Of a DNA stretch of 64,000 nt, positions 1 through 64,000 are shown piece by piece. The notes below the pieces were generated by a model. The model searched no databases and had not been told where the DNA came from. It saw only the letters and a list, made by a program, of their open reading frames with translations. Numbering within the stretch: the stretch's first letter is position 1; every line of letters starts with the position of its first letter. The DNA is from Clostridia bacterium (GTDB taxonomy: Bacteria > Bacillota > Clostridia > Christensenellales > Aristaeellaceae). A program made the position numbers and the translations under genes. The stretch covers positions 28,366 to 92,365 of the forward strand of contig JAFSKN010000040.1 in assembly GCA_017448975.1 (NCBI GenBank), in the 5' to 3' direction.

Positions 1-217
1 CGTCCTGATAATACACCACGGTGGGCTGGGTTTCCGCCGCCGTGAGCACCGTGGTATCCGTCGCGGCGGATACGCTGCTCAGGGCCGTGCTTTCATAAGA
101 GACGGCGGGTTCCTCCTGGCGCAGGGCCAGGGCCACCACCAGCGCCGAAGCGCACAGCACCAGCATCCTTTCCACGTCCACCCGGCGAATATTCAGCTTC
201 CATTTCCATTTTTTCAT
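1..217 (-). CDS. Partial membrane-anchored protein (3' end outside window)
   Basis: A reading frame starts at the ATG complementary to 215-217 and runs off the left edge (72 codons visible). The start is supported by an AAGGAG ribosome binding site 9 nt upstream. The N-terminus is basic (MKKWKWKLNIRR), followed at residues 18-32 by a hydrophobic stretch (MLVLCASALVVALAL) and then a Ser/Thr/Ala-rich segment. This fits a single-pass membrane anchor with the rest outside the cell. No domain is visible in the part present, so no function is assigned. Confidence 0.65.
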   Translation of the reverse strand, partial: MKKWKWKLNIRRVDVERMLVLCASALVVALALRQEEPAVSYESTALSSVSAATDTTVLTAAETQPTVVYYQD

Positions 218-298
218 GGCCGCACACTCCTTCACGTTGTCCTCGCGCTATGGTATGAAGGAGGGGGAGAAAGTATGACGGGCGGCAGTCAGAACAAG

Positions 299-397
299 AA
301 AGTGAAAAGTGAAAAGTGGAAAGTGAAAAGACCGATCTCCGGCTGTTGTTCGCCTGCTGATCAAATCTCCACTTTCCACTTTTCACTTTCCACTTTA
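299..397. repeat. Inverted repeat with short tandem-unit arms (heptad family, variant 1)
   Basis: The left arm (about 300-330) is built of AAAGTGAA/AAGTGGA units. The right arm (about 368-397) is its reverse complement, made of TTTCCACT/TTTTCACT units. The arms enclose about 37 bp. The element lies between two leftward genes and abuts the stop of the sugar transferase. Its architecture matches the GAGAGTT-type elements at 11611, 30971, 53477 and 60367, although the repeat unit differs. Confidence 0.75.
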
Positions 398-402
398 TCC
401 TA

Positions 403-1890
403 TTACATGGCCCCTTTTCTTGTAATCACGGTCAGCACGGTCTTAGCGAGAATTTGCCAGTCCAGCTTCAGGGACCAGTTTTCGATGTATTCCCGGTCCA
501 GCTGCACCACCTGGTCGAAATCCCGGATCTTGCTGCGGCCGCTCACCTGCCACAGGCCGGTGACGCCCGGGCGGGTGGACATGCGCGCCCGGTAGGCGGG
601 CTTATAGTGCTCCCATTCGTCCACCGTGGGGGGACGGGTGCCCACCAAACTCATATCGCCTTTGACCACGTTGAAAAACTGGGGGAATTCGTCCAGGGAC
701 AAATCGCGGATCCAGCCGCCGATGCCCTTTTTCCATTTGCCGTTCTTTTTCTGCTTCATGCCGATGATGCGGGGATCGTGCTCCAGCTTGAACATCAGCT
801 CGTTTTCCTGGCCCGTGGCTTTGGCCAGCTCCTGCTTGCGTTTTTCCGCGTCCATATACATGCTGCGGAACTTGTACATTTCAAACTTCCGGCCGTTTTC
901 GCCGATGCGGGTCTGGTGGAAGAAAATGGGGCCGGGGGAGGCAATATAAATCATGGGCCCTAAGATCAGCGTCAGCAGCCCCGTGATCAGGCAGCCGGCG
1001 GAGCCGATGGTGATATCCATGAGGCGCTTGAGGAACAAATCGCGGCCCGAAATATAGCCTAAGCTCACCGTCAGGGCGGCCTGGCCGCAGATCCACTCGA
1101 TGTCCTTGTGGCGGGCCACGATGCGCTCCAAATTGTTCAGGCTCAAATGCACCGTGATGCCCATGCTGATGATCTGGTCGATCAGGTCGATGGGCATTTC
1201 CTCCGGCGCGTCCAAGAAAATTTCATCCACCCAGTTGGTGACCAGATAGGGAATCAAATTGTCCCCCGTGGCCACCACCGGCAGGGTATCGATTTCCGTA
1301 TCGCCCCGTTTGATGTGCCGCAGCACCCTGTCCTCTTCCCGCAGCTTCACGTTTTCATCCAGCAGGGCCGCGCCCACGATGCGGTAGGTGTTGTAATTGT
1401 GGTTCACCAGCTCTGTGACCACGTCGTGCAGGCGGCTGGCCCTGGCTACCACCAGCAGGCCCGTGCGGTTGCGGATGTGCAGCCGGCTCTGCAAATGGCG
1501 TTTCCACAATGTGCGGCTGAGGAAGCCCAGCAGGATATAGCTCAGCACCGTTTGGAAAAAAACATAGCTCGATCCAGCCAGATTGGCTTCGTTCATGATC
1601 AGGAAAGCGCCGAAAACCAGAGCCAGATACGTGGTCTGGTTCAGCAGCCTGGCAAGCTCATGATAATGGTTTCTTCGGATCACGCCGTGGTACGTGTCGG
1701 CGATCACCATAATGGCCACGTCCAGAAAAGGCAGGAAAATAAACGAACCCCAAAACATGCGCCGCCCGATCATATTGGAAAAGCCCACATGGGTCAAAAA
1801 CGCCAGCAGCAGCGATATTTCCAGCGCTCCGATGTCCATGGCCATAAAATCTAAATGCTGGGACCAGCCCCGCTTTTTTCTCTGGTACAT
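403..1890 (-). CDS. Polyprenyl-phosphate sugar phosphotransferase (exopolysaccharide initiation)
   Basis: This 495-residue membrane enzyme of the polyisoprenyl-phosphate hexose-1-phosphate transferase family (WbaP/CpsE type) would move a sugar-1-phosphate from a nucleotide sugar to undecaprenyl phosphate, the first step of capsule or exopolysaccharide assembly. The N-terminal ~130 residues carry four to five hydrophobic segments. A nucleotide-binding-like middle domain follows to about residue 280. The C-terminal bacterial sugar transferase domain has a membrane helix near 292-316 and the family motifs KRLMDI, YKFRSMYMDAE, LDEFPQFFNV and VGTRPPT. Length is normal for the family. No other polysaccharide genes are in the window. 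The sugar specificity cannot be read from the sequence. Confidence 0.9.
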   Translation of the reverse strand: MYQRKKRGWSQHLDFMAMDIGALEISLLLAFLTHVGFSNMIGRRMFWGSFIFLPFLDVAIMVIADTYHGVIRRNHYHELARLLNQTTYLALVFGAFLIMNEANLAGSSYVFFQTVLSYILLGFLSRTLWKRHLQSRLHIRNRTGLLVVARASRLHDVVTELVNHNYNTYRIVGAALLDENVKLREEDRVLRHIKRGDTEIDTLPVVATGDNLIPYLVTNWVDEIFLDAPEEMPIDLIDQIISMGITVHLSLNNLERIVARHKDIEWICGQAALTVSLGYISGRDLFLKRLMDITIGSAGCLITGLLTLILGPMIYIASPGPIFFHQTRIGENGRKFEMYKFRSMYMDAEKRKQELAKATGQENELMFKLEHDPRIIGMKQKKNGKWKKGIGGWIRDLSLDEFPQFFNVVKGDMSLVGTRPPTVDEWEHYKPAYRARMSTRPGVTGLWQVSGRSKIRDFDQVVQLDREYIENWSLKLDWQILAKTVLTVITRKGAM

Positions 1891-1958
1891 ACCGTCTCCT
1901 TATATATCGTGCCGCGCCGCGGAGGTCCGGCAAACGTTATTTTCTATATTCAGCCGCT

Positions 1959-1987
1959 ATTATACCAAATTTTCCATGGCTTGGCAA
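1959..1987 (-). promoter_or_regulatory. Sigma-A promoter for the sugar transferase gene
   Basis: On the minus strand TTGCCA (1987-1982) and TATAAT (1964-1959) are separated by 17 bp, about 70 bp ahead of the start at 1890. Confidence 0.75.
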
Positions 1988-2052
1988 TAAAAAAATACAC
2001 CGGCGAAAGATTCCTTTCAAAAAAATAACAAAAATGGCAACACATGAAAATG

Positions 2053-2347
2053 AAAATATTGTTACTACTCAGCCCCCCTGGAAGAACCACCGAGAAACGG
2101 CGTCAAGGGGGGATTGTCAAGGGGAACTCCCCTTGACTGAAATCCGCACCGGCGGCGTGTACGCCGGGAGGACGGAAAATTTCAGGCGGGAGCGCAGACG
2201 ACCAGATGAAATTTTCCTTCCTTGCGGTTTTTCCGCCCGGGAGCACCGAAGGTGCGAGAGGAAAAACCGTGGGGGGGTACGCGGGGGGGATGGAATCCCC
2301 GCCCGCGTGTTACTACGAAGCCGAAGGCTGAGTAGGAACAAAATATT
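2053..2347. repeat. Long nested palindromic intergenic element sharing a core with 44086-44399
   Basis: The outer arms are inverted: AAAATATTGTTACTACTCAGCC near 2053-2074 pairs with GGCTGAGTAGGAACAAAATAT near 2326-2347. Inside are further hairpins, among them GTCAAGGGGAACTCCCCTTGAC (2116-2137), then AATCCGCA (2141-2148) and a GGCGGCGTGTACGCC hairpin. The same order (GGGGGAACTCCCCC hairpin, AATCCGCA, GGCGGCGTGTACG) occurs at 44126-44182. The stretch between 1890 and 2468 holds no convincing gene apart from this element and the promoter at 1959. Confidence 0.7.
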
Positions 2348-2467
2348 CATCGTTTTTCAATTATCCTCTGGCTATTAGCCCGATTTTGTGCTATTATGAA
2401 ATTGGCGTTTTGCGGTTTTTCCGCACATCGATGATATCCTTGCAGAGGGCAGAAACGGAGCGATGAA

Positions 2468-4222
2468 ATGACAAACGCACAGCAACAACTGCATTGGACG
2501 CGAAGCCGCTATTTTGTGCGGGGAGCATTCCGGCGGTTTTTCATCCCGGCGCTGTTCAGCAGCTTTTGGATGGCGGTGGCCGGCGTGGCGGACAGCGTGT
2601 TCGTGGGCAACGGCATCGGCACGGAGGGGCTTGCCGCCATCGGTTTCGGCCAGCCGGTCTATCTGTTTTATAATATTTTGAGCTACGGTTTTTCCATCGG
2701 CGGCTCCATCCACTACGCTTCTAAGCTGGCGGAGGGGCGCGAGGCGGAGGGCAACCGCATTTTCCATACCGTCCTGCGGCTGCTGCTGACGGTGTATCTG
2801 GCGACGGCGGCGCTGGGCCTGCTGTTTTTGCCCCAGCTCATGAGCCTGCTGGGCGCCGATCCGGCGGACGAGCTGACGCGCTCTTATATCCGCACGCAGC
2901 TGATCTTTGTTCCCATCATGTTCTGCCAGGGGCCGTTCTATTACTTCGTCAACGCCGACAACGGCCCCAAAACGGCGGCGCTGGCCATGTCGGCCTCCGG
3001 CATCCTGGATACGGTTTTCAGCTATATCTTCATCATCCAGATGGGGCTGGGCGTGCGCGGCTCCGTCTATTCCACGGTGGCGGGCGCGGCGGTGATGCTG
3101 AGCATAACCGGCTGGCACATCCTCAAGCGCCGGGGGTCGCTGCGCTTCATCTGGGCGAAGCTGGACTGGCGCGGCATCGGCCTCTCCGCCCGGACGGGCT
3201 TTGCCACCTCGCTGCAATACCTGTATCAGTTCATCACCATTATCCTGGTGAACCGCCTGCTGGTGCGCATCGGCGGCGGACTCGCCGTGGCCGCTTTCGA
3301 CGTGGTGTATAACATTTCGCTGCTGTGCGCGTCCGTTTCGGACGGAACCAACATGGCCACCGAGCCCATGCTCTCCAGCTACCGCAGCGAACGCAACCTT
3401 GGCAATGTGCGCATCACGCTGGGGCTTTCGCTGCTGTGGTCCGGCGTCATTTCCCTGGTGTTCGCCGCCGCGCTGACGCTCTTTGCGCCCCAGCTGTGCG
3501 CCGTGTTCGGCATGGGCGGGGGCGTGGAGGCGTCGTACACACAGGCGGGCATCCGCATCTTCGCGCTCAGCGTTCTGCCCGCCATGGTCAACGCGGTGTT
3601 CTGCGGATATTACCAGTCCATTCTGCGGGAGTGGCTGTCGTACCTCATTACGTTCCTTCGTTCGTTCGTGTTCTATCTGCTGGCGCTGTTGATTCTGGGC
3701 CAGGGTGGCATGTCCGCTTTCTGGTACGTCTTTGTCACGGCGGAGGCTTTGTCCTTCCTGGTGTGGGTGCCCGTGGCCATCGTCCGGGGCGGCTTTCTCC
3801 AGCTTCGGGATATCGATGTCAGCGGCACAAAGAGCGTGGTGATCGAGCAGTCCTCCCAGTCCATTTCCGATGTGGTGCAGCAGATTCAATCCTTCTGCGA
3901 GGAGAGGGGCACGGGCTCCAAGCAGGTCATGTACATCGGCCTGACCATTGAGGAAGTCTGCTGTGTCATCGTGGAGCACTGCAAGGAGCAGATGGGGGAT
4001 ATTTACATTCAGGTGACGGTGGTGGTGGAAGGCGGCGACACGGCGCTGTTCCTGCGGGACAACGCCTTTGCCTATAACCCCCTGGGAACGAACACGGACG
4101 CGGACGACCTGACCGCCGAGGAACAGGCGGAGCTGCTGGGCGTGCGCATCGTGCAGAAATCGGCCAAGGAATTTTATTACAGGCGTTATTCCGGGTTCAA
4201 TACACTGGTGATCCGGCTGTGA
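2468..4222 (+). CDS. MATE-type transporter fused to a degenerate RsbW-like ATPase domain
   Basis: Residues ~20-445 are a twelve-helix MATE/MatE transporter (for example FSSFWMAVAGVADSVFVGNG at the N-terminus), expected to use an ion gradient to export a small molecule. Residues ~452-584 form a separate cytosolic domain that resembles the HATPase_c_2 fold of anti-sigma kinases (IGLTIEEVCCVIVEHC near residue 490, LRDNAFAYNPL, ELLGVRIVQ). Key ATP/Mg ligands look altered: the N-box Asn is Val, and the first glycine box lacks its glycines. The 584-residue length exceeds a normal MATE (~450) by this domain. The next gene, 9 nt downstream, encodes a SpoIIE-type phosphatase, so the two probably work together. 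An ACGGAG ribosome binding site supports the ATG at 2468. Confidence 0.85.
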   Translation: MTNAQQQLHWTRSRYFVRGAFRRFFIPALFSSFWMAVAGVADSVFVGNGIGTEGLAAIGFGQPVYLFYNILSYGFSIGGSIHYASKLAEGREAEGNRIFHTVLRLLLTVYLATAALGLLFLPQLMSLLGADPADELTRSYIRTQLIFVPIMFCQGPFYYFVNADNGPKTAALAMSASGILDTVFSYIFIIQMGLGVRGSVYSTVAGAAVMLSITGWHILKRRGSLRFIWAKLDWRGIGLSARTGFATSLQYLYQFITIILVNRLLVRIGGGLAVAAFDVVYNISLLCASVSDGTNMATEPMLSSYRSERNLGNVRITLGLSLLWSGVISLVFAAALTLFAPQLCAVFGMGGGVEASYTQAGIRIFALSVLPAMVNAVFCGYYQSILREWLSYLITFLRSFVFYLLALLILGQGGMSAFWYVFVTAEALSFLVWVPVAIVRGGFLQLRDIDVSGTKSVVIEQSSQSISDVVQQIQSFCEERGTGSKQVMYIGLTIEEVCCVIVEHCKEQMGDIYIQVTVVVEGGDTALFLRDNAFAYNPLGTNTDADDLTAEEQAELLGVRIVQKSAKEFYYRRYSGFNTLVIRL

Positions 4223-4231
4223 GGTGAGAAG

Positions 4232-5860
4232 ATGAAACAGAACGAAAAAAAGGCGAAGAAGAAAAAGATGTTTCCCCTCAGTAGGAAGCTGGCGCTGATG
4301 GTGGCGGCCATCACCCTCTCTTTGAGCGCGGTGATGATCGTGCTGAGCTATGAGCATTACAAAACCGAAATGTACGCCCACTACGAGGAGTTCGCCATGA
4401 ACGTGGGCGCGGTGGCGGCGTCCCAGCTGGACCCGGACAGGATCCAGTATTACCTGGACACAGGCGAAAAGGACGAGGCCTATGAAACGGCGTACAAAAC
4501 GCTGTGCGATATCCGGGAAAACGGCGGCGTGATGTACCTGTACGTCGTCAAGCCGGAGAGGTACGAGGTGTGGTACGTTCTGGACACCGACCCCACGGAG
4601 AACGCCATCCCCCTGGGCTATCACGAGCCGTACTATCAGGGGGCGTTCGCCGAAAACGCCGAGCGCCTGGCGCGGGGCGAACGCATTGAGCCGCTGGTCA
4701 GCAACGAGCAGTTCGGCTGGCTGATGAGCGTATACTATCCCATGAAGACCTCGTCCGGCGCGCCCGCGGGCTATGTGGGCGTGGATATCCAGATGACCGA
4801 CGTGATGAACGATCTGGGCCGTTTCGCGCGGCAAATGATCCTGCTGATGGCCGCGCTGACGGTGGCCTTCTCCCTGGTGTTCATCCGCATCACGACCGCC
4901 ACCATGGCAAAGCCCATCAACCGGCTGTCGGCCGCGGCGGAAAAGCTGGTAGAAGAGCAATCCAGCGAGGGAACGGAGACGTCCATCTTCAATCAGCTCA
5001 CCATTCGTTCCAACGACGAAGTGGGCGCGCTGTATGGGAGCCTCTCCCAGATGGAACACGACATGAACGCCTATATCCGCAATCTGGTGAGCGTGACGGC
5101 GGAGAAGGAACGCATCGGCGCGGAGCTGAACGTGGCCACGCAGATCCAGGCGGATATGCTGCCGCGGATCTTCCCCGCGTTCCCCGACCGCAGGGAATTT
5201 GACATCTACGCCAGCATGACTCCCGCCAAAGAGGTGGGCGGCGACTTCTATGATTTCTTCCTGGTGGACGACGACCATATCGGCCTGGTGATGGCGGACG
5301 TTTCCGGCAAGGGCGTTCCCGCCGCGCTGTTCATGGTGATCGCCAAGACGCTCATCAAGAACCGGGCCATGATGGGTGAAAGCCCCGCGGAGGTCCTGCG
5401 GCATGTGAACGAACAGCTTTGGGAGGGCAACGAAGCGGAGCTGTTCGTTACCGTATGGCTGGCGGTGATCGAAATTTCCACCGGCAAGGGCCTGGCCGCC
5501 AACGCCGGGCATGAGCATCCCGCGCTCCGCCGGGCGGACGGCAGCTATGAGCTTGTGGTTTACCGCCATTCCCCAGCCGTGGCGACCCTGGACACCATCC
5601 GATTCCGGGAGCATGCCTTTGAGCTCTATCCCGGCGACACGCTGTTCGTGTATACCGACGGGGTGACGGAGGCCACCAACGCCAGGAATGAGCTCTTCGG
5701 CACGGACCGCATGCTGGCCGCCCTGAACAGTGACCTCGACGCTTCGCCCCAGCAGCTGCTGACGAACGTGCGGGCAAGGATCGATTCCTTCGTGGACACC
5801 GCGCCGCAGTTTGACGATATCACCATGCTGGCCTTCCATTATTCCGGGCCGGAAAAATAA
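4232..5860 (+). CDS. Membrane sensor with SpoIIE/RsbU-type PP2C phosphatase domain
   Basis: This 542-residue protein has a lysine-rich start, membrane helices near 20-41 and 200-222, and an extracytoplasmic sensor region of about 155 residues between them (Cache-like by layout). A HAMP segment to about 275 and a short linker lead to a PPM/SpoIIE phosphatase domain (~305-540). Metal-binding aspartates are visible in EVGGDFYDFF (~334), ADVSGKGVPAALFM (~355) and YTDGVTEA (~473). The family dephosphorylates a serine on a STAS-domain antagonist. A STAS protein and an ATPase-like partner are encoded at 57323-58173, and the upstream gene carries a fused ATPase-like domain. The gene follows the MATE fusion by 9 nt with a GAGGTGAG ribosome binding site. 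Confidence 0.9.
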   Translation: MKQNEKKAKKKKMFPLSRKLALMVAAITLSLSAVMIVLSYEHYKTEMYAHYEEFAMNVGAVAASQLDPDRIQYYLDTGEKDEAYETAYKTLCDIRENGGVMYLYVVKPERYEVWYVLDTDPTENAIPLGYHEPYYQGAFAENAERLARGERIEPLVSNEQFGWLMSVYYPMKTSSGAPAGYVGVDIQMTDVMNDLGRFARQMILLMAALTVAFSLVFIRITTATMAKPINRLSAAAEKLVEEQSSEGTETSIFNQLTIRSNDEVGALYGSLSQMEHDMNAYIRNLVSVTAEKERIGAELNVATQIQADMLPRIFPAFPDRREFDIYASMTPAKEVGGDFYDFFLVDDDHIGLVMADVSGKGVPAALFMVIAKTLIKNRAMMGESPAEVLRHVNEQLWEGNEAELFVTVWLAVIEISTGKGLAANAGHEHPALRRADGSYELVVYRHSPAVATLDTIRFREHAFELYPGDTLFVYTDGVTEATNARNELFGTDRMLAALNSDLDASPQQLLTNVRARIDSFVDTAPQFDDITMLAFHYSGPEK

Positions 5861-6000
5861 AGGGCATCAGTGGAGGCACAACAATTTTATGCCTCGGCCT
5901 TCCAGCCACGTCCACGCATGTTCCGGCTTCAGGTACTTTTCTATTCCAATCTCCTTCACAAATCCGATTTGTGATTCATACGAAAAAGGGTTGCGCAGCC

Positions 6001-6029
6001 TTGACCGGCTTCCTTTTCGCTGGTATAAT
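6001..6029 (+). promoter_or_regulatory. Sigma-A promoter for the DHH gene
   Basis: TTGACC (6001-6006), 17 bp, TATAAT (6024-6029), about 57 bp ahead of the ATG at 6086. Confidence 0.8.
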
Positions 6030-6085
6030 AGACGCGGAAAATCGTTCCGTTCATCGGTATTTATCGTTCAGGAGGTACGACCAAA

Positions 6086-7021
6086 ATGGAGGAACAGAAA
6101 AAAAGGCTCGTTACCCGCAGTGATTTTGACGGGCTGGCATGCGCTATGATGATGCGGGAGATGGGCTTGATCGACCAGATCAAGTTCGTGCATCCCAAGG
6201 ACGTGCAGGACGGCAAAATCGAACTGTCCAAAAATGATATCACCACCAATCTGCCCTATGATCCCCGGGTGGATCTGGCCTTTGACCACCACGAATCCGA
6301 AATGGACCGCCTGAAAGCGCAGGAAACCGGCGGCAAGCTGATCATCGATCCCAACGCCCGCAGCGCCGCCCGGGTGGTGTACGATTATTACGGCGGCAAG
6401 GCCACCTTCCCCCATATCAGCGACGATCTCATGGCCGCCGTAGACAAGGGCGACAGCGCCGACTTTACTTTGGAAGAAATTCTGAATCCCAAGGGCTGGG
6501 TGCTGCTGCATTACCTGATGGACCCCCGCACGGGCTTAGGCCGCTTCCGCAATTTCCGCATTTCCAACTATGATCTGATGATGGAATTGATCGGCTACTG
6601 CATGAATCATTCCATCGACGAGATTTTGGAGCTGCCCGACGTGAGGGAGCGCGTGGACCTGTACTTCCAGCAGGCGGAGCTGTTCAAGGAACAGTTAAAG
6701 CGCCTGGCGAAGCTGGAAGGCAAAGTGGTGGTGCTGGATCTGCGCAATGAAGAAATCATCCACGCGGGCAACCGCTTCATGATTTACGCCCTCTACCCCG
6801 AAGCCCAGATTTCCGTTCACGTGGCCTGGGGCTTCCAGAAGCAGAACACCGCCGTCATGATCGGCAAATCCATTGTGAACAAGGCGTCTCAGGCCGATAT
6901 CGGCGAACTGTGCCTGAAATACGGCGGCGGCGGCCACCACAACGCCGGCACCTGCCAGCTGGACAACGATAAGGTGGATCAGGAGCTGCCCAACATTGTG
7001 GCGGCGCTGAACGCCGAGTAA
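6086..7021 (+). CDS. DHH/DHHA1-family phosphoesterase
   Basis: This 311-residue protein shows the DHH superfamily layout. An N-terminal TRSDFDGLACAMMM supplies the metal-binding DxD-like motif, DHHES near residue 70 is the signature, and a C-terminal DHHA1 domain ends in GGGGHHNAGTCQL. Family members hydrolyse phosphodiester or phosphoanhydride bonds (oligoribonucleotides, cyclic dinucleotide products, polyphosphate). Which substrate applies here cannot be decided. It has its own promoter and a terminator and is the gene immediately left of the replication origin. The ribosome binding site AGGAGG lies just upstream of the ATG. Confidence 0.85.
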   Translation: MEEQKKRLVTRSDFDGLACAMMMREMGLIDQIKFVHPKDVQDGKIELSKNDITTNLPYDPRVDLAFDHHESEMDRLKAQETGGKLIIDPNARSAARVVYDYYGGKATFPHISDDLMAAVDKGDSADFTLEEILNPKGWVLLHYLMDPRTGLGRFRNFRISNYDLMMELIGYCMNHSIDEILELPDVRERVDLYFQQAELFKEQLKRLAKLEGKVVVLDLRNEEIIHAGNRFMIYALYPEAQISVHVAWGFQKQNTAVMIGKSIVNKASQADIGELCLKYGGGGHHNAGTCQLDNDKVDQELPNIVAALNAE

Positions 7022-7038
7022 TTTCATCCCTTGCGTTT

Positions 7039-7072
7039 TCCTCGGATCGTTCCGGCGATCCGGGGTTTTTTA
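7039..7072 (+). terminator. Rho-independent terminator of the DHH gene
   Basis: The stem CGGATCG / CGATCCG with a short loop is followed by GGGG and six T residues. Confidence 0.8.
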
Positions 7073-7571
7073 TGTTCCCGTTGCCATTTTTGCAAGTGGA
7101 TAACCGCGTATTTTTTGTGGATAACCACGGCATAACTTCTTTTCCAGGCGCATAAAATGCAGGCAGGGCCGTCTTTTTCTTTTCCACAGGCTGTGAAAGC
7201 AGCGATTGTGGATCGTGTGGATAACCCTTTTGGATGACAAAAATGGCAAATCGCCCGTTTTCCAGTGTTTTACATTTTTAATGCGTCTTGATTTTTTTGT
7301 GAAAATATGAGACAATATCACCAGTTCCGGTTTTTCCGAAAAAGGCCATATCCTGCCCGGAAAAACGGCGCCTGCGGCGCGGGAGCGCGCGGAAAGGGCT
7401 TTTCCCCACTTTTTCCTCGTTTATCCCCATATTTATCCCAAGGGAAAAGCGTGAAAAATCAAGGGGTACACCCGCTTATCCACACTTTCCCCGGTTCTAC
7501 TACTACTACTGAATTATATATACTACTACTACTCTGGCGGCACGCGCCGCCCAAAGGGAGATGAACATGCG
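7073..7571. other. oriC: Chromosome replication origin (oriC) with DnaA boxes and DnaA-trio repeats
   Basis: This 500-bp non-coding, AT-rich stretch holds several DnaA boxes. Perfect TTATCCACA is present on the minus strand at 7116-7124 and 7216-7224 and on the plus strand at 7476-7484. Near matches lie at 7095-7103, 7180-7188 (TTTTCCACA), 7207-7215, 7421-7429 and 7433-7441. Right of the last perfect box comes a short GC-rich spacer (7485-7497) and then DnaA-trios: (TAC)4 at 7498-7509, an AT-rich GAATTATATA, and (TAC)4 again at 7521-7532. Box, GC spacer and trios match the basal unwinding system described for Bacillus subtilis oriC. dnaN starts 40 bp further right. dnaA is not in the window. 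Confidence 0.9.
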
Positions 7572-8699
7572 ATGCATTTTCGCATTCAAACGGATGAAAT
7601 GAATTACGGTTTAGGCATGGTGACCCGCGCCATCGCGCCCAGGCCCGTGAAGCAGGCCTATGACGGCGTGCTGATCGAAACGGTGGAGGACGGGCTGTTG
7701 CTTACCTGCACGGACGGGGAAATGAGCATCAAGGCCCAGGTGAGCGCCCTGATCGAAGAAGACGGCTGCGCCTTGCTGCCCGCCAAGCTGTTCGCCGAAA
7801 TGATGCGCAAGCAGCCCGCGGGCGAAGTGGACGTGAAGGTGGACGACCGCATGCGCGCCGCCATCCGCAGCCGGGGCAGCAACACGTCCATGGCCTGCAT
7901 GGCGGCGGAGGACTTTCCGGATATCCGGGACGTGGCGGAGGAATACCGCGTGTCCCTGCCCTGCAATCGGTTCCGGGACGCGGTGAGCAAGGTGCAGTTC
8001 GCCGTATCCAACGACGAAAGCCGCAAGATTTTAACGGGCATCCTGATGGAAGTCTATGAAAAAGAAACCCTGCTGGTGGGCCTGGACGGGTTCCGGCTTG
8101 CTTTGCAGCGCATTCAGGCGGAAAACGCCCTGCCCGCGAACCTGAAAAAGGATCATCTGCACGCGGTCACCCCGGGCAAAATTTTGAGCGAAGTGAGCAA
8201 AATGCTGCCGGACAGCGAGGACCCCGCCGAAATCACCTTCAATTCCTCGCATATCATGTATTCCTTCGCCGGCGTGAAGGTGTACGCCACGCTGCTCACG
8301 GGCGAATTCATCGATTATCAGAAGATTCTGCCCGCCGCCTGGACCACCGAGGTGCAGGTGATGCGGTCCCTGTTTTCCGACGCCATTGACCGCTGCAGCC
8401 TGATGGCCCGGGAAGGCAAAAACAACCTGATCTATTTGCATCTGATCCCCGAAGGGCGCATGGAAATGACCGCCAACGCCGAGCGCGGCGACGTGCATGA
8501 GGAGCTGGATATCGGCTTCGTTGGCAACGAGCTGAATATCGCCTTCAATTCCCGGTATTTGACCGATATCATCCACAATATCGACGGCGAACGCCTGCGC
8601 ATGTGCTTCAACACCAACGTGTCCCCCTGCATGATTCTGCCGGAGGAGGGCAACGATTTTACGTTCCTGCTGCTGCCGGTCAGAATTTTTAATCGGTAA
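7572..8699 (+). CDS. dnaN: DNA polymerase III sliding clamp (beta subunit)
   Basis: The 375-residue protein aligns along its length with the three-domain beta clamp. Recognisable are the N-terminal MHFRIQTDEMNYGLGMVTRA, the middle FAVSNDESRKILTGIL, which is typical of the second domain, and the C-terminal NSRYLTDIIHNI with a final LLLPVRIFN, the usual LMPVR-type tail. The clamp tethers the replicative polymerase to DNA. The ATG at 7572 is preferred because AAAGGGAG ends 11 nt upstream; an ATG at 7561 is in another frame and soon stops. It lies directly beside the unwinding region of oriC. Confidence 0.97.
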   Translation: MHFRIQTDEMNYGLGMVTRAIAPRPVKQAYDGVLIETVEDGLLLTCTDGEMSIKAQVSALIEEDGCALLPAKLFAEMMRKQPAGEVDVKVDDRMRAAIRSRGSNTSMACMAAEDFPDIRDVAEEYRVSLPCNRFRDAVSKVQFAVSNDESRKILTGILMEVYEKETLLVGLDGFRLALQRIQAENALPANLKKDHLHAVTPGKILSEVSKMLPDSEDPAEITFNSSHIMYSFAGVKVYATLLTGEFIDYQKILPAAWTTEVQVMRSLFSDAIDRCSLMAREGKNNLIYLHLIPEGRMEMTANAERGDVHEELDIGFVGNELNIAFNSRYLTDIIHNIDGERLRMCFNTNVSPCMILPEEGNDFTFLLLPVRIFNR

Positions 8700-8700
8700 A

Positions 8701-9100
8701 GGGGGAACGCTGGGGCTATCCGCCCCAGACCCCGACCAGGGAGATGATCTCCCTGGACCCTCACTTGCGGATATTACCTGACGCGGATAGAAGACAAGTT
8801 CCCGCTGCTGCTTGGAAGGAATGCTCAACTTGACAGCCTTGTGCTTTTGGCCCGGCCGCCTTTGGCGGCCATCCCGGATGCGAAGCATCCGGGGAAAGCC
8901 AGGGAATAATCCCCAGGAAAAAGCGAGCTTTTTCCCTGGGATTTTCCCGGCTTTCTTGGGCCAGAAGCCTTCAAACTATCGTATCCCCCAGCAACAGGCG
9001 GATGTTGTGTGTTTTTTCTATTCAAGTTGATTCGCCAGGATGGGTCCAGGGCCAAGCGGCCCTGGTTCGGGGGTTTAGGGGGCTGAAGAAGCCCCCTGCC
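8701..9100. repeat. Composite multi-hairpin intergenic element, copy 1
   Basis: The element fills the gap between dnaN and the DUF368 gene. The left end (8709-8760) has two hairpins: TGGGGCtatccGCCCCA and CCAGGGAGatgaTCTCCCTGG. The centre (8843-8968) is a clover-like palindrome: outer stem GCTTTTGGCCC / GGGCCAGAAGC enclosing GGCCGCCtttGGCGGCC, CCGGATGCgaaGCATCCGG and a long stem whose tip is AAAAAGCgagcTTTTT. The right end (9042-9098) mirrors the left end with GGGTCCAGGGcc hairpins and GGGGGCTgaagaAGCCCCC. No ORF is present. Confidence 0.85.
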
Positions 9101-9159
9101 TCGTATAGCTTAATGATTTATAGTGTTCTTGAATCACTTGATACAAAGAAAGGACTTTT

Positions 9160-10029
9160 ATGAAGAATCTGATCAACCAGTTATTGCGGGGCGTCGTGAT
9201 CGGCGTGGCGAACATCATTCCCGGGGTCTCCGGGGGCACCATGATGGTGAGCATGGGCATTTACGACACGCTGATCCACTGCATCACCCATCTGTTCAAG
9301 GAATTCAAAAAGAGCATCAAGACCCTGCTGCCTTATGCGGTGGGCATGCTGGTGGGCATCGTGGCCTTGGCCAGCGTGATCAATTGGGGGCTGGAAAACC
9401 ATCCCCTCCCCACCAACACCCTGTTCATCGGCCTGATTTTGGGAGGCCTGGGGCCGCTGCTGAAAAAGGTGGACACGAAAAAGATCAACGCCGCCGCCGT
9501 GGCCGCGTTCATCGCCCTGTTCGCCCTGATCATCTGGCTGGGTATTCAGCGCAAGGACAGCATCCAGAACGCCGAGAGCATTGACATGAACGTGCTGCAA
9601 ATGCTGATCATGGTGTTCATCGGCATGATCGCCTCCGCCACCATGATCATCCCCGGCGTTTCCGGCAGTCTGGTGCTGATGCTGCTGGGCTACTATAAGC
9701 CGGTGGTCAACGCCCTGTCCACCCTGAAAGACGGCCTCTTTTCCATGGACTTTTCCATCATGGGCCAGCCCGTGCTGATGCTGCTTCCCTTCCTGCTGGG
9801 CATCGTGCTGGGCATTTTCGGCGTCGCCAAGCTCATCGAATGGCTCACCGCCCATTATCCCACCCCCACCTACTGCGGCGTGCTGGGCCTGGTGGTGGCT
9901 TCCCCCATTTCTCTGCTGATCCAAACCGATATGTCCGGCGTTTCCGTCCTCACCGTTATTATCAGCATCGTTACCATGGCCGCAGGCTTTGCGGGCGCGT
10001 ACCTGCTGGCGAAGGGAAGCAAGGAGTAG
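9160..10029 (+). CDS. DUF368 membrane protein (PopT-type polyprenyl-phosphate transporter)
   Basis: This 289-residue polytopic membrane protein carries the DUF368 hallmark twice: ANIIPGVSGGTMMVSMGIY near residue 17 and ATMIIPGVSGSLVLMLLGYY near 160. The internal repeat of the PGVSG motif suggests two inverted halves. DUF368 proteins (PopT) have been shown in other bacteria to return undecaprenyl phosphate to the cytoplasmic face of the membrane for wall and polysaccharide synthesis. That role is inferred from the family. The sugar transferase at 403-1890 uses the same lipid. The ribosome binding site AAAGAAAGGAC precedes the ATG; the stop is TAG. Confidence 0.9.
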   Translation: MKNLINQLLRGVVIGVANIIPGVSGGTMMVSMGIYDTLIHCITHLFKEFKKSIKTLLPYAVGMLVGIVALASVINWGLENHPLPTNTLFIGLILGGLGPLLKKVDTKKINAAAVAAFIALFALIIWLGIQRKDSIQNAESIDMNVLQMLIMVFIGMIASATMIIPGVSGSLVLMLLGYYKPVVNALSTLKDGLFSMDFSIMGQPVLMLLPFLLGIVLGIFGVAKLIEWLTAHYPTPTYCGVLGLVVASPISLLIQTDMSGVSVLTVIISIVTMAAGFAGAYLLAKGSKE

Positions 10030-10412
10030 AACGTTGGGGGCTCTCCGCCCCCAAACCCCCGACCAAAGGTCTTCGACCTCTGGACTCCAATAAGGGAAAA
10101 AAATAGGTAGAACACAATAAACAGCTGTTGCATCAAGAAACAAAATGGACGATGTTGCACTTCTGGCCCGGCGGCTGAAAGCCGCCAACCCGGATGCGAA
10201 GCATCCGGGGAAAGCCGAGGAATAATCCCAGGGAAAGCTCGCTTTACCCTGGGATTTTCCCGGCTTTTATGGGCCGGATGTCCACTATATTTCATAACCT
10301 TTACACAATAGGCGGTGTTTGTTTGGTAGATCCAAACAAGTAAATTCGCCAGGAGCGGGGTCCAGGGGGATCATCCCCCTGGTCGGGGTCTGGGGCGGAG
10401 AGCCCCAGCGTT
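10030..10412. repeat. Composite multi-hairpin intergenic element, copy 2
   Basis: Left end 10033-10088 (GGGGGCtctccGCCCCC, then a GGTCTTCGACC hairpin), central palindrome 10161-10280 with GCGGCTgaaAGCCGC, CCGGATGCgaaGCATCCGG and the long stem with AAAGCTCGCTTT tip, right end 10357-10410 (CCAGGGGGatcatCCCCCTGG, then TGGGGCggagaGCCCCA). It fills the whole space between the DUF368 and DUF2974 genes. Confidence 0.85.
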
Positions 10413-10437
10413 ACCCTTATATTATGGAGGTAATTTC

Positions 10438-11616
10438 ATGGCTAACATCTTCGATTACCTTGCCTGGCGCAAGGACGTGCCTTTTTCTGTATCGCCTTTC
10501 AACGAGGTGGACGGGCTGGTGCTGTCGGAACTGATTTACGCGGATTTTTCCGGGTGCGTGGGTGAGAACGAGGAAAATGTGCCCCTGGCCGAGGTGCGGA
10601 ATCGCTTCTGGCAGCGCCACACCAAGGAAGAGATCATGGCGGATAAAAGCTTCACCGATATGGCGCCCTTTCTCATGGACGGCATGGTGGACGGCGCACG
10701 GTTTGCCGGTACGACGGTTTCCTGGTTTTACGACGTGTTGGACACTGCGGCGGACATTCAGTTGGCGGTAGCCACCTTCTGGCTGCCCGACGGCACGGCG
10801 TTCGTGGTGTTTCGGGGCACGGACAGCACCATCGTGGGCTGGAAGGAAGATTTCCTGCTGAGCTACCTGCCGGAAACGGAGGGCCAGCGCCGGGCGGCGG
10901 CGTACATCAACACGCATTTTGCGGAAAGGGACGAGCCCATTCGGGTGGGCGGCCATTCCAAGGGCGGCAATTTGGCGGTATACGCCGCCGTTTCCGCGTG
11001 CCCGGCGGTGCGGGACAGGATCATTGCTGTATACAATAACGACGGCCCCGGGTTCCTGGACACCTTCACCCAATCCGAAGCCTACCGGGAAATGCTGCCC
11101 CGCATCATCAGCATCGTGCCGGAGGAAAGCATGATCGGCACCCTGCTGTCCAATGAAGCGTACCAGCATGTGGTGAAAAGCAGCGCCAAGAGCATCATTC
11201 AGCACGACGGGTTTTCCTGGCAGGTGCTGGGCCCCCGGTTTGTGGAGGCGGACAAGCGCTCCGACGGCAGCTATCTCACCGAAACCACGCTGAAGGAATG
11301 GTTAGGCGGCATGAATGACGATGACCGGCGGCTGTTCGTGGGCACCCTGTTCGGCCTGCTGGAAGCCACCGGCGCGGAAACCATTCCGCAGATCAAGCAG
11401 GACATGGTGGGCGCGCTGAGCAACATGAAGAAAATGCTGGACAAGACGCCCAAAGAGGACCGGGACGCGGTGTGGGCCATTATCGCCAGGCTGCTGAAAA
11501 TGGGCGGGGAAAACGTGTGGCAGGAAGCGAAAAAGGGGCTGAACGCCGTGCTGGAATCCTTTGCCGCACGGGAAAAGGACAAAATATCCGCCGGAGAGCT
11601 GAAAGAGGAAAGTTGA
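10438..11616 (+). CDS. DUF2974 alpha/beta-hydrolase-like protein
   Basis: A 392-residue protein of the DUF2974 (Mbeg1-like) family, related to lipases. The oxyanion/strand region FVVFRGTDSTIVGWKEDF precedes the nucleophile elbow GHSKGGNLAVYAA (Ser at ~178), a GxSxGG serine-hydrolase motif. There is no signal peptide, so it is likely cytoplasmic. The C-terminal third is helical and low in recognisable motifs. Substrate unknown. TATGGAGG ahead of the ATG is a clear ribosome binding site. The stop codon TGA lies inside the heptad repeat that begins at 11611, so that repeat supplies the last codons. Confidence 0.8.
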   Translation: MANIFDYLAWRKDVPFSVSPFNEVDGLVLSELIYADFSGCVGENEENVPLAEVRNRFWQRHTKEEIMADKSFTDMAPFLMDGMVDGARFAGTTVSWFYDVLDTAADIQLAVATFWLPDGTAFVVFRGTDSTIVGWKEDFLLSYLPETEGQRRAAAYINTHFAERDEPIRVGGHSKGGNLAVYAAVSACPAVRDRIIAVYNNDGPGFLDTFTQSEAYREMLPRIISIVPEESMIGTLLSNEAYQHVVKSSAKSIIQHDGFSWQVLGPRFVEADKRSDGSYLTETTLKEWLGGMNDDDRRLFVGTLFGLLEATGAETIPQIKQDMVGALSNMKKMLDKTPKEDRDAVWAIIARLLKMGGENVWQEAKKGLNAVLESFAAREKDKISAGELKEES

Positions 11617-11707
11617 GAGTTGAGAGCGGAGAGTTGAGATTTATATAGTAGGGATATCCGAATTGCGTTTCATATAGACGATTTCATCTCAACGCTCAAC
11701 TCTCTCC
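11611..11707. repeat. Heptad-arm inverted repeat (GAGAGTT family, copy 2)
   Basis: The left arm is AGTTGAGAGTTGAGAGCGGA and GAGTTGAGAT; the right arm is ATCTCAACGCTCAACTCTC. The centre is TATATAGT...ATATAGAC. The arm overlaps the stop codon of the DUF2974 gene. Confidence 0.8.
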
Positions 11708-11723
11708 TGTAAAAACTCTTTCC

Positions 11724-11751
11724 TTGCAAAACCGGAAAAACCTGTTATAAT
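11724..11751 (+). promoter_or_regulatory. Sigma-A promoter for the pduL-like gene
   Basis: TTGCAA (11724-11729), 16 bp, TATAAT (11746-11751); the start codon follows at 11816. Confidence 0.75.
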
Positions 11752-11815
11752 AGTAAATGAAGCAATTATCGGTTGATTTGCCGATCATTTTTCAGAGGGA
11801 AAGAAGGAATAACAA

Positions 11816-12394
11816 ATGAGCCAGTTCATCGTGGAAACCTCCGCCCGTCATGTGCACGTGACCCAGGAAACGCTGGAGATCCTCTTCGGCGCGGGCCACA
11901 CCCTCAAACCCATCAAGGATCTGAGCCAGCCCGGACAGTTCGCCAGCGAAGAACAGGTGGACGTTGTCGGCCCCAAGAACACCATCAAGCGCGTTCGCAT
12001 CCTTGGGCCCGTGCGGCCTGAAAACCAGGTGGAGCTGGCGCTGACCGACGCCCGTTCCATCGGCGTGACCGCTCCCGTGCGCGAAAGCGGCGACGTGGCC
12101 GGTTCCGGCGCGTGCAAGCTGGTGGGCCCCTGCGGCGAAGTGGAACTGACCCAGGGCGTCATCGCCGCCAAGCGCCACATCCACATGACCCCCGCCGACG
12201 CCGAACAGTTCGGCGTGAAGGATAAGGACGTTGTTTCCGTTAAGATCATCCCCCCCGTCAAGGGCCGTGAACTGGTCTTCGGCGAAGTGGTCGTCCGCGT
12301 CAGCCCCAAGTTCTCCCTGGCCATGCACATCGATACCGACGAATCCAACGCCGCCTGCGCCGTCAACGGCACCATGGGCGAGATCGTCAAATAA
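11816..12394 (+). CDS. pduL: Phosphate propanoyltransferase, PduL type
   Basis: This 192-residue protein matches the PduL (PTAC) phosphotransacylase family, which interconverts acyl-CoA and acyl phosphate; propionyl and acetyl are the usual acyl groups. Two similar beta-barrel halves are visible, each with a zinc-binding histidine cluster: SARHVHVT near residue 9 and AAKRHIHMTPADA near 118. No N-terminal encapsulation peptide is evident, and no microcompartment shell genes are near, so it probably acts free in the cytosol. It could serve propionate or acetate formation alongside the carboxyltransferases at 55909-62310. It is a single-gene unit with its own promoter and terminator. Confidence 0.92.
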   Translation: MSQFIVETSARHVHVTQETLEILFGAGHTLKPIKDLSQPGQFASEEQVDVVGPKNTIKRVRILGPVRPENQVELALTDARSIGVTAPVRESGDVAGSGACKLVGPCGEVELTQGVIAAKRHIHMTPADAEQFGVKDKDVVSVKIIPPVKGRELVFGEVVVRVSPKFSLAMHIDTDESNAACAVNGTMGEIVK

Positions 12395-12411
12395 TCGCAT
12401 CCGTTCCCTGT

Positions 12412-12442
12412 CTGCCGCCCGTACCCCGGGCGGCAGTTTTTC
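12412..12442 (+). terminator. Terminator of the pduL-like gene
   Basis: Perfect stem CTGCCGCCCG (12412-12421) / CGGGCGGCAG (12427-12436) followed by TTTTTC. Confidence 0.88.
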
Positions 12443-12455
12443 AAAGGAAGGAAGG

Positions 12456-12482
12456 AAGAAGCCCCCTGCCTCGTATTGATTA
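12456..12482. repeat. Solo remnant of a composite-element right end
   Basis: GAAGAAGCCCCCTGCCTCGTAT matches the right border of composite element copy 1 (9085-9106), but no other part of the element is present. Confidence 0.55.
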
Positions 12483-12506
12483 ACCAGCTAATGAGGTAAA
12501 GTCAAC

Positions 12507-13892
12507 GTGGAGAAGACCAAAAAAGTCCAGCCCGGCTACGGCATCGTGGAGGGCGTGATCTGGCAGCAGCTGCTGATTTTTTTCTTTCCCATTCTGCTGG
12601 GCACGTTTTTCCAGCAGCTTTATAATACTGCCGACGCCATGATCGTGGGCAAATACGTGGGCAAGCAGGCGCTGGCGGCGGTGGGCGGCTCCACGGGCAA
12701 CCTGATCAACCTGATCGTGGGCTTTTTCGTGGGCCTGGCCTCCGGCGCGACGGTGATCATCTCCCAATTTTTCGGCGCGCGGCAGGAAAAAGAAGTTTCC
12801 CGCACGGTGCATACCGCCATCGCCCTGGCCGTGTGCATGGGCCTGGGGCTGACGGTGATCGGCTATTTTCTGTCGCCCACGTTCCTGCAATGGATGAACA
12901 CCCCGGAGGACGTGATGGAGCCCGCGGTGGCGTACATTCGCGTGTATTTCCTTGGCATGGTGCCCTCCCTGATTTACAATATCGGCTCCGGCATCCTGCG
13001 GGCGGTGGGCGATTCCCGGCGGCCCCTCTATTTCCTGATTGCCGCCTGCATGACCAATATCGTGCTGGACCTGCTGCTGGTGATCGGCGCGGACATGGGC
13101 GTGACCGGAGCGGCCCTGGCCACCATCCTCAGCCAGACGGTGAGCGCCGTGCTGGTGCTGGTGGTGCTGATGCGGTCCCATACGGCTTATCATCTGTCTC
13201 TGTCCAAAGTGCGCTTCCATGGCGATTTGCTGCGCCGGGTGGTGCAGATCGGCCTGCCCGCCGGGCTGCAATCGGTGATGTATTCCATTTCCAATGTGCT
13301 GATCCAGAGCTTTGTGAACAATTTCGGCACCGACGTGTCCGCCGCCTGGAGCGCCTGGGGCCGGCTGGACGGCCTGCAGTGGATGGTGCTGAACGCCTTC
13401 GGCATTTCCATCACCACTTTTGTGGGCCAGAACTTCGGGGCCATGAAGTTTGACCGGGTAAAGAAGGGCGTGAAGCAATGCCTGCTCATGGCCTTTGCCG
13501 CCGCCGCGTGCTGCTCCGGCATGCTCATGCTGTTCGGGCGGAGCCTTTACCACCTGTTCGCCAACGATGAAACCGTTATCGAAAAGGGCATGGAAATCCT
13601 GTGGCTCATCGCGCCCTATTACGTCACCTACACCTGCATCGAAATCCTGTCCGGCGCCATGCGCGGCGCGGGCGAGGCCCTGGCCCCCACTCTCATGACC
13701 CTGTTCGGCGTGTGCGCCCTGCGGCTGATCTGGCTGCTGGTCTTCGTCGCCCGTGACCCCACCATCCCCCGCACCATGTTCAGCTACCCCATGACCTGGA
13801 CGGTCACCTCCTGCCTGTTCATTATCTATTACTGGAAGGGCGGCTGGATGAAACGATGCCAGGAAAGGCTGATTACAAGGCTGGATAATTGA
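12507..13892 (+). CDS. MATE family efflux transporter
   Basis: A 461-residue, twelve-helix MATE transporter of normal length, with the N-terminal signature FPILLGTFFQQLYNTADAMI and the second-half equivalent IGLPAGLQSVMYSISNVLIQ. It starts at GTG 12507 with GAGG about 10 nt upstream. The C-terminus is WTVTSCLFIIYYWKGGWMKR plus eleven residues. A second, diverged copy of exactly this 3' end lies at 14557-14638, beyond the MazEF-like pair, so the toxin cassette sits at the stop codon of this gene. Substrate unknown. Confidence 0.92.
   Translation: MEKTKKVQPGYGIVEGVIWQQLLIFFFPILLGTFFQQLYNTADAMIVGKYVGKQALAAVGGSTGNLINLIVGFFVGLASGATVIISQFFGARQEKEVSRTVHTAIALAVCMGLGLTVIGYFLSPTFLQWMNTPEDVMEPAVAYIRVYFLGMVPSLIYNIGSGILRAVGDSRRPLYFLIAACMTNIVLDLLLVIGADMGVTGAALATILSQTVSAVLVLVVLMRSHTAYHLSLSKVRFHGDLLRRVVQIGLPAGLQSVMYSISNVLIQSFVNNFGTDVSAAWSAWGRLDGLQWMVLNAFGISITTFVGQNFGAMKFDRVKKGVKQCLLMAFAAAACCSGMLMLFGRSLYHLFANDETVIEKGMEILWLIAPYYVTYTCIEILSGAMRGAGEALAPTLMTLFGVCALRLIWLLVFVARDPTIPRTMFSYPMTWTVTSCLFIIYYWKGGWMKRCQERLITRLDN
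13798..13879 (+). repeat. Direct repeat A1: 3' end of the MATE gene
   Basis: These 82 bp (coding, end of the MATE gene) recur at 14557-14638 with 10 mismatches and no gaps. About half of the codon changes are synonymous. Confidence 0.9.
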
Positions 13893-13911
13893 AAGCGGGT
13901 GCTCTCATTGG

Positions 13912-13940
13912 TTGACAAAGGGCTACCCAATGTATATACT
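13912..13940 (+). promoter_or_regulatory. Consensus sigma-A promoter of the MazEF-like cassette
   Basis: TTGACA (13912-13917), 17 bp, TATACT (13935-13940). It begins only 20 bp after the MATE stop codon. Confidence 0.88.
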
Positions 13941-13963
13941 ATAGGAAAAAGGGGGAATTGCTC

Positions 13964-14209
13964 ATGACACAGGTTTTGATTCAGAAATGGGGGAACAGCC
14001 AGGGTGTCCGGCTGCCGAAAGTGGTTTTAAACGCCGCCAATCTGCGGGAAAATGACACGGTGGCCGTTTTTGTGGATAAAAACAGTATCATGCTCCGCAA
14101 GGTCGAGCCCCATCGGACGCTGGATGATCTTTTCGCCGGGTATGACGGGGATTATCGCCCCATCGAGTTCGACACCGGCGCGGACGTTGGATTGGAGGCG
14201 TTCGACTGA
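13964..14209 (+). CDS. MazE/AbrB-type antitoxin
   Basis: An 81-residue protein with a SpoVT-AbrB swapped-hairpin DNA-binding fold: QVLIQKWGNSQGVRLPKVVL followed by a short beta region, as in MazE antitoxins. The C-terminal tail (DDLFAGYDGDYRPIEFD) is acidic and would wrap around the toxin. ATG 13964 is preferred over the in-frame TTG at 13958 because GGGGG lies 8 nt upstream. The stop overlaps the toxin start (ATGA at 14206-14211), the usual translational coupling. It probably represses the promoter at 13912 together with the toxin. Confidence 0.9.
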   Translation: MTQVLIQKWGNSQGVRLPKVVLNAANLRENDTVAVFVDKNSIMLRKVEPHRTLDDLFAGYDGDYRPIEFDTGADVGLEAFD

Positions 14210-14547
14210 TGGCCGAATACCGTCCGCAGCAGGGCGATATCGTCATGCTGAATTTTACGCCCCAGGCCGGTCATGAACAGGCAGGACGACGGCCCGCCCT
14301 GGTAATCAGCAACGCCAGCTTTCACCGCTATACCGGGCTGGCGATTTTCTGTCCCATCACCAACCAAATCAAGAATTATCCCCTGCACGTCAAACTGGAC
14401 GGCAGAACCCGAATAACCGGTGAAATCCTGTGCGAGCATGTGAAATCCCTGGATTATAAGGCAAGACAAATCGCTTTTGTGGAAACGCTGCCGGAAGATT
14501 TGCTTTATGACGTGCTGGAGCGTGTGAGGATGTCGCTGGAATCCTAA
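14209..14547 (+). CDS. MazF/PemK-type endoribonuclease toxin
   Basis: This 112-residue protein has the CcdB/PemK barrel signature: QGDIVMLNFTPQAGHEQAGR, RPALVISNASFHRY, ITNQIKNYPLHVKL and ILCEHVKSLDYKARQIAFVE. It would cut mRNA at short sequence motifs when the MazE-like partner is degraded. It appears intact, with the conserved Arg in GRRPALV and Thr/Ser in PIT. Nine nucleotides after its stop begins the second copy of the MATE 3' end. Confidence 0.92.
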   Translation: MAEYRPQQGDIVMLNFTPQAGHEQAGRRPALVISNASFHRYTGLAIFCPITNQIKNYPLHVKLDGRTRITGEILCEHVKSLDYKARQIAFVETLPEDLLYDVLERVRMSLES

Positions 14548-14556
14548 GAGCACAGG

Positions 14557-14638
14557 GGACGGTCACTTCCTGCCTGTTCATTGTGTACTACTGGAAAGGC
14601 GGCTGAATGAAATGGTGCAAGGAAAGGCTGATTACGAG
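14557..14638 (+). pseudogene. Direct repeat A2: duplicated 3' end of a MATE gene behind the toxin cassette
   Basis: In the MATE frame it reads TVTSCLFIVYYWKGG, a TGA where copy A1 has TGG, then MKWCKERLIT. Relative to 13798-13879 there are 10 differences in 82 bp; five codon changes are synonymous, so the copy evolved as coding sequence before being left here without a 5' part. The remaining bases to 14820 show no gene apart from this fragment. Confidence 0.85.
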
Positions 14639-14820
14639 AAGGAGGGAGTGAAGACAGAGAATATATTTACGGTCGACGGGAAGGCGCAGACATAAGCATG
14701 AAAGTAACGCAGAACACAAGGATGCTTTCACACAAACCATCCCCATGAAAGCAAAATGGTTGAAGCTATCTATCTTCCGTACAGATGATGAATAAGATAT
14801 AAACACGAAGAGGTATTACG

Positions 14821-15342
14821 ATGAAAAAGCTGGTGTCATTACTACTTGCTCTGTCTCTGATTCTCTTGCCGATGATTGCATTGGCAGATTACGCATCTAT
14901 GACAGATGATGAACTGCAAACAGAATTGAATCAGATACGTGCAGAGATAGCAAAAAGAGTTTCTGTAAAAGAAGGAAAACAGGTTCTTGCAGAAGCTGAC
15001 GGAATAACAGTAACATTAAAGGGAGAACCCTCATGGGAGAAGAGCTATGATGGAACCCACTATATTGTGCTACAAGTTACTGTCGTTAATACCTCTAATG
15101 AGGCTGTTGGAGTAAGACAAGATGATGTATATCTAAATGGTTGGAAAGTCAGTTGCTCTTTCCAGACATCGTTGGACCCGGGTATGAAAACGAAGGATAA
15201 AATTACGATTTACAAAGTTGATGAAGATGCTGATTTAGAAAAGATTGAAGATTTGGAGGATATTAAGATAACCTTCTTAACTTTTGATGCGAAAACCTTC
15301 TGGACAAAAACAAAAAATATTACCACAACAATTACCTTTTGA
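14821..15342 (+). CDS. Secreted protein with DUF4352-like fold, low GC
   Basis: A 173-residue protein with a clear signal peptide (MKKLVSLLLALSLILLPMIALA) and a short helix (MTDDELQTELNQIRAEIAKR). A beta-rich domain follows whose pattern (VTVVNTSNEAVGVRQDDVYL, then DPGMKTKDKITIY) resembles DUF4352/immunoglobulin-like modules of Gram-positive surface proteins. The codon use is much richer in A/T than its neighbours, which suggests transfer. It lies directly behind the duplicated MATE fragment. Function unknown. Confidence 0.75.
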   Translation: MKKLVSLLLALSLILLPMIALADYASMTDDELQTELNQIRAEIAKRVSVKEGKQVLAEADGITVTLKGEPSWEKSYDGTHYIVLQVTVVNTSNEAVGVRQDDVYLNGWKVSCSFQTSLDPGMKTKDKITIYKVDEDADLEKIEDLEDIKITFLTFDAKTFWTKTKNITTTITF

Positions 15343-15456
15343 TTACTAATGGTCGGAAACTCGTGGAATGGTTTTGTAAAAAAAACATCCCCACGTTCTA
15401 TGTTGCTTTCCTGCTTTTGTCTGTGCTTCCTGCCGCTTGCATGAATGTCCTCTATA

Positions 15457-15485
15457 GAGCACGGGGGTCGGTTCTCCGTGTTCTT
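15457..15485. repeat. GAGCACRGGG hairpin
   Basis: GAGCACGGGGGTCGG / TTCTCCGTGTTC forms a hairpin. Related pieces occur at 14548 (GAGCACAGGGGACGG), 15970 (GAGCACAGGGCTGATTCT) and 52695-52725 (GCAGGGAACCGTTCCCTGTGC). It is followed at 15501-15530 by an AAGGCGG/CCGCTTTTT stem-loop that can end transcription. Confidence 0.5.
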
Positions 15486-15500
15486 TCCAAATCAAAGAAA

Positions 15501-15530
15501 AAGGCGGTTCTTGCCGCTTTTTCTTTGCGT
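15501..15530. terminator. Terminator-like stem-loop
   Basis: AAAAAGGCGGttcttgCCGCTTTTTCT, with T-run on the plus strand and A-run on the other side, can act in both directions. It lies about 160 bp behind the secreted-protein gene. Confidence 0.6.
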
Positions 15531-15629
15531 TTTTGTTTGATATGGCCCCGTTCATTCCATTGTATTTCTCTTTTCTCCGCGCTACACTTCTTTTGCGACC
15601 GTTTTCAGTCGCAGAAAGAAGGCCCTCCT

Positions 15630-15968
15630 ATGAGCAATACCATGGATTATAAGGGCTATACCGGCAGCGTGGAGTTTTCCCCGGAAGATCGCCTGCTTTT
15701 CGGCAAAGTCCTGGGCATTAAAGCCCTCATTTCCTATGAAGGAACATCCGCCGATGATCTGGTGGAAGGTTTTCAGGGCGCCGTGGACGATTATTTGGCC
15801 CTCTGCGCGGCCCAGGGCGTCGCGCCGGAAAAGCCCTACAAGGGCTCCTTTAACGTCCGCATTCCCCCGGAGCTGCATCGCCAGGCCGCCGTATTTGCCG
15901 ACGCGCACCACATTTCCCTGAACGAAACGGTGAAAAACGCCTTGACCGCCTATGTGTATTCCCATTGA
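15630..15968 (+). CDS. Orphan HicB-type antitoxin
   Basis: This 112-residue protein has the HicB layout: a degenerate RNase H-like N-terminus (YKGYTGSVEFSPEDRLLFGK, VLGIKALISYEGTSADDLVE) and a C-terminal ribbon-helix-helix/Arc-like segment (SFNVRIPPELHRQAAVFADA, then LNETVKNAL). HicB normally neutralises a ~60-residue HicA mRNA interferase; no HicA frame is present on either side. It may act as a lone regulator or be a relic. The start ATG at 15630 is the first in frame that begins with the conserved part. Confidence 0.8.
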   Translation: MSNTMDYKGYTGSVEFSPEDRLLFGKVLGIKALISYEGTSADDLVEGFQGAVDDYLALCAAQGVAPEKPYKGSFNVRIPPELHRQAAVFADAHHISLNETVKNALTAYVYSH

Positions 15969-16008
15969 AAGAGCACAGGGCTGATTCTCTGTATAAAGGA
16001 GGCCGTGT

Positions 16009-17109
16009 ATGTCTGAGCTTGAAAAAGCGCAAGCCAACATCAAGCGCATTGGAAAAATCATTTTCAGAGCCTGTTTCGTGGTCAAAATCATTCTGATCGT
16101 CATGATCGTGGGGCAGGCGGCGCTTACCTTTTCCGTCTATTTGAATCCCAAGGCCGCGGTTTTCCTCGGAGAACGGCTGGACGACAGTTTCCTTTTTCAT
16201 TTCCTGCGGGACGCCGCAAAACTGGATTCGCTGGAGCCTAAATACGTCGCCACCATTGGCAGCGCGGTGCTGATGGTATCTTATTTCGCCGTTTTTATGA
16301 TGATCAAAACGGCCTCCGCGCTGGTGAAGCCTCTGGCGAAGGGAGAAAGGCCCTTTGACGTGGCTACCGCCCAAAAAACCAGGAAACGGGCCTTTTATCT
16401 GCTGTTCTTCATCTTTTATAATCCGGTGCTTGCCATCGTTTCTTTCACGCTGGTGATGCTGTTTTCCTATATCATGGAATACGGCGGCTATATCCAGGAA
16501 CGGGCGGACGAAACCAACCGCATCCAGGAAGAAATGATCATGTCCCTGGCGGAGATATCGGAAAACAAATCCGGCCAGACGGGGCAGCATATCAAGCGGG
16601 TGTCGGAATACGCCAAGATTTTGGCGGATCAGCTGGGCTTGCCCACGGAGGAAAGCGAAATGATCCGCATCGCGTCCACCATGCACGACGTGGGAAAAAT
16701 CATGATCCCTTCCGAGATCCTGGAAAAGCCGGGCAAGCTGACGGACGAAGAATACGCGGTGATCAAAACCCATACCACCTTAGGCGGCAAGCTGCTGGAA
16801 AACGTGGAGGGCGAAGAAATGAAGCTTTCCCGCACTATCGCGCTCCAGCACCATGAACGGTACGACGGCAAAGGCTATCCCAGCCAGCTTGCGGGGGACA
16901 GCATCAGCATGGAGGGACGGATCGTAGCCGTGGCGGACGTTTACGACGCGCTGACCAGCAAGCGAAGCTATAAAAACGCCTGGAAAGAAGAAGACGCTTT
17001 CCAGGAAATCGTGAAGGGGCGCGGCACCCAGTTTGACCCGCGGGTGGTGGACGCTTTCGTGGCCGCCCACGATAAGATCATTGACGTGAGGAAGAAATAT
17101 CGTTTATAA
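16009..17109 (+). CDS. Membrane-bound HD-GYP phosphodiesterase
   Basis: A 366-residue protein with hydrophobic helices near 25-47, 80-105 and 125-150, then an HD-GYP domain (residues ~180-355). The metal-binding HD motif MHDVGKIMIP and the GYP motif RYDGKGYPSQLAGD are both intact, as are upstream QTGQHIKRVSEYA and downstream VADVYDALTSKRSYK. Such proteins hydrolyse cyclic di-GMP. A GGDEF cyclase is encoded at 35761-36933, so both halves of the signalling loop are in the window. AAAGGAGG precedes the ATG. Confidence 0.92.
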   Translation: MSELEKAQANIKRIGKIIFRACFVVKIILIVMIVGQAALTFSVYLNPKAAVFLGERLDDSFLFHFLRDAAKLDSLEPKYVATIGSAVLMVSYFAVFMMIKTASALVKPLAKGERPFDVATAQKTRKRAFYLLFFIFYNPVLAIVSFTLVMLFSYIMEYGGYIQERADETNRIQEEMIMSLAEISENKSGQTGQHIKRVSEYAKILADQLGLPTEESEMIRIASTMHDVGKIMIPSEILEKPGKLTDEEYAVIKTHTTLGGKLLENVEGEEMKLSRTIALQHHERYDGKGYPSQLAGDSISMEGRIVAVADVYDALTSKRSYKNAWKEEDAFQEIVKGRGTQFDPRVVDAFVAAHDKIIDVRKKYRL

Positions 17110-17193
17110 TTGAAAACACAGGAACGATTCTATTATATTCCGATTCGGCTCCAATCGCATTTTATCCAATCAACAGACAGGAGGAAAAAACAC

Positions 17194-18966
17194 ATGTTGT
17201 ATCCAAAAATCGGCATTCGGCCCGTCATCGACGGCCGCTGGGGCGGCATCCGGGAGAGCTTGGAGGACCAGACCATGGGCCTGGCAACCGCCGCCAAGGA
17301 ACTGATCGAAACCCTGCGCTACCCGGACGGCACCCCCGTTCAGGCGGTGATTTCTCCCTGCACCATCGGGGGCGGAGCGGAGAGCGCCAAGTGCGAGGAA
17401 TTTTTCTCCACCCAGAACGTGGTGGCGACCCTCACCGTGACCCCCTGCTGGTGCTACGGCATGGAAACCTTCGACATGAACCCCACCACCGTCAAGGCGG
17501 TATGGGGCTTCAACGGCACCGAGCGCCCCGGCGCGGTGTATTTAGCCGCCGTGCTGGCCGCCTATGCCCAGAAGGGCCTGCCCGCTTTCTCCATTTACGG
17601 CCATGACGTGCAGGATTTGGGCGACCGCACCGTGCCGGAGGACGTGAAGGAAAAGATTTTGCTCTTCGCCCGCTGCGCCGTGGCGGTGGGCTGGATGAAG
17701 AACAAAGCCTACGTCAACATCGGCGGCGTGGCCATGGGCATCATGGGCTCCTTCTGCGATACCCAGGTGATGCAGAAATATTTGGGCATCCGGGCGGAAT
17801 GGGTGGATATGACGGAGCTGCTGCGCCGCATCACCCTGGAAATCTACGACCCCAAGGAATATGAAAAGGCCCTGGCCTGGATCAAAAAGAACTGCAAAGA
17901 GGGCTTCGACTGCAACGCCGGGAAGGACCTGCCCGAAATCGTCACCCGCTCAAAGCACATCCCTGCGGACAAGGACTGGGAATTCATCGCCAAGCTCACC
18001 TGTATCGTCAAGGACATCCTTTTTGGCAATCCCAAGCTGGACGACATGGGCTGGCATGAGGAAGCCTTGGGCAAAAACGCCGTGGCGGGCGGCTTCCAGG
18101 GCCAGCGCCAGTGGACGGACTGGCTGCCCAACGGCGATTTCACCGAAGCCATCATGGCTTCCACCTTCGACTGGAACGGCCCCAAGCAGCCCACGGCCTT
18201 CGCTACCGAAAACGACACCATGAACGGCGTTTCCATGCTGCTGGGCACCCTGGTGTCCAATACCGCCCCCTGCTTCCACGACGTGCGCACCTATTGGAGC
18301 CCCGAGGCGGTGAAGCGCGTCACCGGCTGGCAGGCCGAGGGCGCGGCGGCAAACGGCTTCATTCATCTGATCAATTCCGGGGCCACCGCCCTGGACTGCA
18401 CCGGCGCGGCGGGGGGCAAAATGAAGCCCTTCTGGGAAATGACCGAAAAGGATATGGACGCCTGCCTGAAAGCCACCGACTGGTGCCGGGCCAATTACCA
18501 GTATTTCCGGGGCGGCGGCTTCTCCAGCCATTTCAAAACCCAGGCCGAAATGCCCGTGACCATGCTGCGCCTGAACATCGTGGAGGGCGTGGGGCTGGTG
18601 ATGCAGATCGCCGAGGGCACCACCGTGCTGCTGCCGGATCACGTGCATGATACTTTGGACCAGCGCACCGACCCCACCTGGCCCACCACCTGGTTCGCTC
18701 CCCGGCTCACGGGCGAGGGCGCGTTCCGGGACGTGTATTCCGTCATGGCCAATTGGGGCGCCAACCACGGCGTGACCGTGTACGGCCACGTGGGCGCGGA
18801 GCTGATCACCCTGGCCTCCATGCTGCGCATTCCCGTCACCATGCATAACGTAGCCCCCGAAAAGGTGTACCGTCCCCATTCCTGGGCCGCCTTCGGCACC
18901 CAGGACACCCAGGCCGCCGATTACGCCGCCTGCAGGCATTACGGGCCGCTGTACGGGAAGCTGTAA
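17194..18966 (+). CDS. fucI: L-fucose isomerase
   Basis: The 590-residue product is full length for FucI (Escherichia coli enzyme about 591). It converts L-fucose to L-fuculose, and often D-arabinose to D-ribulose, with Mn2+. Family-typical stretches include [20 protein letters not shown] at the N-terminus, [19 protein letters not shown], the active-site region [16 protein letters not shown], and the C-terminal [23 protein letters not shown] 17194 is chosen because GACAGGAGG is 6-8 nt upstream. No fuculose kinase, aldolase or permease lies beside it. A thioesterase gene follows after 14 nt. Confidence 0.95.
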
Positions 18967-18980
18967 GGAGGATCGTCCTT

Positions 18981-19424
18981 ATGCGGGAAATCACCACCAG
19001 CGTGCAGATCGTGCTGCCCCAGCACTGCAACGGATACCCCCGGCCCCGCCTGTTCGGCGGGCAGATGATGGCCTGGATCGACATCACCGGCGCGGTGGCG
19101 GCCCGGCGGTACACCTGCCGTCCCGTGACCACCGTATGTGTGGACAACCTGAACTTCATCGGCCCCGCCTACCTGAACGATACCGTGGTGCAGGAGGCGC
19201 GGATCACCTGGACGGGCCGCACGTCCCTGGAAGTGCGGGTGGACAGCTTTGTGGAGAACCTGGACCGCAAGCGCACCCTGGTGAACCGGGCCTACGCCGT
19301 GTTCGTGGCCCTGGACGACGAGGACAAGCCCGTGCCCGTGCCCCCTTTCCAGCCCGAGACCGAGGAGGAAAAGCAGGAATACGCCGCCGCCTTGGCCCGG
19401 CGGAAGATCAGGCTGCAAAGGTAA
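18981..19424 (+). CDS. Hotdog-fold acyl-CoA thioesterase
   Basis: A 147-residue single hotdog domain of the acyl-CoA hydrolase (YciA/BFIT) type. NGYPRPRLFGGQMMAWIDIT contains the N-x-x-G-x-x-F-G-G-x-x-M-x-W-I-D pattern, and VDNLNFIGPAYLNDTV forms the second conserved segment. It would hydrolyse acyl-CoA thioesters to the free acid and CoA. It lies 14 nt behind fucI with an AAGGAGG ribosome binding site and is probably cotranscribed, though no pathway link to fucose is evident. Confidence 0.88.
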   Translation: MREITTSVQIVLPQHCNGYPRPRLFGGQMMAWIDITGAVAARRYTCRPVTTVCVDNLNFIGPAYLNDTVVQEARITWTGRTSLEVRVDSFVENLDRKRTLVNRAYAVFVALDDEDKPVPVPPFQPETEEEKQEYAAALARRKIRLQR

Positions 19425-19459
19425 AGGGAAAAATCTGCCGCGATCCATGAAACATTTGG

Positions 19460-19488
19460 TTGCAATTCCGCCGAAACTATGCTAAAAT
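19460..19488 (+). promoter_or_regulatory. Sigma-A promoter of the ABC importer operon
   Basis: TTGCAA (19460-19465), 17 bp, TAAAAT (19483-19488); the binding-protein start follows at 19543. Confidence 0.75.
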
Positions 19489-19542
19489 AGGGGCATCAAA
19501 AATGGATGGCATATCCATCATATTTTAAGGAGGGTTTATCCC

Positions 19543-20571
19543 ATGAAAAAAATCACTGCCCTGCTTCTTGCGCTTATCATGCTGATGAGCGTCAGCACCG
19601 TGCTTGCGGAGGGCGAGCGCGTGCTGAATATCTGCACCCCCAACAGCGACGGCCTTCGTTCCATTTACCCGCTGTTCGAGCAGGAAACCGGCATCAAGAT
19701 TAATTCCGAATCCTTGGGCACCGGCGACTGCATGGCCCGCATCAAGGCTGAAAAGGAACAGGAATATTGCTCCTTCGACCTCATGTACGGCGGCAGCCTG
19801 GCCAACTATGTGGCCAACGCCGATCTGTTCCAGGATTACTATTCCACCGAGGATGAATTCCTGATGGAAGCGTACCAGAACCAGCTGGGCTTCTGCACCA
19901 ACTACACCGTGGACGGCAGCGTGCTGCTGGTGAATGACGATCTGCTCAAGGAACTGGGCATCGAAGTGCACGGCTACGCTGATCTGCTGCAGCCCGAACT
20001 GAAGGGCAAGATCGTTTCCGCCGATCCTTCCGCTTCCTCTTCCGCTTTCTGCCAGCTGACCAACTGGCTGCTGGTGATGGGCGAGGGCGAAACCGCCGCC
20101 GAGCGCTATGAGAGCGACGCCGCCTGGAAGTACACCGAAGACCTGCTCAAGGGCCAGGATGTGAAGATCACCTCCGGCTCCTCCGCCGTGTACAAGGGCG
20201 TTATCAACGGCGAATACGCCGTGGGCCTGACCTATGAAGACCCCTGCGTCACCATGATCAAGGACGGCGCCAAGAACGTGCATATTGTGTATCCCGTGGA
20301 AGGCACCGTGTTCCTGCCTGCCCAGATCGGCATCCCCAAGAACTGCAAGAACCTGGAAGAAGCCCAGGCGTTCGTGGACTTCATGCTCTCCGAAACGGCC
20401 CAGAAGTTCCTGGCCGAGCAGACCACCAGCCGCAACATCCGCCCCGTGGAATACACCAACGACGATATGACCCCCCTGGCCGACATCGTTCTGGCCTATG
20501 AGGACAGCAACTACGTGATCGCCCATACCGCCGAGCTCAAGACCCGCGTGGGCGACATCCTGAACAAGTAA
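19543..20571 (+). CDS. Extracellular solute-binding protein (Fbp/AfuA-like)
   Basis: A 342-residue substrate-binding protein with signal peptide MKKITALLLALIMLMSVSTVLA. It has the family 1 / ferric-binding-protein layout (LNICTPNSDGLRSIYPLFEQ, GTGDCMARIKAEKEQEYCSF, DPSASSSAFCQLTNWLL, VEGTVFLPAQIGIPKNCKN). No lipobox cysteine follows the signal peptide, so anchoring is unclear. With the following ATPase and fused permease it forms an importer of the iron(III)/polyamine/aminoethylphosphonate group. The true ligand is not decidable from sequence. A stem-loop after the gene likely raises its level over the downstream genes. AAGGAGGG precedes the ATG. Confidence 0.87.
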   Translation: MKKITALLLALIMLMSVSTVLAEGERVLNICTPNSDGLRSIYPLFEQETGIKINSESLGTGDCMARIKAEKEQEYCSFDLMYGGSLANYVANADLFQDYYSTEDEFLMEAYQNQLGFCTNYTVDGSVLLVNDDLLKELGIEVHGYADLLQPELKGKIVSADPSASSSAFCQLTNWLLVMGEGETAAERYESDAAWKYTEDLLKGQDVKITSGSSAVYKGVINGEYAVGLTYEDPCVTMIKDGAKNVHIVYPVEGTVFLPAQIGIPKNCKNLEEAQAFVDFMLSETAQKFLAEQTTSRNIRPVEYTNDDMTPLADIVLAYEDSNYVIAHTAELKTRVGDILNK

Positions 20572-20588
20572 ACAGCCCGGTTTCAAAC

Positions 20589-20625
20589 GGTGCGCAATCG
20601 GTTTGCCGGTTGCGCACCCGCTTTT
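20589..20625 (+). terminator. Intra-operon stem-loop (attenuator)
   Basis: The perfect stem GGTGCGCAA (20589-20597) / TTGCGCACC (20610-20618), followed by CGCTTTT, lies between the binding-protein gene and the ATPase gene. Partial termination or 3' protection at this place is common in importer operons. Confidence 0.7.
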
Positions 20626-20662
20626 ATACGGAAATTTAAAAGGGAAAGGATTGCAAGGTACT

Positions 20663-21766
20663 ATGAGCGTCAGCATCAATTTCGATCACGTGGTAAAGCG
20701 TTACGGCGACAACACCATCATCCCGGATCTGTCGCTGCAGGTGAAGGAGGGCGAGTTCTTTACGCTGCTGGGCCCTTCCGGCTGCGGAAAAACGACGCTG
20801 CTGCGAATGGTGGCGGGCTTTAACAGCATCGAAGGGGGCACGATCTCCTTCGATTCCCAGGTGATCAACGACATCGCCCCCTCCAAGCGCAACATCGGCA
20901 TGGTGTTCCAGAATTACGCCGTGTTCCCGCATATGACCGTGCGCAAAAACGTGGAATTCGGCCTGAAAAACAGAAAGCTGCCCAAGGAAGAAATCAAAAA
21001 GCGGGTGGACGAGATTCTGGAAACCGTGAAGATCACCCAGTACGCGGACCGGCTGCCCGAGCGCCTGTCCGGCGGCCAGCAGCAGCGCGTGGCCCTGGCC
21101 CGCGCCATCGTGATCCGGCCCAGCCTGCTTTTGATGGACGAGCCGCTGTCCAACCTGGACGCCAAGCTGCGCATCGAAATGCGCAACGCCATCAAGCTGA
21201 TCCAGAACGAGGTGGGCATCACCACCATCTACGTCACCCACGACCAGGAAGAGGCCATGGCGGTGTCCGACCGCATCGCCGTGATGCACAACGGCGTGAT
21301 CCAGCATATTTCCTCGCCCAAATCCATCTACCAGCGGCCCGCGAACCTGTTCGTGGCCAACTTCATCGGCCACAGCAACACCCTAAATGCCAAGGCGGAC
21401 GTGAAGGGCGGAAAGCTGGTCTTTGAAAACGGGTACGCCCTCCCATACGACGGCTTTTCCCAAAAGGCGAAGGACGGGGATGTGAAGGTGTCCGTGCGGC
21501 CGGAGGAATTCATCATCCAGCAGGCGGACCAGCCCGGCGTGCCCGCCACCGTGAAATCCAGCATTTTCTTAGGGCTGATGACCACATATTTCGTGGAGCT
21601 CTTCTCCGGCGAAACGGTGGAGATCACCGACGTCAGCTCCATTTCCAACATCCTGCCCAACGGCACCAAGGTGAGCCTCACCTTTGAAGCGGAAAAGATC
21701 AATATCTTTACGACCGACGGCGAAACCAGCCTGACAAAGGGGGTCAACGACGATGCGCACGCCTAA
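20663..21766 (+). CDS. ABC transporter ATP-binding subunit (Fbp/Pot type)
   Basis: A 367-residue ATPase with intact Walker A (GPSGCGKTT), Q-loop (MVFQNYAVFPHM), signature (LSGGQQQRVALARA), Walker B (LLLMDEPLSNLD) and H-loop (YVTHDQEEAM). A C-terminal TOBE-type regulatory domain (~residues 240-367) is typical of FbpC/PotA/MalK relatives. ATG 20663 is taken because homology begins with SINFDHVVKRYG; an upstream in-frame ATG at 20603 lies within the stem-loop region. The 3' end overlaps the permease start by 14 nt. Confidence 0.93.
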   Translation: MSVSINFDHVVKRYGDNTIIPDLSLQVKEGEFFTLLGPSGCGKTTLLRMVAGFNSIEGGTISFDSQVINDIAPSKRNIGMVFQNYAVFPHMTVRKNVEFGLKNRKLPKEEIKKRVDEILETVKITQYADRLPERLSGGQQQRVALARAIVIRPSLLLMDEPLSNLDAKLRIEMRNAIKLIQNEVGITTIYVTHDQEEAMAVSDRIAVMHNGVIQHISSPKSIYQRPANLFVANFIGHSNTLNAKADVKGGKLVFENGYALPYDGFSQKAKDGDVKVSVRPEEFIIQQADQPGVPATVKSSIFLGLMTTYFVELFSGETVEITDVSSISNILPNGTKVSLTFEAEKINIFTTDGETSLTKGVNDDAHA

Positions 21767-23753
21767 CGTGATCCGGCCCCGGAAAACGGGCGTCATGATC
21801 TTAGGGATCGTGCTGCTGGTGGCGGGCATCGTGCTGGGTTCCCTGGGCTTGATGGGCAACAGCCAGACGGACTATTATTCCCGCAAGGTGAAGCTGTCCG
21901 CCGGGGAATGGATCGAATACGCTACCGGCAAAAAGGCCGTGGAGCCGCTGACCGACGCCGATTACAAGGGGCGCAACCTGAACGAGTCCGGCAAGGCGAA
22001 GCAGACGCTGAACGAACAGCTTGCCAAGGTGACGGACCTGGATAAGATCATCATGCCCTACCGCTATATCGGCCTGATCGCGGGCATCCTGATGCTGGTG
22101 GGGGGCGCCTGGCTGCTGATCGCCAACGACGTGTGGCCCATGGTGACGGTGCTGGCGATCATCTTCTACCTGGTGTTCCTGATGTACCCGCTGTATATGC
22201 TTTTGCGGCAGGCACTTTTGAACAGCGAAGGGCAACTGTCCTTTGAAATGTACGAAAAGATCTTCAGCCGCGCCTATTACAGCAACGCCATCTGGCATTC
22301 CCTGCTGATTTCCGCGGTGGTCACCCTGGTTTCCGTGCTGATCGCCACGCCCATGGCCTACATCATGTCCACCATGAAGATCAAGGGCGCGGGCGTTTTG
22401 CAGATCCTGATCCTGGTATCCTCCATGTCCGCCCCCTTCATCGGGGCCTACGCCTGGATCCAGCTGTGCGGCCGCAACGGCATCGTGACCAACCTGCTGG
22501 CAAGCATCGGCATCAACATCGGCGATATCTACGGGTTTCAGGGCTGCGTGATCGTGATGAGCTTCCAGCTCTACAGCCTGGTGTTCATGTTCATTTCCGG
22601 CGCGTTCAAGAGCATGGACAACAGCCTGATCGAGGCATGCGAAAGCCTGGGCTGCTCCGGCATCAAAAAGGTGTTCAAGGTGGTGCTGCCCCTGATGCTG
22701 CCCACCCTGCTGGCGGGCGCGCTGCTGGTGTTCATGCGCGCGTTTGCGGACTACGGCACGCCCATGCTGATCGGTGAAAACTACATCACCCTGCCCGTGT
22801 TGGTGTATAAAGAATTCTTCAGCGAATTGGGCGGATCGGAAAACCTGGCCGCGGCCATTTCCATCATCGCCATCATCATCACCACCAGCGTGTTCCTGCT
22901 GCAAAAGTACATCTCCAACCGCAAAATCTTTTCCATCAGCGCCCTGCATCCGGTGGAGCGCCACCAGGCCAAGGGCCTAAGGAACGTGCTGGCCCACGTG
23001 TACTGCTATGTGATGGTGGGCATCGCCATCATGCCCCAGGTCCTGGTCATCTTCAATTCCTTCCGCAACACCAGCGGCCGCATGTTCGCCCCGGGCTTCT
23101 CGCTCAAGAGCTACGCCGAGGCGTTTGAAACGGTGAGCCGCTCCATCTGGATGACTTACCTCATGTCCGTCATCGCCATCGTGTGCATCGTGGTGATCGC
23201 GTGCATGATCGCCTATCTGGTGGTGCGGCGCAGGAACGTGTTCAACGCGTCTGTGGACGTGATGAGCATGTTCCCGGAAACGGTGGCGGGCTCCATCCTG
23301 GGCATCGCGCTGCTGACCGCGTTCAACAAGCGCCCCCTGCTCCTTTCCGGCGGCATGTTCATCATGATCTTAAGCTACGTCATCCGCCGCCTGCCCTACA
23401 CCATCCGTTCCTCGGCGGCCATCCTGCGCAACATCCCGCCGTCCATTGAGGAGGCGGCCATCAGCTTGGGCACCAGCAACGTGAAGACCTTCTTCCAGGT
23501 GACCACGCCCATGATGATGCCCGGCGTGGTGTCCGGCGCCATCCTGAGCTGGATCATGATCATCACGGAGCTGTCCACCTCCATCATCCTCTACAACCCC
23601 ACCACCAAGACCATGACCCTGGAAATCTACAGCCAGGTCATCCGCGGCAACGACGGTGTGGCCTCCGCCATCTCCGCCATCCTGACCTTCTCCACCGTGA
23701 TCGCCCTGGCCCTGTTCTTCAAGATCAGCGGCAAGAAAGAGATCACGATGTAA
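21753..23753 (+). CDS. Fused double ABC importer permease
   Basis: A 666-residue polytopic protein carrying two permease domains in one chain, as in FbpB-type importers. Each has the EAA cytoplasmic motif that contacts the ATPase: LIEACESLGCSGIKKVFKVV near residue 290 and SIEEAAISLGTSNVKTFFQV near 565. A further ~130-residue N-terminal part holds two membrane helices (near 9-30 and 95-120) around a short outside loop, which is unusual for the family. It overlaps the ATPase gene by 14 nt and ends the operon. Confidence 0.9.
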   Translation: MRTPNVIRPRKTGVMILGIVLLVAGIVLGSLGLMGNSQTDYYSRKVKLSAGEWIEYATGKKAVEPLTDADYKGRNLNESGKAKQTLNEQLAKVTDLDKIIMPYRYIGLIAGILMLVGGAWLLIANDVWPMVTVLAIIFYLVFLMYPLYMLLRQALLNSEGQLSFEMYEKIFSRAYYSNAIWHSLLISAVVTLVSVLIATPMAYIMSTMKIKGAGVLQILILVSSMSAPFIGAYAWIQLCGRNGIVTNLLASIGINIGDIYGFQGCVIVMSFQLYSLVFMFISGAFKSMDNSLIEACESLGCSGIKKVFKVVLPLMLPTLLAGALLVFMRAFADYGTPMLIGENYITLPVLVYKEFFSELGGSENLAAAISIIAIIITTSVFLLQKYISNRKIFSISALHPVERHQAKGLRNVLAHVYCYVMVGIAIMPQVLVIFNSFRNTSGRMFAPGFSLKSYAEAFETVSRSIWMTYLMSVIAIVCIVVIACMIAYLVVRRRNVFNASVDVMSMFPETVAGSILGIALLTAFNKRPLLLSGGMFIMILSYVIRRLPYTIRSSAAILRNIPPSIEEAAISLGTSNVKTFFQVTTPMMMPGVVSGAILSWIMIITELSTSIILYNPTTKTMTLEIYSQVIRGNDGVASAISAILTFSTVIALALFFKISGKKEITM

Positions 23754-23913
23754 TACTAAATCCCATCTGAAAGCTTGAATCTTCGGGCGTCTTTTTCGCC
23801 CTGGCGTCGCTTCACTCCGGTCAACGTAGCGCTGCTACGCCTCCCTTCGTTCAGCTTAGCCAGGACGAAAAATCCATCCCGAATCTTTCAATCTTTTAGA
23901 AGGTATTTAGTAT
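23753..23913. repeat. 161-bp nested palindrome
   Basis: The outer arms ATACTAAATCCC... (23753) and ...TATTTAGTAT (23904-23913) pair over about 34 bp with few mismatches. Inside, TTTTTCGcCCTGGC pairs with GCCAGGaCGAAAAA, and the centre has CGTAGCgctGCTACG. It starts at the stop codon of the permease gene. It is unrelated in sequence to the composite elements. Confidence 0.75.
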
Positions 23914-23924
23914 AACAGGGTATG

Positions 23925-23967
23925 CTAAACGCAGCGAGCCAGTCGTTGGACCGGCTCGCTGTATTTT
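23925..23967 (+). terminator. Strong terminator of the ABC importer operon
   Basis: CAGCGAGCCaGTCgttgGACcGGCTCGCTG followed by TATTTTTTT. Confidence 0.85.
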
Positions 23968-23981
23968 TTTCTGCTTTTTGA

Positions 23982-24197
23982 TCAGCATGTTTCTTCTTCC
24001 TTCGCCGCAAACAGCGTGCACCCGGACGCCCGGAAATAGGCGATGCGTTCCCGGATGTCGTCGGGGGTGACGGCGAAGCAGGCCGCGAGACAATCCACGC
24101 AATAGAAGGACGTAGCCCCGCGGTTGACGAGCTTTTTGGTCACGGCGATTTCATCGGCGGTGAGGGGGCGGCAGCAAGTTACACAGTTCATACGCAT
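23982..24197 (-). CDS. Small cysteine-rich (zinc-ribbon-like) protein
   Basis: This 71-residue protein is rich in cysteines that come in pairs: CVTCC at the N-terminus, then YCVDCLAAC in the middle, consistent with a zinc-binding ribbon such as the treble-clef type of small clostridial proteins. The sequence between (TADEIAVTKKLVNRGATSFY) resembles short conserved hypothetical proteins. No signal peptide is present. Function unknown. It converges with the ABC importer operon. Confidence 0.65.
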   Translation of the reverse strand: MRMNCVTCCRPLTADEIAVTKKLVNRGATSFYCVDCLAACFAVTPDDIRERIAYFRASGCTLFAAKEEETC

Positions 24198-24263
24198 CTG
24201 TCAAAGAATAAGGATTGAGAACATGTTCATCCTATAGAAGCCTTTTTTGCAGCTTTCTCGGAA

Positions 24264-24373
24264 GGGGACGAAACGCGGACAGACGCCAGTGGCGGATGTC
24301 CTGTCCGCGCTGAGATCAGCCGAAACGAGCAATGTCCGCATGAAGCGGACTTGCGACGATTGAGGCTGCGGAA
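24264..24373 (+). repeat. Structured element X (GGGGACGAA...GGCTGCGGA family, copy 1)
   Basis: Constant blocks GGGGACGAA, TGAGATCAGCCGAAA, GAGCAAT and TTGAGGCTGCGGA are joined by variable but paired stems. Here CGCGGACAG/CTGTCCGCG encloses CGCCagtGGCG, and GTCCGCatgaaGCGGAC is the second hairpin. CAGCC and GGCTG can close the outer part. Two further copies lie at 54330-54439 and 55785-55887. The gap 24198-24436 holds nothing else recognisable. Confidence 0.75.
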
Positions 24374-24380
24374 CCTGGGG

Positions 24381-24400
24381 GGGGGAAAACCGCTCTTTTG
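24381..24400. repeat. Left inverted repeat flanking the low-GC C39-like gene
   Basis: GGGGGAAAACCGCTCTTTTG is the reverse complement of 27389-27406 except for one A and one T missing there. Confidence 0.5.
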
Positions 24401-24436
24401 CTCCATAGGGCCTACTTCTGTACATTTTTTCTCGAC

Positions 24437-27127
24437 TTAAAATCCGTATTTTACCCAATGCTGTATATTCGTTATTCCCTCTCCTGGTTGAACTTCTGTG
24501 CCAGACTCTACTGTTTCTGATTCTTCTTTAACATAGGTATAAAGTTTTTCATAATCAGTATAATCTTGTTTATAAACATCGAATCTCCACCACCATTGAC
24601 TTGCATCTTCTGCTATACCACGCCATGCGTAGCGTAATGGATCTACATCAAGAATCGAGCCATCAGGCCGAGTCCATGTTGTTCCATAGTTCTCGGCAGA
24701 TTCAAAAGCATCAAAGAAAACAAAGTCGCGATATACAGAACCTGATATATTGACATTAAGTTTACGAGCATCTTCTACTAGCACGTTGTAATTTCCATCA
24801 TAGACAGCATCAACAAATGTCCAATGCCAATAGATATAGGAAACATGAGATGCTTTGCCTACTTCGCGTTTTGTGGATGCGCCTTCACTATTGCTTAAAG
24901 CGTTTTTGTTATATGCACTATATAAGGCATTCCCTGTATCAAATCCTGTGGGATAAGAAGCATATTCCCATGTTCCCGTTCCAGCTTGCTGCCACTCAAA
25001 TCCTGATTGTGTCCATCCTTCAAGACTTGTTTCCTTTGATGTTGTTGTTTCTGTAGTTGTCAGCTTATATCTCCATTTTTCTTCTGTAATATGTGCACCA
25101 TTCGGAACTTCAGATTCTAATACCCATCCGTTAGTAATTGGAACAAAAGTCAAATTGTTTTCTGTAGCGTAGGTCTCTGCTCTGGAACCTGTATATCCGT
25201 ATATCAACACATCGCCAAATGCGTTGTTACCAATTCGCGTTACTGTTTTCGGAACAACGATAACATCTGCATTCGTGTTGATGAACGCTTCATCATCTAT
25301 CTCCGTCAACAAAGTAGGCAGAACAAAAATGTTTTCAAGGCTTCTTTCCCAGACTGCATATAAGGTTATATCGGCACGTTCCGTGTATTCGTCTCCAGGC
25401 ATATATGACGGTACTAATGCGGATCTATCCTCAGACCATCCAAGGAAGTGATAGTGGTTCCTATGAGGAATTGTTGATGAAATTTCACCATTTTCCCCTG
25501 AATACGTTTGTGATTCAGGCGGATTTTCACCACCGTTAGCATCATATTGAATAGTGTAATCTAAAACTGAAGGCACCGTGAGTAATAAGCAGGGATATTG
25601 ATTCGATCCGACGTTCGACGAGTTTCCACCGGAAGTCGCATTATCAAAGACATAAATATGAGTTAGATATTCACAATCCAGTTGATTCCCATGATCAGAA
25701 ACAGAAACCCGATATGTCCCTTTTCCATTCGAAATCGTGCCCAAATGCCATATCAAGTCATCTTGCCCATTATTGATTGTCCAAGTAGGAAATTCTATTC
25801 TTTTAATCCCCCAATTCATATCCAAATCACATGTTATAGTATAACCAGTCGGATCAACATTAGAGACTACAACATTGGAAATTGGCGAAGGTACTTCTGC
25901 GCTACATGAAGCAACCTCAGAATTACCATCATAATCATATGCATAAATATGAGTTGTATAAAGGCAACCTGCACGCCGATTATGATCTGATGTTTTTATA
26001 ACGCATGTTGCGGTATTTCCAGAAACTGTACCTTCATGCCAAATAGCGTTACCACCTGTTTGTCCTTCGTACCAGGTAGGAAATTTAACGCTTGCAATAC
26101 CCACATTATCCGAAACATTACACGTTATAGTATATCCTGTTGAAGAAACATTAGATACCTGAATATTTGAAATGGAAGGTTTGACGGAATCTCTAGCTGG
26201 AACATCAACAGTGATTCCTGCGCTTTCACTATTTCCTGAAGTGTCAAATGCATAAATATGGGTAACATAACGACAATTAGTCTGATTGCCATGTTCGCTT
26301 GTATTTACTCTGAAAGTCACCGTGTTTCCTGATAATGAACCAGTAGCGGCAGGATTAGTTCCCCAATCAGAGATAATATCATCATGACCATTGGGCTCAG
26401 TCCATGTTGGGAAAGCAACGTGATGAATTCCAACATTATCCGAAACGGTACATGTTACTGTATACCCGGAAGATGATACGTCTTTATATTTTATGTTTGT
26501 TATAGTCGGTTTTGTACCATCTCCTGGGCTTATAGAGTATCCTGTAACATGCCAATAATAATTTGCATGTGCTAAAATATTGTCTTGGCTACCATACCAG
26601 GTACCCAAGAGTGTTGATGTAAGTGGTATTCTACCAAGAGAATAACCTGGAGAAGGGTCTGCGCAATAGATGGTATCCCCCTCATAATCAGTAACATAAA
26701 CTGCATGAGATTTATTCCAGTTATATGATCCATCGCTATTTACATAAACACTGTACAGCATAAATCCTTCAGTGTGTGAATTGATTAATCGTTTTACGCT
26801 GTCAAGTGACATGGAACCAACATAAACCCTTTGGACTGAAATCGAGTTGCCCCCGAATCTATAAGTAAAGCTTGCATACAGGCCATCATTTCCCCAAGCA
26901 GTGCCACTAACTTTGCTTTCCGTGATATCAGCGTTCCAACTAGCATAGTTACTTAAATATGCACGTGCTCGCATCATCATAGTTGTCGAAGCAAGAGTGC
27001 ATGTTAAACCACCTGCCTGTGTAATATAAACACTAGCAGGTATCGCTGTTTGGGCATTGGCTGTTAGACAGAATGACAGCAAAGTAAGTAATATTGCCAC
27101 TGAAACAAGACAAATCTTCTTTCTCAT
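24437..27127 (-). CDS. Large secreted C39-like peptidase with Bsp-like, Flg_new and LRR modules
   Basis: An 896-residue secreted protein of low GC. ATG 27127 is chosen (ribosome binding site GGAGGAGACGGAG; signal peptide MRKKICLVSVAILLTLLSFC). Residues ~27-190 look like a papain-fold C39-type domain with Cys43 (GGLTCTLAS), His141 (NKSHAVYVTDY) and Asp157 (YCADPS). Then come three GBS Bsp-like repeats (~200-490; each VTCTVSDNVGI... ending THIYAFD), a Listeria-Bacteroides repeat (YDANGG...LGWSED...LYAVWE), a BspA-type LRR segment (LPTLLTEIDDEAFINTNADV) and an unassigned C-terminus. A surface or wall-directed role is likely. The base composition points to transfer, and inverted repeats flank it. 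Confidence 0.82.
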   Translation of the reverse strand: MRKKICLVSVAILLTLLSFCLTANAQTAIPASVYITQAGGLTCTLASTTMMMRARAYLSNYASWNADITESKVSGTAWGNDGLYASFTYRFGGNSISVQRVYVGSMSLDSVKRLINSHTEGFMLYSVYVNSDGSYNWNKSHAVYVTDYEGDTIYCADPSPGYSLGRIPLTSTLLGTWYGSQDNILAHANYYWHVTGYSISPGDGTKPTITNIKYKDVSSSGYTVTCTVSDNVGIHHVAFPTWTEPNGHDDIISDWGTNPAATGSLSGNTVTFRVNTSEHGNQTNCRYVTHIYAFDTSGNSESAGITVDVPARDSVKPSISNIQVSNVSSTGYTITCNVSDNVGIASVKFPTWYEGQTGGNAIWHEGTVSGNTATCVIKTSDHNRRAGCLYTTHIYAYDYDGNSEVASCSAEVPSPISNVVVSNVDPTGYTITCDLDMNWGIKRIEFPTWTINNGQDDLIWHLGTISNGKGTYRVSVSDHGNQLDCEYLTHIYVFDNATSGGNSSNVGSNQYPCLLLTVPSVLDYTIQYDANGGENPPESQTYSGENGEISSTIPHRNHYHFLGWSEDRSALVPSYMPGDEYTERADITLYAVWERSLENIFVLPTLLTEIDDEAFINTNADVIVVPKTVTRIGNNAFGDVLIYGYTGSRAETYATENNLTFVPITNGWVLESEVPNGAHITEEKWRYKLTTTETTTSKETSLEGWTQSGFEWQQAGTGTWEYASYPTGFDTGNALYSAYNKNALSNSEGASTKREVGKASHVSYIYWHWTFVDAVYDGNYNVLVEDARKLNVNISGSVYRDFVFFDAFESAENYGTTWTRPDGSILDVDPLRYAWRGIAEDASQWWWRFDVYKQDYTDYEKLYTYVKEESETVESGTEVQPGEGITNIQHWVKYGF

Positions 27128-27242
27128 ACTGATCTCCGTCTCCTCCCCATAATGTCCTCTCAAGGAAAACAATAAGCCTTAAAAGGATCCTACACAAATA
27201 GCTTGCAGGTGCCATAATGGTTACACAATTCCATTACGATAT

Positions 27243-27272
27243 ATAGTAGCATATAACCATGCTTTTGTGCAA
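27243..27272 (-). promoter_or_regulatory. Promoter of the secreted C39-like gene
   Basis: On the minus strand TTGCAC (27272-27267), 18 bp, TACTAT (27248-27243), about 115 bp ahead of the start. Confidence 0.6.
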
Positions 27273-27388
27273 TACAAAAAACATGCGCACCCAGGGCAAT
27301 CGCTTACGAAAAAGCCCAGTTTTTCACAACAGATAAGGCATAAGGGAAAGACCAGGCACAGCGCTGCCGTTTACCAGTACTTTGGCTT

Positions 27389-27406
27389 CAAAGAGCGGTT
27401 TCCCCC
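27389..27406. repeat. Right inverted repeat flanking the low-GC C39-like gene
   Basis: CAAAGAGCGGTTTCCCCC pairs with 24381-24400; the 3.0-kb interval holds only the low-GC gene and its promoter. Confidence 0.5.
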
Positions 27407-27419
27407 AAGCATATCATAT

Positions 27420-28601
27420 TCATACCGCTTCCATCCGGGCCACCAGCACCCTGCAGCCGTGGGCTTCCACCGATTGATGGAAGTAATCCCGGTGCAGGCC
27501 TAAGTCTTCCCCGGTGATGGCGTCGGTGAAGTGGAGGCCCACGCCGCTGCCGTAGGGCAGGCCCGCATCGGCGAAAATGAAGGGCAGCTCGCCCCGCTTG
27601 GGCGCGAAATTGAAGTAGCCCACGGCAAATTCATGATCGCTCATGTGCTTAAAGAGGGTCAGGCCCGCGTCGGGGTATTCGTGCCACCAGGAGTTGGTTT
27701 CCGGGTCGTATTCCGTGTTCAGCACCCGGCCCCGGTACACGGTCTGGGGCACGCGGCATTCCGCGTCCTGATCGATGCGCAGCAGGCCCCGGTTCAGCAC
27801 CAGGCTTTCCGCAAAGGGCGCCATGTTCCTCACGTCGCCGCCTAACATCAGGGGCGCGCCGAACATGCACCACAGGGCGAACTGGGTCTGGTAATCGGTG
27901 TCGGTGCAGGCTTGGCCTAAGGCCACGTTGCCCTTGCCGTACATGCCCACGGTGAGCATGTCCATATCGTTGAAGCACGAAGGGCCGCTCATGCAGAAAT
28001 TATCCAATTGGCTGCGGGCGATGCGGGAAAAGGACTGGAAATTGTCCTGAATATCGCCGGTGGAGCGGTACATGTGCACGCCCAAGGACTTCATCCACTT
28101 CCAGGGCTCGTCCGTGCCCCAGTTGCAGGCGGCGAACAGGATATCCCGCCCGGAGGCTTTCAGGGCCATGCTCATGGCGGCGTAGCGGTTTTTCCCGTCG
28201 GCGCTGGCGGGGAAATTGCAGAAATCGTATTTCAGGTAGTCCACGCCCCACTCGGCGAAGGTGCGGGCGTCCACAAATTCATGGTCGAAGGAGGATGGAT
28301 AGCCCGCGCAGGTCTGCACCCCGGCGCAGGAATACATGCCGAACTTGAAGCCCAGGCTGTGCACGTAATCGGCAAGGGCTTTCATGCCGTGGGGAAATTT
28401 GGCGGGGTCCGGCACTAAACGCCCGTTTTCGTCCCGCTCCTTCAGGCTCCAGCAGTCGTCGATGACGATATAGTTATAGCCCGCGTCCAAATAGCCCTTT
28501 TCCTTCATCACCCGGGCCGTTTCCCGGATCAGTTCGTCGGAAATGTTGCTGCCGAAGGTGTTCCAGCTGTTCCAGCCCATGGGGGGAGTGAGTAAGTTCA
28601 T
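27420..28601 (-). CDS. Alpha-galactosidase, GH27
   Basis: The 393-residue product matches family 27/melibiase enzymes that release alpha-galactose from oligosaccharides. Visible are the N-terminal TPPMGWNSWNTFG, DDCWSLKERDENGRL, the nucleophile strand GVDYLKYDFCN (Asp), the acid/base region RSTGDIQDN (Asp) and the FNDMDML loop. There is no signal peptide, so it acts inside the cell. ATG 28601 follows AAGGAGGTCC read on the minus strand; longer frames extend into the repeat upstream and are not real. The gene sits between the C39-like gene and composite element 3, beside uxuA on the same strand. Confidence 0.95.
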   Translation of the reverse strand: MNLLTPPMGWNSWNTFGSNISDELIRETARVMKEKGYLDAGYNYIVIDDCWSLKERDENGRLVPDPAKFPHGMKALADYVHSLGFKFGMYSCAGVQTCAGYPSSFDHEFVDARTFAEWGVDYLKYDFCNFPASADGKNRYAAMSMALKASGRDILFAACNWGTDEPWKWMKSLGVHMYRSTGDIQDNFQSFSRIARSQLDNFCMSGPSCFNDMDMLTVGMYGKGNVALGQACTDTDYQTQFALWCMFGAPLMLGGDVRNMAPFAESLVLNRGLLRIDQDAECRVPQTVYRGRVLNTEYDPETNSWWHEYPDAGLTLFKHMSDHEFAVGYFNFAPKRGELPFIFADAGLPYGSGVGLHFTDAITGEDLGLHRDYFHQSVEAHGCRVLVARMEAV

Positions 28602-28647
28602 AAGGACCTCCGTGTGTTTTAATTGTATAATATCCAGTAAAAGAAAC

Positions 28648-28973
28648 CGGCGGGGCTTTGCCCCGAACCCCACCAGGGGGTTGAACCCCCTGGACCCACG
28701 CCTGCCGATGCTGCTCGTTTGAGAAATCGTTATTGGTTCCGGTTGCTTAGTGGGTTTTCGGAAAGCAGTGAGCTTCTGGCCTAAGAAAGCCGGGAAAATC
28801 CCAGGAAAAAAGCTCGCTTTTTCCTGGGGATTATTCCCCGGATGCTTTGCATCCGGGTTGGCGTCCAAAGGACGCCAGGCCAGAAGCACAACGGCGTCAG
28901 GCAATATCCGCTATTGAGGGTCCAGGGGCATCATGCCCCTGGCGCAGGGTCTGGGGCCGCGGAGGCCCCAGCA
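28648..28973. repeat. Composite multi-hairpin intergenic element, copy 3
   Basis: Left end 28650-28697 (CGGGGCtttgCCCCG, CCAGGGGGttgaaCCCCCTGG), clover-like centre 28772-28887 (GCTTCTGGCC / GGCCAGAAGC around the long stem with AAAAGCTCGCTTTT tip, CCGGATGCtttGCATCCGG, GGCGTCCaaaGGACGCC), right end 28918-28972 (CCAGGGGcatcatGCCCCTGG, TGGGGCCgcggaGGCCCCA). It spans the gap between the GH27 and uxuA genes. Confidence 0.85.
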
Positions 28974-28980
28974 TCCTCTC

Positions 28981-30054
28981 TTATTTGTTTCCCTTGTCGA
29001 TCGCTTCCCACAGCCCGTTGATATATGCCGCGCCGAGGGCCCGGTCGTACAGGCCGTAACCGGGGCGGCCCTGCTCGTCCCAGATCATGCGGCCATGGTC
29101 GGGGCGGATGTAGGTGTCGGGGCAGGTGTCATAGATGGCTTTCACGATTTCATAGAGGTCCAGGTCGCCGGTGCAGCTTAGGTGCGCCGCCTCGCGGAAG
29201 TGATGGTGGCCTAAATACTTCACGTTGCGCACGTGCATGGCCCCGATGCGGTTCATTTCGCCGAAATGGCGGATGATCTTGGGGATGTCGTTATCGGGAT
29301 TGCTGCCTAAGGAACCGGTGCACAGGCAGAGCGTGTTGGCGGGGCTGTCATGCAGCTTCACCATCTTGTCGAAGTCGTCCTGGCTGTGGGTGATGCGGGG
29401 CAGGCCGAAGATGGGCCAGGCGGGGTCGTCGGGATGGCAGGCCATGCGCACGCCCACTTCCTCGCACACGGGAATCACGGCGTCTAAGAAATACTTGAAG
29501 TTCTTGCGCAGGTCGTCCGGGCCGATGCTCTCATACTGCTTGAGGGTGGTTTCGAGAAGCGCCAGGCGCTCCGGCTCCCAGCCGGGCAGGGTGAAACCGT
29601 GGCTGTCCTCGGCGGTCTTGCGCACAATTTCGACGGGGCCCATTTCGCCTAAGTCCTTTTCATCGAAGTACAGGCTGTTGCTGCCGTCCTCGGGAATGAC
29701 CCGGGCCAGGTCGGTGCGCAGCCAGTCGAACACCGGCATGAAGTTGTACACGATCACCTTGACGCCGTGCCTGGCCAGCATGCGGATGGTGGAAATGTAG
29801 TTGGCAATGTATTCCTCGCGGCTGGGCAGGCCCATCTTGATGTCCTCGTGGACGTTGACGCTTTCGATCACTTCGATCTCCAGCCCGGCGTCGTTCACTT
29901 CTTTTTTCAGGGCCACAAATTCATCCTCGGGCCAGTCCACGCCCGCGGGCTTGTCCAGCAGGCCCATGAGGCCCGTCATGCCGGGAATTTGCTTCACGTA
30001 TTTCAGGGGAATGGGGTCGATGGCGCTGCCATACCAGCGGAAGGTCATTTTCAT
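28981..30054 (-). CDS. uxuA: Mannonate dehydratase
   Basis: The 357-residue product is a UxuA-family enzyme that dehydrates D-mannonate to 2-keto-3-deoxygluconate in hexuronate catabolism. Family stretches include [60 protein letters not shown], the metal-site region [18 protein letters not shown] and, near the end, [20 protein letters not shown]. Length is normal. No uronate isomerase or KDG kinase is adjacent. It has its own promoter and GGAGCC-type ribosome binding site. Confidence 0.96.
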
Positions 30055-30105
30055 AAGCTCGGGCTCCTTTCCGATGTGCCGTAATCGCTCTTATGGAATA
30101 AGAAT

Positions 30106-30134
30106 ATTATGGCAAAAAAACGATCAGATGTCAA
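30106..30134 (-). promoter_or_regulatory. Sigma-A promoter of uxuA
   Basis: On the minus strand TTGACA (30134-30129), 17 bp, CATAAT (30111-30106). Confidence 0.8.
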
Positions 30135-30164
30135 ATAGATTCTTGTGGATTTTAAGGCGCGGCG

Positions 30165-30193
30165 TTTACTTTTCGCGCCCTTTATGGTACAAT
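30165..30193 (+). promoter_or_regulatory. Putative promoter of the secreted protein at 30230
   Basis: TTTACT (30165-30170), 17 bp, TACAAT (30188-30193), about 36 bp ahead of the proposed CTG start. Confidence 0.6.
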
Positions 30194-30229
30194 CCCATTG
30201 GATTTCACGCAAAAGGCAGGTGAAACAAG

Positions 30230-30967
30230 CTGTATCGACTGACGGCCGGTTTTTTCGCGTTCCTGCTGCTGACCGTTTGGGCGGCAGCGGCTTTCGCCAG
30301 GGAAGCGGGGGGCACGTTTACGGACACCCGCTTTCAGGGAGACTACTCCACGGAAAACTTAGACGCGATCATTGAGGAATACGAGCTGTACGACGGCTGG
30401 TACTGGACGACGCCGCGGAACGTATACCAGGATTTCCATGGGCAGGAAGAAAAAAAGGGCTGGACCCAAACCAGCAAGGAACGCTTTGATCCCTTCATTT
30501 ATTCGTGGGGTTGGTTCGGCTGCCGCTGGAACTGGGATATGCTGGACGATTCCATGCCCAACACATACGGCTGGGGAGAATGCTTTGGCTTTTGCCAGTT
30601 TTTGGGTTATCTTTTATCCGGGGAACGCAATCCCCACGGAAACTGGGTGCCCTTTTTATCGGCAAGGCAGGCCAAGGGCCTGAAACCCGGCGATATCCTG
30701 CGGATAGAATACACCGACGAAAGGGGCCTGCATCAGCACAGCGCCATGGTGTACAGCGTGGACGAGGAAAACGGAAAAGTGACGTTCCTGCAGGTATCCG
30801 GCGCCAATTACAACCGCATCTATACCCGCCAGGGCTTTTCCGGCGCGGGACTGGCGGGCACCACGAAGCTGTCGGCGATCCTCACATGCCCCGGCCTGCG
30901 CATCCTGCGGGCGGAAGAAAACCTGAACGGCGTTTATCCCTACGGCTGGACGCCGAGGACGGAATAA
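30230..30967 (+). CDS. Secreted protein with CHAP-like features, probable CTG start
   Basis: The open frame between the in-frame TGA at 30221 and the stop at 30967 encodes a typical signal peptide (YRLTAGFFAFLLLTVWAAAAF) only if translation starts at CTG 30230, 7 nt after AGGTG, or CTG 30239; no ATG, GTG or TTG precedes it. The mature part has GECFGFCQFLGYLLSG (a Cys near residue 115) and HQHSAMVYSVDEENGKVTF (His), the Cys-His spacing of CHAP/NlpC-type cysteine peptidases, so a peptidoglycan or peptide hydrolase is possible. The ATG at 30539 would remove the signal peptide and half the N-terminal region. Total length about 245 residues. Confidence 0.65.
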   Translation: MYRLTAGFFAFLLLTVWAAAAFAREAGGTFTDTRFQGDYSTENLDAIIEEYELYDGWYWTTPRNVYQDFHGQEEKKGWTQTSKERFDPFIYSWGWFGCRWNWDMLDDSMPNTYGWGECFGFCQFLGYLLSGERNPHGNWVPFLSARQAKGLKPGDILRIEYTDERGLHQHSAMVYSVDEENGKVTFLQVSGANYNRIYTRQGFSGAGLAGTTKLSAILTCPGLRILRAEENLNGVYPYGWTPRTE

Positions 30968-30970
30968 AGA

Positions 30971-31044
30971 ACGGAGTTGAGATTTATATCGTGGATAGAA
31001 TCGTGTCCCGAAAATCGTAATGATCTCAACGCTCAACTCTGCTC
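30971..31044. repeat. Heptad-arm inverted repeat (GAGAGTT family, copy 3)
   Basis: CGGAGTTGAGATTTATATC at the left pairs with GATCTCAACGCTCAACTCTG at the right. This is the shortest copy, with two heptads per arm. It starts 4 bp after the stop of the preceding gene. Confidence 0.75.
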
Positions 31045-31046
31045 CG

Positions 31047-31075
31047 CAGGCCGCTTCCGGCGGCTTTTTTGTTTG
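31047..31075 (+). terminator. Terminator between the secreted protein and the XRE operon
   Basis: GCCGCttccGGCGGC followed by TTTTTTGTTT. Confidence 0.75.
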
Positions 31076-31119
31076 CCACGATTTTTAACATTTATCCGTC
31101 AAAAGTTATTTTCCGTGCA

Positions 31120-31148
31120 TTGCGGGGCCTGGAAAATCACGGTATAAT
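31120..31148 (+). promoter_or_regulatory. Sigma-A promoter of the XRE-AbrB/ABC operon
   Basis: TTGCGG (31120-31125), 17 bp, TATAAT (31143-31148), about 21 bp ahead of the start at 31169. Confidence 0.8.
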
Positions 31149-31168
31149 CTTGCCGAGGTGGGAAAAGT

Positions 31169-31585
31169 ATGATAGGTGAGAACATTCAGTATTTACGGAA
31201 AAAGCGAAACCTGACCCAGGAAGCCCTGGCGGAGCAGCTCGGCGTATCCCGCCAGACGGTGGCCAAATGGGAAGCGGGGGAAAGCGCCCCGGACCTGGAC
31301 GCGGCGGCAAAACTGGGCCGGGCCTTCGACGTTTCCTTGGACGATTTGATTTCCTCGCCGGTGGAGGTTCCGCCGCCCGAATTTGCCAAGGGCAAGCATG
31401 TGTTCGGCCTGGTCACGGTGGGCGACAAGGGCCAGATCGTCATCCCGGTGCAGGCCCGGCGGGTGTTCCGCATCTCCCCCGGCGACCAGTTGATGGTGCT
31501 GGGGGACGAGGACCGGGGCCTGGCCCTGGTGGACGCCCGATTCTTTCTGAAAATCGCGGAGGTGATTCGCAATGGCGAAAAATGA
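31169..31585 (+). CDS. XRE-family regulator fused to an AbrB domain
   Basis: This 138-residue protein joins two DNA-binding modules. Residues 1-60 form a Cro/C1-type helix-turn-helix (IQYLRKKRNLTQEALAEQLG, VSRQTVAKWEAG). Residues ~80-130 form a SpoVT-AbrB swapped hairpin (VTVGDKGQIVIPVQARRVFR, ISPGDQLMVLGDEDRGLALV). Its 3' end overlaps the ABC ATPase gene by 14 nt, so it probably controls its own transporter operon. The short distance to the promoter allows autoregulation. The effector is unknown. Confidence 0.9.
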   Translation: MIGENIQYLRKKRNLTQEALAEQLGVSRQTVAKWEAGESAPDLDAAAKLGRAFDVSLDDLISSPVEVPPPEFAKGKHVFGLVTVGDKGQIVIPVQARRVFRISPGDQLMVLGDEDRGLALVDARFFLKIAEVIRNGEK

Positions 31586-32423
31586 CGCGCCCCTGTCCGT
31601 GCGGGGCCTGTGCAAGAAATATCCGGCCTTTACGCTGGACAGCGTAACCTTTGATCTGACGCCCGGGGCCATTACCGGCTTCATCGGGCGCAACGGCGCG
31701 GGGAAAACCACCACCCTGAACGCCATCCTGTCCTTCATCAAGCCGGACGGGGGCGAGGTGCTGTTCTCCGGCCTTTCCATGGCGGACCACGCGGCGGAAA
31801 TCAAGCAAAAGATCGGCTTCGTGTCGGCGGGCATGGCCTATTATACCGGCAAAAAGCTCAAAACCATCACGGACGTGACCCGCGCCTTCTATCCCGCCTG
31901 GGACGGCGCAGCGTATCAAAAATACATGGGCCGCTTCGGCCTGGACGAGAGCAAAACCCCCGCGTCCCTGTCCAACGGCATGAAAATCAAATATGCCTTG
32001 GCCCTGGCCCTGTCCCACGGGGCGGAACTGATGCTGCTGGACGAACCCACCAGCGGCCTGGACCCGGTGAGCCGGGAAGAACTGATCGAAATTTTCCTGG
32101 CCCTGAAGGACGAGGGCAAAACCATCCTGTTTTCCACCCACATCACGTCCGACCTGGATAAGTGCGCCGACCGCATCCTGTTCCTGCAAAAGGGGCGGCT
32201 CACCGCCGACAGCGCCCTGAACGATTTCATCGGCGCGTACCGCCTGGCGTCCTGCGCGGGCGGCGTGCCGGAGGCCGCAGCGCCCTGCGTCTTAGGCACG
32301 TGCCGCACAAAAGACGGCTGCACCGCCCTGTTCAAACAGGCGGACGCGGAGAGGCTTTCCCTGGATTGCCGCCAGCCTGATTTAGAGGAGATTATGGTAC
32401 ATTTAGAAAAGGAGGGTGCGTAA
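31572..32423 (+). CDS. ABC-2 exporter ATP-binding protein
   Basis: A 283-residue ATPase with Walker A (GRNGAGKTTT), Walker B (LMLLDEPTSGLDP) and H-loop (FSTHITSDLDKC). The signature is SLSNGMKIKYALALAL rather than LSGGQ, as is common in the YtrB/BcrA group of small drug and bacitracin-type exporters that pair with XRE or GntR regulators. It overlaps the upstream regulator by 14 nt and the permease start by 1 nt (TAATG). The substrate is unknown; antibiotic or lantibiotic export is the usual role of the group. Confidence 0.9.
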   Translation: MAKNDAPLSVRGLCKKYPAFTLDSVTFDLTPGAITGFIGRNGAGKTTTLNAILSFIKPDGGEVLFSGLSMADHAAEIKQKIGFVSAGMAYYTGKKLKTITDVTRAFYPAWDGAAYQKYMGRFGLDESKTPASLSNGMKIKYALALALSHGAELMLLDEPTSGLDPVSREELIEIFLALKDEGKTILFSTHITSDLDKCADRILFLQKGRLTADSALNDFIGAYRLASCAGGVPEAAAPCVLGTCRTKDGCTALFKQADAERLSLDCRQPDLEEIMVHLEKEGA

Positions 32424-33073
32424 TGAACCTGCTGAAAAAGGAATTCCGCCTGTGCATGCACCCCATCGCGCCCATGATGCTGTGTTTAAGCGCCCTGATC
32501 CTGGTGCCCGCGTACCCCTACGCCATCACCTGCTTTTACATGACCTTGGCCATTTTCTTTACCTGCCTTTCCAGCCGGGAAAACCACGACGCGGCCTATA
32601 CCGCCTGCCTGCCCGTGTCCCGGCGGGATATGGTGCGGAGCCGCATGGGGCTTGCCTGCATCCTGGAAGGCGTGCAGCTGCTGGCATGCTTAGGCTTCGT
32701 CTTCCTGCGGCCCCTGACCGGCAGCACGGAAAACAGCGCGGGCATGGACGCCAATCTCGCCGTGATCGCCGAAGGGCTGATCGTGTTCGGCCTGTTCAAC
32801 GCGCTGTTCTTCCCCCGCTGGTACAAGGACATCACCAAGGTGGGCCTGCCCTTTATCATCGCCGGGGCGGCGGTGTTCCTGTACATCACCCTGTCCATCG
32901 TTTCCACCTACGCCGTGCCCTTCGTCCGGGACGTGCTGGATACCCCCGACCCCGAACACCTGACCGAAAAGCTGATTTTCCTGGCCTGCGCCGGGGCGCT
33001 CTACGCCGCGCTCACGCTTTTGAGCTTCCGCCTGTCGGTGCGCCGGTTTGAACAGGTGGATTTGCAGCTGTGA
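32423..33073 (+). CDS. ABC-2 type permease
   Basis: A 216-residue membrane protein with about six helices (for example MMLCLSALILVPAYPYAITC) and the ENHDAAYTACLPVSRRDMVR loop typical of the ABC-2 membrane family partnered with YtrB-like ATPases. It is the last gene of the three-gene operon XRE-AbrB / ATPase / permease, with start and stop overlapping. Directly behind it lies composite element 4. Confidence 0.88.
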   Translation: MNLLKKEFRLCMHPIAPMMLCLSALILVPAYPYAITCFYMTLAIFFTCLSSRENHDAAYTACLPVSRRDMVRSRMGLACILEGVQLLACLGFVFLRPLTGSTENSAGMDANLAVIAEGLIVFGLFNALFFPRWYKDITKVGLPFIIAGAAVFLYITLSIVSTYAVPFVRDVLDTPDPEHLTEKLIFLACAGALYAALTLLSFRLSVRRFEQVDLQL

Positions 33074-33094
33074 AGCCGTAAAGCAGGGTTTACA

Positions 33095-33557
33095 CATGAA
33101 TCACAAATTGGGATTTGTGGAGGAGATGTTGGGGGCTCTCCGCCCCCAAACCCCGGACCAAAGGACTTCGTCCTCTGGACTCCCTCAAAGGGAAACTACA
33201 ATGTTGGGAAAACCAAACTACTTTCGCTTGCCGCGCTGGAGTTTTACGGAAGTATGAAAGCTTCTGGCCCGAGAAAGCCGGGAAAATCCCCAGGGGAAAG
33301 CTCGCTTTCCCCCTGGGATTATTCCCTGGCTTTCCCCGGATGCGAAGCATCCGGGTTGGCCGCTTTCAGCGGCCGGGCCAGAAGCGCAAAGTCGCATGTT
33401 ATACTATGCGTTCCAAAGCAACAGCGGGAAGCAAGTTTTCTCCACGCATCGAGTTATTTTCGCGGGAAAGGGTCCAGGGGCGTCACGCCCCTGGCGCAGG
33501 TCTGGGCGCGCGGAGCGCCCAGCGTAACCCCTCCCCGTCAAATCCCAATTTTTCATG
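33095..33557. repeat. Composite multi-hairpin intergenic element, copy 4 (with outermost inverted repeat)
   Basis: The most complete copy. Outermost arms CATGAATCACAAATTGGGATTTG... (33095-33117) and CAAATCCCAATTTTTCATG (33539-33557) are inverted with one 4-nt insertion. Inside are the left hairpin pair (33129-33183), the clover-like centre (33260-33385: GCTTCTGGCCC/GGGCCAGAAGC, CCAGGGGgaaAGCTCGCTttCCCCCTGG, CCGGATGCgaaGCATCCGG, GGCCGCTttcAGCGGCC) and the right hairpin pair (33470-33526). No coding frame. Confidence 0.85.
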
Positions 33558-33587
33558 CTTGCGTGAGCCGTGTGATCCTGAACAGCA

Positions 33588-33633
33588 AATAAAGACCGCC
33601 CGCGCCGGTTTCGCTCCGGGGCGGGCGGGTTGT
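33588..33633 (-). terminator. Terminator of glyS
   Basis: On the minus strand ACCCGCCCGCCCCGG...CCGGCGCGGGCGGT forms a long GC stem followed by CTTTATTT. Confidence 0.75.
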
Positions 33634-33657
33634 ATAGCTTTCGATTTGCGGCAAGTG

Positions 33658-35046
33658 TCAGAACTGCTGCATATCCTCGATATACTGCTTCAATTCGGAA
33701 ACGGGGATGCGCTTCTGTTCCATGGTGTCGCGGTCGCGGACGGTGACGGTGCCGGTTTCCTCGGTCTCAAAGTCCACGGTGACGCACACGGGGGTGCCCA
33801 CTTCGTCCTGGCGGCGGTAGCGCTTGCCGATGGAGCCGGTTTCGTCGTAGTCCACCATGAAGTATTTGCTCAATTCTTCATGAATTTGAGTGGCCAGGCC
33901 GCCCAATTTGTTCTTTTGCAGGGGCAGCACGGCGGCCTTGAAGGGCGCCAGGGCGGGATGCAGGTGCAGCACGGTGCGCACGTCGCCGCCTTCCAGCTCT
34001 TCTTCCTCGTAGGCGTTGCACAGGAACGCCAGGGTGACGCGGTCCGCGCCTAAGGAGGGCTCGATCACGTAGGGGATATAGCGCTCGTTGGTCACGGGGT
34101 CGATATATTCCATGCTCTCGCCGGAGGTGTTCTGGTGCTGGGTCAGGTCGTAATCCGTGCGGTCAGCGATGCCCCAGAGCTCGCCCCAGCCGAAGGGGAA
34201 CAGGAATTCAAAGTCCGTGGTGGCCTTGGAATAGAAGGCCAGCTCTTCCTTGCTGTGGTCGCGCAGGCGCAGGGCTTCTTCCTTGATGCCCAGCTTCAGC
34301 AGCCAATCCCGGCAGTAGCCCCGCCAGTAATCGAACCATTCTAAATCGGTGCCGGGCTTGCAGAAGAATTCCAGCTCCATCTGTTCAAATTCGCGGATGC
34401 GGAAAATGAAGTTGCCGGGGGTGATCTCGTTGCGGAAGCTCTTGCCCACCTGGGCCACGCCCATGGGCAGCTTGCGCCGGGTGGCGCGCACGATGTTCTT
34501 GAAGTTCACGAAAATGCCCTGGGCCGTTTCGGGGCGCAGGTAGATTTCGTTGGCGCTGTCCTCGGTGACGCCTTGGTGGGTCTTGAACATCAAATTGAAC
34601 TTGCGGATGCCGGTAAAGTCCTTCTTGCCGCAGGTGGGGCACACGATGTCATGCTCGGCGATGAAGCTTTCATACTGCTCGTTGGTCCAGCCGTCGGCCT
34701 GGATTTCCTGGCCGTTTTCCTTGCCCCAGTCCTCGATCAGCTTGTCCGCCCGGAAGCGGGCCTTGCAGGCGCGGCAGTCCATGAGGGGGTCGTTAAAGGT
34801 GCCCACGTGGCCGGAAGCCACCCACACCATGCGGTTCATCAAAATGGCGCTGTCCAGGCCCACGTTGGTCTTGCTTTCCTGCACGAACTTTTTCAGCCAC
34901 GCCTTTTTCACGTTGTTCTTGAATTCCACGCCCAAGGGGCCGTAGTCCCAGGAGTTGGCCAGGCCGCCGTAAATTTCGCTGCCCGGAAAAATAAAGCCCC
35001 GCACCTTGCACAGAGCCACTAACTTGTCCATTGTCAACTGACCCAT
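33658..35046 (-). CDS. glyS: Glycyl-tRNA synthetase (dimeric class II type)
   Basis: The 462-residue product is the single-chain alpha2 GlyRS. It has [20 protein letters not shown] at the N-terminus, a CPTCGKKDF zinc-like insert, the class II motifs [20 protein letters not shown] (motif 2 region) and [20 protein letters not shown] (motif 3), and a C-terminal anticodon-binding domain ending in [12 protein letters not shown]. It charges tRNA-Gly. No T-box leader is visible upstream; there is only about 60 bp between promoter and start. Length and motifs are complete. Confidence 0.97.
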
Positions 35047-35080
35047 AAGTCATCCTTCCTTCCTGAAAAATGTACGCTTC

Positions 35081-35109
35081 ATTATCGCCATTTCATGGGC
35101 TTTTGTCAA
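35081..35109 (-). promoter_or_regulatory. Consensus sigma-A promoter of glyS
   Basis: On the minus strand TTGACA (35109-35104), 17 bp, GATAAT (35086-35081). Confidence 0.85.
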
Positions 35110-35134
35110 GGAAAAGTTTGCCTTCACACACGGC

Positions 35135-35694
35135 ATGATTACCCGCAAGAAGACCAGAAAGCGCTGGCGTATAGGGATCAATCAGGGTACTGTGTTCTTC
35201 CTGATGCTGTTCAGGCTATATCAAGTCATCGAGAATATCGTTTCCAGAGGATTTACACCTTTGATGGTCGAGATCACAGCAGGACTCCTTGCAATTGTTC
35301 CGACGCTGAATGTGGTGGCGTGCATTGAATCTCGAACGGATGCATATAGACCGGAACGATGACGCCGGATACGGCACCGCGGTGTAAACTGCGTTTTTTA
35401 CCTTATTCCTCAAATCATGAGGAAACAAATCTTTTTTGCGATTTTGAAGGAATTTTGGAAAATGAGCAGTATATATAATATGTATATATATACGCATCTG
35501 TGCCTTCGGCACTTTTATCAGAGGGGTATGCGGCCCTGTTGGAATCGTTCGCGGAGGGAAAAGCGGTGACGATCGAAGCGTTGGAAGCATACGGCGCCAA
35601 TGTGAAAGCTGGCTTGGCCCGCTGCATGGGAATGCAGGAGCGCCTGGCGGGCGCGTACCGGGAGGCGCTGGATCGGCTGCGATCGCCGGCCTGA
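35135..35694 (+). other. Intergenic stretch with two doubtful short ORFs
   Basis: Two frames could be read: 35135-35362 (75 codons, a hydrophobic middle FFLMLFRLYQVIEN) and 35500-35694 (64 codons from GTG, LSEGYAALLESFAEGKAVTI and on, helical). Neither has a ribosome binding site, and the codon use of the first is poor. The second has believable amino-acid composition and may be the tail of a lost gene, because TATATA-rich sequence and stops precede it. Between them lies A/T-rich DNA without recognisable signals. Confidence 0.3.
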
Positions 35695-35760
35695 ACCCGG
35701 TTCCCTCAATATGAACCCGCAAGGGAGCGCGTTTTATACATCAAAGGAATGAGGGGTACG

Positions 35761-36933
35761 ATGCTTGCTTCCGTTTTATATGCAGAAGTTTATTTTATCT
35801 GCATGATCGTGGTGGGGCTGCTGCTGTTTTGGAGCCTGAAAAGCGAATCCCGGTCATCCTCCGAGCAATGGCAGATCCGCATGCTGAGCGGTTTTATGGT
35901 TTGTTTCAGCGCCAATTTGCTGTTCACGCTGTTTCAGATGCTGTTTTCCGGCACATCCTGGGGCGGCGGGGCTTTGTATACGCTCAAATCGCTGTATTAT
36001 TTTTCGCTCATCGCGGGCACCTATTTCTGGTGCGGCTACGCGGAAACGGAGCTGCGCAGCGGCATGCACGCGAACAGGCTGATGAACCTGCTGTTCATCC
36101 TGCCTTTCATGATCCCCACGGCCATGGTGGCGGCCAATCTGTGGACCCACAGCCTTTTCGATATCGACAGCCTCGGCCAGTATCACCGCCACGGGATATA
36201 CCATTGGTATATGCTGTCGCTGACAGCGCTTACCGTACTTTGCAGCGGCAGGCATTTCACCCGCGCCTTCCGGGAGTCCGATCCCGTCCGCAGGGGCCAT
36301 ATGCTGCTCACCGCCTCCTTCCCCCTAAGCCTTGTGCTGTCCTGGGTGGTTTCCCAGGTGGGCGAACAGATCCCCGTGGTGTGCGTGTGCATTACGGTGG
36401 AGCTGCTGTGCCTGTACGTAGGCACCACCAGGCAGCAGATTTCCCTGGATAAGCTGACCCAGGTGAATAACCGGCAAAACCTGATTTCCTACCTGGAATA
36501 CAAGCTGGCCACCCACGAAAGCCGCATGTACCTGCTGATGATCGACCTGGACGATTTCAAAATCATCAACGATAACTACGGCCATTTGGAGGGCGACAAA
36601 GCCCTGATCCTGGTGGCCCAGGCGCTGAAGGAAGCCTGCGGCTCCTACAAGCTGCGGCCATATATCGCCCGGTACGGCGGCGACGAGTTTATGGTGATCA
36701 CGGAAGGCACCCGCAGCGAAGCCAACGAGCTGTGCGAAAATATCCGGCGGCTGATCAGCGAAAAGCAGGACAAGGACGCGCCTTACGTGGTGAAAGCCAG
36801 CATCGGCCTGGCGGAATGTACCTGCGGCATGAAGCCCGACGACCTGATCCTGGCGGCGGACGAAGAAATGTACAGGATCAAAAAGGAACGCAAGGCCGCC
36901 AAGGCCGCGGAAGAAGCGGCGGACAATAATTGA
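35761..36933 (+). CDS. Membrane-bound diguanylate cyclase (GGDEF)
   Basis: A 390-residue protein with six to seven N-terminal membrane helices (to about residue 215) and a GGDEF domain (~225-385): DKLTQVNNRQNLISYLE, MIDLDDFKIINDNYGHLEGD and the active-site RYGGDEFMVI. It would make cyclic di-GMP from two GTP. The RxxD inhibitory site normally five residues ahead of GGDEF is not conserved (RPYI here). The HD-GYP protein at 16009-17109 could degrade the product. ATG 35761 (GAGGGG upstream) and ATG 35749 are both possible starts; the former is preferred. Confidence 0.93.
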   Translation: MLASVLYAEVYFICMIVVGLLLFWSLKSESRSSSEQWQIRMLSGFMVCFSANLLFTLFQMLFSGTSWGGGALYTLKSLYYFSLIAGTYFWCGYAETELRSGMHANRLMNLLFILPFMIPTAMVAANLWTHSLFDIDSLGQYHRHGIYHWYMLSLTALTVLCSGRHFTRAFRESDPVRRGHMLLTASFPLSLVLSWVVSQVGEQIPVVCVCITVELLCLYVGTTRQQISLDKLTQVNNRQNLISYLEYKLATHESRMYLLMIDLDDFKIINDNYGHLEGDKALILVAQALKEACGSYKLRPYIARYGGDEFMVITEGTRSEANELCENIRRLISEKQDKDAPYVVKASIGLAECTCGMKPDDLILAADEEMYRIKKERKAAKAAEEAADNN

Positions 36934-36946
36934 AAACAATGGATGC

Positions 36947-37321
36947 TTGAGCACGCGGGGGCCTGTCCAAGGCCCCTGCGCTATATTAGGCAGGGAGGAT
37001 ACGCCGGGAGAATCCTCCGCGCTGCTTTCCGCCGCCAGCTGGCTGGTGTGGGCGGCGCTGTACGCGTGGGTGCCCTTCGCTGTGGCCCGGCTCCTGGACG
37101 ATTCCGACCCGGATAAGCTGATCGCGGTGGGGGCGGCGCTGTGGATGGCGTCCTTCGCGGCGGACGCCGTGATGCAGTGGCTCAAGCAGGTGGGGTCCCG
37201 TCCCCGGCCCAAGTATCTGCTCACACTGGAAGACCCCGCCTCCCAATTCCGCAATTGGTGGCAGATGATCCGCAACGATCAGGATTATGTGGGCTGGGCG
37301 GCTTTGCTGCGGGAAGGCTGA
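36947..37321 (+). CDS. Hypothetical protein, start uncertain (possibly 5'-truncated)
   Basis: The open frame of about 110-124 residues has one hydrophobic region (SWLVWAALYAWVPFAVARLL), a second (AVGAALWMASFAADAVMQWL) and a basic/polar tail (KQVGSRPRPKYLLTLEDPAS). There is no ATG: the first in-frame start is TTG 36947, which sits in a GC hairpin, while GGGAGG at 36991-36996 lies within the frame. Either the real start is unusual or the 5' part is lost. The sequence looks coding (GC-rich third positions). No family recognised. Confidence 0.45.
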   Translation: MSTRGPVQGPCAILGREDTPGESSALLSAASWLVWAALYAWVPFAVARLLDDSDPDKLIAVGAALWMASFAADAVMQWLKQVGSRPRPKYLLTLEDPASQFRNWWQMIRNDQDYVGWAALLREG

Positions 37322-37336
37322 CCGGTCAAGAATAAT

Positions 37337-37386
37337 AAAAGAACACCGGAAATTCCGACAGCGGGGCGGTTTTCCGGTGTTCTTTT
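37337..37386. terminator. Bidirectional terminator
   Basis: A perfect 16-bp inverted repeat, AAAAGAACACCGGAAA (37337-37352) and TTTCCGGTGTTCTTTT (37371-37386), between convergent genes. Confidence 0.9.
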
Positions 37387-37402
37387 GTGAACCGAAACAG
37401 GA

Positions 37403-38356
37403 TTACAGCAGCTTGATCAGTTCCTCCCTGATCCCGTCCAGGCGGGAGTCGGAGAGGCCGAAGTCCATTTGCTTGTAGCTCCAGGCGCAGCGGGAAATGC
37501 CGTATTTTTCAAAGGCGGCGTGAATCTGGCGGTACCATTTCAGGGTGTTTTCGGGATCGACGATATCGATCACGCCGTACTCGCCGCAGTAGAGCATGGC
37601 CCCGCATTTTTCCGCCGCTTCCAGGGCGGGGGCGAAATCCTTGTCGAAGAAATCGGCGGGAATGGCGGCTTCCTCGAAGGAAAGGCGCGCGGCGCGGTCC
37701 AGGAAGGGCACCCAGTACGCGCCCTGGTGGGTGAAGGGCAGGGGATCATAGCAATGGAAATTGTAGGCCACCTTGCTGTCGGCGGGGGCGGCCAGGGCGG
37801 GCACGGCGGCGGCGCTGTTGTTGTGATAGCTGCCCACCAAAATCAGGGTGTCCGGTGCGATCAGGCGGATGCGGCGGATACATTCGCCGGAAATGCGGTT
37901 CCAGGCGGTGATGAAGCCCTCGTCCGTCACCTCGTTCAGCAGCTCGAAAGCCACGTGGGCGCTGTCGCCGCCGAAGCGCCGGGCCAGCTCCTCCCACAGG
38001 CCGTAAAACCGCTGCTGATACTTTTCGCTGTCAAAGAGGCCCGCTTCCTTTTCCCCGGCGTCGAAGGAAAAGCCCGCCGTTTTGTGCAGGTCCAGCACCA
38101 CGTTCAATCCGTTCGCGCGGCACCAGCCCAGGGCCTTTTCAATGCGGGCGAAGCCCTCCTCCATGAAGGAGCCGTCCTCCCGCTGCACCACGTTGTAATC
38201 CACGGGCAGGCGCACATGGTCCACGCCCCAGCCGGCGATGACGGCGATATCCTTTTCGGTAATGAACCCGTCCAGCCGTTCCTTGGAATAATCGCACTGG
38301 GACAGCCAACCGCCCAAATTTACGCCCCGGTAAAAGCCCAAATCCTTCAACTGCAT
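37403..38356 (-). CDS. GH5-type cellulase/endoglucanase-like glycoside hydrolase
   Basis: A 317-residue TIM-barrel hydrolase of the GH5 clan. YRGVNLGGWLSQ, VDHVRLPVDYNVV, NGLNVVLDLHKTAG, the acid/base strand FELLNEVTD (Glu) and the nucleophile strand YCGEYGV (Glu) are present in the usual order. There is no signal peptide, so it probably acts on imported beta-linked oligosaccharides. The start at 38356 follows GGGAGG at 10 nt; longer upstream frames run through the promoter and are discarded. Confidence 0.93.
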   Translation of the reverse strand: MQLKDLGFYRGVNLGGWLSQCDYSKERLDGFITEKDIAVIAGWGVDHVRLPVDYNVVQREDGSFMEEGFARIEKALGWCRANGLNVVLDLHKTAGFSFDAGEKEAGLFDSEKYQQRFYGLWEELARRFGGDSAHVAFELLNEVTDEGFITAWNRISGECIRRIRLIAPDTLILVGSYHNNSAAAVPALAAPADSKVAYNFHCYDPLPFTHQGAYWVPFLDRAARLSFEEAAIPADFFDKDFAPALEAAEKCGAMLYCGEYGVIDIVDPENTLKWYRQIHAAFEKYGISRCAWSYKQMDFGLSDSRLDGIREELIKLL

Positions 38357-38385
38357 GACCTTTCCTCCCAACTTTTTTCCAGCCG

Positions 38386-38414
38386 ATTGTAGCATACCTG
38401 GGCCGGAATGTAAA
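38386..38414 (-). promoter_or_regulatory. Sigma-A promoter of the GH5 gene
   Basis: On the minus strand TTTACA (38414-38409), 17 bp, TACAAT (38391-38386). It overlaps the last few bases of the upstream caspase-like gene's non-coding side. Confidence 0.75.
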
Positions 38415-38417
38415 CGA

Positions 38418-39908
38418 TCACGGAGAATTTTCCGGCACTGTTTCTTCTTCTGCTTCCGGGTCTGTTTCCTCTTCCGCTTCTTCTTTTTCCAGCCGCATAT
38501 ACAGCTGATACGGGCTGTTTTTCGGATAGCAGCAGGCCGTTTGCTTATGCCGTGTTTGCGCATAGACATACTTGAACAGTTCGTTGAAGGTGAGCACGCC
38601 GTCGCCGTTGCCGTTGCTGACATCCGCCGGCATTTCGCCGCTGGTTCCCACGCCCATGGCGAACCAGTAGGGGAAAAGGTTCACCGTATCGTCGCCCCGT
38701 AAACTGTAGGACGTCTGCAGGTATTCGGCGGCGCACATGACCTCGAATTTTTCCGTCAGGAAAAGATTCTTGTACGCCCTGCTCACTTTGCCGTCATCGG
38801 ACGGCGGCTGATAAACAGACAGCCCGGGATCGGCCGAAGCGAAAACGCTGAGCATGGCGGCCGCCAGCTCCGCATCGTCCATCTCGTCCCCCGCGGAATC
38901 GTCCGCGCCGACAGAGCGGCGCAGCGCAGCGCCGGGGCCGCAGGATTCCAGCACCACGATGACCTTGCCGCTGACCTGGGTGAGCGCTGCCGCCAGATCG
39001 GGCAGGCAGATCCAGGTTTCCCGGTTCAGGCAGTAGAGCCTGCCCGCGTTTTGGTAGCTCGTTGAACCGCGATCCCCGTGACCGGCGAAGAAGAACATGG
39101 ATACGTCGCCGTCCCGGGAGGGGTTGACGAGGTACTGTGTGATTTTCTCGTAAATCTGCGGCGCGGTCTGATCGTCGAAGGAGTGCAGTTCATAAATCCC
39201 GCCGTCCGGGCCGGTGACGGAACGGAGCATGGCGGTCATATACTGCACGTCGCCGCGGTTGCGCTGGATCACGCCCCCGTCGTAGGTGGAGCCCGAGAAC
39301 AGCAGCGCGCGGTAATTGGCCTGAACGGTGACCGGGATCTGCGAAGCAAGGCCGCTGTCCGAAACAGACGCGGTCAGGGTCGCCGTGCCCGGATAATTAC
39401 CGAAGATCAGGCCGTTTTCATCCACGGTGAGGATGTTCTCGTCGCTGCAAGACCATATGACATCCAGACCGGGCAGCGCCTCCATTTGGCGGGAAGCGCC
39501 GTTTTTCAGGATGATCGTGTCTTCGCTGAAAACAACCGGCGAATCGCCATACGTGCCGATGACATAGGGGACGCCCGCGTCCCTGCACCAGTCGAGGGCG
39601 AAGCTGTCGGCGGCCACAATGGCTTTTAGCTCATCACAGCCCGCGAACGCGCCTTCGCCGATCTCCGTCACGCTTGCGGGCAGAAAAACGTATTCCAACC
39701 CGGTTTCCGCAAACGCGCCCGGCCCGATCACGGTGACCTGATTGCCGACCACAGCCGTGGTCAGGCCCGTATTTCCCCGAAAGGCGTCCTCCCCGATCTC
39801 GGTGAGCATATCGGGCAGAAGCAGGGTTCCTTCCGCCAGCGCCGCTCCGCAGAATAAGAATGGCAGGCAGAACAGAATCAGGACTGTCCATTTTTTCCAA
39901 GGGTTCAT
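38418..39908 (-). CDS. Secreted caspase-like peptidase with BspA-type LRR and Ig-like domain
   Basis: A 496-residue exported protein. Signal peptide 1-25; two to three BspA-type leucine-rich units (LLLPDMLTEIGEDAFRGN, FLPASVTEIGEGAFAGC) to ~residue 105; a Big_2-like domain (~125-197: FSEDTIILKNGASRQME to TLTASVSDSG); then a caspase/C13-C14-like domain with the dyad His277 (FFFAGHGDRG) and Cys323 (VVLESCGPG). An EF-hand or dockerin-like loop (SNGNGDGVLTFNEL, ~431-444) follows, then an acidic Glu/Thr-rich tail. It probably cleaves proteins outside the cell; the target is unknown. The first LRR unit resembles that of the C39-like protein at 24437-27127. Confidence 0.85.
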   Translation of the reverse strand: MNPWKKWTVLILFCLPFLFCGAALAEGTLLLPDMLTEIGEDAFRGNTGLTTAVVGNQVTVIGPGAFAETGLEYVFLPASVTEIGEGAFAGCDELKAIVAADSFALDWCRDAGVPYVIGTYGDSPVVFSEDTIILKNGASRQMEALPGLDVIWSCSDENILTVDENGLIFGNYPGTATLTASVSDSGLASQIPVTVQANYRALLFSGSTYDGGVIQRNRGDVQYMTAMLRSVTGPDGGIYELHSFDDQTAPQIYEKITQYLVNPSRDGDVSMFFFAGHGDRGSTSYQNAGRLYCLNRETWICLPDLAAALTQVSGKVIVVLESCGPGAALRRSVGADDSAGDEMDDAELAAAMLSVFASADPGLSVYQPPSDDGKVSRAYKNLFLTEKFEVMCAAEYLQTSYSLRGDDTVNLFPYWFAMGVGTSGEMPADVSNGNGDGVLTFNELFKYVYAQTRHKQTACCYPKNSPYQLYMRLEKEEAEEETDPEAEEETVPENSP

Positions 39909-39942
39909 GAAACAATCTCCTCCAAGAGCTTCTTTTGTTCCG

Positions 39943-40386
39943 TCAGCCGGTTATGCGTTTTGCCCGGCCCTGCCGTTTTCTGTCCCTGGCCAGGGACCAC
40001 TTTGTCAGCAGGAAAGTTACAAGGAAGAAGCCGCCGATGACCGCGCTGGTGCCGCCGATGCCCACCAGCGTGCGGTTGGGGTGGGTGACCATGCCGGAAA
40101 ACCAAGGGGTAACGCGGATTTCATCTCCGGCCTTGGGCAGCTTGTTTTGATTGGTGTGGGAGAAGGTGACGGTGGCAATTTGCCCGTCGCCGTAGCTTAC
40201 CGCCAGCTCCTCCCGGTACACCGCGCTGGAACGGCTCCGGCCACGGTTCCTGGCCGGGGTGTAGCTTTTGTTTCCCACGGAAAGCACCTGGGCGGGATAG
40301 GATGGCTGGACGTAACTGAAAAGCACGATCAGCAAACCCACGATGACCATGCCGATGGGGATGCCCCAAATGATCTTTCTGTTCAT
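39943..40386 (-). CDS. DUF3592-like membrane protein (paralogue 1)
   Basis: A 147-residue protein with an N-terminal helix (IIWGIPIGMVIVGLLIVLFS), an extracellular-side beta domain (YPAQVLSVGNKSYTPARNRG to KLPKAGDEIRVTPW) and a C-terminal helix (GIGGTSAVIGGFFLVTFLL), the topology of DUF3592. It shares layout and local sequence with the next gene upstream (TATIVKVG / PAQVLSVG, GRRRHGSN / RNRGRSRSS). The start overlaps the stop of that gene by 4 nt, so they are cotranscribed paralogues. Function unknown. Confidence 0.75.
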   Translation of the reverse strand: MNRKIIWGIPIGMVIVGLLIVLFSYVQPSYPAQVLSVGNKSYTPARNRGRSRSSAVYREELAVSYGDGQIATVTFSHTNQNKLPKAGDEIRVTPWFSGMVTHPNRTLVGIGGTSAVIGGFFLVTFLLTKWSLARDRKRQGRAKRITG

Positions 40387-40793
40387 GCCTTCTTTTTTCC
40401 TCTGTCAAGCCACATAAAAAACAGGAAGAGGCCAATCCCGCCGACGATGACCCCGCTGAACATGCGCAGCCCGCTAAACGGATAGGGGATCAACCCGGTG
40501 ACATAGCTCCGCGTGATCTGAATCTCCTGGCCCACGGAAAACGATTGCGCAGGCCGGGAATAGTTGATGTCCGCCGTCTGCTTCGTCCCGTCGGCGTCCG
40601 TATAGGTGACGGTCAGGGGCACGACGGTGTGGGTGTTTGAGCCGTGCCTCCTTCGCCCGGTGTTCTGTACGCTCCGGGGCAAGCCCACCTTCACGATGGT
40701 GGCCGTCCAGTGGGGCTGCACGAAGGTGTAAACGAAAGCGGCGACGTTCAGGAAGAAAACGGAGAGGATGATAATCTTTATGCTCTTTTTCAT
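40383..40793 (-). CDS. DUF3592-like membrane protein (paralogue 2)
   Basis: A 136-residue protein: N-terminal helix (IIILSVFFLNVAAFVYTFV), soluble beta-rich middle (WTATIVKVGLPRSVQNTGRR to VGQEIQITRSYVTGL) and C-terminal helix (GVIVGGIGLFLFFMWLDRGK). It is a tandem relative of the following gene. The start ATG 40793 overlaps the preceding 214-residue membrane protein by 4 nt; a longer in-frame extension upstream is a shadow of that gene. Confidence 0.75.
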   Translation of the reverse strand: MKKSIKIIILSVFFLNVAAFVYTFVQPHWTATIVKVGLPRSVQNTGRRRHGSNTHTVVPLTVTYTDADGTKQTADINYSRPAQSFSVGQEIQITRSYVTGLIPYPFSGLRMFSGVIVGGIGLFLFFMWLDRGKKKA

Positions 40794-41434
40794 GCCGTCC
40801 TCTGCGCTTCCTTCCAGAAGGCCCACACCAGCAGCATGTAGCACACGGTTTTGGGCAGCATGAGCATCCCAAGCAGCGGCACCAGGCTGGCCGCCACCGC
40901 CACCGGTATGTAGAACAGGAAGGAAAGGGTGATCAGCAGCCACACGAACCGGAAGGAGGGCAGGGCCTCTCTTTTGCGGTAATACAGCCACACGTCCACG
41001 CAGCCCAGGGCCACGAAGGGAATATTGCGGATCACGCCCCACAGCACGGAGCTTTCATTTTCCAGCCAGCGGTTCTGGGGCAGCAGGCAAAGCAGCACGC
41101 GAACCGCCGTCAGCGCGTATACCGCCAGGGACAGCGTTTTGTTTTCCTTTTCGCCGCAGACCCGCAGCCACAGGCGGTACAGCAGCAGATAAAACACCGT
41201 CATGGTAATGGAAGTGACCAGCTTGCCAAAGCCCAGCCACGGCCCGAAATCCCCATTCACAAAGTAGTTGAGCACCCGGGGGATCAGGTGAAAGGCGTCC
41301 CCGCAGCCCAAAACCAGCACCGCGCCGCCCATGAGCCTGCCCACGGCGTCCCGCCTTTTGCGCAGGATGCCCGCGCCGATGATGATGGCAAACAAAAGAT
41401 ACATGATATCAAAGGTGCTTTCGCCGTATTTCAT
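40790..41434 (-). CDS. Seven-helix membrane protein of unknown function
   Basis: A 214-residue, mostly hydrophobic protein with about seven membrane helices, an N-terminal TFDIMYLLFAIIIGAGILRK and a C-terminal LPKTVCYMLLVWAFWKEAQR. It is the first gene of a three-gene leftward operon with the two DUF3592-like proteins, all coupled by 4-nt overlaps. GGAGGAAAAA precedes the ATG. No family recognised with certainty. Confidence 0.75.
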   Translation of the reverse strand: MKYGESTFDIMYLLFAIIIGAGILRKRRDAVGRLMGGAVLVLGCGDAFHLIPRVLNYFVNGDFGPWLGFGKLVTSITMTVFYLLLYRLWLRVCGEKENKTLSLAVYALTAVRVLLCLLPQNRWLENESSVLWGVIRNIPFVALGCVDVWLYYRKREALPSFRFVWLLITLSFLFYIPVAVAASLVPLLGMLMLPKTVCYMLLVWAFWKEAQRTA

Positions 41435-41493
41435 AATTTTTTCCTCCGTCGATCAGTTCAGAGAGAACAAGGGGAACAGCTTGACTTGCCAGA

Positions 41494-41817
41494 TCATTCA
41501 AACTCCACCTTGCCCAAGCCGCGCAGGCCTTCTTCGGAAATATCCAGCCTTCGATCTATTTCCTCTTGGGAAATCAGCTTTTCGGGAGCGTAGGCGGCCA
41601 TCCGCTGGGCGGCGAGGGAAAACAGCCGGGCGTCGTTGAGTTCGTCCATGATGCGGGCATACTCGTCAGGAGACAGCAAAACACATTCGGCCACATTGTT
41701 TTTCATGACCACCTTCGCGCCGGAGGATTTTACATCCTCAAATATTTTTCCGGCCAGCCCCCGATTGAAAAGAGAAATGGGAATGGTGTTTCGGATGGCG
41801 CTGATAACGGATTCCAT
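41494..41817 (-). CDS. Orphan Phd/YefM-type antitoxin
   Basis: A 107-residue protein with the Phd/YefM N-terminal fold (ISLFNRGLAGKIFEDVKSSG, AKVVMKNNVAECVLLSPDEY) that binds operator DNA and a helical C-terminus (ISQEEIDRRLDISEEGLRGL) that would block a toxin. No Doc, YoeB or RelE-like toxin frame is found on either side. AAGGAGTG is the ribosome binding site. It may be a relic or pair with a toxin elsewhere. Confidence 0.8.
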   Translation of the reverse strand: MESVISAIRNTIPISLFNRGLAGKIFEDVKSSGAKVVMKNNVAECVLLSPDEYARIMDELNDARLFSLAAQRMAAYAPEKLISQEEIDRRLDISEEGLRGLGKVEFE

Positions 41818-41893
41818 GATGGATTCACTCCTTTCCCGGTATAGTGTCGGGGAAAATGGCAGTAAATATACTGACTAATTCGCCGACAAATGA

Positions 41894-42094
41894 ATGATAA
41901 GAGAAACCGGAAGAAAAATCAATAGAAGGGATGAAACCAAATACGACATTGACATGCAAAAAAAGCGGCTTGCGGGACGCTTTCTGCCGATCGAAAGAAT
42001 ACAGGGAGTCGCCCATATCTTTCTCATTGACTTTTCTGCCCGTACCTGCTATATTTCTATTGAGAGCGGTGGCCCCACCTTGGTGGTGCGGTAA
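41894..42094 (+). CDS. Possible small protein, doubtful
   Basis: A 66-codon frame, MIRETGRKINRRDETKYDID and on to a beta-like end (IFLIDFSARTCYISIESGGP). The pattern of the last 40 residues is faintly like DUF6440-type small proteins. There is no good ribosome binding site. The rest of 41825-42288 is A/T-rich and shows nothing else recognisable. Confidence 0.3.
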   Translation: MIRETGRKINRRDETKYDIDMQKKRLAGRFLPIERIQGVAHIFLIDFSARTCYISIESGGPTLVVR

Positions 42095-42288
42095 AGCGTA
42101 CAGAGCCAAACAGGCGGCATCGCTCTTTTTTCTTTTACCTGTAAATCATTTTTTTATGTATGGGAACGATTTTGCGTACTTCATAACAAACGCTGCATCC
42201 AGCATACAAAGCGTTCTATGTACTGGTCTGAAAAGAGAATCGTACCCTATGCTTAAACGAAAATTTGGATACCCTCCACCTTTTTCAT

Positions 42289-44085
42289 TCACTCAAACTG
42301 CGACCGGTACAGCTGATGATAGAAGCCCTTCTTTTCCATGAGCGCCCGATGGGTGCCCTGCTCCACCACGTCGCCCCGGTTCAGCACCAGGATCAAATCG
42401 GCGTTCTGGATGGTGGACAGGCGGTGGGCGATGACGAAGCAGGTCTTGTCCCGCATGAGGCGGCGCATGGCGGCCTGGATCTGGCGCTCGGTGGAGGTGT
42501 CCACGTTGGAGGTGGCTTCGTCCAGAATCAGCATGCGGGCGTCATAGAGCATGGCCCGGGCGATGGTGAGCAATTGCTTCTGGCCCTTGGAGATGTTGCC
42601 GCCGTCCTCGCTGATGACGGTCTGGTAGCCCTGGGGCAGGCGCATGATGAAGGGGTGGATATGGGCGGCCTTGGCGGCGGCCACCACCTCGTCCATGGTG
42701 GCGTCCTCCTTGCCGTAGGCGATGTTTTCAAAAATGGTGCCCCGGAACACCCAGGTGTCCTGCAGGACCATGGCGTAGGCTTTGCGCAGGCTGCGGCGGG
42801 TGCAAACGCGGATATCCGCCCCGTCCACGGTGATTTCACCCCGGTCGATGTCGTAAAAGCGCATGAGCAGGTTGATGATGGTGGTTTTGCCCGCGCCGGT
42901 GGGCCCCACGATGGCGATGAGTCTGCCCGCGTCGGCCCGCAAGGTCAGATCGTGAATGATGGTCACGCCGGGGTCGTAGCCGAAGGCCACGTGAGAAAGG
43001 GCCACGTCGCCCCGCACGTTTTCCAGGGTTTGGGCGTTCTCCGCGTCGGGCTTTTCCTCCTTTTCGTCCAGCAGGGCGAAAACCCGCTCCGAGGCGGCCA
43101 GGGCGGAAAACAGCTCGTTGATGATGTTGGCGATTTCGTTGATGGGCCCGGAAAACTTGCGGGAATAGAGCACGAAGGAAGAAATGGAGCCCAGCGAAAT
43201 GCCGCCGCCCATATACAGGATGGAGCCCAGCAAGGCGATGAGGGACAGGGTGATGTTGTTGATAAAGCCCATGGTGGGGCCGATGGTGACGCCGTAGCGT
43301 TCGGCGTCGTAATACGCATCCGCCGCGTTGGTGTTGATCCCGTCGAAGTTTTTTTCCACCCGCTTTTCGTAGGCGTAGGCCTGGATGGTTTTCTGGCCCG
43401 AAAGCATTTCCTCCACAAAGCCGTTCAAAATGCCGTAATTCCTGGAACGCTTCACGAACCGGGGCTGGGTGATTTTGCGCATGCGGGAGGTATAGATCAC
43501 GGCGGCGGGCACGCTGAACAGCACCACCGCCGAAAGGGGCAGGGAAATGCGCACCATCATGATGACCGACCCCACCACCGTGACCGTGCTGGTGAGGATG
43601 GAAACCACGTCGGTGGCCATGCAGGTGGAGATCACGTCGATATCGTAGCTGACGCGGCTGATGATGTCCCCGGCCTGGTTGCGGTCAAAGTAGCCCACGG
43701 GCAGAAGCATCAGCTTATCGAACACCGCCTGCCGCATGTGCTTGGCCGCCCGCTTGGATACGTTCATCATGATGAAATGGATGGAAACGGTGAGCAGGGA
43801 GGAAGAAAGATAGCAAAGCAGCATGCGGGAGGCGTAATACCACACCCGCTCGAAGTTGACTTGCCCCGGCCCTGCCGCCGCCTCGTTGATGGCGTGACCG
43901 GCCAGATCGGGCCCCCAGAGGGCCAAAAGGTTCGAGGCCACGCACAGCAGGGCCACCAGCAGGATCAGCCACTTGAAGGGGCCAAGGAAGGCCAGCATGC
44001 GGCGCAGCGCGCCCCTGGTGTCCTTGGGCTTATGCAGAATGGAATCCCGGCCCGCCATTTTTGCTTCACCTCCATTATCATTCAT
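42289..44085 (-). CDS. ABC exporter half-transporter, canonical site subunit
   Basis: A 598-residue type IV ABC exporter: six-helix membrane domain (~residues 35-345) and ATPase domain. Walker A is GPTGAGKTT, signature ISKGQKQLLTIARA (variant of LSGGQ), Walker B MLILDEATSNVD with its catalytic Glu, and H-loop CFVIAHRLSTI. The next gene upstream encodes a partner whose Walker B Glu is replaced, so the two probably form a heterodimer with one active and one degenerate nucleotide site, as in TM287/288- or BmrCD-type exporters. Substrate unknown. The gap to the partner gene (44086-44399) is a hairpin-rich element. Confidence 0.93.
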   Translation of the reverse strand: MNDNGGEAKMAGRDSILHKPKDTRGALRRMLAFLGPFKWLILLVALLCVASNLLALWGPDLAGHAINEAAAGPGQVNFERVWYYASRMLLCYLSSSLLTVSIHFIMMNVSKRAAKHMRQAVFDKLMLLPVGYFDRNQAGDIISRVSYDIDVISTCMATDVVSILTSTVTVVGSVIMMVRISLPLSAVVLFSVPAAVIYTSRMRKITQPRFVKRSRNYGILNGFVEEMLSGQKTIQAYAYEKRVEKNFDGINTNAADAYYDAERYGVTIGPTMGFINNITLSLIALLGSILYMGGGISLGSISSFVLYSRKFSGPINEIANIINELFSALAASERVFALLDEKEEKPDAENAQTLENVRGDVALSHVAFGYDPGVTIIHDLTLRADAGRLIAIVGPTGAGKTTIINLLMRFYDIDRGEITVDGADIRVCTRRSLRKAYAMVLQDTWVFRGTIFENIAYGKEDATMDEVVAAAKAAHIHPFIMRLPQGYQTVISEDGGNISKGQKQLLTIARAMLYDARMLILDEATSNVDTSTERQIQAAMRRLMRDKTCFVIAHRLSTIQNADLILVLNRGDVVEQGTHRALMEKKGFYHQLYRSQFE

Positions 44086-44399
44086 GCTTTTTTAGAGCAA
44101 CCAAGCAAATTGTCGGATGGGGGGTGTCGGGGGAACTCCCCCGACTGTAATCCGCAGGCGGCGGCGTGTACGTCGCCGGGGCCCGAAGCGCCCGGAAAAC
44201 CTGCCCTTGGGCCGGTTTTCAGCGGAGGGCGGGCCGGAAGGCCCCGGGCAAGCAACAGAATGTTGCTTCCGCTATCAATTTCTGGCCGTAAAATGAGCGT
44301 TTTCGCTTGCGAAAATGCCATTTTACAAGAAATTGATGCCTCGCATGAAATCGGAATCCTGATTCCGATTTCATGCGTATATTCAGCGTTAGCTGAATG
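44086..44399. repeat. Hairpin-rich element between the two ABC exporter genes
   Basis: A chain of stem-loops: GTCGGGGGAACTCCCCCGAC (44127-44146), AATCCGCA (44149-44156), GGCGGCGTGTACGTCGCC, AGCAACAgaaTGTTGCT, AATTTCTggccgTAAAATG/CATTTTAcaAGAAATT (44278-44336), GCATGAAATCGGAATC/GATTCCGATTTCATGC (44343-44376) and ATTCAGCgttaGCTGAAT (44381-44398). The first part shares its order of motifs with 2116-2170. It separates two genes that are expected to be expressed together. Confidence 0.75.
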
Positions 44400-46166
44400 T
44401 CAATCCACTTCCCCCATCTGCGTTTCGTGGATCTCACGGTAAGCAGGGCAGGAGGCAAGCAGCGCTTCATGGGTGCCGCAGCCGATCACCCGGCCCTCGT
44501 CCAGCACGATGATCTGGTCCAGCGCCCGGATGGAGCTCACCCGCTGGGCGATCACGATGGTGGCGGCGGGGGCGTGATTTTCCCGAATGGCTTTGCGCAC
44601 GCCCGCGTCGGTGCGGTAATCCAGGGCGGAGGAGGAATCGTCCAGGATCAGGATATCCGGCTTTCCGGCCAAAGCCCGGGCGATCAGCAGGCGCTGCTTC
44701 TGGCCGCCGGAAAAGTTGGCCCCGTGGATCACGGCCTGATGGTCGTAGGCGTCCTCGTAGCTTTCCACAAAGTCCTGGGCCATGGCGTCCCGGGCGGCGA
44801 AGCGCAGGGCTTCTTCGGAGATGTCCCGGCCAAAGGAGATGTTTTCCCGGATGGTATCGGCAAAGATCACGTCGTTCTGAAACACCACGCCGAATTTACT
44901 GTGCAATGCGTCCCGGTCATAGGCGCGCACGTCCCTTCCGTCCACGAACACGCGGCCCGCCTGGGGGTCATAAAACCGCATGAGCAGGTTCACGATGCTG
45001 GTTTTGCCCGCGCCGGTGGCCCCGATGATGCCCAGCGTGCCGCCCCTGGGAATGGCAAAATCGATGTCCTCTAAGCATTTCTGCCGGTGGGATCCGGCAA
45101 AGCCCCGGGCGCTGTCCGCCGCCGTTTCCGCGTTGCCGTCATAGCTGAAGGATACATGGTCGAACACGATATAGCCGTCCCGGTCGGGCTGGACGGCTTC
45201 GCTTTCGGGCAGGGGCGTCAGCGCTTCTTCCATTTCCGATACCTCCGCGATGCGCTTGGCGGAGGCGTTGGCCTTGGACAGCATCATAAAAATGCGGTTC
45301 AGGCCCATGACGCCCATGAGGATCATATTAAAATAGGTAAGGAAGGCTAAGATTACGCCGGGCTCCGTGGCCCCGTCGTTCACCCGCCGGGCCCCAAGCA
45401 GCACCACCAGGGTCAGGCCCACGTTCAGAAACAAGGTCACCACGGGCCCCGGCAGGGCCATGATCATGCCCGCCTTGATGTCCCGCCGGGCGGTTTCGGT
45501 GTTGGCGGCGGAAAAACGCCTGATTTCATACGGCTCCCGGGACAGGGCTTTCACCACCCGGATGCCGGTGATGTTTTCCCGCATCACCCGCACGATATCG
45601 TCCATGCCCCGCTGCACCCGATCATACAGCGGAATGCCTTTCAAGGAAATAAACACCACCAAGGCGATCATGATGGGGGCCATGACGCACAGGATGGCGG
45701 CCAGGCCCGTATCCATGGTAAGCGTAATGGCGATGCCGCCCACCAGCATGATGGGGGCGCGGACGCCCATGGTCTGCACGAATCGAATGAAATTCTGCAC
45801 GTTATAGCTGTCCGAGGTCATCCGGGAAATGACGGAGGGCAGGCCCACCGCGTCCATTTGACTGCCGGACAGGTTCAGCGCGGCATGGAACAGATCCCGC
45901 CGCACTTCATAGGTGGCTTCCTTGGACGTGCGGACGGACATGCGGTTGGCCGTCACGTTCAGCACCAGTACGCCCACGGCCAGCGCGATCATGGAAAGGC
46001 CCCACAGCAATATCGCCGGGATTTGTTTTGTGGGGACAACATGGTCGATCAAATGCTCCATCACATAGGGGATCAGCAGCTCCAGCGCCGTGCCGGCCAG
46101 CTTGATGCCCATCACCCCGGCGATGCGCGAGCTGTATTTTTTCAGGTACTTCCACAAGAATCTCAT
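44400..46166 (-). CDS. ABC exporter half-transporter, degenerate Walker B
   Basis: A 588-residue exporter subunit with a six-helix membrane domain and ATPase domain. Walker A is GATGAGKTS, signature FSGGQKQRLLIARAL, but Walker B reads ILILDDSSSALD, with Asp at the catalytic Glu position. This marks a non-hydrolysing site, typical of one half of heterodimeric exporters. The partner is the gene at 42289-44085. It is the first gene of the pair, with a promoter at 46211-46240. The C-terminus ends in HETQMGEVD next to the hairpin-rich element. Confidence 0.93.
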   Translation of the reverse strand: MRFLWKYLKKYSSRIAGVMGIKLAGTALELLIPYVMEHLIDHVVPTKQIPAILLWGLSMIALAVGVLVLNVTANRMSVRTSKEATYEVRRDLFHAALNLSGSQMDAVGLPSVISRMTSDSYNVQNFIRFVQTMGVRAPIMLVGGIAITLTMDTGLAAILCVMAPIMIALVVFISLKGIPLYDRVQRGMDDIVRVMRENITGIRVVKALSREPYEIRRFSAANTETARRDIKAGMIMALPGPVVTLFLNVGLTLVVLLGARRVNDGATEPGVILAFLTYFNMILMGVMGLNRIFMMLSKANASAKRIAEVSEMEEALTPLPESEAVQPDRDGYIVFDHVSFSYDGNAETAADSARGFAGSHRQKCLEDIDFAIPRGGTLGIIGATGAGKTSIVNLLMRFYDPQAGRVFVDGRDVRAYDRDALHSKFGVVFQNDVIFADTIRENISFGRDISEEALRFAARDAMAQDFVESYEDAYDHQAVIHGANFSGGQKQRLLIARALAGKPDILILDDSSSALDYRTDAGVRKAIRENHAPAATIVIAQRVSSIRALDQIIVLDEGRVIGCGTHEALLASCPAYREIHETQMGEVD

Positions 46167-46210
46167 GGGGCGTCACTCCTGCCCTTTCGGAAATAAATTC
46201 CATCTTTGGC

Positions 46211-46240
46211 ATTGTAGCACCGGCAACGGAAATCCGTCAA
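46211..46240 (-). promoter_or_regulatory. Sigma-A promoter of the ABC exporter pair
   Basis: On the minus strand TTGACG (46240-46235), 18 bp, TACAAT (46216-46211). Confidence 0.78.
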
Positions 46241-46248
46241 GGCGGCAA

Positions 46249-46280
46249 CGAAAAAACGCCCCCGGCAGAGCCGGGAGCGC
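46249..46280 (-). terminator. Terminator of the small secreted protein gene at 46300
   Basis: On the minus strand CGCTCCCGGCtctGCCGGGGGCG is followed by TTTTTTC. It lies directly upstream of the ABC exporter promoter. Confidence 0.82.
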
Positions 46281-46299
46281 GGATGGATTGGGTGATTCC

Positions 46300-46758
46300 T
46301 TACAGCTGAGCGGCGAGGAACTGCATGAGTTCGACGAACGCGGCTTCCGCGGCTTCGTCAGCGCAGGGGGTGAAGGAGAAAACGATCATCATGTTTTCTT
46401 CGGCATGCACCAGCGCGACATGAGCGGAGACAACGCCTTCCACTTCGCTCTTGAAGCCGATGAGATCAGCGCCGTCTTCGTTCTGGATTTCCACATCGAT
46501 CATGCCGTCGTTCTTGGCTTCTTCAGCCAGCTGCTCCACGGTCTTGCCTTCGGTAGCCACAAAGGAAATGGTGAGAACGCTTTCGCCGTTGGTCACAGCG
46601 TACAGGATGCCATTTTCAGCATCTTCGGCAGACACTTCCACAGCGGTCCAGCCTTCGGGCAGTTCCAGTTCAGCGGGTTCGGCATCGGCTTCCGCCATGG
46701 CGGCGAAGGGCATTACCACGACGCACAGCAGCGCCAGGATCGCGATCAGTTTCTTCAT
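46300..46758 (-). CDS. Small secreted acidic protein
   Basis: A 152-residue protein with signal peptide MKKLIAILALLCVVVMPFAAMA and an acidic mature part. The mature part looks like a single alpha/beta domain (LPEGWTAVEVSAEDAENGIL, VTNGESVLTISFVATEGKTV, then a final ADEAAEAAFVELMQFLAAQL). It is a single gene with AAGGAG ribosome binding site and its own terminator. No family recognised; probably a cell-surface or periplasm-side protein. Confidence 0.8.
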   Translation of the reverse strand: MKKLIAILALLCVVVMPFAAMAEADAEPAELELPEGWTAVEVSAEDAENGILYAVTNGESVLTISFVATEGKTVEQLAEEAKNDGMIDVEIQNEDGADLIGFKSEVEGVVSAHVALVHAEENMMIVFSFTPCADEAAEAAFVELMQFLAAQL

Positions 46759-46941
46759 TGTTTTTATCTCCTTTTTCTTTTTTGCCGCAATTTTGCAGCC
46801 AGCGCATTATACAATAAATTCAAGGCGTTTGTATAGAACCTCGATAATCAGAGCATGCTTTTTTTATCTCAAATTTCGTTTTATTTTACATTTTTTACTT
46901 CCGGAAAACCGGACAAGCGGTGGAAATGTCCGGAGACGGAG

Positions 46942-46970
46942 TTGACAAATCAGGACAAAACGAGTAAAAT
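46942..46970 (+). promoter_or_regulatory. Consensus sigma-A promoter of the SH3 protein at 47044
   Basis: TTGACA (46942-46947), 17 bp, TAAAAT (46965-46970). Confidence 0.85.
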
Positions 46971-47043
46971 TTAGGGCGGAAAACAGAGATGAGAAACGAA
47001 AAAATTTGCAGAAACCAACCCAAAATGGAAAGGATGAAGCACG

Positions 47044-47826
47044 ATGAAAAAACTGTCTCTTCTGCTCCTGTTCCTTGCGGCTGCGTTTGCTTTGCCGATT
47101 TTGGCGCAGGCGGAAACGTATACCTGCTCCGATCACCCCAACGCCGGTACGCGCACCTATAGGGTGCAGTACAGCGTAGACCGGTACAGCGTGGTGAAGC
47201 ACCGGATCCACGGGGGCACGCAGGTGCGCTGCAGCGTATGCAACAAGCTGCTGCACGAGGATAACCGGTTTGAAGAACATTCCTACGGCGGCAACACCTG
47301 CAGCGTCTGCGGCCAGCAGCGTTCCAGCAAGGATACGCTGGAAACGGAAGCGCAGTATCTGATCTATACAAACAACATCTATAACCACGCATGCTGGGTG
47401 CTTTACAAAGGCAAGCTCTATTCGGAGCCGAGCACTTCTTCCGTATATCTGGGCACCAAGAGCTTCGGCGAATCCTTCTATGTGAACGCTTATACCGAGA
47501 ATGGCGGAAAACTGTGGATTGAGTTGAAAAAGCTCCCGTCCGACAGCCCCTCGGGATGGTTCGAGGCGGATCAGCTGTATATTGAACCGGCCGCGCCCAA
47601 TCAAGTAACCGGTTACGAGGTGGGCCGCACCATCCGCATCACGACTTCCAGCGGCCGTGGCCGCGTGGATGCGGGAACGGAATATCTGTATATCGAAACG
47701 GTTCGTTACGGGGAACGGTACACGGTGCTTGACGCAAAAATGGGCACCAACGGCAATATGTGGTACAAAATTCATGTAAAAGGACGGGATTGTTGGATTT
47801 CCTCCGGTTTGGCAACGATTGAGTAA
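47044..47826 (+). CDS. Secreted zinc-ribbon / SH3-like protein
   Basis: A 260-residue exported protein. Signal peptide MKKLSLLLLFLAAAFALPIL plus AQA; a cysteine-paired segment (VRCSVCNKLLHEDNRFEEHS then NTCSVCGQQ, ~residues 57-100) that could bind zinc; then two SH3-like wall-binding units (GKLYSEPSTSSVYLGTKSFG and TEYLYIETVRYGERYTVLDA). It has a single-gene promoter. A role at the cell wall is likely; partners unknown. It differs from the SH3 protein at 62649, which has no zinc ribbon. Confidence 0.82.
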   Translation: MKKLSLLLLFLAAAFALPILAQAETYTCSDHPNAGTRTYRVQYSVDRYSVVKHRIHGGTQVRCSVCNKLLHEDNRFEEHSYGGNTCSVCGQQRSSKDTLETEAQYLIYTNNIYNHACWVLYKGKLYSEPSTSSVYLGTKSFGESFYVNAYTENGGKLWIELKKLPSDSPSGWFEADQLYIEPAAPNQVTGYEVGRTIRITTSSGRGRVDAGTEYLYIETVRYGERYTVLDAKMGTNGNMWYKIHVKGRDCWISSGLATIE

Positions 47827-47912
47827 ACGGGGTCAGGCACCCTGCGCCGGGGCATACGCTGTTTTGAAACAGCAGATGTCCCGGCGAATTTTATATGGAT
47901 GAAATGATGCGC

Positions 47913-47942
47913 TTGACAAAGCTTCTTTCTTCGCGCTACAAT
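47913..47942 (+). promoter_or_regulatory. Sigma-A promoter of the ABC-2 operon
   Basis: TTGACA (47913-47918), 18 bp, TACAAT (47937-47942), about 38 bp ahead of the ATPase start. Confidence 0.85.
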
Positions 47943-47979
47943 GTTTTTCCTGTATGATTGAACCGACACGGAGGACGGC

Positions 47980-48945
47980 ATGCGTTACATTACAGTGGAA
48001 AACCTGGCGAAAACCTTTACCGTGCGCAAAAAGCGGGAAAAGGGGAGGTTGCTGCGGGAAAAAACGGAAGTTCAGGCCCTGCGGGGCGTTTCCTTTTCCA
48101 TCGAACGGGGGGAGCTGGTGGGCTGCATCGGCCCCAACGGCGCGGGCAAATCCACCACGGTGAAAATCCTGTCCGGCATCCTGACCCCGGACGGGGGAAT
48201 GGCGGACGTGGGGGGCCTGACGCCCTGGAAGGACCGGCGGAAGCATGTGCGGCGCATCGGCGTGGTGTTCGGCCAGCGCACCCAGCTCTGGTGGGACGTG
48301 CCCATTGCCGACAGCTTTTCCCTGCTCAAGGACATTTACCGGGTGCCGGACGCCGATTTCCGGCGGCGCCGGGATGAACTGACCGAAGCCCTGAATTTGG
48401 GCGATCTTCTGCGCACGCCCCTGCGGCTTTTGAGCTTAGGCCAGCGCATGCGGTCGGAGCTGTGCGGTTCGCTGCTCCACGGGCCGGAGCTTTTGTTCCT
48501 GGATGAACCCACCATCGGGCTGGACGCGGTGAGCAAGCTGGCCCTGCGGGATTTCCTCAAGCGGGAAAATGAAAAAAGCGGCACCACCGTGCTGCTCACT
48601 ACCCACGATATGGAGGACATCGCCGCCCTGTGTCCCCGGGTCATGGTGCTGGGCCACGGCAGCAAGCTGTACGACGGGGCCCTGCCCGCCCTGCTCTCCC
48701 GGTACGATACCCAGCGGGTGATGACCCTGCGCTACGACGGGGATGTGGATTTCCCCGCTTTACCGGAGGACTGCCAGGTCAGCCGGGAGGGGGATGCTTT
48801 CCGGGTGGTATACGACCACGAAAGAATCCCCACGGCGCATATTATGTCCCTTTTGCAGAGCGCCGGGCCCATCCGGGAATGGACGGCCCAGCCCCAGAAC
48901 GTAGACCATTTGATCGCCGCCATGTACCGGGAGATGGATTTATGA
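47980..48945 (+). CDS. ABC-2 transporter ATP-binding protein
   Basis: A 321-residue ATPase with Walker A (GPNGAGKSTT), signature (LSLGQRMRSELCGSLL), Walker B (LLFLDEPTIGLD) and H-loop (LTTHDMEDI). The N-terminal KTFTVRKKREKGRLLREKTE and the long C-terminal domain are typical of the subgroup that pairs with two DUF990-type permeases (viologen/daunorubicin-type exporters). The stop overlaps the start of the first permease (ATGA at 48942-48945). Substrate unknown. Confidence 0.92.
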   Translation: MRYITVENLAKTFTVRKKREKGRLLREKTEVQALRGVSFSIERGELVGCIGPNGAGKSTTVKILSGILTPDGGMADVGGLTPWKDRRKHVRRIGVVFGQRTQLWWDVPIADSFSLLKDIYRVPDADFRRRRDELTEALNLGDLLRTPLRLLSLGQRMRSELCGSLLHGPELLFLDEPTIGLDAVSKLALRDFLKRENEKSGTTVLLTTHDMEDIAALCPRVMVLGHGSKLYDGALPALLSRYDTQRVMTLRYDGDVDFPALPEDCQVSREGDAFRVVYDHERIPTAHIMSLLQSAGPIREWTAQPQNVDHLIAAMYREMDL

Positions 48946-49733
48946 GAGCGTATCTTTCCGTGTTCCGCATGCGGTGGAAAATGGAATTGCAGTACCGGGG
49001 CGCGGTGGTGGGCGGCGTGATCTGCCAGATGTTTTTCGGGCTGATCCTGATCGCCCTGTACCGGGCCCTGTACGCGGGCAAGCCCCAAACCATGCCGCTG
49101 TCCTCCGTAACCACCTATGTGTGGCTTCAGCAGGCATTTTTCCGCATGCTCTTTGCCAGCGACGCCGACTTGCTGGACAAAATTCGCACCGGCAATATCG
49201 TCTACGACCTGTGCCGTCCCCTGCAATTGTACGGCTACTATTACAGCCGCATCATGGCCCAGAAGCTGCTGGGCAGCCTGCTTCGCGCCGCGCCCATGCT
49301 GATTTTCGCCGCCCTGCTGCCGGAGGGCTGGGGCATCTGCGCGCCCGTCTCCCTGCCCGCGTTCTGCGCGGCGGTGTTCGGGCTGTTCTTAGGTTTGCTC
49401 TGCATGTGCGCCCTGGAAAACGTGACCATGGGCTTCACCATGCGCACCCTGGACAGCCGGGGCATGCAGGCCATGCTGAACCTGCTGATGATGATCCTGT
49501 CCGGCAACATCCTGCCCCTGACCCTGTTCCCGGACGGCTGGCAGAAGGTGATCACCGCCCTGCCCTACGCCCAACTGCTGGACGCGCCCATCCGCCTGTA
49601 CACCGGGGAACGCGCCCTGTCCGCCGCCCCCGCCGCCCTGCTCCTGCAAGCCGCCTGGACCGCCGCCATCGTGGGCCTGGGCTTGCTGCTGTGGCGGAGC
49701 AATCAAAAGAAGATGATTCTGCAAGGGGGATAA
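48942..49733 (+). CDS. ABC-2 permease, DUF990-type (first)
   Basis: A 263-residue protein with six predicted helices, beginning MRAYLSVFRMRWKMELQYRG and containing the family-typical GNIVYDLCRPLQLYGYYYSR and QAMLNLLMMILSGNILPLTL. ATG 48942 overlaps the ATPase stop. It should pair with the second permease at 50154-50954, but 420 bp with a type I toxin-antitoxin locus separate the two, which is unusual for an operon whose genes normally touch. Confidence 0.9.
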   Translation: MRAYLSVFRMRWKMELQYRGAVVGGVICQMFFGLILIALYRALYAGKPQTMPLSSVTTYVWLQQAFFRMLFASDADLLDKIRTGNIVYDLCRPLQLYGYYYSRIMAQKLLGSLLRAAPMLIFAALLPEGWGICAPVSLPAFCAAVFGLFLGLLCMCALENVTMGFTMRTLDSRGMQAMLNLLMMILSGNILPLTLFPDGWQKVITALPYAQLLDAPIRLYTGERALSAAPAALLLQAAWTAAIVGLGLLLWRSNQKKMILQGG

Positions 49734-49747
49734 CACAAAAAGCGGCG

Positions 49748-49839
49748 GTTCTCCCTGTCCCGGACTTAGGATTGACGAAAAAGAGGGATTTCAGTATAAT
49801 GAAAGTGCCGCTGGCAACAGCGGCAGGGACAGGGAGAAC
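49748..49839. repeat. 14-bp inverted repeat around the toxin promoter
   Basis: GTTCTCCCTGTCCC (49748-49761) and GGGACAGGGAGAAC (49826-49839) are perfect inverted copies on both sides of the toxin promoter. A third copy of the first arm, TCTCCCTGTC, lies at 50083-50092 near the 3' end of the locus. Confidence 0.75.
49772..49800 (+). promoter_or_regulatory. Toxin-mRNA promoter of the type I locus
   Basis: TTGACG (49772-49777), 17 bp, TATAAT (49795-49800); transcription is expected from about 49807. Confidence 0.88.
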
Positions 49840-49890
49840 GCATACGCGGGACTTTCGGAGCCTGCCGGGTACGAAAGGCAGGTGACGAAC

Positions 49891-49980
49891 ATGAGCGCTT
49901 ATGAAATCGCAATGATTTGCATCAGCTCCATGGGTCTTCTGCTTGCTTTGATCAAGTTGATTAACGACTTACGCAAGTAA
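49891..49980 (+). CDS. Small hydrophobic type I toxin (Hol-Tox/TxpA-like)
   Basis: A 29-residue peptide, MSAYEIAMICISSMGLLLAL followed by IKLINDLRK. It has the pattern of Gram-positive type I toxins: MS.YE start, one membrane helix and a short basic end. The ribosome binding site AGGCAGGTG lies 7 nt upstream. The 5' leader (~85 nt) contains GCCGCTGgcaaCAGCGGC and the GGGACAGGGAGA block, which can pair with TCTCCCTGTC at the 3' end of the locus (50083-50092). Such 5'-3' pairing hides the start in several type I toxins. An antisense RNA gene overlaps downstream. The predicted action is membrane depolarisation. Confidence 0.82.
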   Translation: MSAYEIAMICISSMGLLLALIKLINDLRK

Positions 49981-49981
49981 C

Positions 49982-50090
49982 GCAAAAGACAAGCCGCCGC
50001 GTATTCGCAGTACGCAGCGGCTTATCTTGTAAAAGGACTTCATTTCCGACAGGTAATGAATGTTCCGCGAGATGAACCACCATCTCCCTG
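49982..50090 (-). ncRNA. Predicted antisense antitoxin RNA of the type I locus
   Basis: A minus-strand promoter at 50125-50097 would start an RNA near 50090 that runs toward the toxin gene and ends at a stem-loop (AAGCCGCTGCGTA / TACGCGGCGGCTT, 50023-49991) followed by GTCTTTT. The roughly 105-nt RNA would be complementary to the 3' part of the toxin mRNA, as in txpA/RatA and bsrG/SR4. The existence of the RNA is inferred from promoter and terminator. Confidence 0.72.
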
Positions 50091-50096
50091 TCTCTT

Positions 50097-50125
50097 ATTA
50101 TATCCGCTGCTTTCGCATTTGTCAA
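50097..50125 (-). promoter_or_regulatory. Perfect-consensus promoter of the antisense RNA
   Basis: On the minus strand TTGACA (50125-50120), exactly 17 bp, TATAAT (50102-50097): a full match to the sigma-A consensus, stronger than the toxin promoter. Confidence 0.88.
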
Positions 50126-50153
50126 CCACCGCGTTTTCGTTTTGGAGGATCAG

Positions 50154-50954
50154 ATGGACACCCTGAAATTATACTGGAAATCCATGGGCATTCTGATGAA
50201 AAGCCAATTGCAGTACCCCGCCTCCTTCGTCATGCAGACGATCGCCCAGCTGGTCATGGAGGGGGGCGAGCTGCTGGCGGTGATCCTGATCGTGGACCGG
50301 TTCGATTCCCTGAACCAGTGGATGCCCGGCGACCTGTATTTCTTTTTCGGCATGATGTCCGTCACCTTTTACCTGACGGAGTTTTTGGGGCGGGGCGTTA
50401 CCGGAGCCTTTCCCAGCATGGTGCGCTCCGGGCAATTGGACACCCTGCTTTTGCGCCCCCGGGGCGTGCTGACGCAGGTGCTTTGCAGCGCCATCGACCC
50501 CCGCCGCGTCGCCTGCATCGCCGTGGGCACGGCGGCGCTGATCTTAGGCAGCAAGATGGCAGGGGTAGAATGGACGCTGCTCAAAGCCCTGGCCCTTTCG
50601 GAATCCATCCTGTTAGGCGTGATGCTGGTGCTGGGTCTGTTTTTGATCGAAGCGGTGCTGTGCATCCATTCCGTGAAATCCGTGGAACTGACCAACGCCC
50701 TCACCTACGGCGGCCGCAGCGCCTGCCAGTACCCCATCGACATTTTCCCCCGTCCCCTGCGGGTGCTGTTCACGGTGGTGGCGCCCTTCGCCCTCACCCT
50801 CCACGTGCCCGCCGCCTACATCTTAGGCAAGCCCCTCTACGGCTGGCCCGCCTGGACGGCGTTCGTCACCCCCCTGGCCGGGGCCGCCGCGTTCTGGATT
50901 TTGTACGCCGTGTTTCAAAAGGCCATGAAGTTTTACCGGTCTACGGGGAACTGA
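50154..50954 (+). CDS. ABC-2 permease, DUF990-type (second)
   Basis: A 266-residue membrane protein, MDTLKLYWKSMGILMKSQLQ at the start, with helices throughout and the family stretch SVKSVELTNALTYGGRSACQ. It is the partner of the permease at 48942-49733. ATG 50154 follows GGAGG at 5 nt. The last 36 codons (PAWTAFVTPLAGAAAFWILY onwards) recur at 51925-52032 behind the GNAT toxin cassette. Confidence 0.92.
   Translation: MDTLKLYWKSMGILMKSQLQYPASFVMQTIAQLVMEGGELLAVILIVDRFDSLNQWMPGDLYFFFGMMSVTFYLTEFLGRGVTGAFPSMVRSGQLDTLLLRPRGVLTQVLCSAIDPRRVACIAVGTAALILGSKMAGVEWTLLKALALSESILLGVMLVLGLFLIEAVLCIHSVKSVELTNALTYGGRSACQYPIDIFPRPLRVLFTVVAPFALTLHVPAAYILGKPLYGWPAWTAFVTPLAGAAAFWILYAVFQKAMKFYRSTGN
50847..50954 (+). 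repeat. Direct repeat B1: 3' end of the second permease gene
   Basis: 108 bp of coding sequence including the stop. It recurs at 51925-52032 with 7 mismatches and no gaps. Confidence 0.93.
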
Positions 50955-51003
50955 AAGAAAAAATAGTTTACAAAAAGTTTACAAGAATGCCGAGGAAAAT
51001 GAG

Positions 51004-51032
51004 TTGACAATGGCAAAAATACTGCTTATAAT
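51004..51032 (+). promoter_or_regulatory. Consensus sigma-A promoter of the GNAT toxin cassette
   Basis: TTGACA (51004-51009), 17 bp, TATAAT (51027-51032), perfect consensus, 50 bp after the permease stop. Confidence 0.9.
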
Positions 51033-51122
51033 AAAATACCAATTTTGAACGATTTGGTTTTCGCTTGTCCGGATAATACAAGCGCAGGAATCAAAGACTG
51101 GAAGGAGACAGGAGGCGGTTGT

Positions 51123-51329
51123 ATGGCTACAAGCAGCATTTCCGAAACGGTCTATATTAAAGACCGAAAGAAAATTGCCCGTTTTGTAAAAGCGCTGGAG
51201 CAATCAAAAGCGTCAAAGGCAAAAGAAATCGTCTTTTCCAGGCCCGTTGAACAAATCACCGATCCGGCGGCCATACGGAAGATATTTGGAGATACGAACA
51301 ATGACGGGTTACAAGATCATCACAATTGA
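51123..51329 (+). CDS. Small antitoxin-like protein upstream of a GNAT toxin
   Basis: A 68-residue protein, MATSSISETVYIKDRKKIAR at the start (ribosome binding site GGAGGCGG) and a DPAAIRKIFGDT motif near the C-terminus. Its size, position and 29-nt overlap with the acetyltransferase gene are those of antitoxins of GNAT-type modules, which bind promoter DNA through an N-terminal fold. No known antitoxin family is identified with certainty. Confidence 0.65.
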   Translation: MATSSISETVYIKDRKKIARFVKALEQSKASKAKEIVFSRPVEQITDPAAIRKIFGDTNNDGLQDHHN

Positions 51330-51888
51330 CAGCCTGATTGAATCCATTGGAGAGGAAGCGCTAAATGCCATCCTCTCCAATTATTCTTGTCCGATGAATA
51401 CCGACATAGAGGATTTTCTTCACAATAAGGCGGTGACCTTCTCCCGGCAAGGATTAGCGAAGACACATCTTGTTTTCACAAGCTATAAGGGAAATGTGGT
51501 GCTTGCCGGTTACTTTTCGCTTGCAAACAAAACGCTGTTTATCCCTGATAAAGCCAGGATGGGCGCAAGCCTGAAAAAACGGCTTGCCAAGTTTTCCACC
51601 CGCATCCCGGAAACAAAAATGACCATACTTTCCGCACCGCTGATCGCCCAGCTTGGGAAAAACTATACCAACGGATATGACGCTTTAATCACCGGGGACG
51701 AACTGCTGAAAATGGCCTGCGATATTATTCAGACCATGCAGCTTGCGTTAGGCGGAAAGGCCGTTTATCTTGAATGTGCCCCCGCTCCCGGACTGATTCA
51801 CTTTTACGAGGAAAACGGTTTTCAAGTCTTTTCAGAAAGAATCACCGAACATTCTGAAACGCTGGTGCAAATGATTCGGTATTTCTAA
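51301..51888 (+). CDS. GNAT-family acetyltransferase, probable toxin
   Basis: A 195-residue protein. After an N-terminal helical part (IEDFLHNKAVTFSRQGLAKT) comes a GNAT core: VVLAGYFSLANKTLFIP (strand 4), LIAQLGKNYTNGY (acetyl-CoA loop region), YLECAPAPGLIHFYEENGFQ (strand 5 and helix). GNAT toxins of two-gene modules acetylate charged tRNA. The start ATG 51301 has GGAG at 10 nt and overlaps the small upstream gene by 29 nt. The pair sits between two copies of a permease 3' end. A free metabolic acetyltransferase cannot be excluded. Confidence 0.75.
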   Translation: MTGYKIITIDSLIESIGEEALNAILSNYSCPMNTDIEDFLHNKAVTFSRQGLAKTHLVFTSYKGNVVLAGYFSLANKTLFIPDKARMGASLKKRLAKFSTRIPETKMTILSAPLIAQLGKNYTNGYDALITGDELLKMACDIIQTMQLALGGKAVYLECAPAPGLIHFYEENGFQVFSERITEHSETLVQMIRYF

Positions 51889-51924
51889 TCATTTAATCAG
51901 GATTGGTTCTTCGGCTCTGACTCG

Positions 51925-52032
51925 CCCACCTGGACGGCCTTCGTCACTCCCCTGGCCGGGGCCGCCGCGTTCTGGATGCTGTACGCCGTGTTTCAAAAGG
52001 CCATGAAGTTTTACCGGTCTACGGGAAGCTGA
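51925..52032 (+). pseudogene. Direct repeat B2: duplicated 3' end of the permease gene behind the GNAT cassette
   Basis: It reads PTWTAFVTPLAGAAAFWMLY and on to YRSTGS plus TGA in the permease frame, 36 codons with intact stop. There are seven differences from 50847-50954 in 108 bp, four of them in synonymous codon changes. The fragment has no 5' part and no start. Confidence 0.92.
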
Positions 52033-52088
52033 ACGCGCCTCCCTGCGTATTATTAATGGAAAGATTCGCAGCAAAAGGAGGAACGGGT

Positions 52089-52697
52089 ATGAAAAGATTC
52101 TGTGCGGCCGTGCTGGCATTGCTATTGGCAATCCAGGCGTTTCCCGTGCGCGCGGAGGAAGGCCGCATATATTATTACAATACCAAAGGCGGTGGACGCC
52201 GCCTGCATACTGATCCCGAATGTCCCACCATTTCGGATTATCTGCGTCCCCTGACAGCGCTGACGGAGACAGAAGTCCGTCATCCTCGATTCAGGGACAT
52301 GGCCATGTGTACGGTTTGCTCAAACGGGCTGGAAGCGCCGCCGTCGGACGAGTTCGCCTTTGCTTTGCTGCCCGTACAGGAAAAAGCAGCGCAGAGCAAC
52401 GGAATCTACACGCTGCCGGGAACCGATATGATTCAGCCGGATGAAGCGTTTTCACAAGTGGCAGTTTTGATGATGGTCCAATTGTCTTTGCTCAGATCAG
52501 ACGCGGTCCATGGCCTTTATATGATCTATTACTACCCGGAAAGCGCCCGGTATGGGAGGCCGTATTACGATTTCACAGTCATGCGGGAAACCCATGGCAC
52601 GTTTTCAGAAGATTTTTCCTTAAAAACCCTGGGATACATCGCCCTGGATGCCGAAACAAAAAAACTGCTGTATGCAGAGCGGTTCACGGATGACTGA
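52089..52697 (+). CDS. Secreted protein with His/Cys metal-site motif
   Basis: A 202-residue exported protein: signal peptide MKRFCAAVLALLLAIQAFPV plus RA, then a domain with LHTDPECPTISDYLRPLTAL and MCTVCSNG, an H-x3-C...C-x2-C pattern as seen in small metal-binding modules of bacterial surface proteins. The remainder is beta-rich with DFTVMRETHGTFSEDFSLKT. ATG 52089 follows AAAGGAGG at 6 nt; a longer in-frame ATG at 52056 is discarded. Function unknown. Confidence 0.75.
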   Translation: MKRFCAAVLALLLAIQAFPVRAEEGRIYYYNTKGGGRRLHTDPECPTISDYLRPLTALTETEVRHPRFRDMAMCTVCSNGLEAPPSDEFAFALLPVQEKAAQSNGIYTLPGTDMIQPDEAFSQVAVLMMVQLSLLRSDAVHGLYMIYYYPESARYGRPYYDFTVMRETHGTFSEDFSLKTLGYIALDAETKKLLYAERFTDD

Positions 52698-52749
52698 AAA
52701 AACGGAACGCAGGGAACCGTTCCCTGTGCTGGGAAAGGGGGAATAAAGG

Positions 52750-53475
52750 ATGCCCGCCATCACCACCCAGGCCATCGTGCTGCGCCACGCGGATTACCGG
52801 GAGCATGACCGGATGCTCACTTTGCTTTCCCCGTCCATGGGGCGGATCGAGGCACTGTGCCGGGGCTGCAAGCGGCCTCAAAGTCCGTTGCTTTCGGCCA
52901 GCGAATGGTTCGCCTTAGGGGAATATGTGCTGTTCGCGGGCAAGGGGCACATGACCGTGACCTCCTGCAACCTGACGGAGAGCTTCTTCCCCCTGCGCAC
53001 GGATTACGACCGGCTGAAGCACGCCACCTATCTGCTGTCCGTGGCGGAGGCCGCCGCCCAGCCGGGGGAGCGGGCGGTGGAGCTGTTCACGCTGCTGGCC
53101 CGGTCGCTCTCCCGTTTGGCGTACACCGACCGGGACGCCCAGGCCGTTTCCGCCGCGTTCCTGCTGCATTTTTCCGCCATCAGCGGCTACCGGCCCCGGC
53201 TTTCCCATTGCGTGCGCTGCGGCAGGGAAATGCAGGACGGGGAGATCCGCCTGTTCGATATTGAAAACGGCGGCCTGCTGTGCGAAAAATGCGCTGCCGG
53301 ACTGACCCAGGCCCACCCCGTCACCCCGGATCAGGTGCGCTGGATGCGGGACGTGCTGGCCCGGGGCATCGACAAAACCGACCAGTCCCCCCAAAACGCC
53401 CCCGGCCCGCTGCTGGCCGCCTACGTGGGCGAACGATTGGAAAAGCCCCTCGTACAGGAAGGGCTTTGGAAGTGA
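52750..53475 (+). CDS. recO: DNA repair protein RecO
   Basis: A 241-residue RecO: N-terminal OB fold (TQAIVLRHADYREHDRMLTL, MGRIEALCRGCKRP), a helical middle, and a zinc site made by CVRCGRE (~155) and CEKCAAG (~177). RecO loads RecA with RecF/RecR and anneals single strands. The gene stands between a secreted protein and yabP; in many Bacillota it neighbours era and glyS instead. GGGGGAATAAAGG precedes the ATG. Confidence 0.93.
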   Translation: MPAITTQAIVLRHADYREHDRMLTLLSPSMGRIEALCRGCKRPQSPLLSASEWFALGEYVLFAGKGHMTVTSCNLTESFFPLRTDYDRLKHATYLLSVAEAAAQPGERAVELFTLLARSLSRLAYTDRDAQAVSAAFLLHFSAISGYRPRLSHCVRCGREMQDGEIRLFDIENGGLLCEKCAAGLTQAHPVTPDQVRWMRDVLARGIDKTDQSPQNAPGPLLAAYVGERLEKPLVQEGLWK

Positions 53476-53476
53476 T

Positions 53477-53630
53477 AGAGAGTTAAAAAATGGAGAGTTG
53501 GGAGTTGAGAGTTGAGATTATATAGTCTACAAGCTGTGGAATCCAAATTGTTCGACTATGTAAATCTGCACTCTGCACTCTGTACTCCCATCTCAACTCT
53601 CAACTCCCAACTCTCCACTCTCAACTCTGT
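53477..53630. repeat. Heptad-arm inverted repeat (GAGAGTT family, copy 4, longest)
   Basis: The left arm has GAGAGTT, GAGAGTT, GGGAGTT, GAGAGTT, GAGATTA. The right arm has ACTCTGC units and then CTCAACTCTCAACTCCCAAC and CTCTCCACTCTCAACTCTG. The centre is TATAGTC...GACTATG. It begins within the last bases of recO and ends about 60 bp ahead of yabP. Confidence 0.8.
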
Positions 53631-53691
53631 CCCCCCTCTCTCCGCATATCCCGCCGCCCCTCCGCATACATTGCCAGCGGAGGTGATTTGC

Positions 53692-53976
53692 ATGGAGAAG
53701 GAGCAGGCGGCGCGGCCCGTGGCGAAGAACCACACCCTGTCCATGGAGAACCGGCAGCGGGCGCTGCTGACAGGGGTGAGCGAGGTGCTGGGCTTCGACG
53801 AAGGCCAGGTGATCCTGATGACGGACAACGGCGAAATCGCCCTGACCGGGGAAGGGCTGCACGTGACCCGCCTGATGCTGGAGGAAGGGCAATTGGCGGT
53901 GGAGGGCAAGATCGACAGCGTGTTTTATACCCAGCGCACCCGCCGCCGGGGCCTGTTTCGGGGCAAAAGCAAATGA
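53692..53976 (+). CDS. yabP: Sporulation protein YabP
   Basis: The 94-residue product matches YabP: HTLSMENRQRALLTGVSEVL, GFDEGQVILMTDNGEIALTG, EGLHVTRLMLEEGQLAVEGK and IDSVFYT are the conserved blocks. YabP is needed for spore cortex or coat assembly and lies with yabQ in an operon read in the mother cell. ATG 53692 follows GGAGGTGATT. Its stop overlaps the yabQ start. Confidence 0.9.
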   Translation: MEKEQAARPVAKNHTLSMENRQRALLTGVSEVLGFDEGQVILMTDNGEIALTGEGLHVTRLMLEEGQLAVEGKIDSVFYTQRTRRRGLFRGKSK

Positions 53977-54284
53977 TCTTCTTTGAAACCGCCGGGCAGG
54001 CCCGGTGTTTTCTGCTGCTGTGGGGCGCGGGCTTTTTCGCGGCGGCGCTGTACGACGGGCTCCGGCTGCTCCGCGTCCGCTGCTCCCCATGGCTTGGTGC
54101 GGCGCTGGATTTCCTCTGGTGCCTGTGCGTGTGCGCCTGCTGCGCCCTGGCGCTGGGCCTCGGCGGCGAAGGGACGGCGCGGCTGTTCTCCCTCCTGGGC
54201 CTGTGCTGCGGCGCGGCGGTCTATTGCTTAGGGCCAAGAGCCGCGTGGACGGCGATCAAAACATGGGGACGGCGAAAGAAGTAA
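53973..54284 (+). CDS. yabQ: Spore cortex protein YabQ
   Basis: A 103-residue membrane protein with three helices, starting MIFFETAGQARCFLLLWGAG and with LDFLWCLCVCACCALALGLG in the middle, the YabQ pattern. It overlaps yabP by 4 nt (ATGA). In Bacillus, divIC follows; here composite element 5 follows and no divIC is present. Together with yabP it indicates that the organism can form spores or recently could. Confidence 0.85.
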   Translation: MIFFETAGQARCFLLLWGAGFFAAALYDGLRLLRVRCSPWLGAALDFLWCLCVCACCALALGLGGEGTARLFSLLGLCCGAAVYCLGPRAAWTAIKTWGRRKK

Positions 54285-54300
54285 CGCCGCCCCGCTTTTA

Positions 54301-54735
54301 GTTTTCTCAGGGGCCTCCGCGGCCCCAGTTCCGCAGCCTCAAAGGTCACAACTCCCCTTCATGGGGAGATTGCTCCCTTTCGGCTGATCTCACCGCCGAT
54401 GAGATTTCCGCCACAGGCGGTCATCGGCGGTTCGTCCCCGCGGCAGGGGACTTCGCCCCCTGCACCCCGTCAGGCGATTTACAAACGGATAAAACAAACA
54501 ATACGCGCCAGCTTAGAAAAAATCATATAACAAGCTCCTGGGCATAGAAAAACGAGGATATGACCAGGAAAAAGCTCGCTTTTTCCCTGGCATATTCCTC
54601 GTTTTTCAGGTGCGCTTCGCGCAAAATGGGCGGCTTTGCCGCCCGCCCAGGAGCGATGATCGTCGTCCCGAGAATGGGTCCAGGGCCCAAGCGGGCCCTG
54701 GTTCAGGGGTGTGGGGGCTGAAGAAGCCCCCACGA
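54301..54735. repeat. Composite multi-hairpin intergenic element, copy 5 (second subfamily)
   Basis: Hairpin GGGGCCtccgcGGCCCC (54311-54326), structured module Z (54330-54439, minus), CAGGGGacttcgCCCCCTG (54445-54462), clover-like centre 54534-54654, and the right hairpin pair 54676-54732 (GGGCCCaagcGGGCCC, GGGGGCTgaagaAGCCCCC). The centre has outer stem GCTCCTGGGC/GCCCAGGAGC, long stem AAAAACGAGGATATG.. with AAAAAGCTCGCTTTTT tip, TGCGCttcGCGCA and GGGCGGCtttGCCGCCC. It has the same architecture as copies 1-4 with different stem sequences. Confidence 0.85.
54330..54439 (-). repeat. Structured element Z (GGGGACGAA...GGCTGCGGA family, copy 2)
   Basis: Read on the minus strand: GGGGACGAA, stem CCGCCGATGA/TCATCGGCGG around CCGCCtgtGGCGG, TGAGATCAGCCGAAA, GAGCAAT, hairpin CTCCCCatgaaGGGGAG, TTGTG, TTGAGGCTGCGGA. 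The constant blocks match X and Y, while the second hairpin differs in sequence but keeps its pairing. Confidence 0.8.
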
Positions 54736-54738
54736 TCT

Positions 54739-55425
54739 TTACTCAAACTCCACGCATCCCAAGGCCAGCAGCAGCGCCCGGTCGGCCTGGTCGCCGGGGG
54801 AAAAGCCCAAAGCGCTGCGGGCGGCCACGACGGCCCGGCGGGTGGAAGCGCCGAAGACCCCGTCCGCGCCGCCGTACAGGAAGCCTTTCTGAATCAGCCG
54901 AAGCTGCAATTGACGCACGTCGGCGCCCCGGTCCCCTTCCCGCAGGGTGCGCAGGCCCCAGTTCAGGGGGCCGTAGGGGCCGCCCTCAATGACCACCCGC
55001 GTGCCGGTGGGCACCATGGCGTAGAGCCTTTCCGCGTCGCTCACGTTCATGCGGATGCAGCCGTGAGAAGCGTTTTTGCCGATGGAGCTTGGCTTGTTGG
55101 TGCCATGGAGGCCGTAGCTGCCCCAGGGCACGTTGAGGCCCAGAAATCGGGTGCCGAAGCCGGAAAGGTCCGTCATGAACCGGGAAGTGACGCGGAACGC
55201 GCCGATGGGGGAGGGCGTGTCCCCCGCGCCCGACGCGATGGAAAACACTGCCGTCGCTTCCCCATTTTTGTACACTGTCAGGCGCTTGCTGTCCAATTCC
55301 ACCCAGATCAGCATCCGTTCCGGCCCCGCCGAGGCGGGAAGAACAGCCGCTTTTTCCCCCTGCACCCATCCCCACATGAGCAGCGCCGCCACCCCCAGCG
55401 CTGCTTTGGCCCACCGCCTGCGCAT
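54739..55425 (-). CDS. L,D-transpeptidase with peptidoglycan-binding domain
   Basis: A 228-residue exported enzyme: N-terminal signal/anchor (AALGVAALLMWGWV), YkuD catalytic domain (~residues 38-147) with the active-site HGTNKPSSIGKNASHGCIRM (His and Cys intact), and a C-terminal peptidoglycan-binding domain (LREGDRGADVRQLQLRLIQK). It would make 3-3 crosslinks or attach proteins to peptidoglycan, often during sporulation. It is bracketed by composite elements 5 and 6, with Z and Y on either side. Confidence 0.93.
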   Translation of the reverse strand: MRRRWAKAALGVAALLMWGWVQGEKAAVLPASAGPERMLIWVELDSKRLTVYKNGEATAVFSIASGAGDTPSPIGAFRVTSRFMTDLSGFGTRFLGLNVPWGSYGLHGTNKPSSIGKNASHGCIRMNVSDAERLYAMVPTGTRVVIEGGPYGPLNWGLRTLREGDRGADVRQLQLRLIQKGFLYGGADGVFGASTRRAVVAARSALGFSPGDQADRALLLALGCVEFE

Positions 55426-55480
55426 ACCGCATACACCTCCCCGGCAGGATATGCGGCGGAATAGGAAATGATGCGAGAAA

Positions 55481-55903
55481 TCAGGGGCCTCTGCGGCCCC
55501 TGAAACCCCGCAGCAGGGGACTTCGCCCCCTGCACCCCGTCAAGCAATCAGCAAACACGAAAAACTAACAATTTGCGACTGTCTGGAAAAGTTATATTGC
55601 AAGCTCCTGGGCAAAGAAAAACGAGGATATGACCAGGAAAAAGCGAGCTTTTTTCCTGGCATATTCCTCGTTTTTCAGGTGCGCGTCGCGCACCTATGGG
55701 CGGCTTTGCCGCCCGCCCAGGAGCAACGGTAGGCGACCTGGAGATGGGTCCAGGGCCCAGATGGGCCCTGGTTCGGGGGTTTGGGGGGACGAACCGCCGA
55801 TGACCGCCTGTGGCGGGAATTTCATCGGCGGTGAGATCAGCCGAAACAAGCAATCTCCGAAGGAGTTGCGCAGATTGAGGCTGCGGATGGAAGAAGCCCC
55901 CAT
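55481..55903. repeat. Composite multi-hairpin intergenic element, copy 6 (second subfamily)
   Basis: Left part 55481-55545 (CAGGGGCCtctgcGGCCCCTG, CAGGGGacttcgCCCCCTGCACCCCGTCAAG), clover-like centre 55603-55724 (GCTCCTGGGC/GCCCAGGAGC, the AAAAACGAGGATATG stem, GTGCGCgtcGCGCAC, GGGCGGCtttGCCGCCC), GGGCCCagatGGGCCC (55753-55768), module Y (55785-55887) and GAAGCCCCC. The centre is closely similar to copy 5. Confidence 0.85.
55785..55887 (+). repeat. Structured element Y (GGGGACGAA...GGCTGCGGA family, copy 3)
   Basis: GGGGACGAA, stem CCGCCGATGA/TCATCGGCGG around CCGCCtgtGGCGG, TGAGATCAGCCGAAA, AAGCAAT, the shortened hairpin CTCCgaaGGAG, TTGCG, TTGAGGCTGCGGA. Compared with X the first stem has an entirely different sequence but the same pairing. 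Confidence 0.8.
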
Positions 55904-55908
55904 ATCTT

Positions 55909-57309
55909 TTATACCGGCATGGTGTCGTCCTTCTTGTCGTAGGCGGCGGGGTCGGCCTTGAGCTGCTGCGCCTGACGCCACTGGAAGAACTTGGTGGCAA
56001 CCTGGGGGAACAGGGCGTAGGAGAGCACGTCCTCTTCCTGCTGGCTGTACTGCTGGATTTCCTTGCGGTAGCCCTCCAGCTCGGGGGCGATGTCGTCGGC
56101 GGGGCGGTGGGTGATCACCTTTTCATCGCCGATGCACTTCTTGCGCACGTCCTCATTGACGGGGGCGGGCAGGCGGCCGTATTCGCCTTTCAGCAGGCCC
56201 TTGCTTTCCTTGGTGACCATCTTGTAGCGTTCGCCGCCCAGCACATTCATCACGGCCTGGGTGCCCACGATCTGGGAGGTGGGGGTCACCAGGGGCGGAT
56301 ACCCGAAGTCCTTGCGGACCTTGGGCACTTCTTCCAGCACGGCGTAGTATTTGTCCATGGCGTTGGCCTGCTTGAGCTGGCCGATGAGGTTGGACAGCAT
56401 GCCGCCGGGCACCTGATATTGCAGGGCTTTCGCGTTGACGGACAGCACTTTGTCCGGGTCGCGCCAGCCGTCCTTGGTGAGGCGTTCGGCCACGCCGCGG
56501 AAATGCTCGGCGATCTTGGCCAGCAGCTCTTCGTCCAGGCCGGTATCGTACTCGGTGCCCTTGAGGGCCGCAACGATGGACTCGGTGGCGGGCTGGCTGG
56601 TGCCGCCGCCCAGGGGGGACAGGGCCGTGTCGACCACGTCCACACCCGCTTCCACGGCCTTGATGACGGTCATGGAGCCGGTACCGGCGGTGTTGTGGGT
56701 ATGCAGCACGATGGGCAGCTTGGTGTTGGCCTTCAGCTTCTTGATGAGGGAATAGGCGTTGAAGGGCAAAAGCAGGCCCGCCATATCCTTGATGCAGATC
56801 AGGTCCGCGCCCATGGCCTCGATTTCCTTGGCCAGGTTTACGAAGTATTCCTCGGTGTGCACCGGGGAGGTGGTGTAGCTCATGGCGACCTCGGCGGTGC
56901 CGTTGTACGCCTTGCAGGCTTTAACGGCCTTTTCCATGTTCCGCAGGTCGTTCAGGGCGTCGAAGATGCGGATGATGTCGATGCCGTTGTCGATGGACTT
57001 TTTCACGAAGTAGTCCACCACGTCGTCGGCGTAGTGCTTATAGCCTAAGATGTTCTGCCCGCGCAGCAGCATTTGCAGCTTGGTGTTGGGCAGGGCTTTG
57101 CGCAGCTGGCGCAGCCGGTCCCAGGGGTCTTCGTTCAGGAAGCGCAGGCAGCTGTCAAACGTCGCGCCGCCCCAGCATTCCAGGGAGAAGTAGCCCACCT
57201 TGTCCAGCTTTTCGCAGGCGGGCAGCATTTCATCCAGCCGCATGCGCGTGGCCGCCTGGCTCTGGTGCGCGTCGCGCAGGATGGTATCGGTAATTTGAAC
57301 TTTCGCCAT
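55909..57309 (-). CDS. oadA: Biotin-dependent carboxyltransferase (OadA / pyruvate carboxylase B type), without biotin domain
   Basis: A 466-residue protein: HMGL-like TIM barrel with ITDTILRDAHQSQAATRM at the start (metal site), the conserved YFSLECWGGATFDSCLRFL and LPIVLHTHNTAGTGSMTVIK, and the PYC_OADA domain to the end. It transfers CO2 between oxaloacetate or pyruvate and biotin. The usual C-terminal biotinyl domain is absent; the carrier is encoded separately at 59913. It is the last gene of the leftward Na+-pump operon, 13 nt behind the ATPase-like gene. Start 57309 follows AAAAGGAG. Confidence 0.93.
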   Translation of the reverse strand: MAKVQITDTILRDAHQSQAATRMRLDEMLPACEKLDKVGYFSLECWGGATFDSCLRFLNEDPWDRLRQLRKALPNTKLQMLLRGQNILGYKHYADDVVDYFVKKSIDNGIDIIRIFDALNDLRNMEKAVKACKAYNGTAEVAMSYTTSPVHTEEYFVNLAKEIEAMGADLICIKDMAGLLLPFNAYSLIKKLKANTKLPIVLHTHNTAGTGSMTVIKAVEAGVDVVDTALSPLGGGTSQPATESIVAALKGTEYDTGLDEELLAKIAEHFRGVAERLTKDGWRDPDKVLSVNAKALQYQVPGGMLSNLIGQLKQANAMDKYYAVLEEVPKVRKDFGYPPLVTPTSQIVGTQAVMNVLGGERYKMVTKESKGLLKGEYGRLPAPVNEDVRKKCIGDEKVITHRPADDIAPELEGYRKEIQQYSQQEEDVLSYALFPQVATKFFQWRQAQQLKADPAAYDKKDDTMPV

Positions 57310-57322
57310 GATGATTCTCCTT

Positions 57323-57850
57323 TTAAGCAAACTTCTTGCTCACCGTCAGTTCTACCGTTCCGCCGCGAATGCTGACCTTGATCGTGTCCGCCAGCTTCTT
57401 TAAGGTAGAATGTTCATAGCCGTCCCATTCAGGGTCGCTGCACACGATTGTGTGTTCGTTCTGACCATCGTATACATACTGATTGTTTTGCTTTACTTCG
57501 ACCACCATGGTTTCCTCAAAAATATCCCGCAGCATTCCAAGGAAGCTCTTGGCCGCCTCATTTTGCCGGGAAGTGGCAACGGACAGCAGAAGCATGCGCT
57601 TTTCCATATCCATCGCGGTGTTAGCAGACACATGCAAATCATACTGCGACCCACTGAACTCGATCCAGAAGGAGGCCTCAATTTCGCCTGTAATGCTTCT
57701 CACCAGGCTCAGCACTTCCTCCGTGCACAGCTGGAGACGCAGGGAATCCTTTTGATTTAAGCCCTTGTAGGCGGCAACCTTTTGCGCTTCTTTCACCGCT
57801 TCGGAAAATCCATGCTCCTGATTGTCAATCTTGATAACATCCGATTTCAT
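57323..57850 (-). CDS. Divergent RsbW-like (HATPase fold) regulator
   Basis: A 175-residue protein resembling anti-sigma/serine-kinase folds. LRLQLCTEEVLSLVRSITGE matches the N-box helix position, but without the usual Asn; a long middle insertion (~75-125) and a final TIKVSIRGGTVELTVSKKFA follow. It lies 26 nt behind a STAS-domain gene, the usual partner. The altered ATP site suggests binding rather than kinase activity, or a changed mechanism. Classification rests on context and weak sequence similarity. Confidence 0.6.
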   Translation of the reverse strand: MKSDVIKIDNQEHGFSEAVKEAQKVAAYKGLNQKDSLRLQLCTEEVLSLVRSITGEIEASFWIEFSGSQYDLHVSANTAMDMEKRMLLLSVATSRQNEAAKSFLGMLRDIFEETMVVEVKQNNQYVYDGQNEHTIVCSDPEWDGYEHSTLKKLADTIKVSIRGGTVELTVSKKFA

Positions 57851-57876
57851 TGTCCGGCACTCCTTTCGCTTTTGCG

Positions 57877-58173
57877 TTATTCAATGGTCAAAATATCAGC
57901 AAACCCGGTCACCTCGAAAACTTCCATCACGATTTCGTTGGCACGAATCACCTTCATGCCGCCCTTTTGGGCCATGACCTTGTGGGCGGAAAGCAGCACC
58001 CGCAGACCGGCGGAAGAAATGTATTCCAGCTTGGCAAAATCCAGGGTCAAGCTTTCAGCGCCGGGCATGGAATGATTCAGTTCCGCTTCCAGCTCCGGGG
58101 CGGTGGTGGTATCCAAACGGCCTTCCAGGGCAATTTCAAGATTGGTCCCATTCTGATGCTTGGTAATAGTCAT
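57877..58173 (-). CDS. STAS-domain anti-sigma factor antagonist
   Basis: A 98-residue STAS protein of the SpoIIAA/RsbV type: IALEGRLDTTTAPELEAEL, LTLDFAKLEYISSAGLRVLL with the phosphorylatable Ser in ISSAG, and MKVIRANEIVMEVFEVTGFA. When not phosphorylated it would bind an RsbW-like partner, likely the next gene. The SpoIIE-type phosphatase at 4232-5860 is a candidate activator. The start at 58173 follows GAGGAGGG; longer frames are rejected. It lies within the decarboxylase operon. Confidence 0.9.
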   Translation of the reverse strand: MTITKHQNGTNLEIALEGRLDTTTAPELEAELNHSMPGAESLTLDFAKLEYISSAGLRVLLSAHKVMAQKGGMKVIRANEIVMEVFEVTGFADILTIE

Positions 58174-58306
58174 ATTTTTTCCCTCCTCTGATTGATGTAT
58201 CTTGTTTTTCAAAAAGTGCTTAAAGTCCAGCGCGCGGATTTCAGTCCGGGCAAGCGCTCAAAGCGCCCGCATTTTTCGCGGCGCGCGACACTCTGTCCTT
58301 GTGTTT

Positions 58307-59794
58307 TTAACCGAACATGCTCAGCAGCACACCCGCCGCGATGGCGGAACCGATGACGCCCGCCACATTGGGGCCCATGGCGTGCATGAGCAGGAAGTTG
58401 GCGGGGTTTTCCTTCTGGCCTACCATCTGGCTGACGCGGGCCGCCATGGGCACGGCGGAAACGCCGGCGGAGCCGATGAGGGGGTTGATCTTGCCGCCGG
58501 TGAGCTTGTTCATGAGCTTGGCCAGCAGCAGGCCGCCCGCGGTGCCCATGCCGAAGGCCACCACGCCTAAGGCGATGATTTCCAGGGTCTGGAGGCGCAG
58601 GAAGGTCTGGGCCGTGGCGGTGGCGCCCACGGTGATGCCAAGGAAGATGGTGACGATGTTCATCAGCTCGTTCTGCACCGTCTTGTTCAGGCGTTCCACC
58701 ACGCCGCACTCGCGCATCAGGTTGCCCAGCATGAGACACCCAACCAGAGGAGTGGCGGAGGGCAGCAGCAGGGACACCAGGATGGTGACCACGATGGGGA
58801 AGATCACCTTTTCGGTGTGGGAAACGGGACGGAGCTGCTGCATCACGATCTGGCGCTCCTTCTTGGTGGTGAGCGCCTTCATGATGGGGGGCTGGATGAC
58901 CGGCACCAGGGCCATGTAGCTGTATGCGGCCACGGCGATGGGGCCCAGCAGGTGGGGGGCCAGCTTGCCGGTGAGCCAGATGGCCGTGGGGCCGTCCGCG
59001 CCGCCGATGATGCCGATGGCGCCCGCTTCAGCGGTGGTAAAGCCGAAGAGGTAGTAAGCGCCCAGGAAGGTCATGAAAATGCCCAGCTGAGCGGCGGCAC
59101 CGAGGAGCAGGGTTTTGGGGTTGGCGATGAGGGGGCCGAAGTCCGTGCCCGCGCCGACACCGATGAAGATGAGGCAGGGATAGATGCCCAGCTTCACGCC
59201 CAAGTACAGGTAGTCCAGCAGGCCGGGCGTGACCTTTTCACCGGCGGTAGCCAGCAGCACGCCTAAGGAGGAGAACACCTGTCCGTCGCTGATGAAGGCG
59301 GCGGAATCCTTGATGATGATGGAGGTGCTTTCGGCTAAGATGGTCACGCCGTCCTCGGCCACCAGCTGGCCCAAAGCGGTGAGCTGCGCGCCCACGGAAT
59401 AGGAGGTGGTGATCTGGCCGATCACGTTGCCGTTGATCAGCACCGCCCCGGCGTTGTTCACGACCAAAGCGCCCTGCTCCACCAGGTCTTTCAGCCCGGC
59501 GATGTCCTTTGAGTTCACCAATATGGCTCCGCCGAACAGGCTCCAGTTGGCATGGCCGCCCGCGAACAGGCTTTCATGGTAGACCTCGCTGCCCAGCAGG
59601 TTGGTGAGCAGCATGCCGAAAGCGATGGGAAGCAGCAAAAGGGGCTCGAATTTTTTCACGATTGCCAAATAAATCAGCAGGCAGGCCACAGCCACCATGA
59701 CCAGGGCCAGCGGATCCCGCAGAAACATGGCAATGCCGGATTCGTTTGCCAGGTCTCCCAGCGTTTCCAGGATATTGATGGATCGCGTTTCCAC
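58307..59794 (-). CDS. oadB: Na+-translocating decarboxylase beta subunit, with ~115-residue insertion
   Basis: A 495-residue integral membrane protein of the OadB/MmdB/GcdB family that couples decarboxylation of carboxybiotin to Na+ export. The conserved [48 protein letters not shown] and [17 protein letters not shown] regions with their Asp, Asn and Ser residues are intact. Relatives are about 375-430 residues. Here residues ~73-190 ([20 protein letters not shown] through TAGEKVTPG) form an extra, beta-rich-looking domain between the first helices and the conserved core. The gene lies 118 nt behind the biotin carrier. Confidence 0.92.
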
Positions 59795-59912
59795 GGAAGA
59801 AGCTCCTTTCTTTTGGATGCCCGGTGTGCTCGCTCACGCGGCCCACCGGGACGGCCAACCGCGCTTCGCGCCGGTTGCCTCATCCAACAAATTCAGATTG
59901 AAAAAATCTTCC

Positions 59913-60296
59913 TTAGTTCAGGACCACCAGCACGTCGCCGGAGTTGACGGACGCGCCCTTGCTCACGTTCACCTGGGCGATGGAGCCGTCCTGGGGAGCC
60001 AGGATCTCGTTTTCCATCTTCATGGCTTCCAGGATCAGCAGGATGTCGCCCTTCTTCACGGCCTGGCCCTGGCTGACCTTCACATCCAGGATGGTGCCGG
60101 GCATGGGAGCGTTCACCTTGGTGCCCGCGGCCACGGGGGCGGCGGCCTTCGGCGCGGCGGGCTTGGCCGCGGGGGCGGCTTTGGGGGCGGCGGCAACGGG
60201 AGCTGCTGCTTTGGGCGCGGCGCTTTCGCCCGCGGCCACTTCTTCTACTTCCACTTCATACGCGGTGCCGTTGACGGTGATATTGAATTTACGCAT
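59913..60296 (-). CDS. Biotin carboxyl carrier protein with Ala/Pro linker
   Basis: A 127-residue carrier: short N-terminal [20 protein letters not shown], an Ala/Pro/Lys-rich flexible linker (~residues 24-58), and a biotinyl domain with the EAMKMEN site (Lys biotinylated). It is of the GcdC/MmdC/1.3S type that shuttles CO2 from a carboxyltransferase to the membrane pump. It is the only biotin carrier in the operon and may serve both carboxyltransferases. Ribosome binding site GAGGAGG. Confidence 0.94.
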
Positions 60297-60366
60297 GATA
60301 TGAATCCTCCTCTTAAAGATGAATCAATGTATGAAGCCAGTCATCCTTTTCACGAACGCTTTAGGT

Positions 60367-60478
60367 CAGAGTTGAGAGTTTAGAGTTGAGAGTTGAGATG
60401 ATATAGTGTTTACTACAGGAGTATCCTGTCTGACTGACTAAATAAAGCTCAACTCTCAACTCTCCACTCTCAACTCTA
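60367..60478. repeat. Heptad-arm inverted repeat (GAGAGTT family, copy 5) inside an operon
   Basis: AGAGTTGAGAGTTTAGAGTT and GAGAGTTGAGAT at the left; GCTCAACTCTCAACTCTCC and ACTCTCAACTCTAC at the right; the centre holds ATATAGTGTTTACTACAGGA. It lies between the gamma subunit and the biotin carrier and could form a hairpin in the mRNA. Confidence 0.8.
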
Positions 60479-60480
60479 CA

Positions 60481-60843
60481 TTAAAAATGGCTGAAGATCT
60501 GTTCTTCCCTGGCGGCACGGGCCCGGGCGGAAGCGCTCTGCGTCCTGCGGACGCGGCGCACCACGAAGCCGCTTTCTTTTCCCTCCGCCTGCCAGACGGC
60601 GGCGATGGCGGCGGTAATGGCCGCGATGATGGCCCCGTCGTCCTCTTCGGGTTCCGGTTCCGCCTGCACGGCGGGCGCGGGGGCGGCGGCCTTCGGCGCG
60701 GGGGCGGCCGCGGCCTTGGAGGCTTTCTTCCGGCCGGTGATGCTGGTCATCACGGAAATGCAGGCGATCAGGATCACCAGCCCGCAGAACACCACCAGCA
60801 TGCCCACGCCCATGGTGGACAGGCTCAGCGATAATCTATCCAT
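60481..60843 (-). CDS. oadG: Decarboxylase gamma subunit, OadG type
   Basis: A 120-residue protein with one N-terminal membrane helix (MGVGMLVVFCGLVILIACIS), an Ala/Pro/Lys-rich linker, an acidic patch (EPEPEEDDGA) and a conserved helix (IIAAITAAIAAVWQAEGKES) with a basic end. This is the OadG/MmdD pattern: a small anchor that holds the soluble carboxyltransferase and biotin carrier on the pump. It lies 12 nt behind the MmdA-like gene. Confidence 0.88.
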   Translation of the reverse strand: MDRLSLSLSTMGVGMLVVFCGLVILIACISVMTSITGRKKASKAAAAPAPKAAAPAPAVQAEPEPEEDDGAIIAAITAAIAAVWQAEGKESGFVVRRVRRTQSASARARAAREEQIFSHF

Positions 60844-60855
60844 CCCGAACCCTCC

Positions 60856-62310
60856 TTACAGCGGCAGGTTGCCGTGCTTCTTGGGCAGGTTCACGTCATG
60901 CTTGGAGGCCAGCAGTTCCAGGGCGGCGATGATGTACTTCCGGGTTTCCCGGGGCTCGATCACGTCGTCCACGATGCCCGCCTTGGCGGCGGCAAGCGCG
61001 CCGAAGCGCTGGGCGTAATCCGCTTCCAGAGCGTCCCGGCTTTCCCCGGCGTTCAGCTTATCCCCGTCCAGGGTCTGCACGGCGGCTTCCTTGGTGAGGG
61101 GAGAAATGACGGCGGTGGGCCAGGCGTAGCTCATATCGGCGATGGATTTGCCGCCCATGGCCACGTAAGCCGCGCCCACGGCGCTGCCGGTGATCACGGC
61201 GATCTTGGGGGCGGTGGCTTCCGCGTAGGCGTACAGCAAATCAGCCGCGCCCCGCAGCAGCGCGCCCTGATGGCCCGCCAGCGGCACGGACAGGCCGTCG
61301 GTGTTCACCAGAGAGATCACGGGGAGCTGGTAGCAGTCGCACAGGCGCACGAACCGCGCGGCCTTGCGGCTGTCCTGGCTGGAAAGCCGTCCGCCGTCGG
61401 CGCTGTGGTCGTTGGCCACCAGGCCCACGGTATGGCCGCCCACCCGGCACAGGGCCGTGCGGATGGCGGGGCCGTAGCCCTTGTACAGCTCGATCAGCAT
61501 GCCGCTGTCGGCCAGATCCTGCATGAGGGCCGCCGCGCCGTCGGGATCCTCCGCGGAAAGCTCCCGGTTCAGATCCTCGCCGTCAGCAAGGGGCGCGTCC
61601 TCCATGTTGCAGGCGGGCAGCAGGTCGATCAGAGCGGCGATCTGGGCCACGGCTTCCTCTTCGGTGGCGGCGGTCAGCGCGCAGGCGCCCTGCGCGTCCA
61701 TGGTCTCCGCGCCGAAGAGCTGCTGGGCGGTCTTTTCCCGGCCCTTTTCGCTGTTCATCACCTGGGCGGTGTGCAGCGCGATTTCGCCGGTCTTTTTCAC
61801 CTGGATGTTAAAGTCGGTCAGCTGGGTGATCATGGCGGCGAGCCCACGGCAGGGCCCCATGACGCAGCTGATCAGCGGGCACACGCCGGACAGCCGCGCC
61901 AGTGCGCCCAAAATCTCCGCGTAGGCGGGCAGGGCGTCCATGCCTTCGGACAGCTTGACGCCCGCGCTGTCCAGCAGCGCCACCACGGGCGCGCCGGTGA
62001 CCTTCGCCATGCGCAGCACTTTCAGGATTTTTTCCGCCTGCGCCTTGGTCATGGCCCCACTGCCGGACGCGAAATCCTGGGCGAAGCAATAGACCGCCTG
62101 GCCGTTTACCGTGCCGCAGCCGGCCACCACGTTGCCGTTCTGCTTCAGCGCGTCCATTTCCACAAAGCTGCCCGCGTCAAACAGCTTGGCGGCCCGTTCC
62201 CGGGCTGTGCATTTGCCGTCGGCATGCTGCTTGGCGATGCGTTCGGCGTCCCCTTGCAGGACGGCGGCTTTTTCAGCGGCCAGCGCCTGCAGTTTTTCGG
62301 ACATTTCCAT
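60856..62310 (-). CDS. mmdA: Acyl-CoA carboxyltransferase (MmdA/12S type)
   Basis: A 484-residue carboxyltransferase of the methylmalonyl-CoA decarboxylase alpha / propionyl-CoA carboxylase beta family: GKCTARERAAKLFDAGSFVE, the acyl-CoA and biotin site segments DSAGVKLSEGMDALPAYAEI, GPCRGLAAMITQLTDFNIQV and VITGSAVGAAYVAMGGKSIA. It moves CO2 between methylmalonyl-CoA (or another acyl-CoA) and biotin. First gene of the leftward operon. Two starts are possible, ATG 62310 and ATG 62304 (two residues shorter). The sequence is slightly diverged (Cys-rich LSGVCPLISCVMG). Confidence 0.9.
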   Translation of the reverse strand: MEMSEKLQALAAEKAAVLQGDAERIAKQHADGKCTARERAAKLFDAGSFVEMDALKQNGNVVAGCGTVNGQAVYCFAQDFASGSGAMTKAQAEKILKVLRMAKVTGAPVVALLDSAGVKLSEGMDALPAYAEILGALARLSGVCPLISCVMGPCRGLAAMITQLTDFNIQVKKTGEIALHTAQVMNSEKGREKTAQQLFGAETMDAQGACALTAATEEEAVAQIAALIDLLPACNMEDAPLADGEDLNRELSAEDPDGAAALMQDLADSGMLIELYKGYGPAIRTALCRVGGHTVGLVANDHSADGGRLSSQDSRKAARFVRLCDCYQLPVISLVNTDGLSVPLAGHQGALLRGAADLLYAYAEATAPKIAVITGSAVGAAYVAMGGKSIADMSYAWPTAVISPLTKEAAVQTLDGDKLNAGESRDALEADYAQRFGALAAAKAGIVDDVIEPRETRKYIIAALELLASKHDVNLPKKHGNLPL

Positions 62311-62577
62311 TCCCTTTTCCCCCATTTCCATATGGTTTCGGTGATGAAGGTTCGGAAAAATATACCATAGCCTTTCTTCTGCCCCTTCCACAATACGTGA
62401 AAAACGAAAGAAAAGCCTCATCCTAACCCAAATTTCCCTATTCACCGTGAACGCCCCTTTTCCTGCCTCTTTCGCGCAAAAATTTCATATTTGGGGAAGA
62501 AAAGACAGATAAAGTACGTTTTTATCCATGAAATGGCAGGACTCACGGCGGCGCGAACCAAAACCCCTCGGGAATCG

Positions 62578-62606
62578 TTGCGAACGGGCCCGAAACGTGA
62601 TACAAT
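62578..62606 (+). promoter_or_regulatory. Sigma-A promoter of the SH3 protein at 62649
   Basis: TTGCGA (62578-62583), 17 bp, TACAAT (62601-62606). Confidence 0.75.
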
Positions 62607-62648
62607 TTTCCCGAGATGAAAAAACAGGAAAAAAGGAGCTGATCCCAA

Positions 62649-63764
62649 ATGAAGCGGGCGGTGCTGTGCCTCATGGCGGCGGTGATTTTGCTGACGGCAA
62701 TGATCGCCGTCCCGGCGGGGGCGGAATCGGTGCTGGATAATTATGCCAAGGGAAAATTTAACATAAAAAAGACCTACGCGGTATACTCCGGCCCCGGCGA
62801 GCAATACGTGCGCGCCAACAGCGGCAAGGCCACCTACGGCGGCGGCGCGTGCCGTATTTACGGGGTGACGGGGAACTGGGTCATGATGGGCTATGGCCTT
62901 TCTGACGGCGGATACCGCATCGGCTATGTCAGCGCGGATATCCTGGATACCCTGTACAATCTGGAGGGAAATATCAATTACAGCCTGACCTTCCAGCCGT
63001 ATACCGCCTATGCGGACAATGCCTGCCAGGTGACGGACGACCCGGTGATCGATAACAAGATCATTTATAACGTTCCTTCGGGCGCGGCGGTGACCGTGCT
63101 GTGCACCTACGGCAGAACCTGGGCCTATGTGGAGCTACAGAGCGCCTACGGGCCCATGCGGGGGTTCGTAAGATCCAAGCACCTGAACGGCTGGGTCGAG
63201 CCTGATCCCACCTATTATGTGATCACCCCCGCGCCCACGCGCCAGCCTACGCCCCGGCCCACGCCCCGGCCAACGGCACAGCCCATGCCGACCTATTCTC
63301 CCTATTATCCGGTGTATCCCACGCAGGCCCCCACCGGCGGCACGTCGAATTATTTTTACCATCAGACCAACCGGGGCGAATGGCTGCCCTCGACCCAGTC
63401 CGTGCGGTTTTCGGGAAGCTGGCCCGTGTATTCCGGCCCCGGCACCTACTATTACCGGGCCAATAACAACAGAGCCACCATGGGCGGCGGCGTATGCCAG
63501 GTGTACGGTGTGGAAGGAAATTGGGTGATGATCGGCTACGGCCTGTCCAACGGCAATTACCGCATCGGTTATATCAGTGTGGATGCCCCTCCCCGCATGG
63601 GCCTGCGTATCCCTTACCTGGATTTCCAGGCCACCACCCGCCGCGTGATATATACTTCCGACTTGACGGACGATCCCGTGTGCTACACCCCCACCGTTAC
63701 CACCCTGCCCGCGGGCACCTATGTGCTGTTCCTGGGTTATGTGCAGGAAAGGGGCGAAACCTAG
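62649..63764 (+). CDS. Secreted protein with two SH3 modules, ending at a premature amber codon
   Basis: A 371-residue exported protein: signal peptide (MKRAVLCLMAAVILLTAMIA), first SH3 pair (~30-175; TYAVYSGPGEQYVRANSGKA), a Pro/Thr linker (PAPTRQPTPRPTPRPTAQPM) and a second, parallel SH3 pair (~250-371; WPVYSGPGTYYYRANNNRAT). The first half ends TYGRTWAYVELQSAYGPMRG; the second reads QERGET, TAG at 63762-63764, then AYVEVLAAGSIMRGFVPAWC to a TAA at 63831-63833. The TAG falls exactly where TGG (Trp) stands in the first half, so the last 22 residues are lost. Confidence 0.85.
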   Translation: MKRAVLCLMAAVILLTAMIAVPAGAESVLDNYAKGKFNIKKTYAVYSGPGEQYVRANSGKATYGGGACRIYGVTGNWVMMGYGLSDGGYRIGYVSADILDTLYNLEGNINYSLTFQPYTAYADNACQVTDDPVIDNKIIYNVPSGAAVTVLCTYGRTWAYVELQSAYGPMRGFVRSKHLNGWVEPDPTYYVITPAPTRQPTPRPTPRPTAQPMPTYSPYYPVYPTQAPTGGTSNYFYHQTNRGEWLPSTQSVRFSGSWPVYSGPGTYYYRANNNRATMGGGVCQVYGVEGNWVMIGYGLSNGNYRIGYISVDAPPRMGLRIPYLDFQATTRRVIYTSDLTDDPVCYTPTVTTLPAGTYVLFLGYVQERGET

Positions 63765-63885
63765 GCTTATGTGGAGGTGCTGGCAGCCGGGTCCATCATG
63801 CGCGGCTTTGTGCCGGCCTGGTGCCTGCAATAAAGGCGGCAGGCTGACTGGGAAAACCTTAAAGGACACTTTAAGTCACAAGGAA

Positions 63886-63952
63886 GCGAGGGCCTGTGCG
63901 GCCCTCGCGCACCTGCACCAGGAGGTTTCACCTCCTGGACCTCTTACCCGGA
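63886..63952. repeat. Left end of a seventh composite element, cut by the window edge
   Basis: GCGAGGGCCtgtgcGGCCCTCGC and CCAGGAGGtttcaCCTCCTGG have the form of the left hairpin pair of copies 1-6. The rest lies outside the window. Confidence 0.55.
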
Positions 63953-64000
63953 AGCCGCTTGAAAGGGAAAAGGAAGTTGGTTCCCGGTGATGCATGAAAG

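What the first reader, a model, noticed from the sequence alone, without database searches (positions are those of the whole stretch)
50847..52032. Second, unrelated toxin cassette (GNAT type) with the same 3'-end-duplicating footprint
The pair 51123-51888 has a perfect TTGACA-N17-TATAAT promoter and lies between the second ABC permease gene and a 108-bp copy of that gene's last 36 codons (7 mismatches, no gaps, mostly synonymous, stop intact). Host gene, toxin family and repeat differ from the MazEF case, yet the layout is the same: gene, stop, promoter, antitoxin, toxin, gene 3' end. Two independent cases in 64 kb suggest a general way for very small toxin-antitoxin units to move into the 3' ends of transporter genes while keeping the host gene whole.
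Basis: partly seen in the sequence, partly recalled or inferred. Interest (0 to 1): 0.92.

Follow-up and report, generated by a model that had tools for sequence, protein, structure and literature searches.

The report
Tiny toxin cassette beside duplicated gene end
A roughly 1 kb toxin–antitoxin-like gene pair sits just behind a transporter gene and is followed by a second, dead copy of that gene's last 113 bases; relatives lack it, so it is a real insertion with an unusual footprint, most likely made by ordinary recombination through the gene's own end and not by a special recombinase.

Summary
A 113-nt direct repeat (93%) of the ABC permease 3' end brackets a perfect -35/-10 promoter and two ORFs. 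In G010 the permease runs directly into the DNA that follows the distal copy; in 16 of 25 genus members with the permease, recO follows within about 10 nt. The insert has 44% GC, the permease 61%. The pair is a conserved two-gene unit: 156 of 156 relatives have a small partner just upstream. Its second protein is acetyltransferase-like and its profile weakly hits known GNAT toxins. Toxicity is untested.

Generality is partly supported. A relative between gyrA and dnaE is bracketed by a duplicated terminator hairpin. Overall 11 of 152 GNAT loci carry a bracketing repeat against 22 of 802 other genes: enriched, not TA-specific. In the genus, 57 other scanned TA loci gave no clear gene-end footprint. 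The MATE/MazEF copies carry two alleles with one switch point, and three repeats share no core beyond chance. I favour homologous recombination through the gene end with an illegitimate joint beyond the toxin (confidence 0.5).

The parts
50154..50954 (+). Host gene: second ABC-2 permease (PF06182), intact; its 3' end is the proximal copy
   Evidence: Pfam E 7e-42; match in 25 of 28 other genus genomes, none in G009, G016, G025
50843..50955 (+). Proximal copy of the repeat (functional gene end)
51004..51032 (+). Promoter TTGACA-N17-TATAAT
51123..51329 (+). 68-aa antitoxin-like small protein (phrog_3291, E 2e-8)
   Evidence: helical model, pLDDT 78; no Pfam or NCBIfam family
51304..51888 (+). 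194-aa acetyltransferase-like protein, toxin candidate (phrog_1758, E 1e-42)
   Evidence: alpha/beta model, pLDDT 96.5; weak profile hits to acetyltransferase structures including 5fvj
51889..51920 (+). 32-nt 3' tail of the inserted unit
   Evidence: sequence; alignable repeat starts at 51921
51921..52033 (+). Distal, dead copy of the permease 3' end in native context (runs into the DNA that follows the permease in G010)
52015..52775 (+). Tract with no mismatch to G010, covering ORFx (52089-52697) and the start of recO
12507..13892 (+). MATE-type transporter gene, host of the second case (type name by eye; no family model run)
13798..13879 (+). Proximal copy, MATE case
13958..14547 (+). MazEF-like unit; the MazF part matches PF02452 (G000:C64:42592-42900, E 1.4e-27)
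14557..14638 (+). Distal dead copy, MATE case; mosaic of two alleles

Best explanation
A free-standing two-gene toxin-antitoxin-like unit (promoter, 68-aa partner, acetyltransferase-like protein) entered behind the permease by ordinary recombination through the permease's own 3' end. Incoming DNA carried 'permease end + unit'. Its homologous end paired with the resident permease; its other end, just past the toxin stop, was joined illegitimately, either after the fragment circularised (single crossover) or by direct joining upstream of the resident gene's end. The host gene is rebuilt with one allele's end, the unit follows, and the other allele's end is left as a dead direct repeat, with the downstream gene untouched. 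Outcomes that keep both neighbours working survive. Because the bracket could be looped out again by homologous recombination, an addictive unit is more likely than other cargo to persist. Shown: insertion, sites without it, native distal copy, small unit, no recombinase inside it, two alleles in the MATE case. Inferred: the recombination route, the donor, addiction.
For: Site without the unit in G010 and native context of the distal copy. MATE case: of 9 sites where G025 and G005 differ, the proximal copy is G025-type at 9 of 9; the distal copy is G025-type at the first 4 and G005-type at the last 5, a single switch as expected for a crossover inside the repeat. The copies differ by 8 of 113 and 10 of 82, about as much as the species do, although the relatives lack the unit. 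None of the 11 bracketing repeats is identical. Repeats vary by locus (24-113 nt) and the permease, MATE and gyrA repeats share at most 6-7 nt. The MATE right joint reads GAGCACAGGGGACGGT|CAC against native CCTGGACGGTCACC, a 7-nt overlap (by eye). The flanks recombine: a 761-nt tract identical to G010 between flanks 12% and 5% diverged, and a different insert at the same junction in G005. Laboratory precedent: in E. coli conjugation 56 of 60 analysed clones gave a PCR product diagnostic of a duplicated homologous gene end (14 sequenced, 109-950 bp), assigned to single crossover of a recircularised molecule (PMC3240628, passages read).
Against: No donor arrangement (permease next to this unit with a single end) turned up: the toxin matched 11 of 300 family genomes, own included, and in the ten wider loci read none of the others was seen behind this gene. 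The mosaic rests on 9 sites in one case; the permease case has no clear pattern. The right joint lies very close to the toxin stop: 12 of 14 repeats begin within 80 nt although 500 nt were searched, tighter than random end joining predicts unless the moving unit already ends there (one search suggests it does). One repeat (L145, 29 nt, farther upstream) is 100% identical. Classical HFIR usually deletes recipient DNA.
Confidence: 0.5

Rival explanations
1. Long target-site duplication: the unit was inserted at a staggered break or by template switching, which duplicated the last 30-110 nt of the upstream gene in place. The dead copy then decayed, and in the MATE case the live gene was later partly replaced by an imported allele.
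For: The repeated sequence is local DNA and differs by locus. The distal copies look like decaying dead DNA: a stop in the MATE copy, 3 of 7 codon changes non-synonymous in the permease copy. The layout also occurs around non-TA genes and, in L240, at the start of a gene. L145 has an identical 29-nt pair.
Against: By eye on the 12 rows, no change is shared only by the two permease copies, as a recent in-place duplication would predict; weak, with 8 differing sites. The two MATE copies carry different alleles. None of the 11 repeats is identical.
Confidence: 0.22
2. Minimal remnant or satellite of an integrative element: attL and attR in the gene's 3' end, with the integrase lost or supplied in trans (a tiny cis-mobilizable element), like e14/phage 21 in icd (recalled).
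For: Layout: gene end rebuilt, displaced end beyond the insert. CIMEs are defined as elements that lost integration and transfer genes but keep attL and attR (PMC5704250, passages). Relatives of the pair often lie next to recombinase genes: Pfam Phage_integrase in 4 and Resolvase in 2 of 66 upstream neighbours; Resolvase in 3 and an integrase N-terminal domain in 2 of 64 downstream neighbours (no background rate was measured).
Against: The three repeats share no core beyond chance. No integrase seen within 1.5 kb behind the permease in 4 and behind MATE in 12 relatives (by eye). In L153 the integrase-like gene lies outside the bracket and in L240 the repeat contains its start (names by eye).
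Confidence: 0.2
3. REP/RAYT activity (single-strand transposition) made the MazEF case: the unit ends in half a REP-like hairpin, and a RAYT-like gene with a captured gene fragment lies on the same contig.
For: MazF and the G005 HicA both run TAAGARCACRGGGGACGGT after the stop. A 208-nt fragment of an rny-like gene, 99% identical, abuts such a sequence beside a RAYT-like gene in L098 (the names REP, RAYT and rny are recalled or by eye, untested by a model).
Against: The 8-nt motif follows only 3 of 60 toxin hits in the genus (one at +67) and 0 of 30 Nudix hits. The permease unit has no such end.
Confidence: 0.05
4. Tandem duplication of the whole permease gene followed by deletion.
For: None beyond the presence of two copies.
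Against: Only the last 113 nt are duplicated; in the own genome the permease search found one full copy and this fragment.
Confidence: 0.02

Closest known systems
Single-crossover 'lacZ-end duplication' events and homology-facilitated illegitimate recombination in E. coli conjugation (PMC3240628, passages)
   Same: Foreign DNA anchored by one homologous gene end; a 109-950 bp duplication of that end flanks the insert
   Different: There a selected plasmid in the laboratory; here a natural, minimal toxin-antitoxin-like unit, with the route inferred
Sequential displacement of T6SS effector-immunity modules in Vibrio cholerae (PMC5361080, passages)
   Same: Gene-pair insertion explained by one homologous and one illegitimate end, with the old gene end shifted downstream
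   Different: There the effector gene itself is replaced; here an unrelated host gene stays whole
Cis-mobilizable elements (PMC5704250, passages) and elements that target gene 3' ends (e14/phage 21 in icd, recalled)
   Same: Gene end rebuilt, displaced native end beyond the insert
   Different: About 1 kb, no recombinase, a different repeat at each locus
GNAT type II toxin-antitoxin systems (TacAT, PMC4942678; GNAT toxins, PMC9177977; passages)
   Same: Two-gene operon with the small gene first; profile of the second protein touches 5fvj (TacT)
   Different: The small partner matches neither DUF1778/RHH nor another named antitoxin in the libraries searched; PMC9177977 calls GNAT toxin homologues almost absent from Firmicutes, while this pair recurs in many Clostridia-type genomes and viral contigs

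Membership tests
GNAT type II toxin-antitoxin | GNAT-fold toxin related to known GNAT toxins | tested here: inconclusive
   Confident alpha/beta model, never compared with solved folds (fold search busy); profile hits E 4e-6 to 0.14 to 7 acetyltransferase chains, including 5fvj at E 0.018, which is TacT. Pfam GNAT matched 3 of 48 members weakly and not the window protein.
GNAT type II toxin-antitoxin | Small antitoxin gene directly upstream | tested here: met
   156 of 156 loci with at least 330 nt upstream, by a loose N-terminal pattern; the 160 loci form 112 clusters at 95% DNA identity. A stricter ATG-only listing missed one, L237.
GNAT type II toxin-antitoxin | DUF1778/RHH antitoxin | tested here: not met
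   No such match for the 68-aa protein; profile finds no RHH structure; helical model without a strand
GNAT type II toxin-antitoxin | Toxin stops growth, partner neutralises it | not testable with these tools
   Needs expression assays
Integrative element / CIME with att in a gene 3' end | Direct repeats that include the gene end, with an unoccupied site in relatives | tested here: met
Integrative element / CIME with att in a gene 3' end | A recombinase acting on this site, in the element or in a relative's element at the same site | tested here: not met
   None in the unit; none seen in the reading frames within 1.5 kb in 4 permease and 12 MATE relatives (by eye, no models)
Homology-facilitated illegitimate / single-crossover insertion | One joint homologous, the two gene ends from different alleles | tested here: inconclusive
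   Clear in the MATE case; no clear signal in the permease case
Homology-facilitated illegitimate / single-crossover insertion | Short microhomology at the other joint | tested here: inconclusive
   7 nt (GGACGGT) in the MATE case, read by eye; not resolvable for the permease

The most novel reading that the evidence does not exclude
Minimal toxin-antitoxin-like units spread without any recombinase by recombining through, and thereby duplicating, the last 30-110 nt of whatever gene they land behind. Their addiction then protects an otherwise excisable direct-repeat bracket, which would explain why such brackets are commoner around this pair than around other genes. The pair itself would be an undescribed Firmicutes GNAT toxin class with a new antitoxin family.
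Probability: 0.3. Interest if true: 0.75.

Novelty: new variant of a known kind. Interest (0 to 1): 0.5.

Why it matters
How chromosomal toxin–antitoxin pairs without recombinases get from place to place is poorly explained. A readable footprint (host gene end duplicated, dead copy beyond the unit) turns the question into something that can be scanned for and dated, and suggests a test: are looped-out cells missing because the pair kills them? The pair is also a candidate toxin family in Firmicutes.

Tried and rejected
Pfam, NCBIfam and PADLOC gave no family for either ORF; PHROGs gave both. I expected the distal copy to come from another species: its best match in 300 family genomes is the window's own proximal copy (93%), then G005 (92%) and G010 (90%). 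Whole-gene tandem duplication: rejected. A shared recombination core: the longest strings shared on one strand by pairs of the permease, MATE and gyrA repeats are 6-7 nt (GGACGG, GTCACC, GTCACCT), reached by 159 to 1,589 of 2,000 shuffles; the three share GTCACC. REP/RAYT as the general cause: the motif follows 3 of 60 toxin hits. ORFx as the mobile part: it occurs in G000, G005 and G010, so it is old in that clade; only its sequence was exchanged. L102's repeats are ends of neighbouring similar genes (by eye); L114's is 1.9 kb long; the 54 kb pair is dispersed (14 copies). Statistics: Fisher P 0.012 on raw counts (11 of 152 versus 22 of 802); P 1.5e-4 after collapsing TA loci to 112 clusters used hand-set control figures (14 hits, 700 non-hits) and is rough. 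Control windows have the same widths as the TA windows but lie next to single genes. An earlier, wider scan gave 14 of 151 against 9 of 320 random placements.

Full report
The last 113 nt of the permease (50843-50955) recur at 51921-52033 without gaps and with 8 mismatches. Between them lie a perfect sigma-70-type promoter and two overlapping ORFs of 68 and 194 aa. In the last 36 codons there are 7 changes, 4 synonymous and 3 not. The insert has 44% GC, against 61% for the permease and 62% for the distal copy. Random placements in the window give a median score of 20 against 186.

It is an insertion. The permease has a match in 25 of 28 other genus genomes. In 16 of these 25 recO starts within about 10 nt of the permease stop; in 6 the gap is 90-174 nt; G010 and G005 have more between; G004 shows no recO in the stretch held (tally, gaps entered by hand). 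In G010 the permease runs straight into the DNA that in the window follows the distal copy, so the distal copy is the one in native context. G005 has another insert at the same junction: a serine-hydrolase-like gene and a HicB-HicA pair, without a repeat (names by eye, except HicA, found with PF07927). ORFx, between the insertion point and recO, is present in all three genomes. Its tract 52015-52775 has no mismatch to G010, although the flanks differ at 11 of 94 and 28 of 555 positions, so DNA here is exchanged by recombination.

The MazEF case behaves alike. MazEF is absent behind MATE in G025 and G005, whose single MATE end continues into DNA matching the distal copy and about 30 nt beyond it. 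At the 9 sites where G025 and G005 differ, the proximal copy is G025-type throughout; the distal copy is G025-type at the first 4 and G005-type at the last 5. The live gene's last codons differ from the native end. The right joint shares 7 nt with the native gene (by eye).

The pair. The 68-aa protein matches phrog_3291 and the 194-aa protein phrog_1758, 'acetyltransferase'. A scan of named genomes kept the best 80 of 452 relatives and the viral scan the best 80 of 103. In 156 of 156 with enough upstream DNA a small MxT[KS]S-type ORF lies just upstream; the 160 loci form 112 clusters, one of 34 near-identical loci. The 194-aa model is confident (pLDDT 96.5) but was not compared with solved folds. 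Its profile hits 7 acetyltransferase chains (E 4e-6 to 0.14), including 5fvj, the TacT toxin. The small partner matches no RHH/DUF1778 antitoxin in the libraries searched. PMC9177977 (passages) links GNAT toxins to DUF1778 or DUF4065 and calls them almost absent from Firmicutes, so this is at best a new class. The listings of two full-text searches named no such pair; beyond passages of PMC2701414 and PMC9177977 I did not read the listed papers, and most subscription journals are not held.

Generality. A relative in G324 (L048, apparently the same contig as L118) sits between gyrA and dnaE, bracketed by a 29-nt copy of the hairpin behind gyrA (gyrase and DNA polymerase III alpha domains occur once each among the neighbours scanned). 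In the ten wider family loci only G324 has a close bracketing repeat; L056 has a 38-nt match that is a dispersed repeat, and the others have only short or distant matches. In one search, 11 of 152 GNAT loci with enough flank have a bracketing repeat at E 1e-4 or better (24-41 nt, 80-98% identity), against 22 of 802 other genes in the same loci, 8 of these 22 being near-identical viral-contig rows. In the genus, 58 TA loci (21 of 22 MazF, 8 of 9 HicA, 29 of 45 ParE matches; the rest had no locus, too little flank, or, for one HicA below its cut-off, were left out by me) and 30 Nudix genes were scanned. The window's MazEF is the only clear gene-end footprint; L296 has a 453-nt two-sided duplication around a MazF-family gene, L284 a 149-nt 70% match, and the remaining hits, 1 HicA and 2 Nudix, are 16-21 nt. 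Other genes show the same footprint: a 211-aa gene behind a lysin-like gene (L263) and a gene next to the pair in L179; a PDDEXK_2 domain was found once among the downstream neighbours scanned, which included that gene (lysin by eye).

The unit moves alone. Several pairs of loci share only the stretch from about 205-330 nt upstream of the second gene to 3-83 nt past its stop, such as L134/L137 (95.9%, 977 nt), L153/L170, L169/L182 and L156/L161. For L134/L137 other short or distant matches exist but the adjoining flanks do not align. No common terminal sequence is visible by eye. Other pairs, mostly viral, share longer stretches. Recombinase genes are among the neighbours, so some copies probably travel as cargo of integrative elements.

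Mechanism. I favour recombination through the host gene's end with an illegitimate joint at the far end of the unit. It needs no enzyme beyond the cell's own, explains why the repeat is local sequence of variable length, why the two ends can be different alleles, and why the downstream gene is spared. E. coli conjugation experiments gave the same kind of product: 56 of 60 analysed clones scored as a duplicated gene end, 109-950 bp in the 14 sequenced (PMC3240628, passages). PMC5361080 (passages) proposes a related route for effector-immunity pairs. Against it: no donor arrangement was found, and the joint lies closer to the toxin stop than free joining would predict. A long target duplication and a decayed integrative element remain open. 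The suggestion that addiction preserves excisable brackets is inference only.

Noticed in passing
L117-L276 (relatives of window 51123-51888): A pair of a 55-70 aa MATKS-type small protein and a GNAT-like protein recurs in Clostridia-type genomes and viral contigs (156 of 156 linked) and looks like an undescribed Firmicutes GNAT toxin-antitoxin class.
   Followed up: partly
L045:10517-12121 (G005): At the same permease/ORFx junction G005 carries a serine-hydrolase-like gene and a HicB-HicA pair, without a repeat: the junction is an insertion hotspot.
   Followed up: partly
window 52015-52775: 761 nt identical to G010 between flanks that differ by 12% and 5%: a recombination tract covering ORFx.
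   Followed up: yes
L098:2347-2554 and 6194-6401: A 208-nt internal fragment of an rny-like gene is duplicated (99%) beside a REP-like GGGGACGG sequence and a RAYT-like transposase gene (6451-7215, minus strand; names by eye or recalled).
   Followed up: no
window 54378-55846: Inverted arms (62 nt, 97%) and paired direct repeats bracket an L,D-transpeptidase-like gene (54739-55425, minus strand; name by eye); the repeat has 14 matches in the sampled DNA.
   Followed up: no
L263:3628-4512: A 211-aa gene behind a lysin-like gene of a viral contig is bracketed by an 84-nt copy of that gene's end plus terminator: the same footprint around an accessory gene.
   Followed up: partly
L134 and L137, around 3620-4680: A 95.9% identical GNAT unit lies in two genomes next to two different integrase-like genes (read by eye), with flanks that do not align.
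   Followed up: partly
L296 (G004): A 453-nt, 88% direct repeat lies on both sides of a MazF-family gene; probably a gene duplication around a toxin gene.
   Followed up: no
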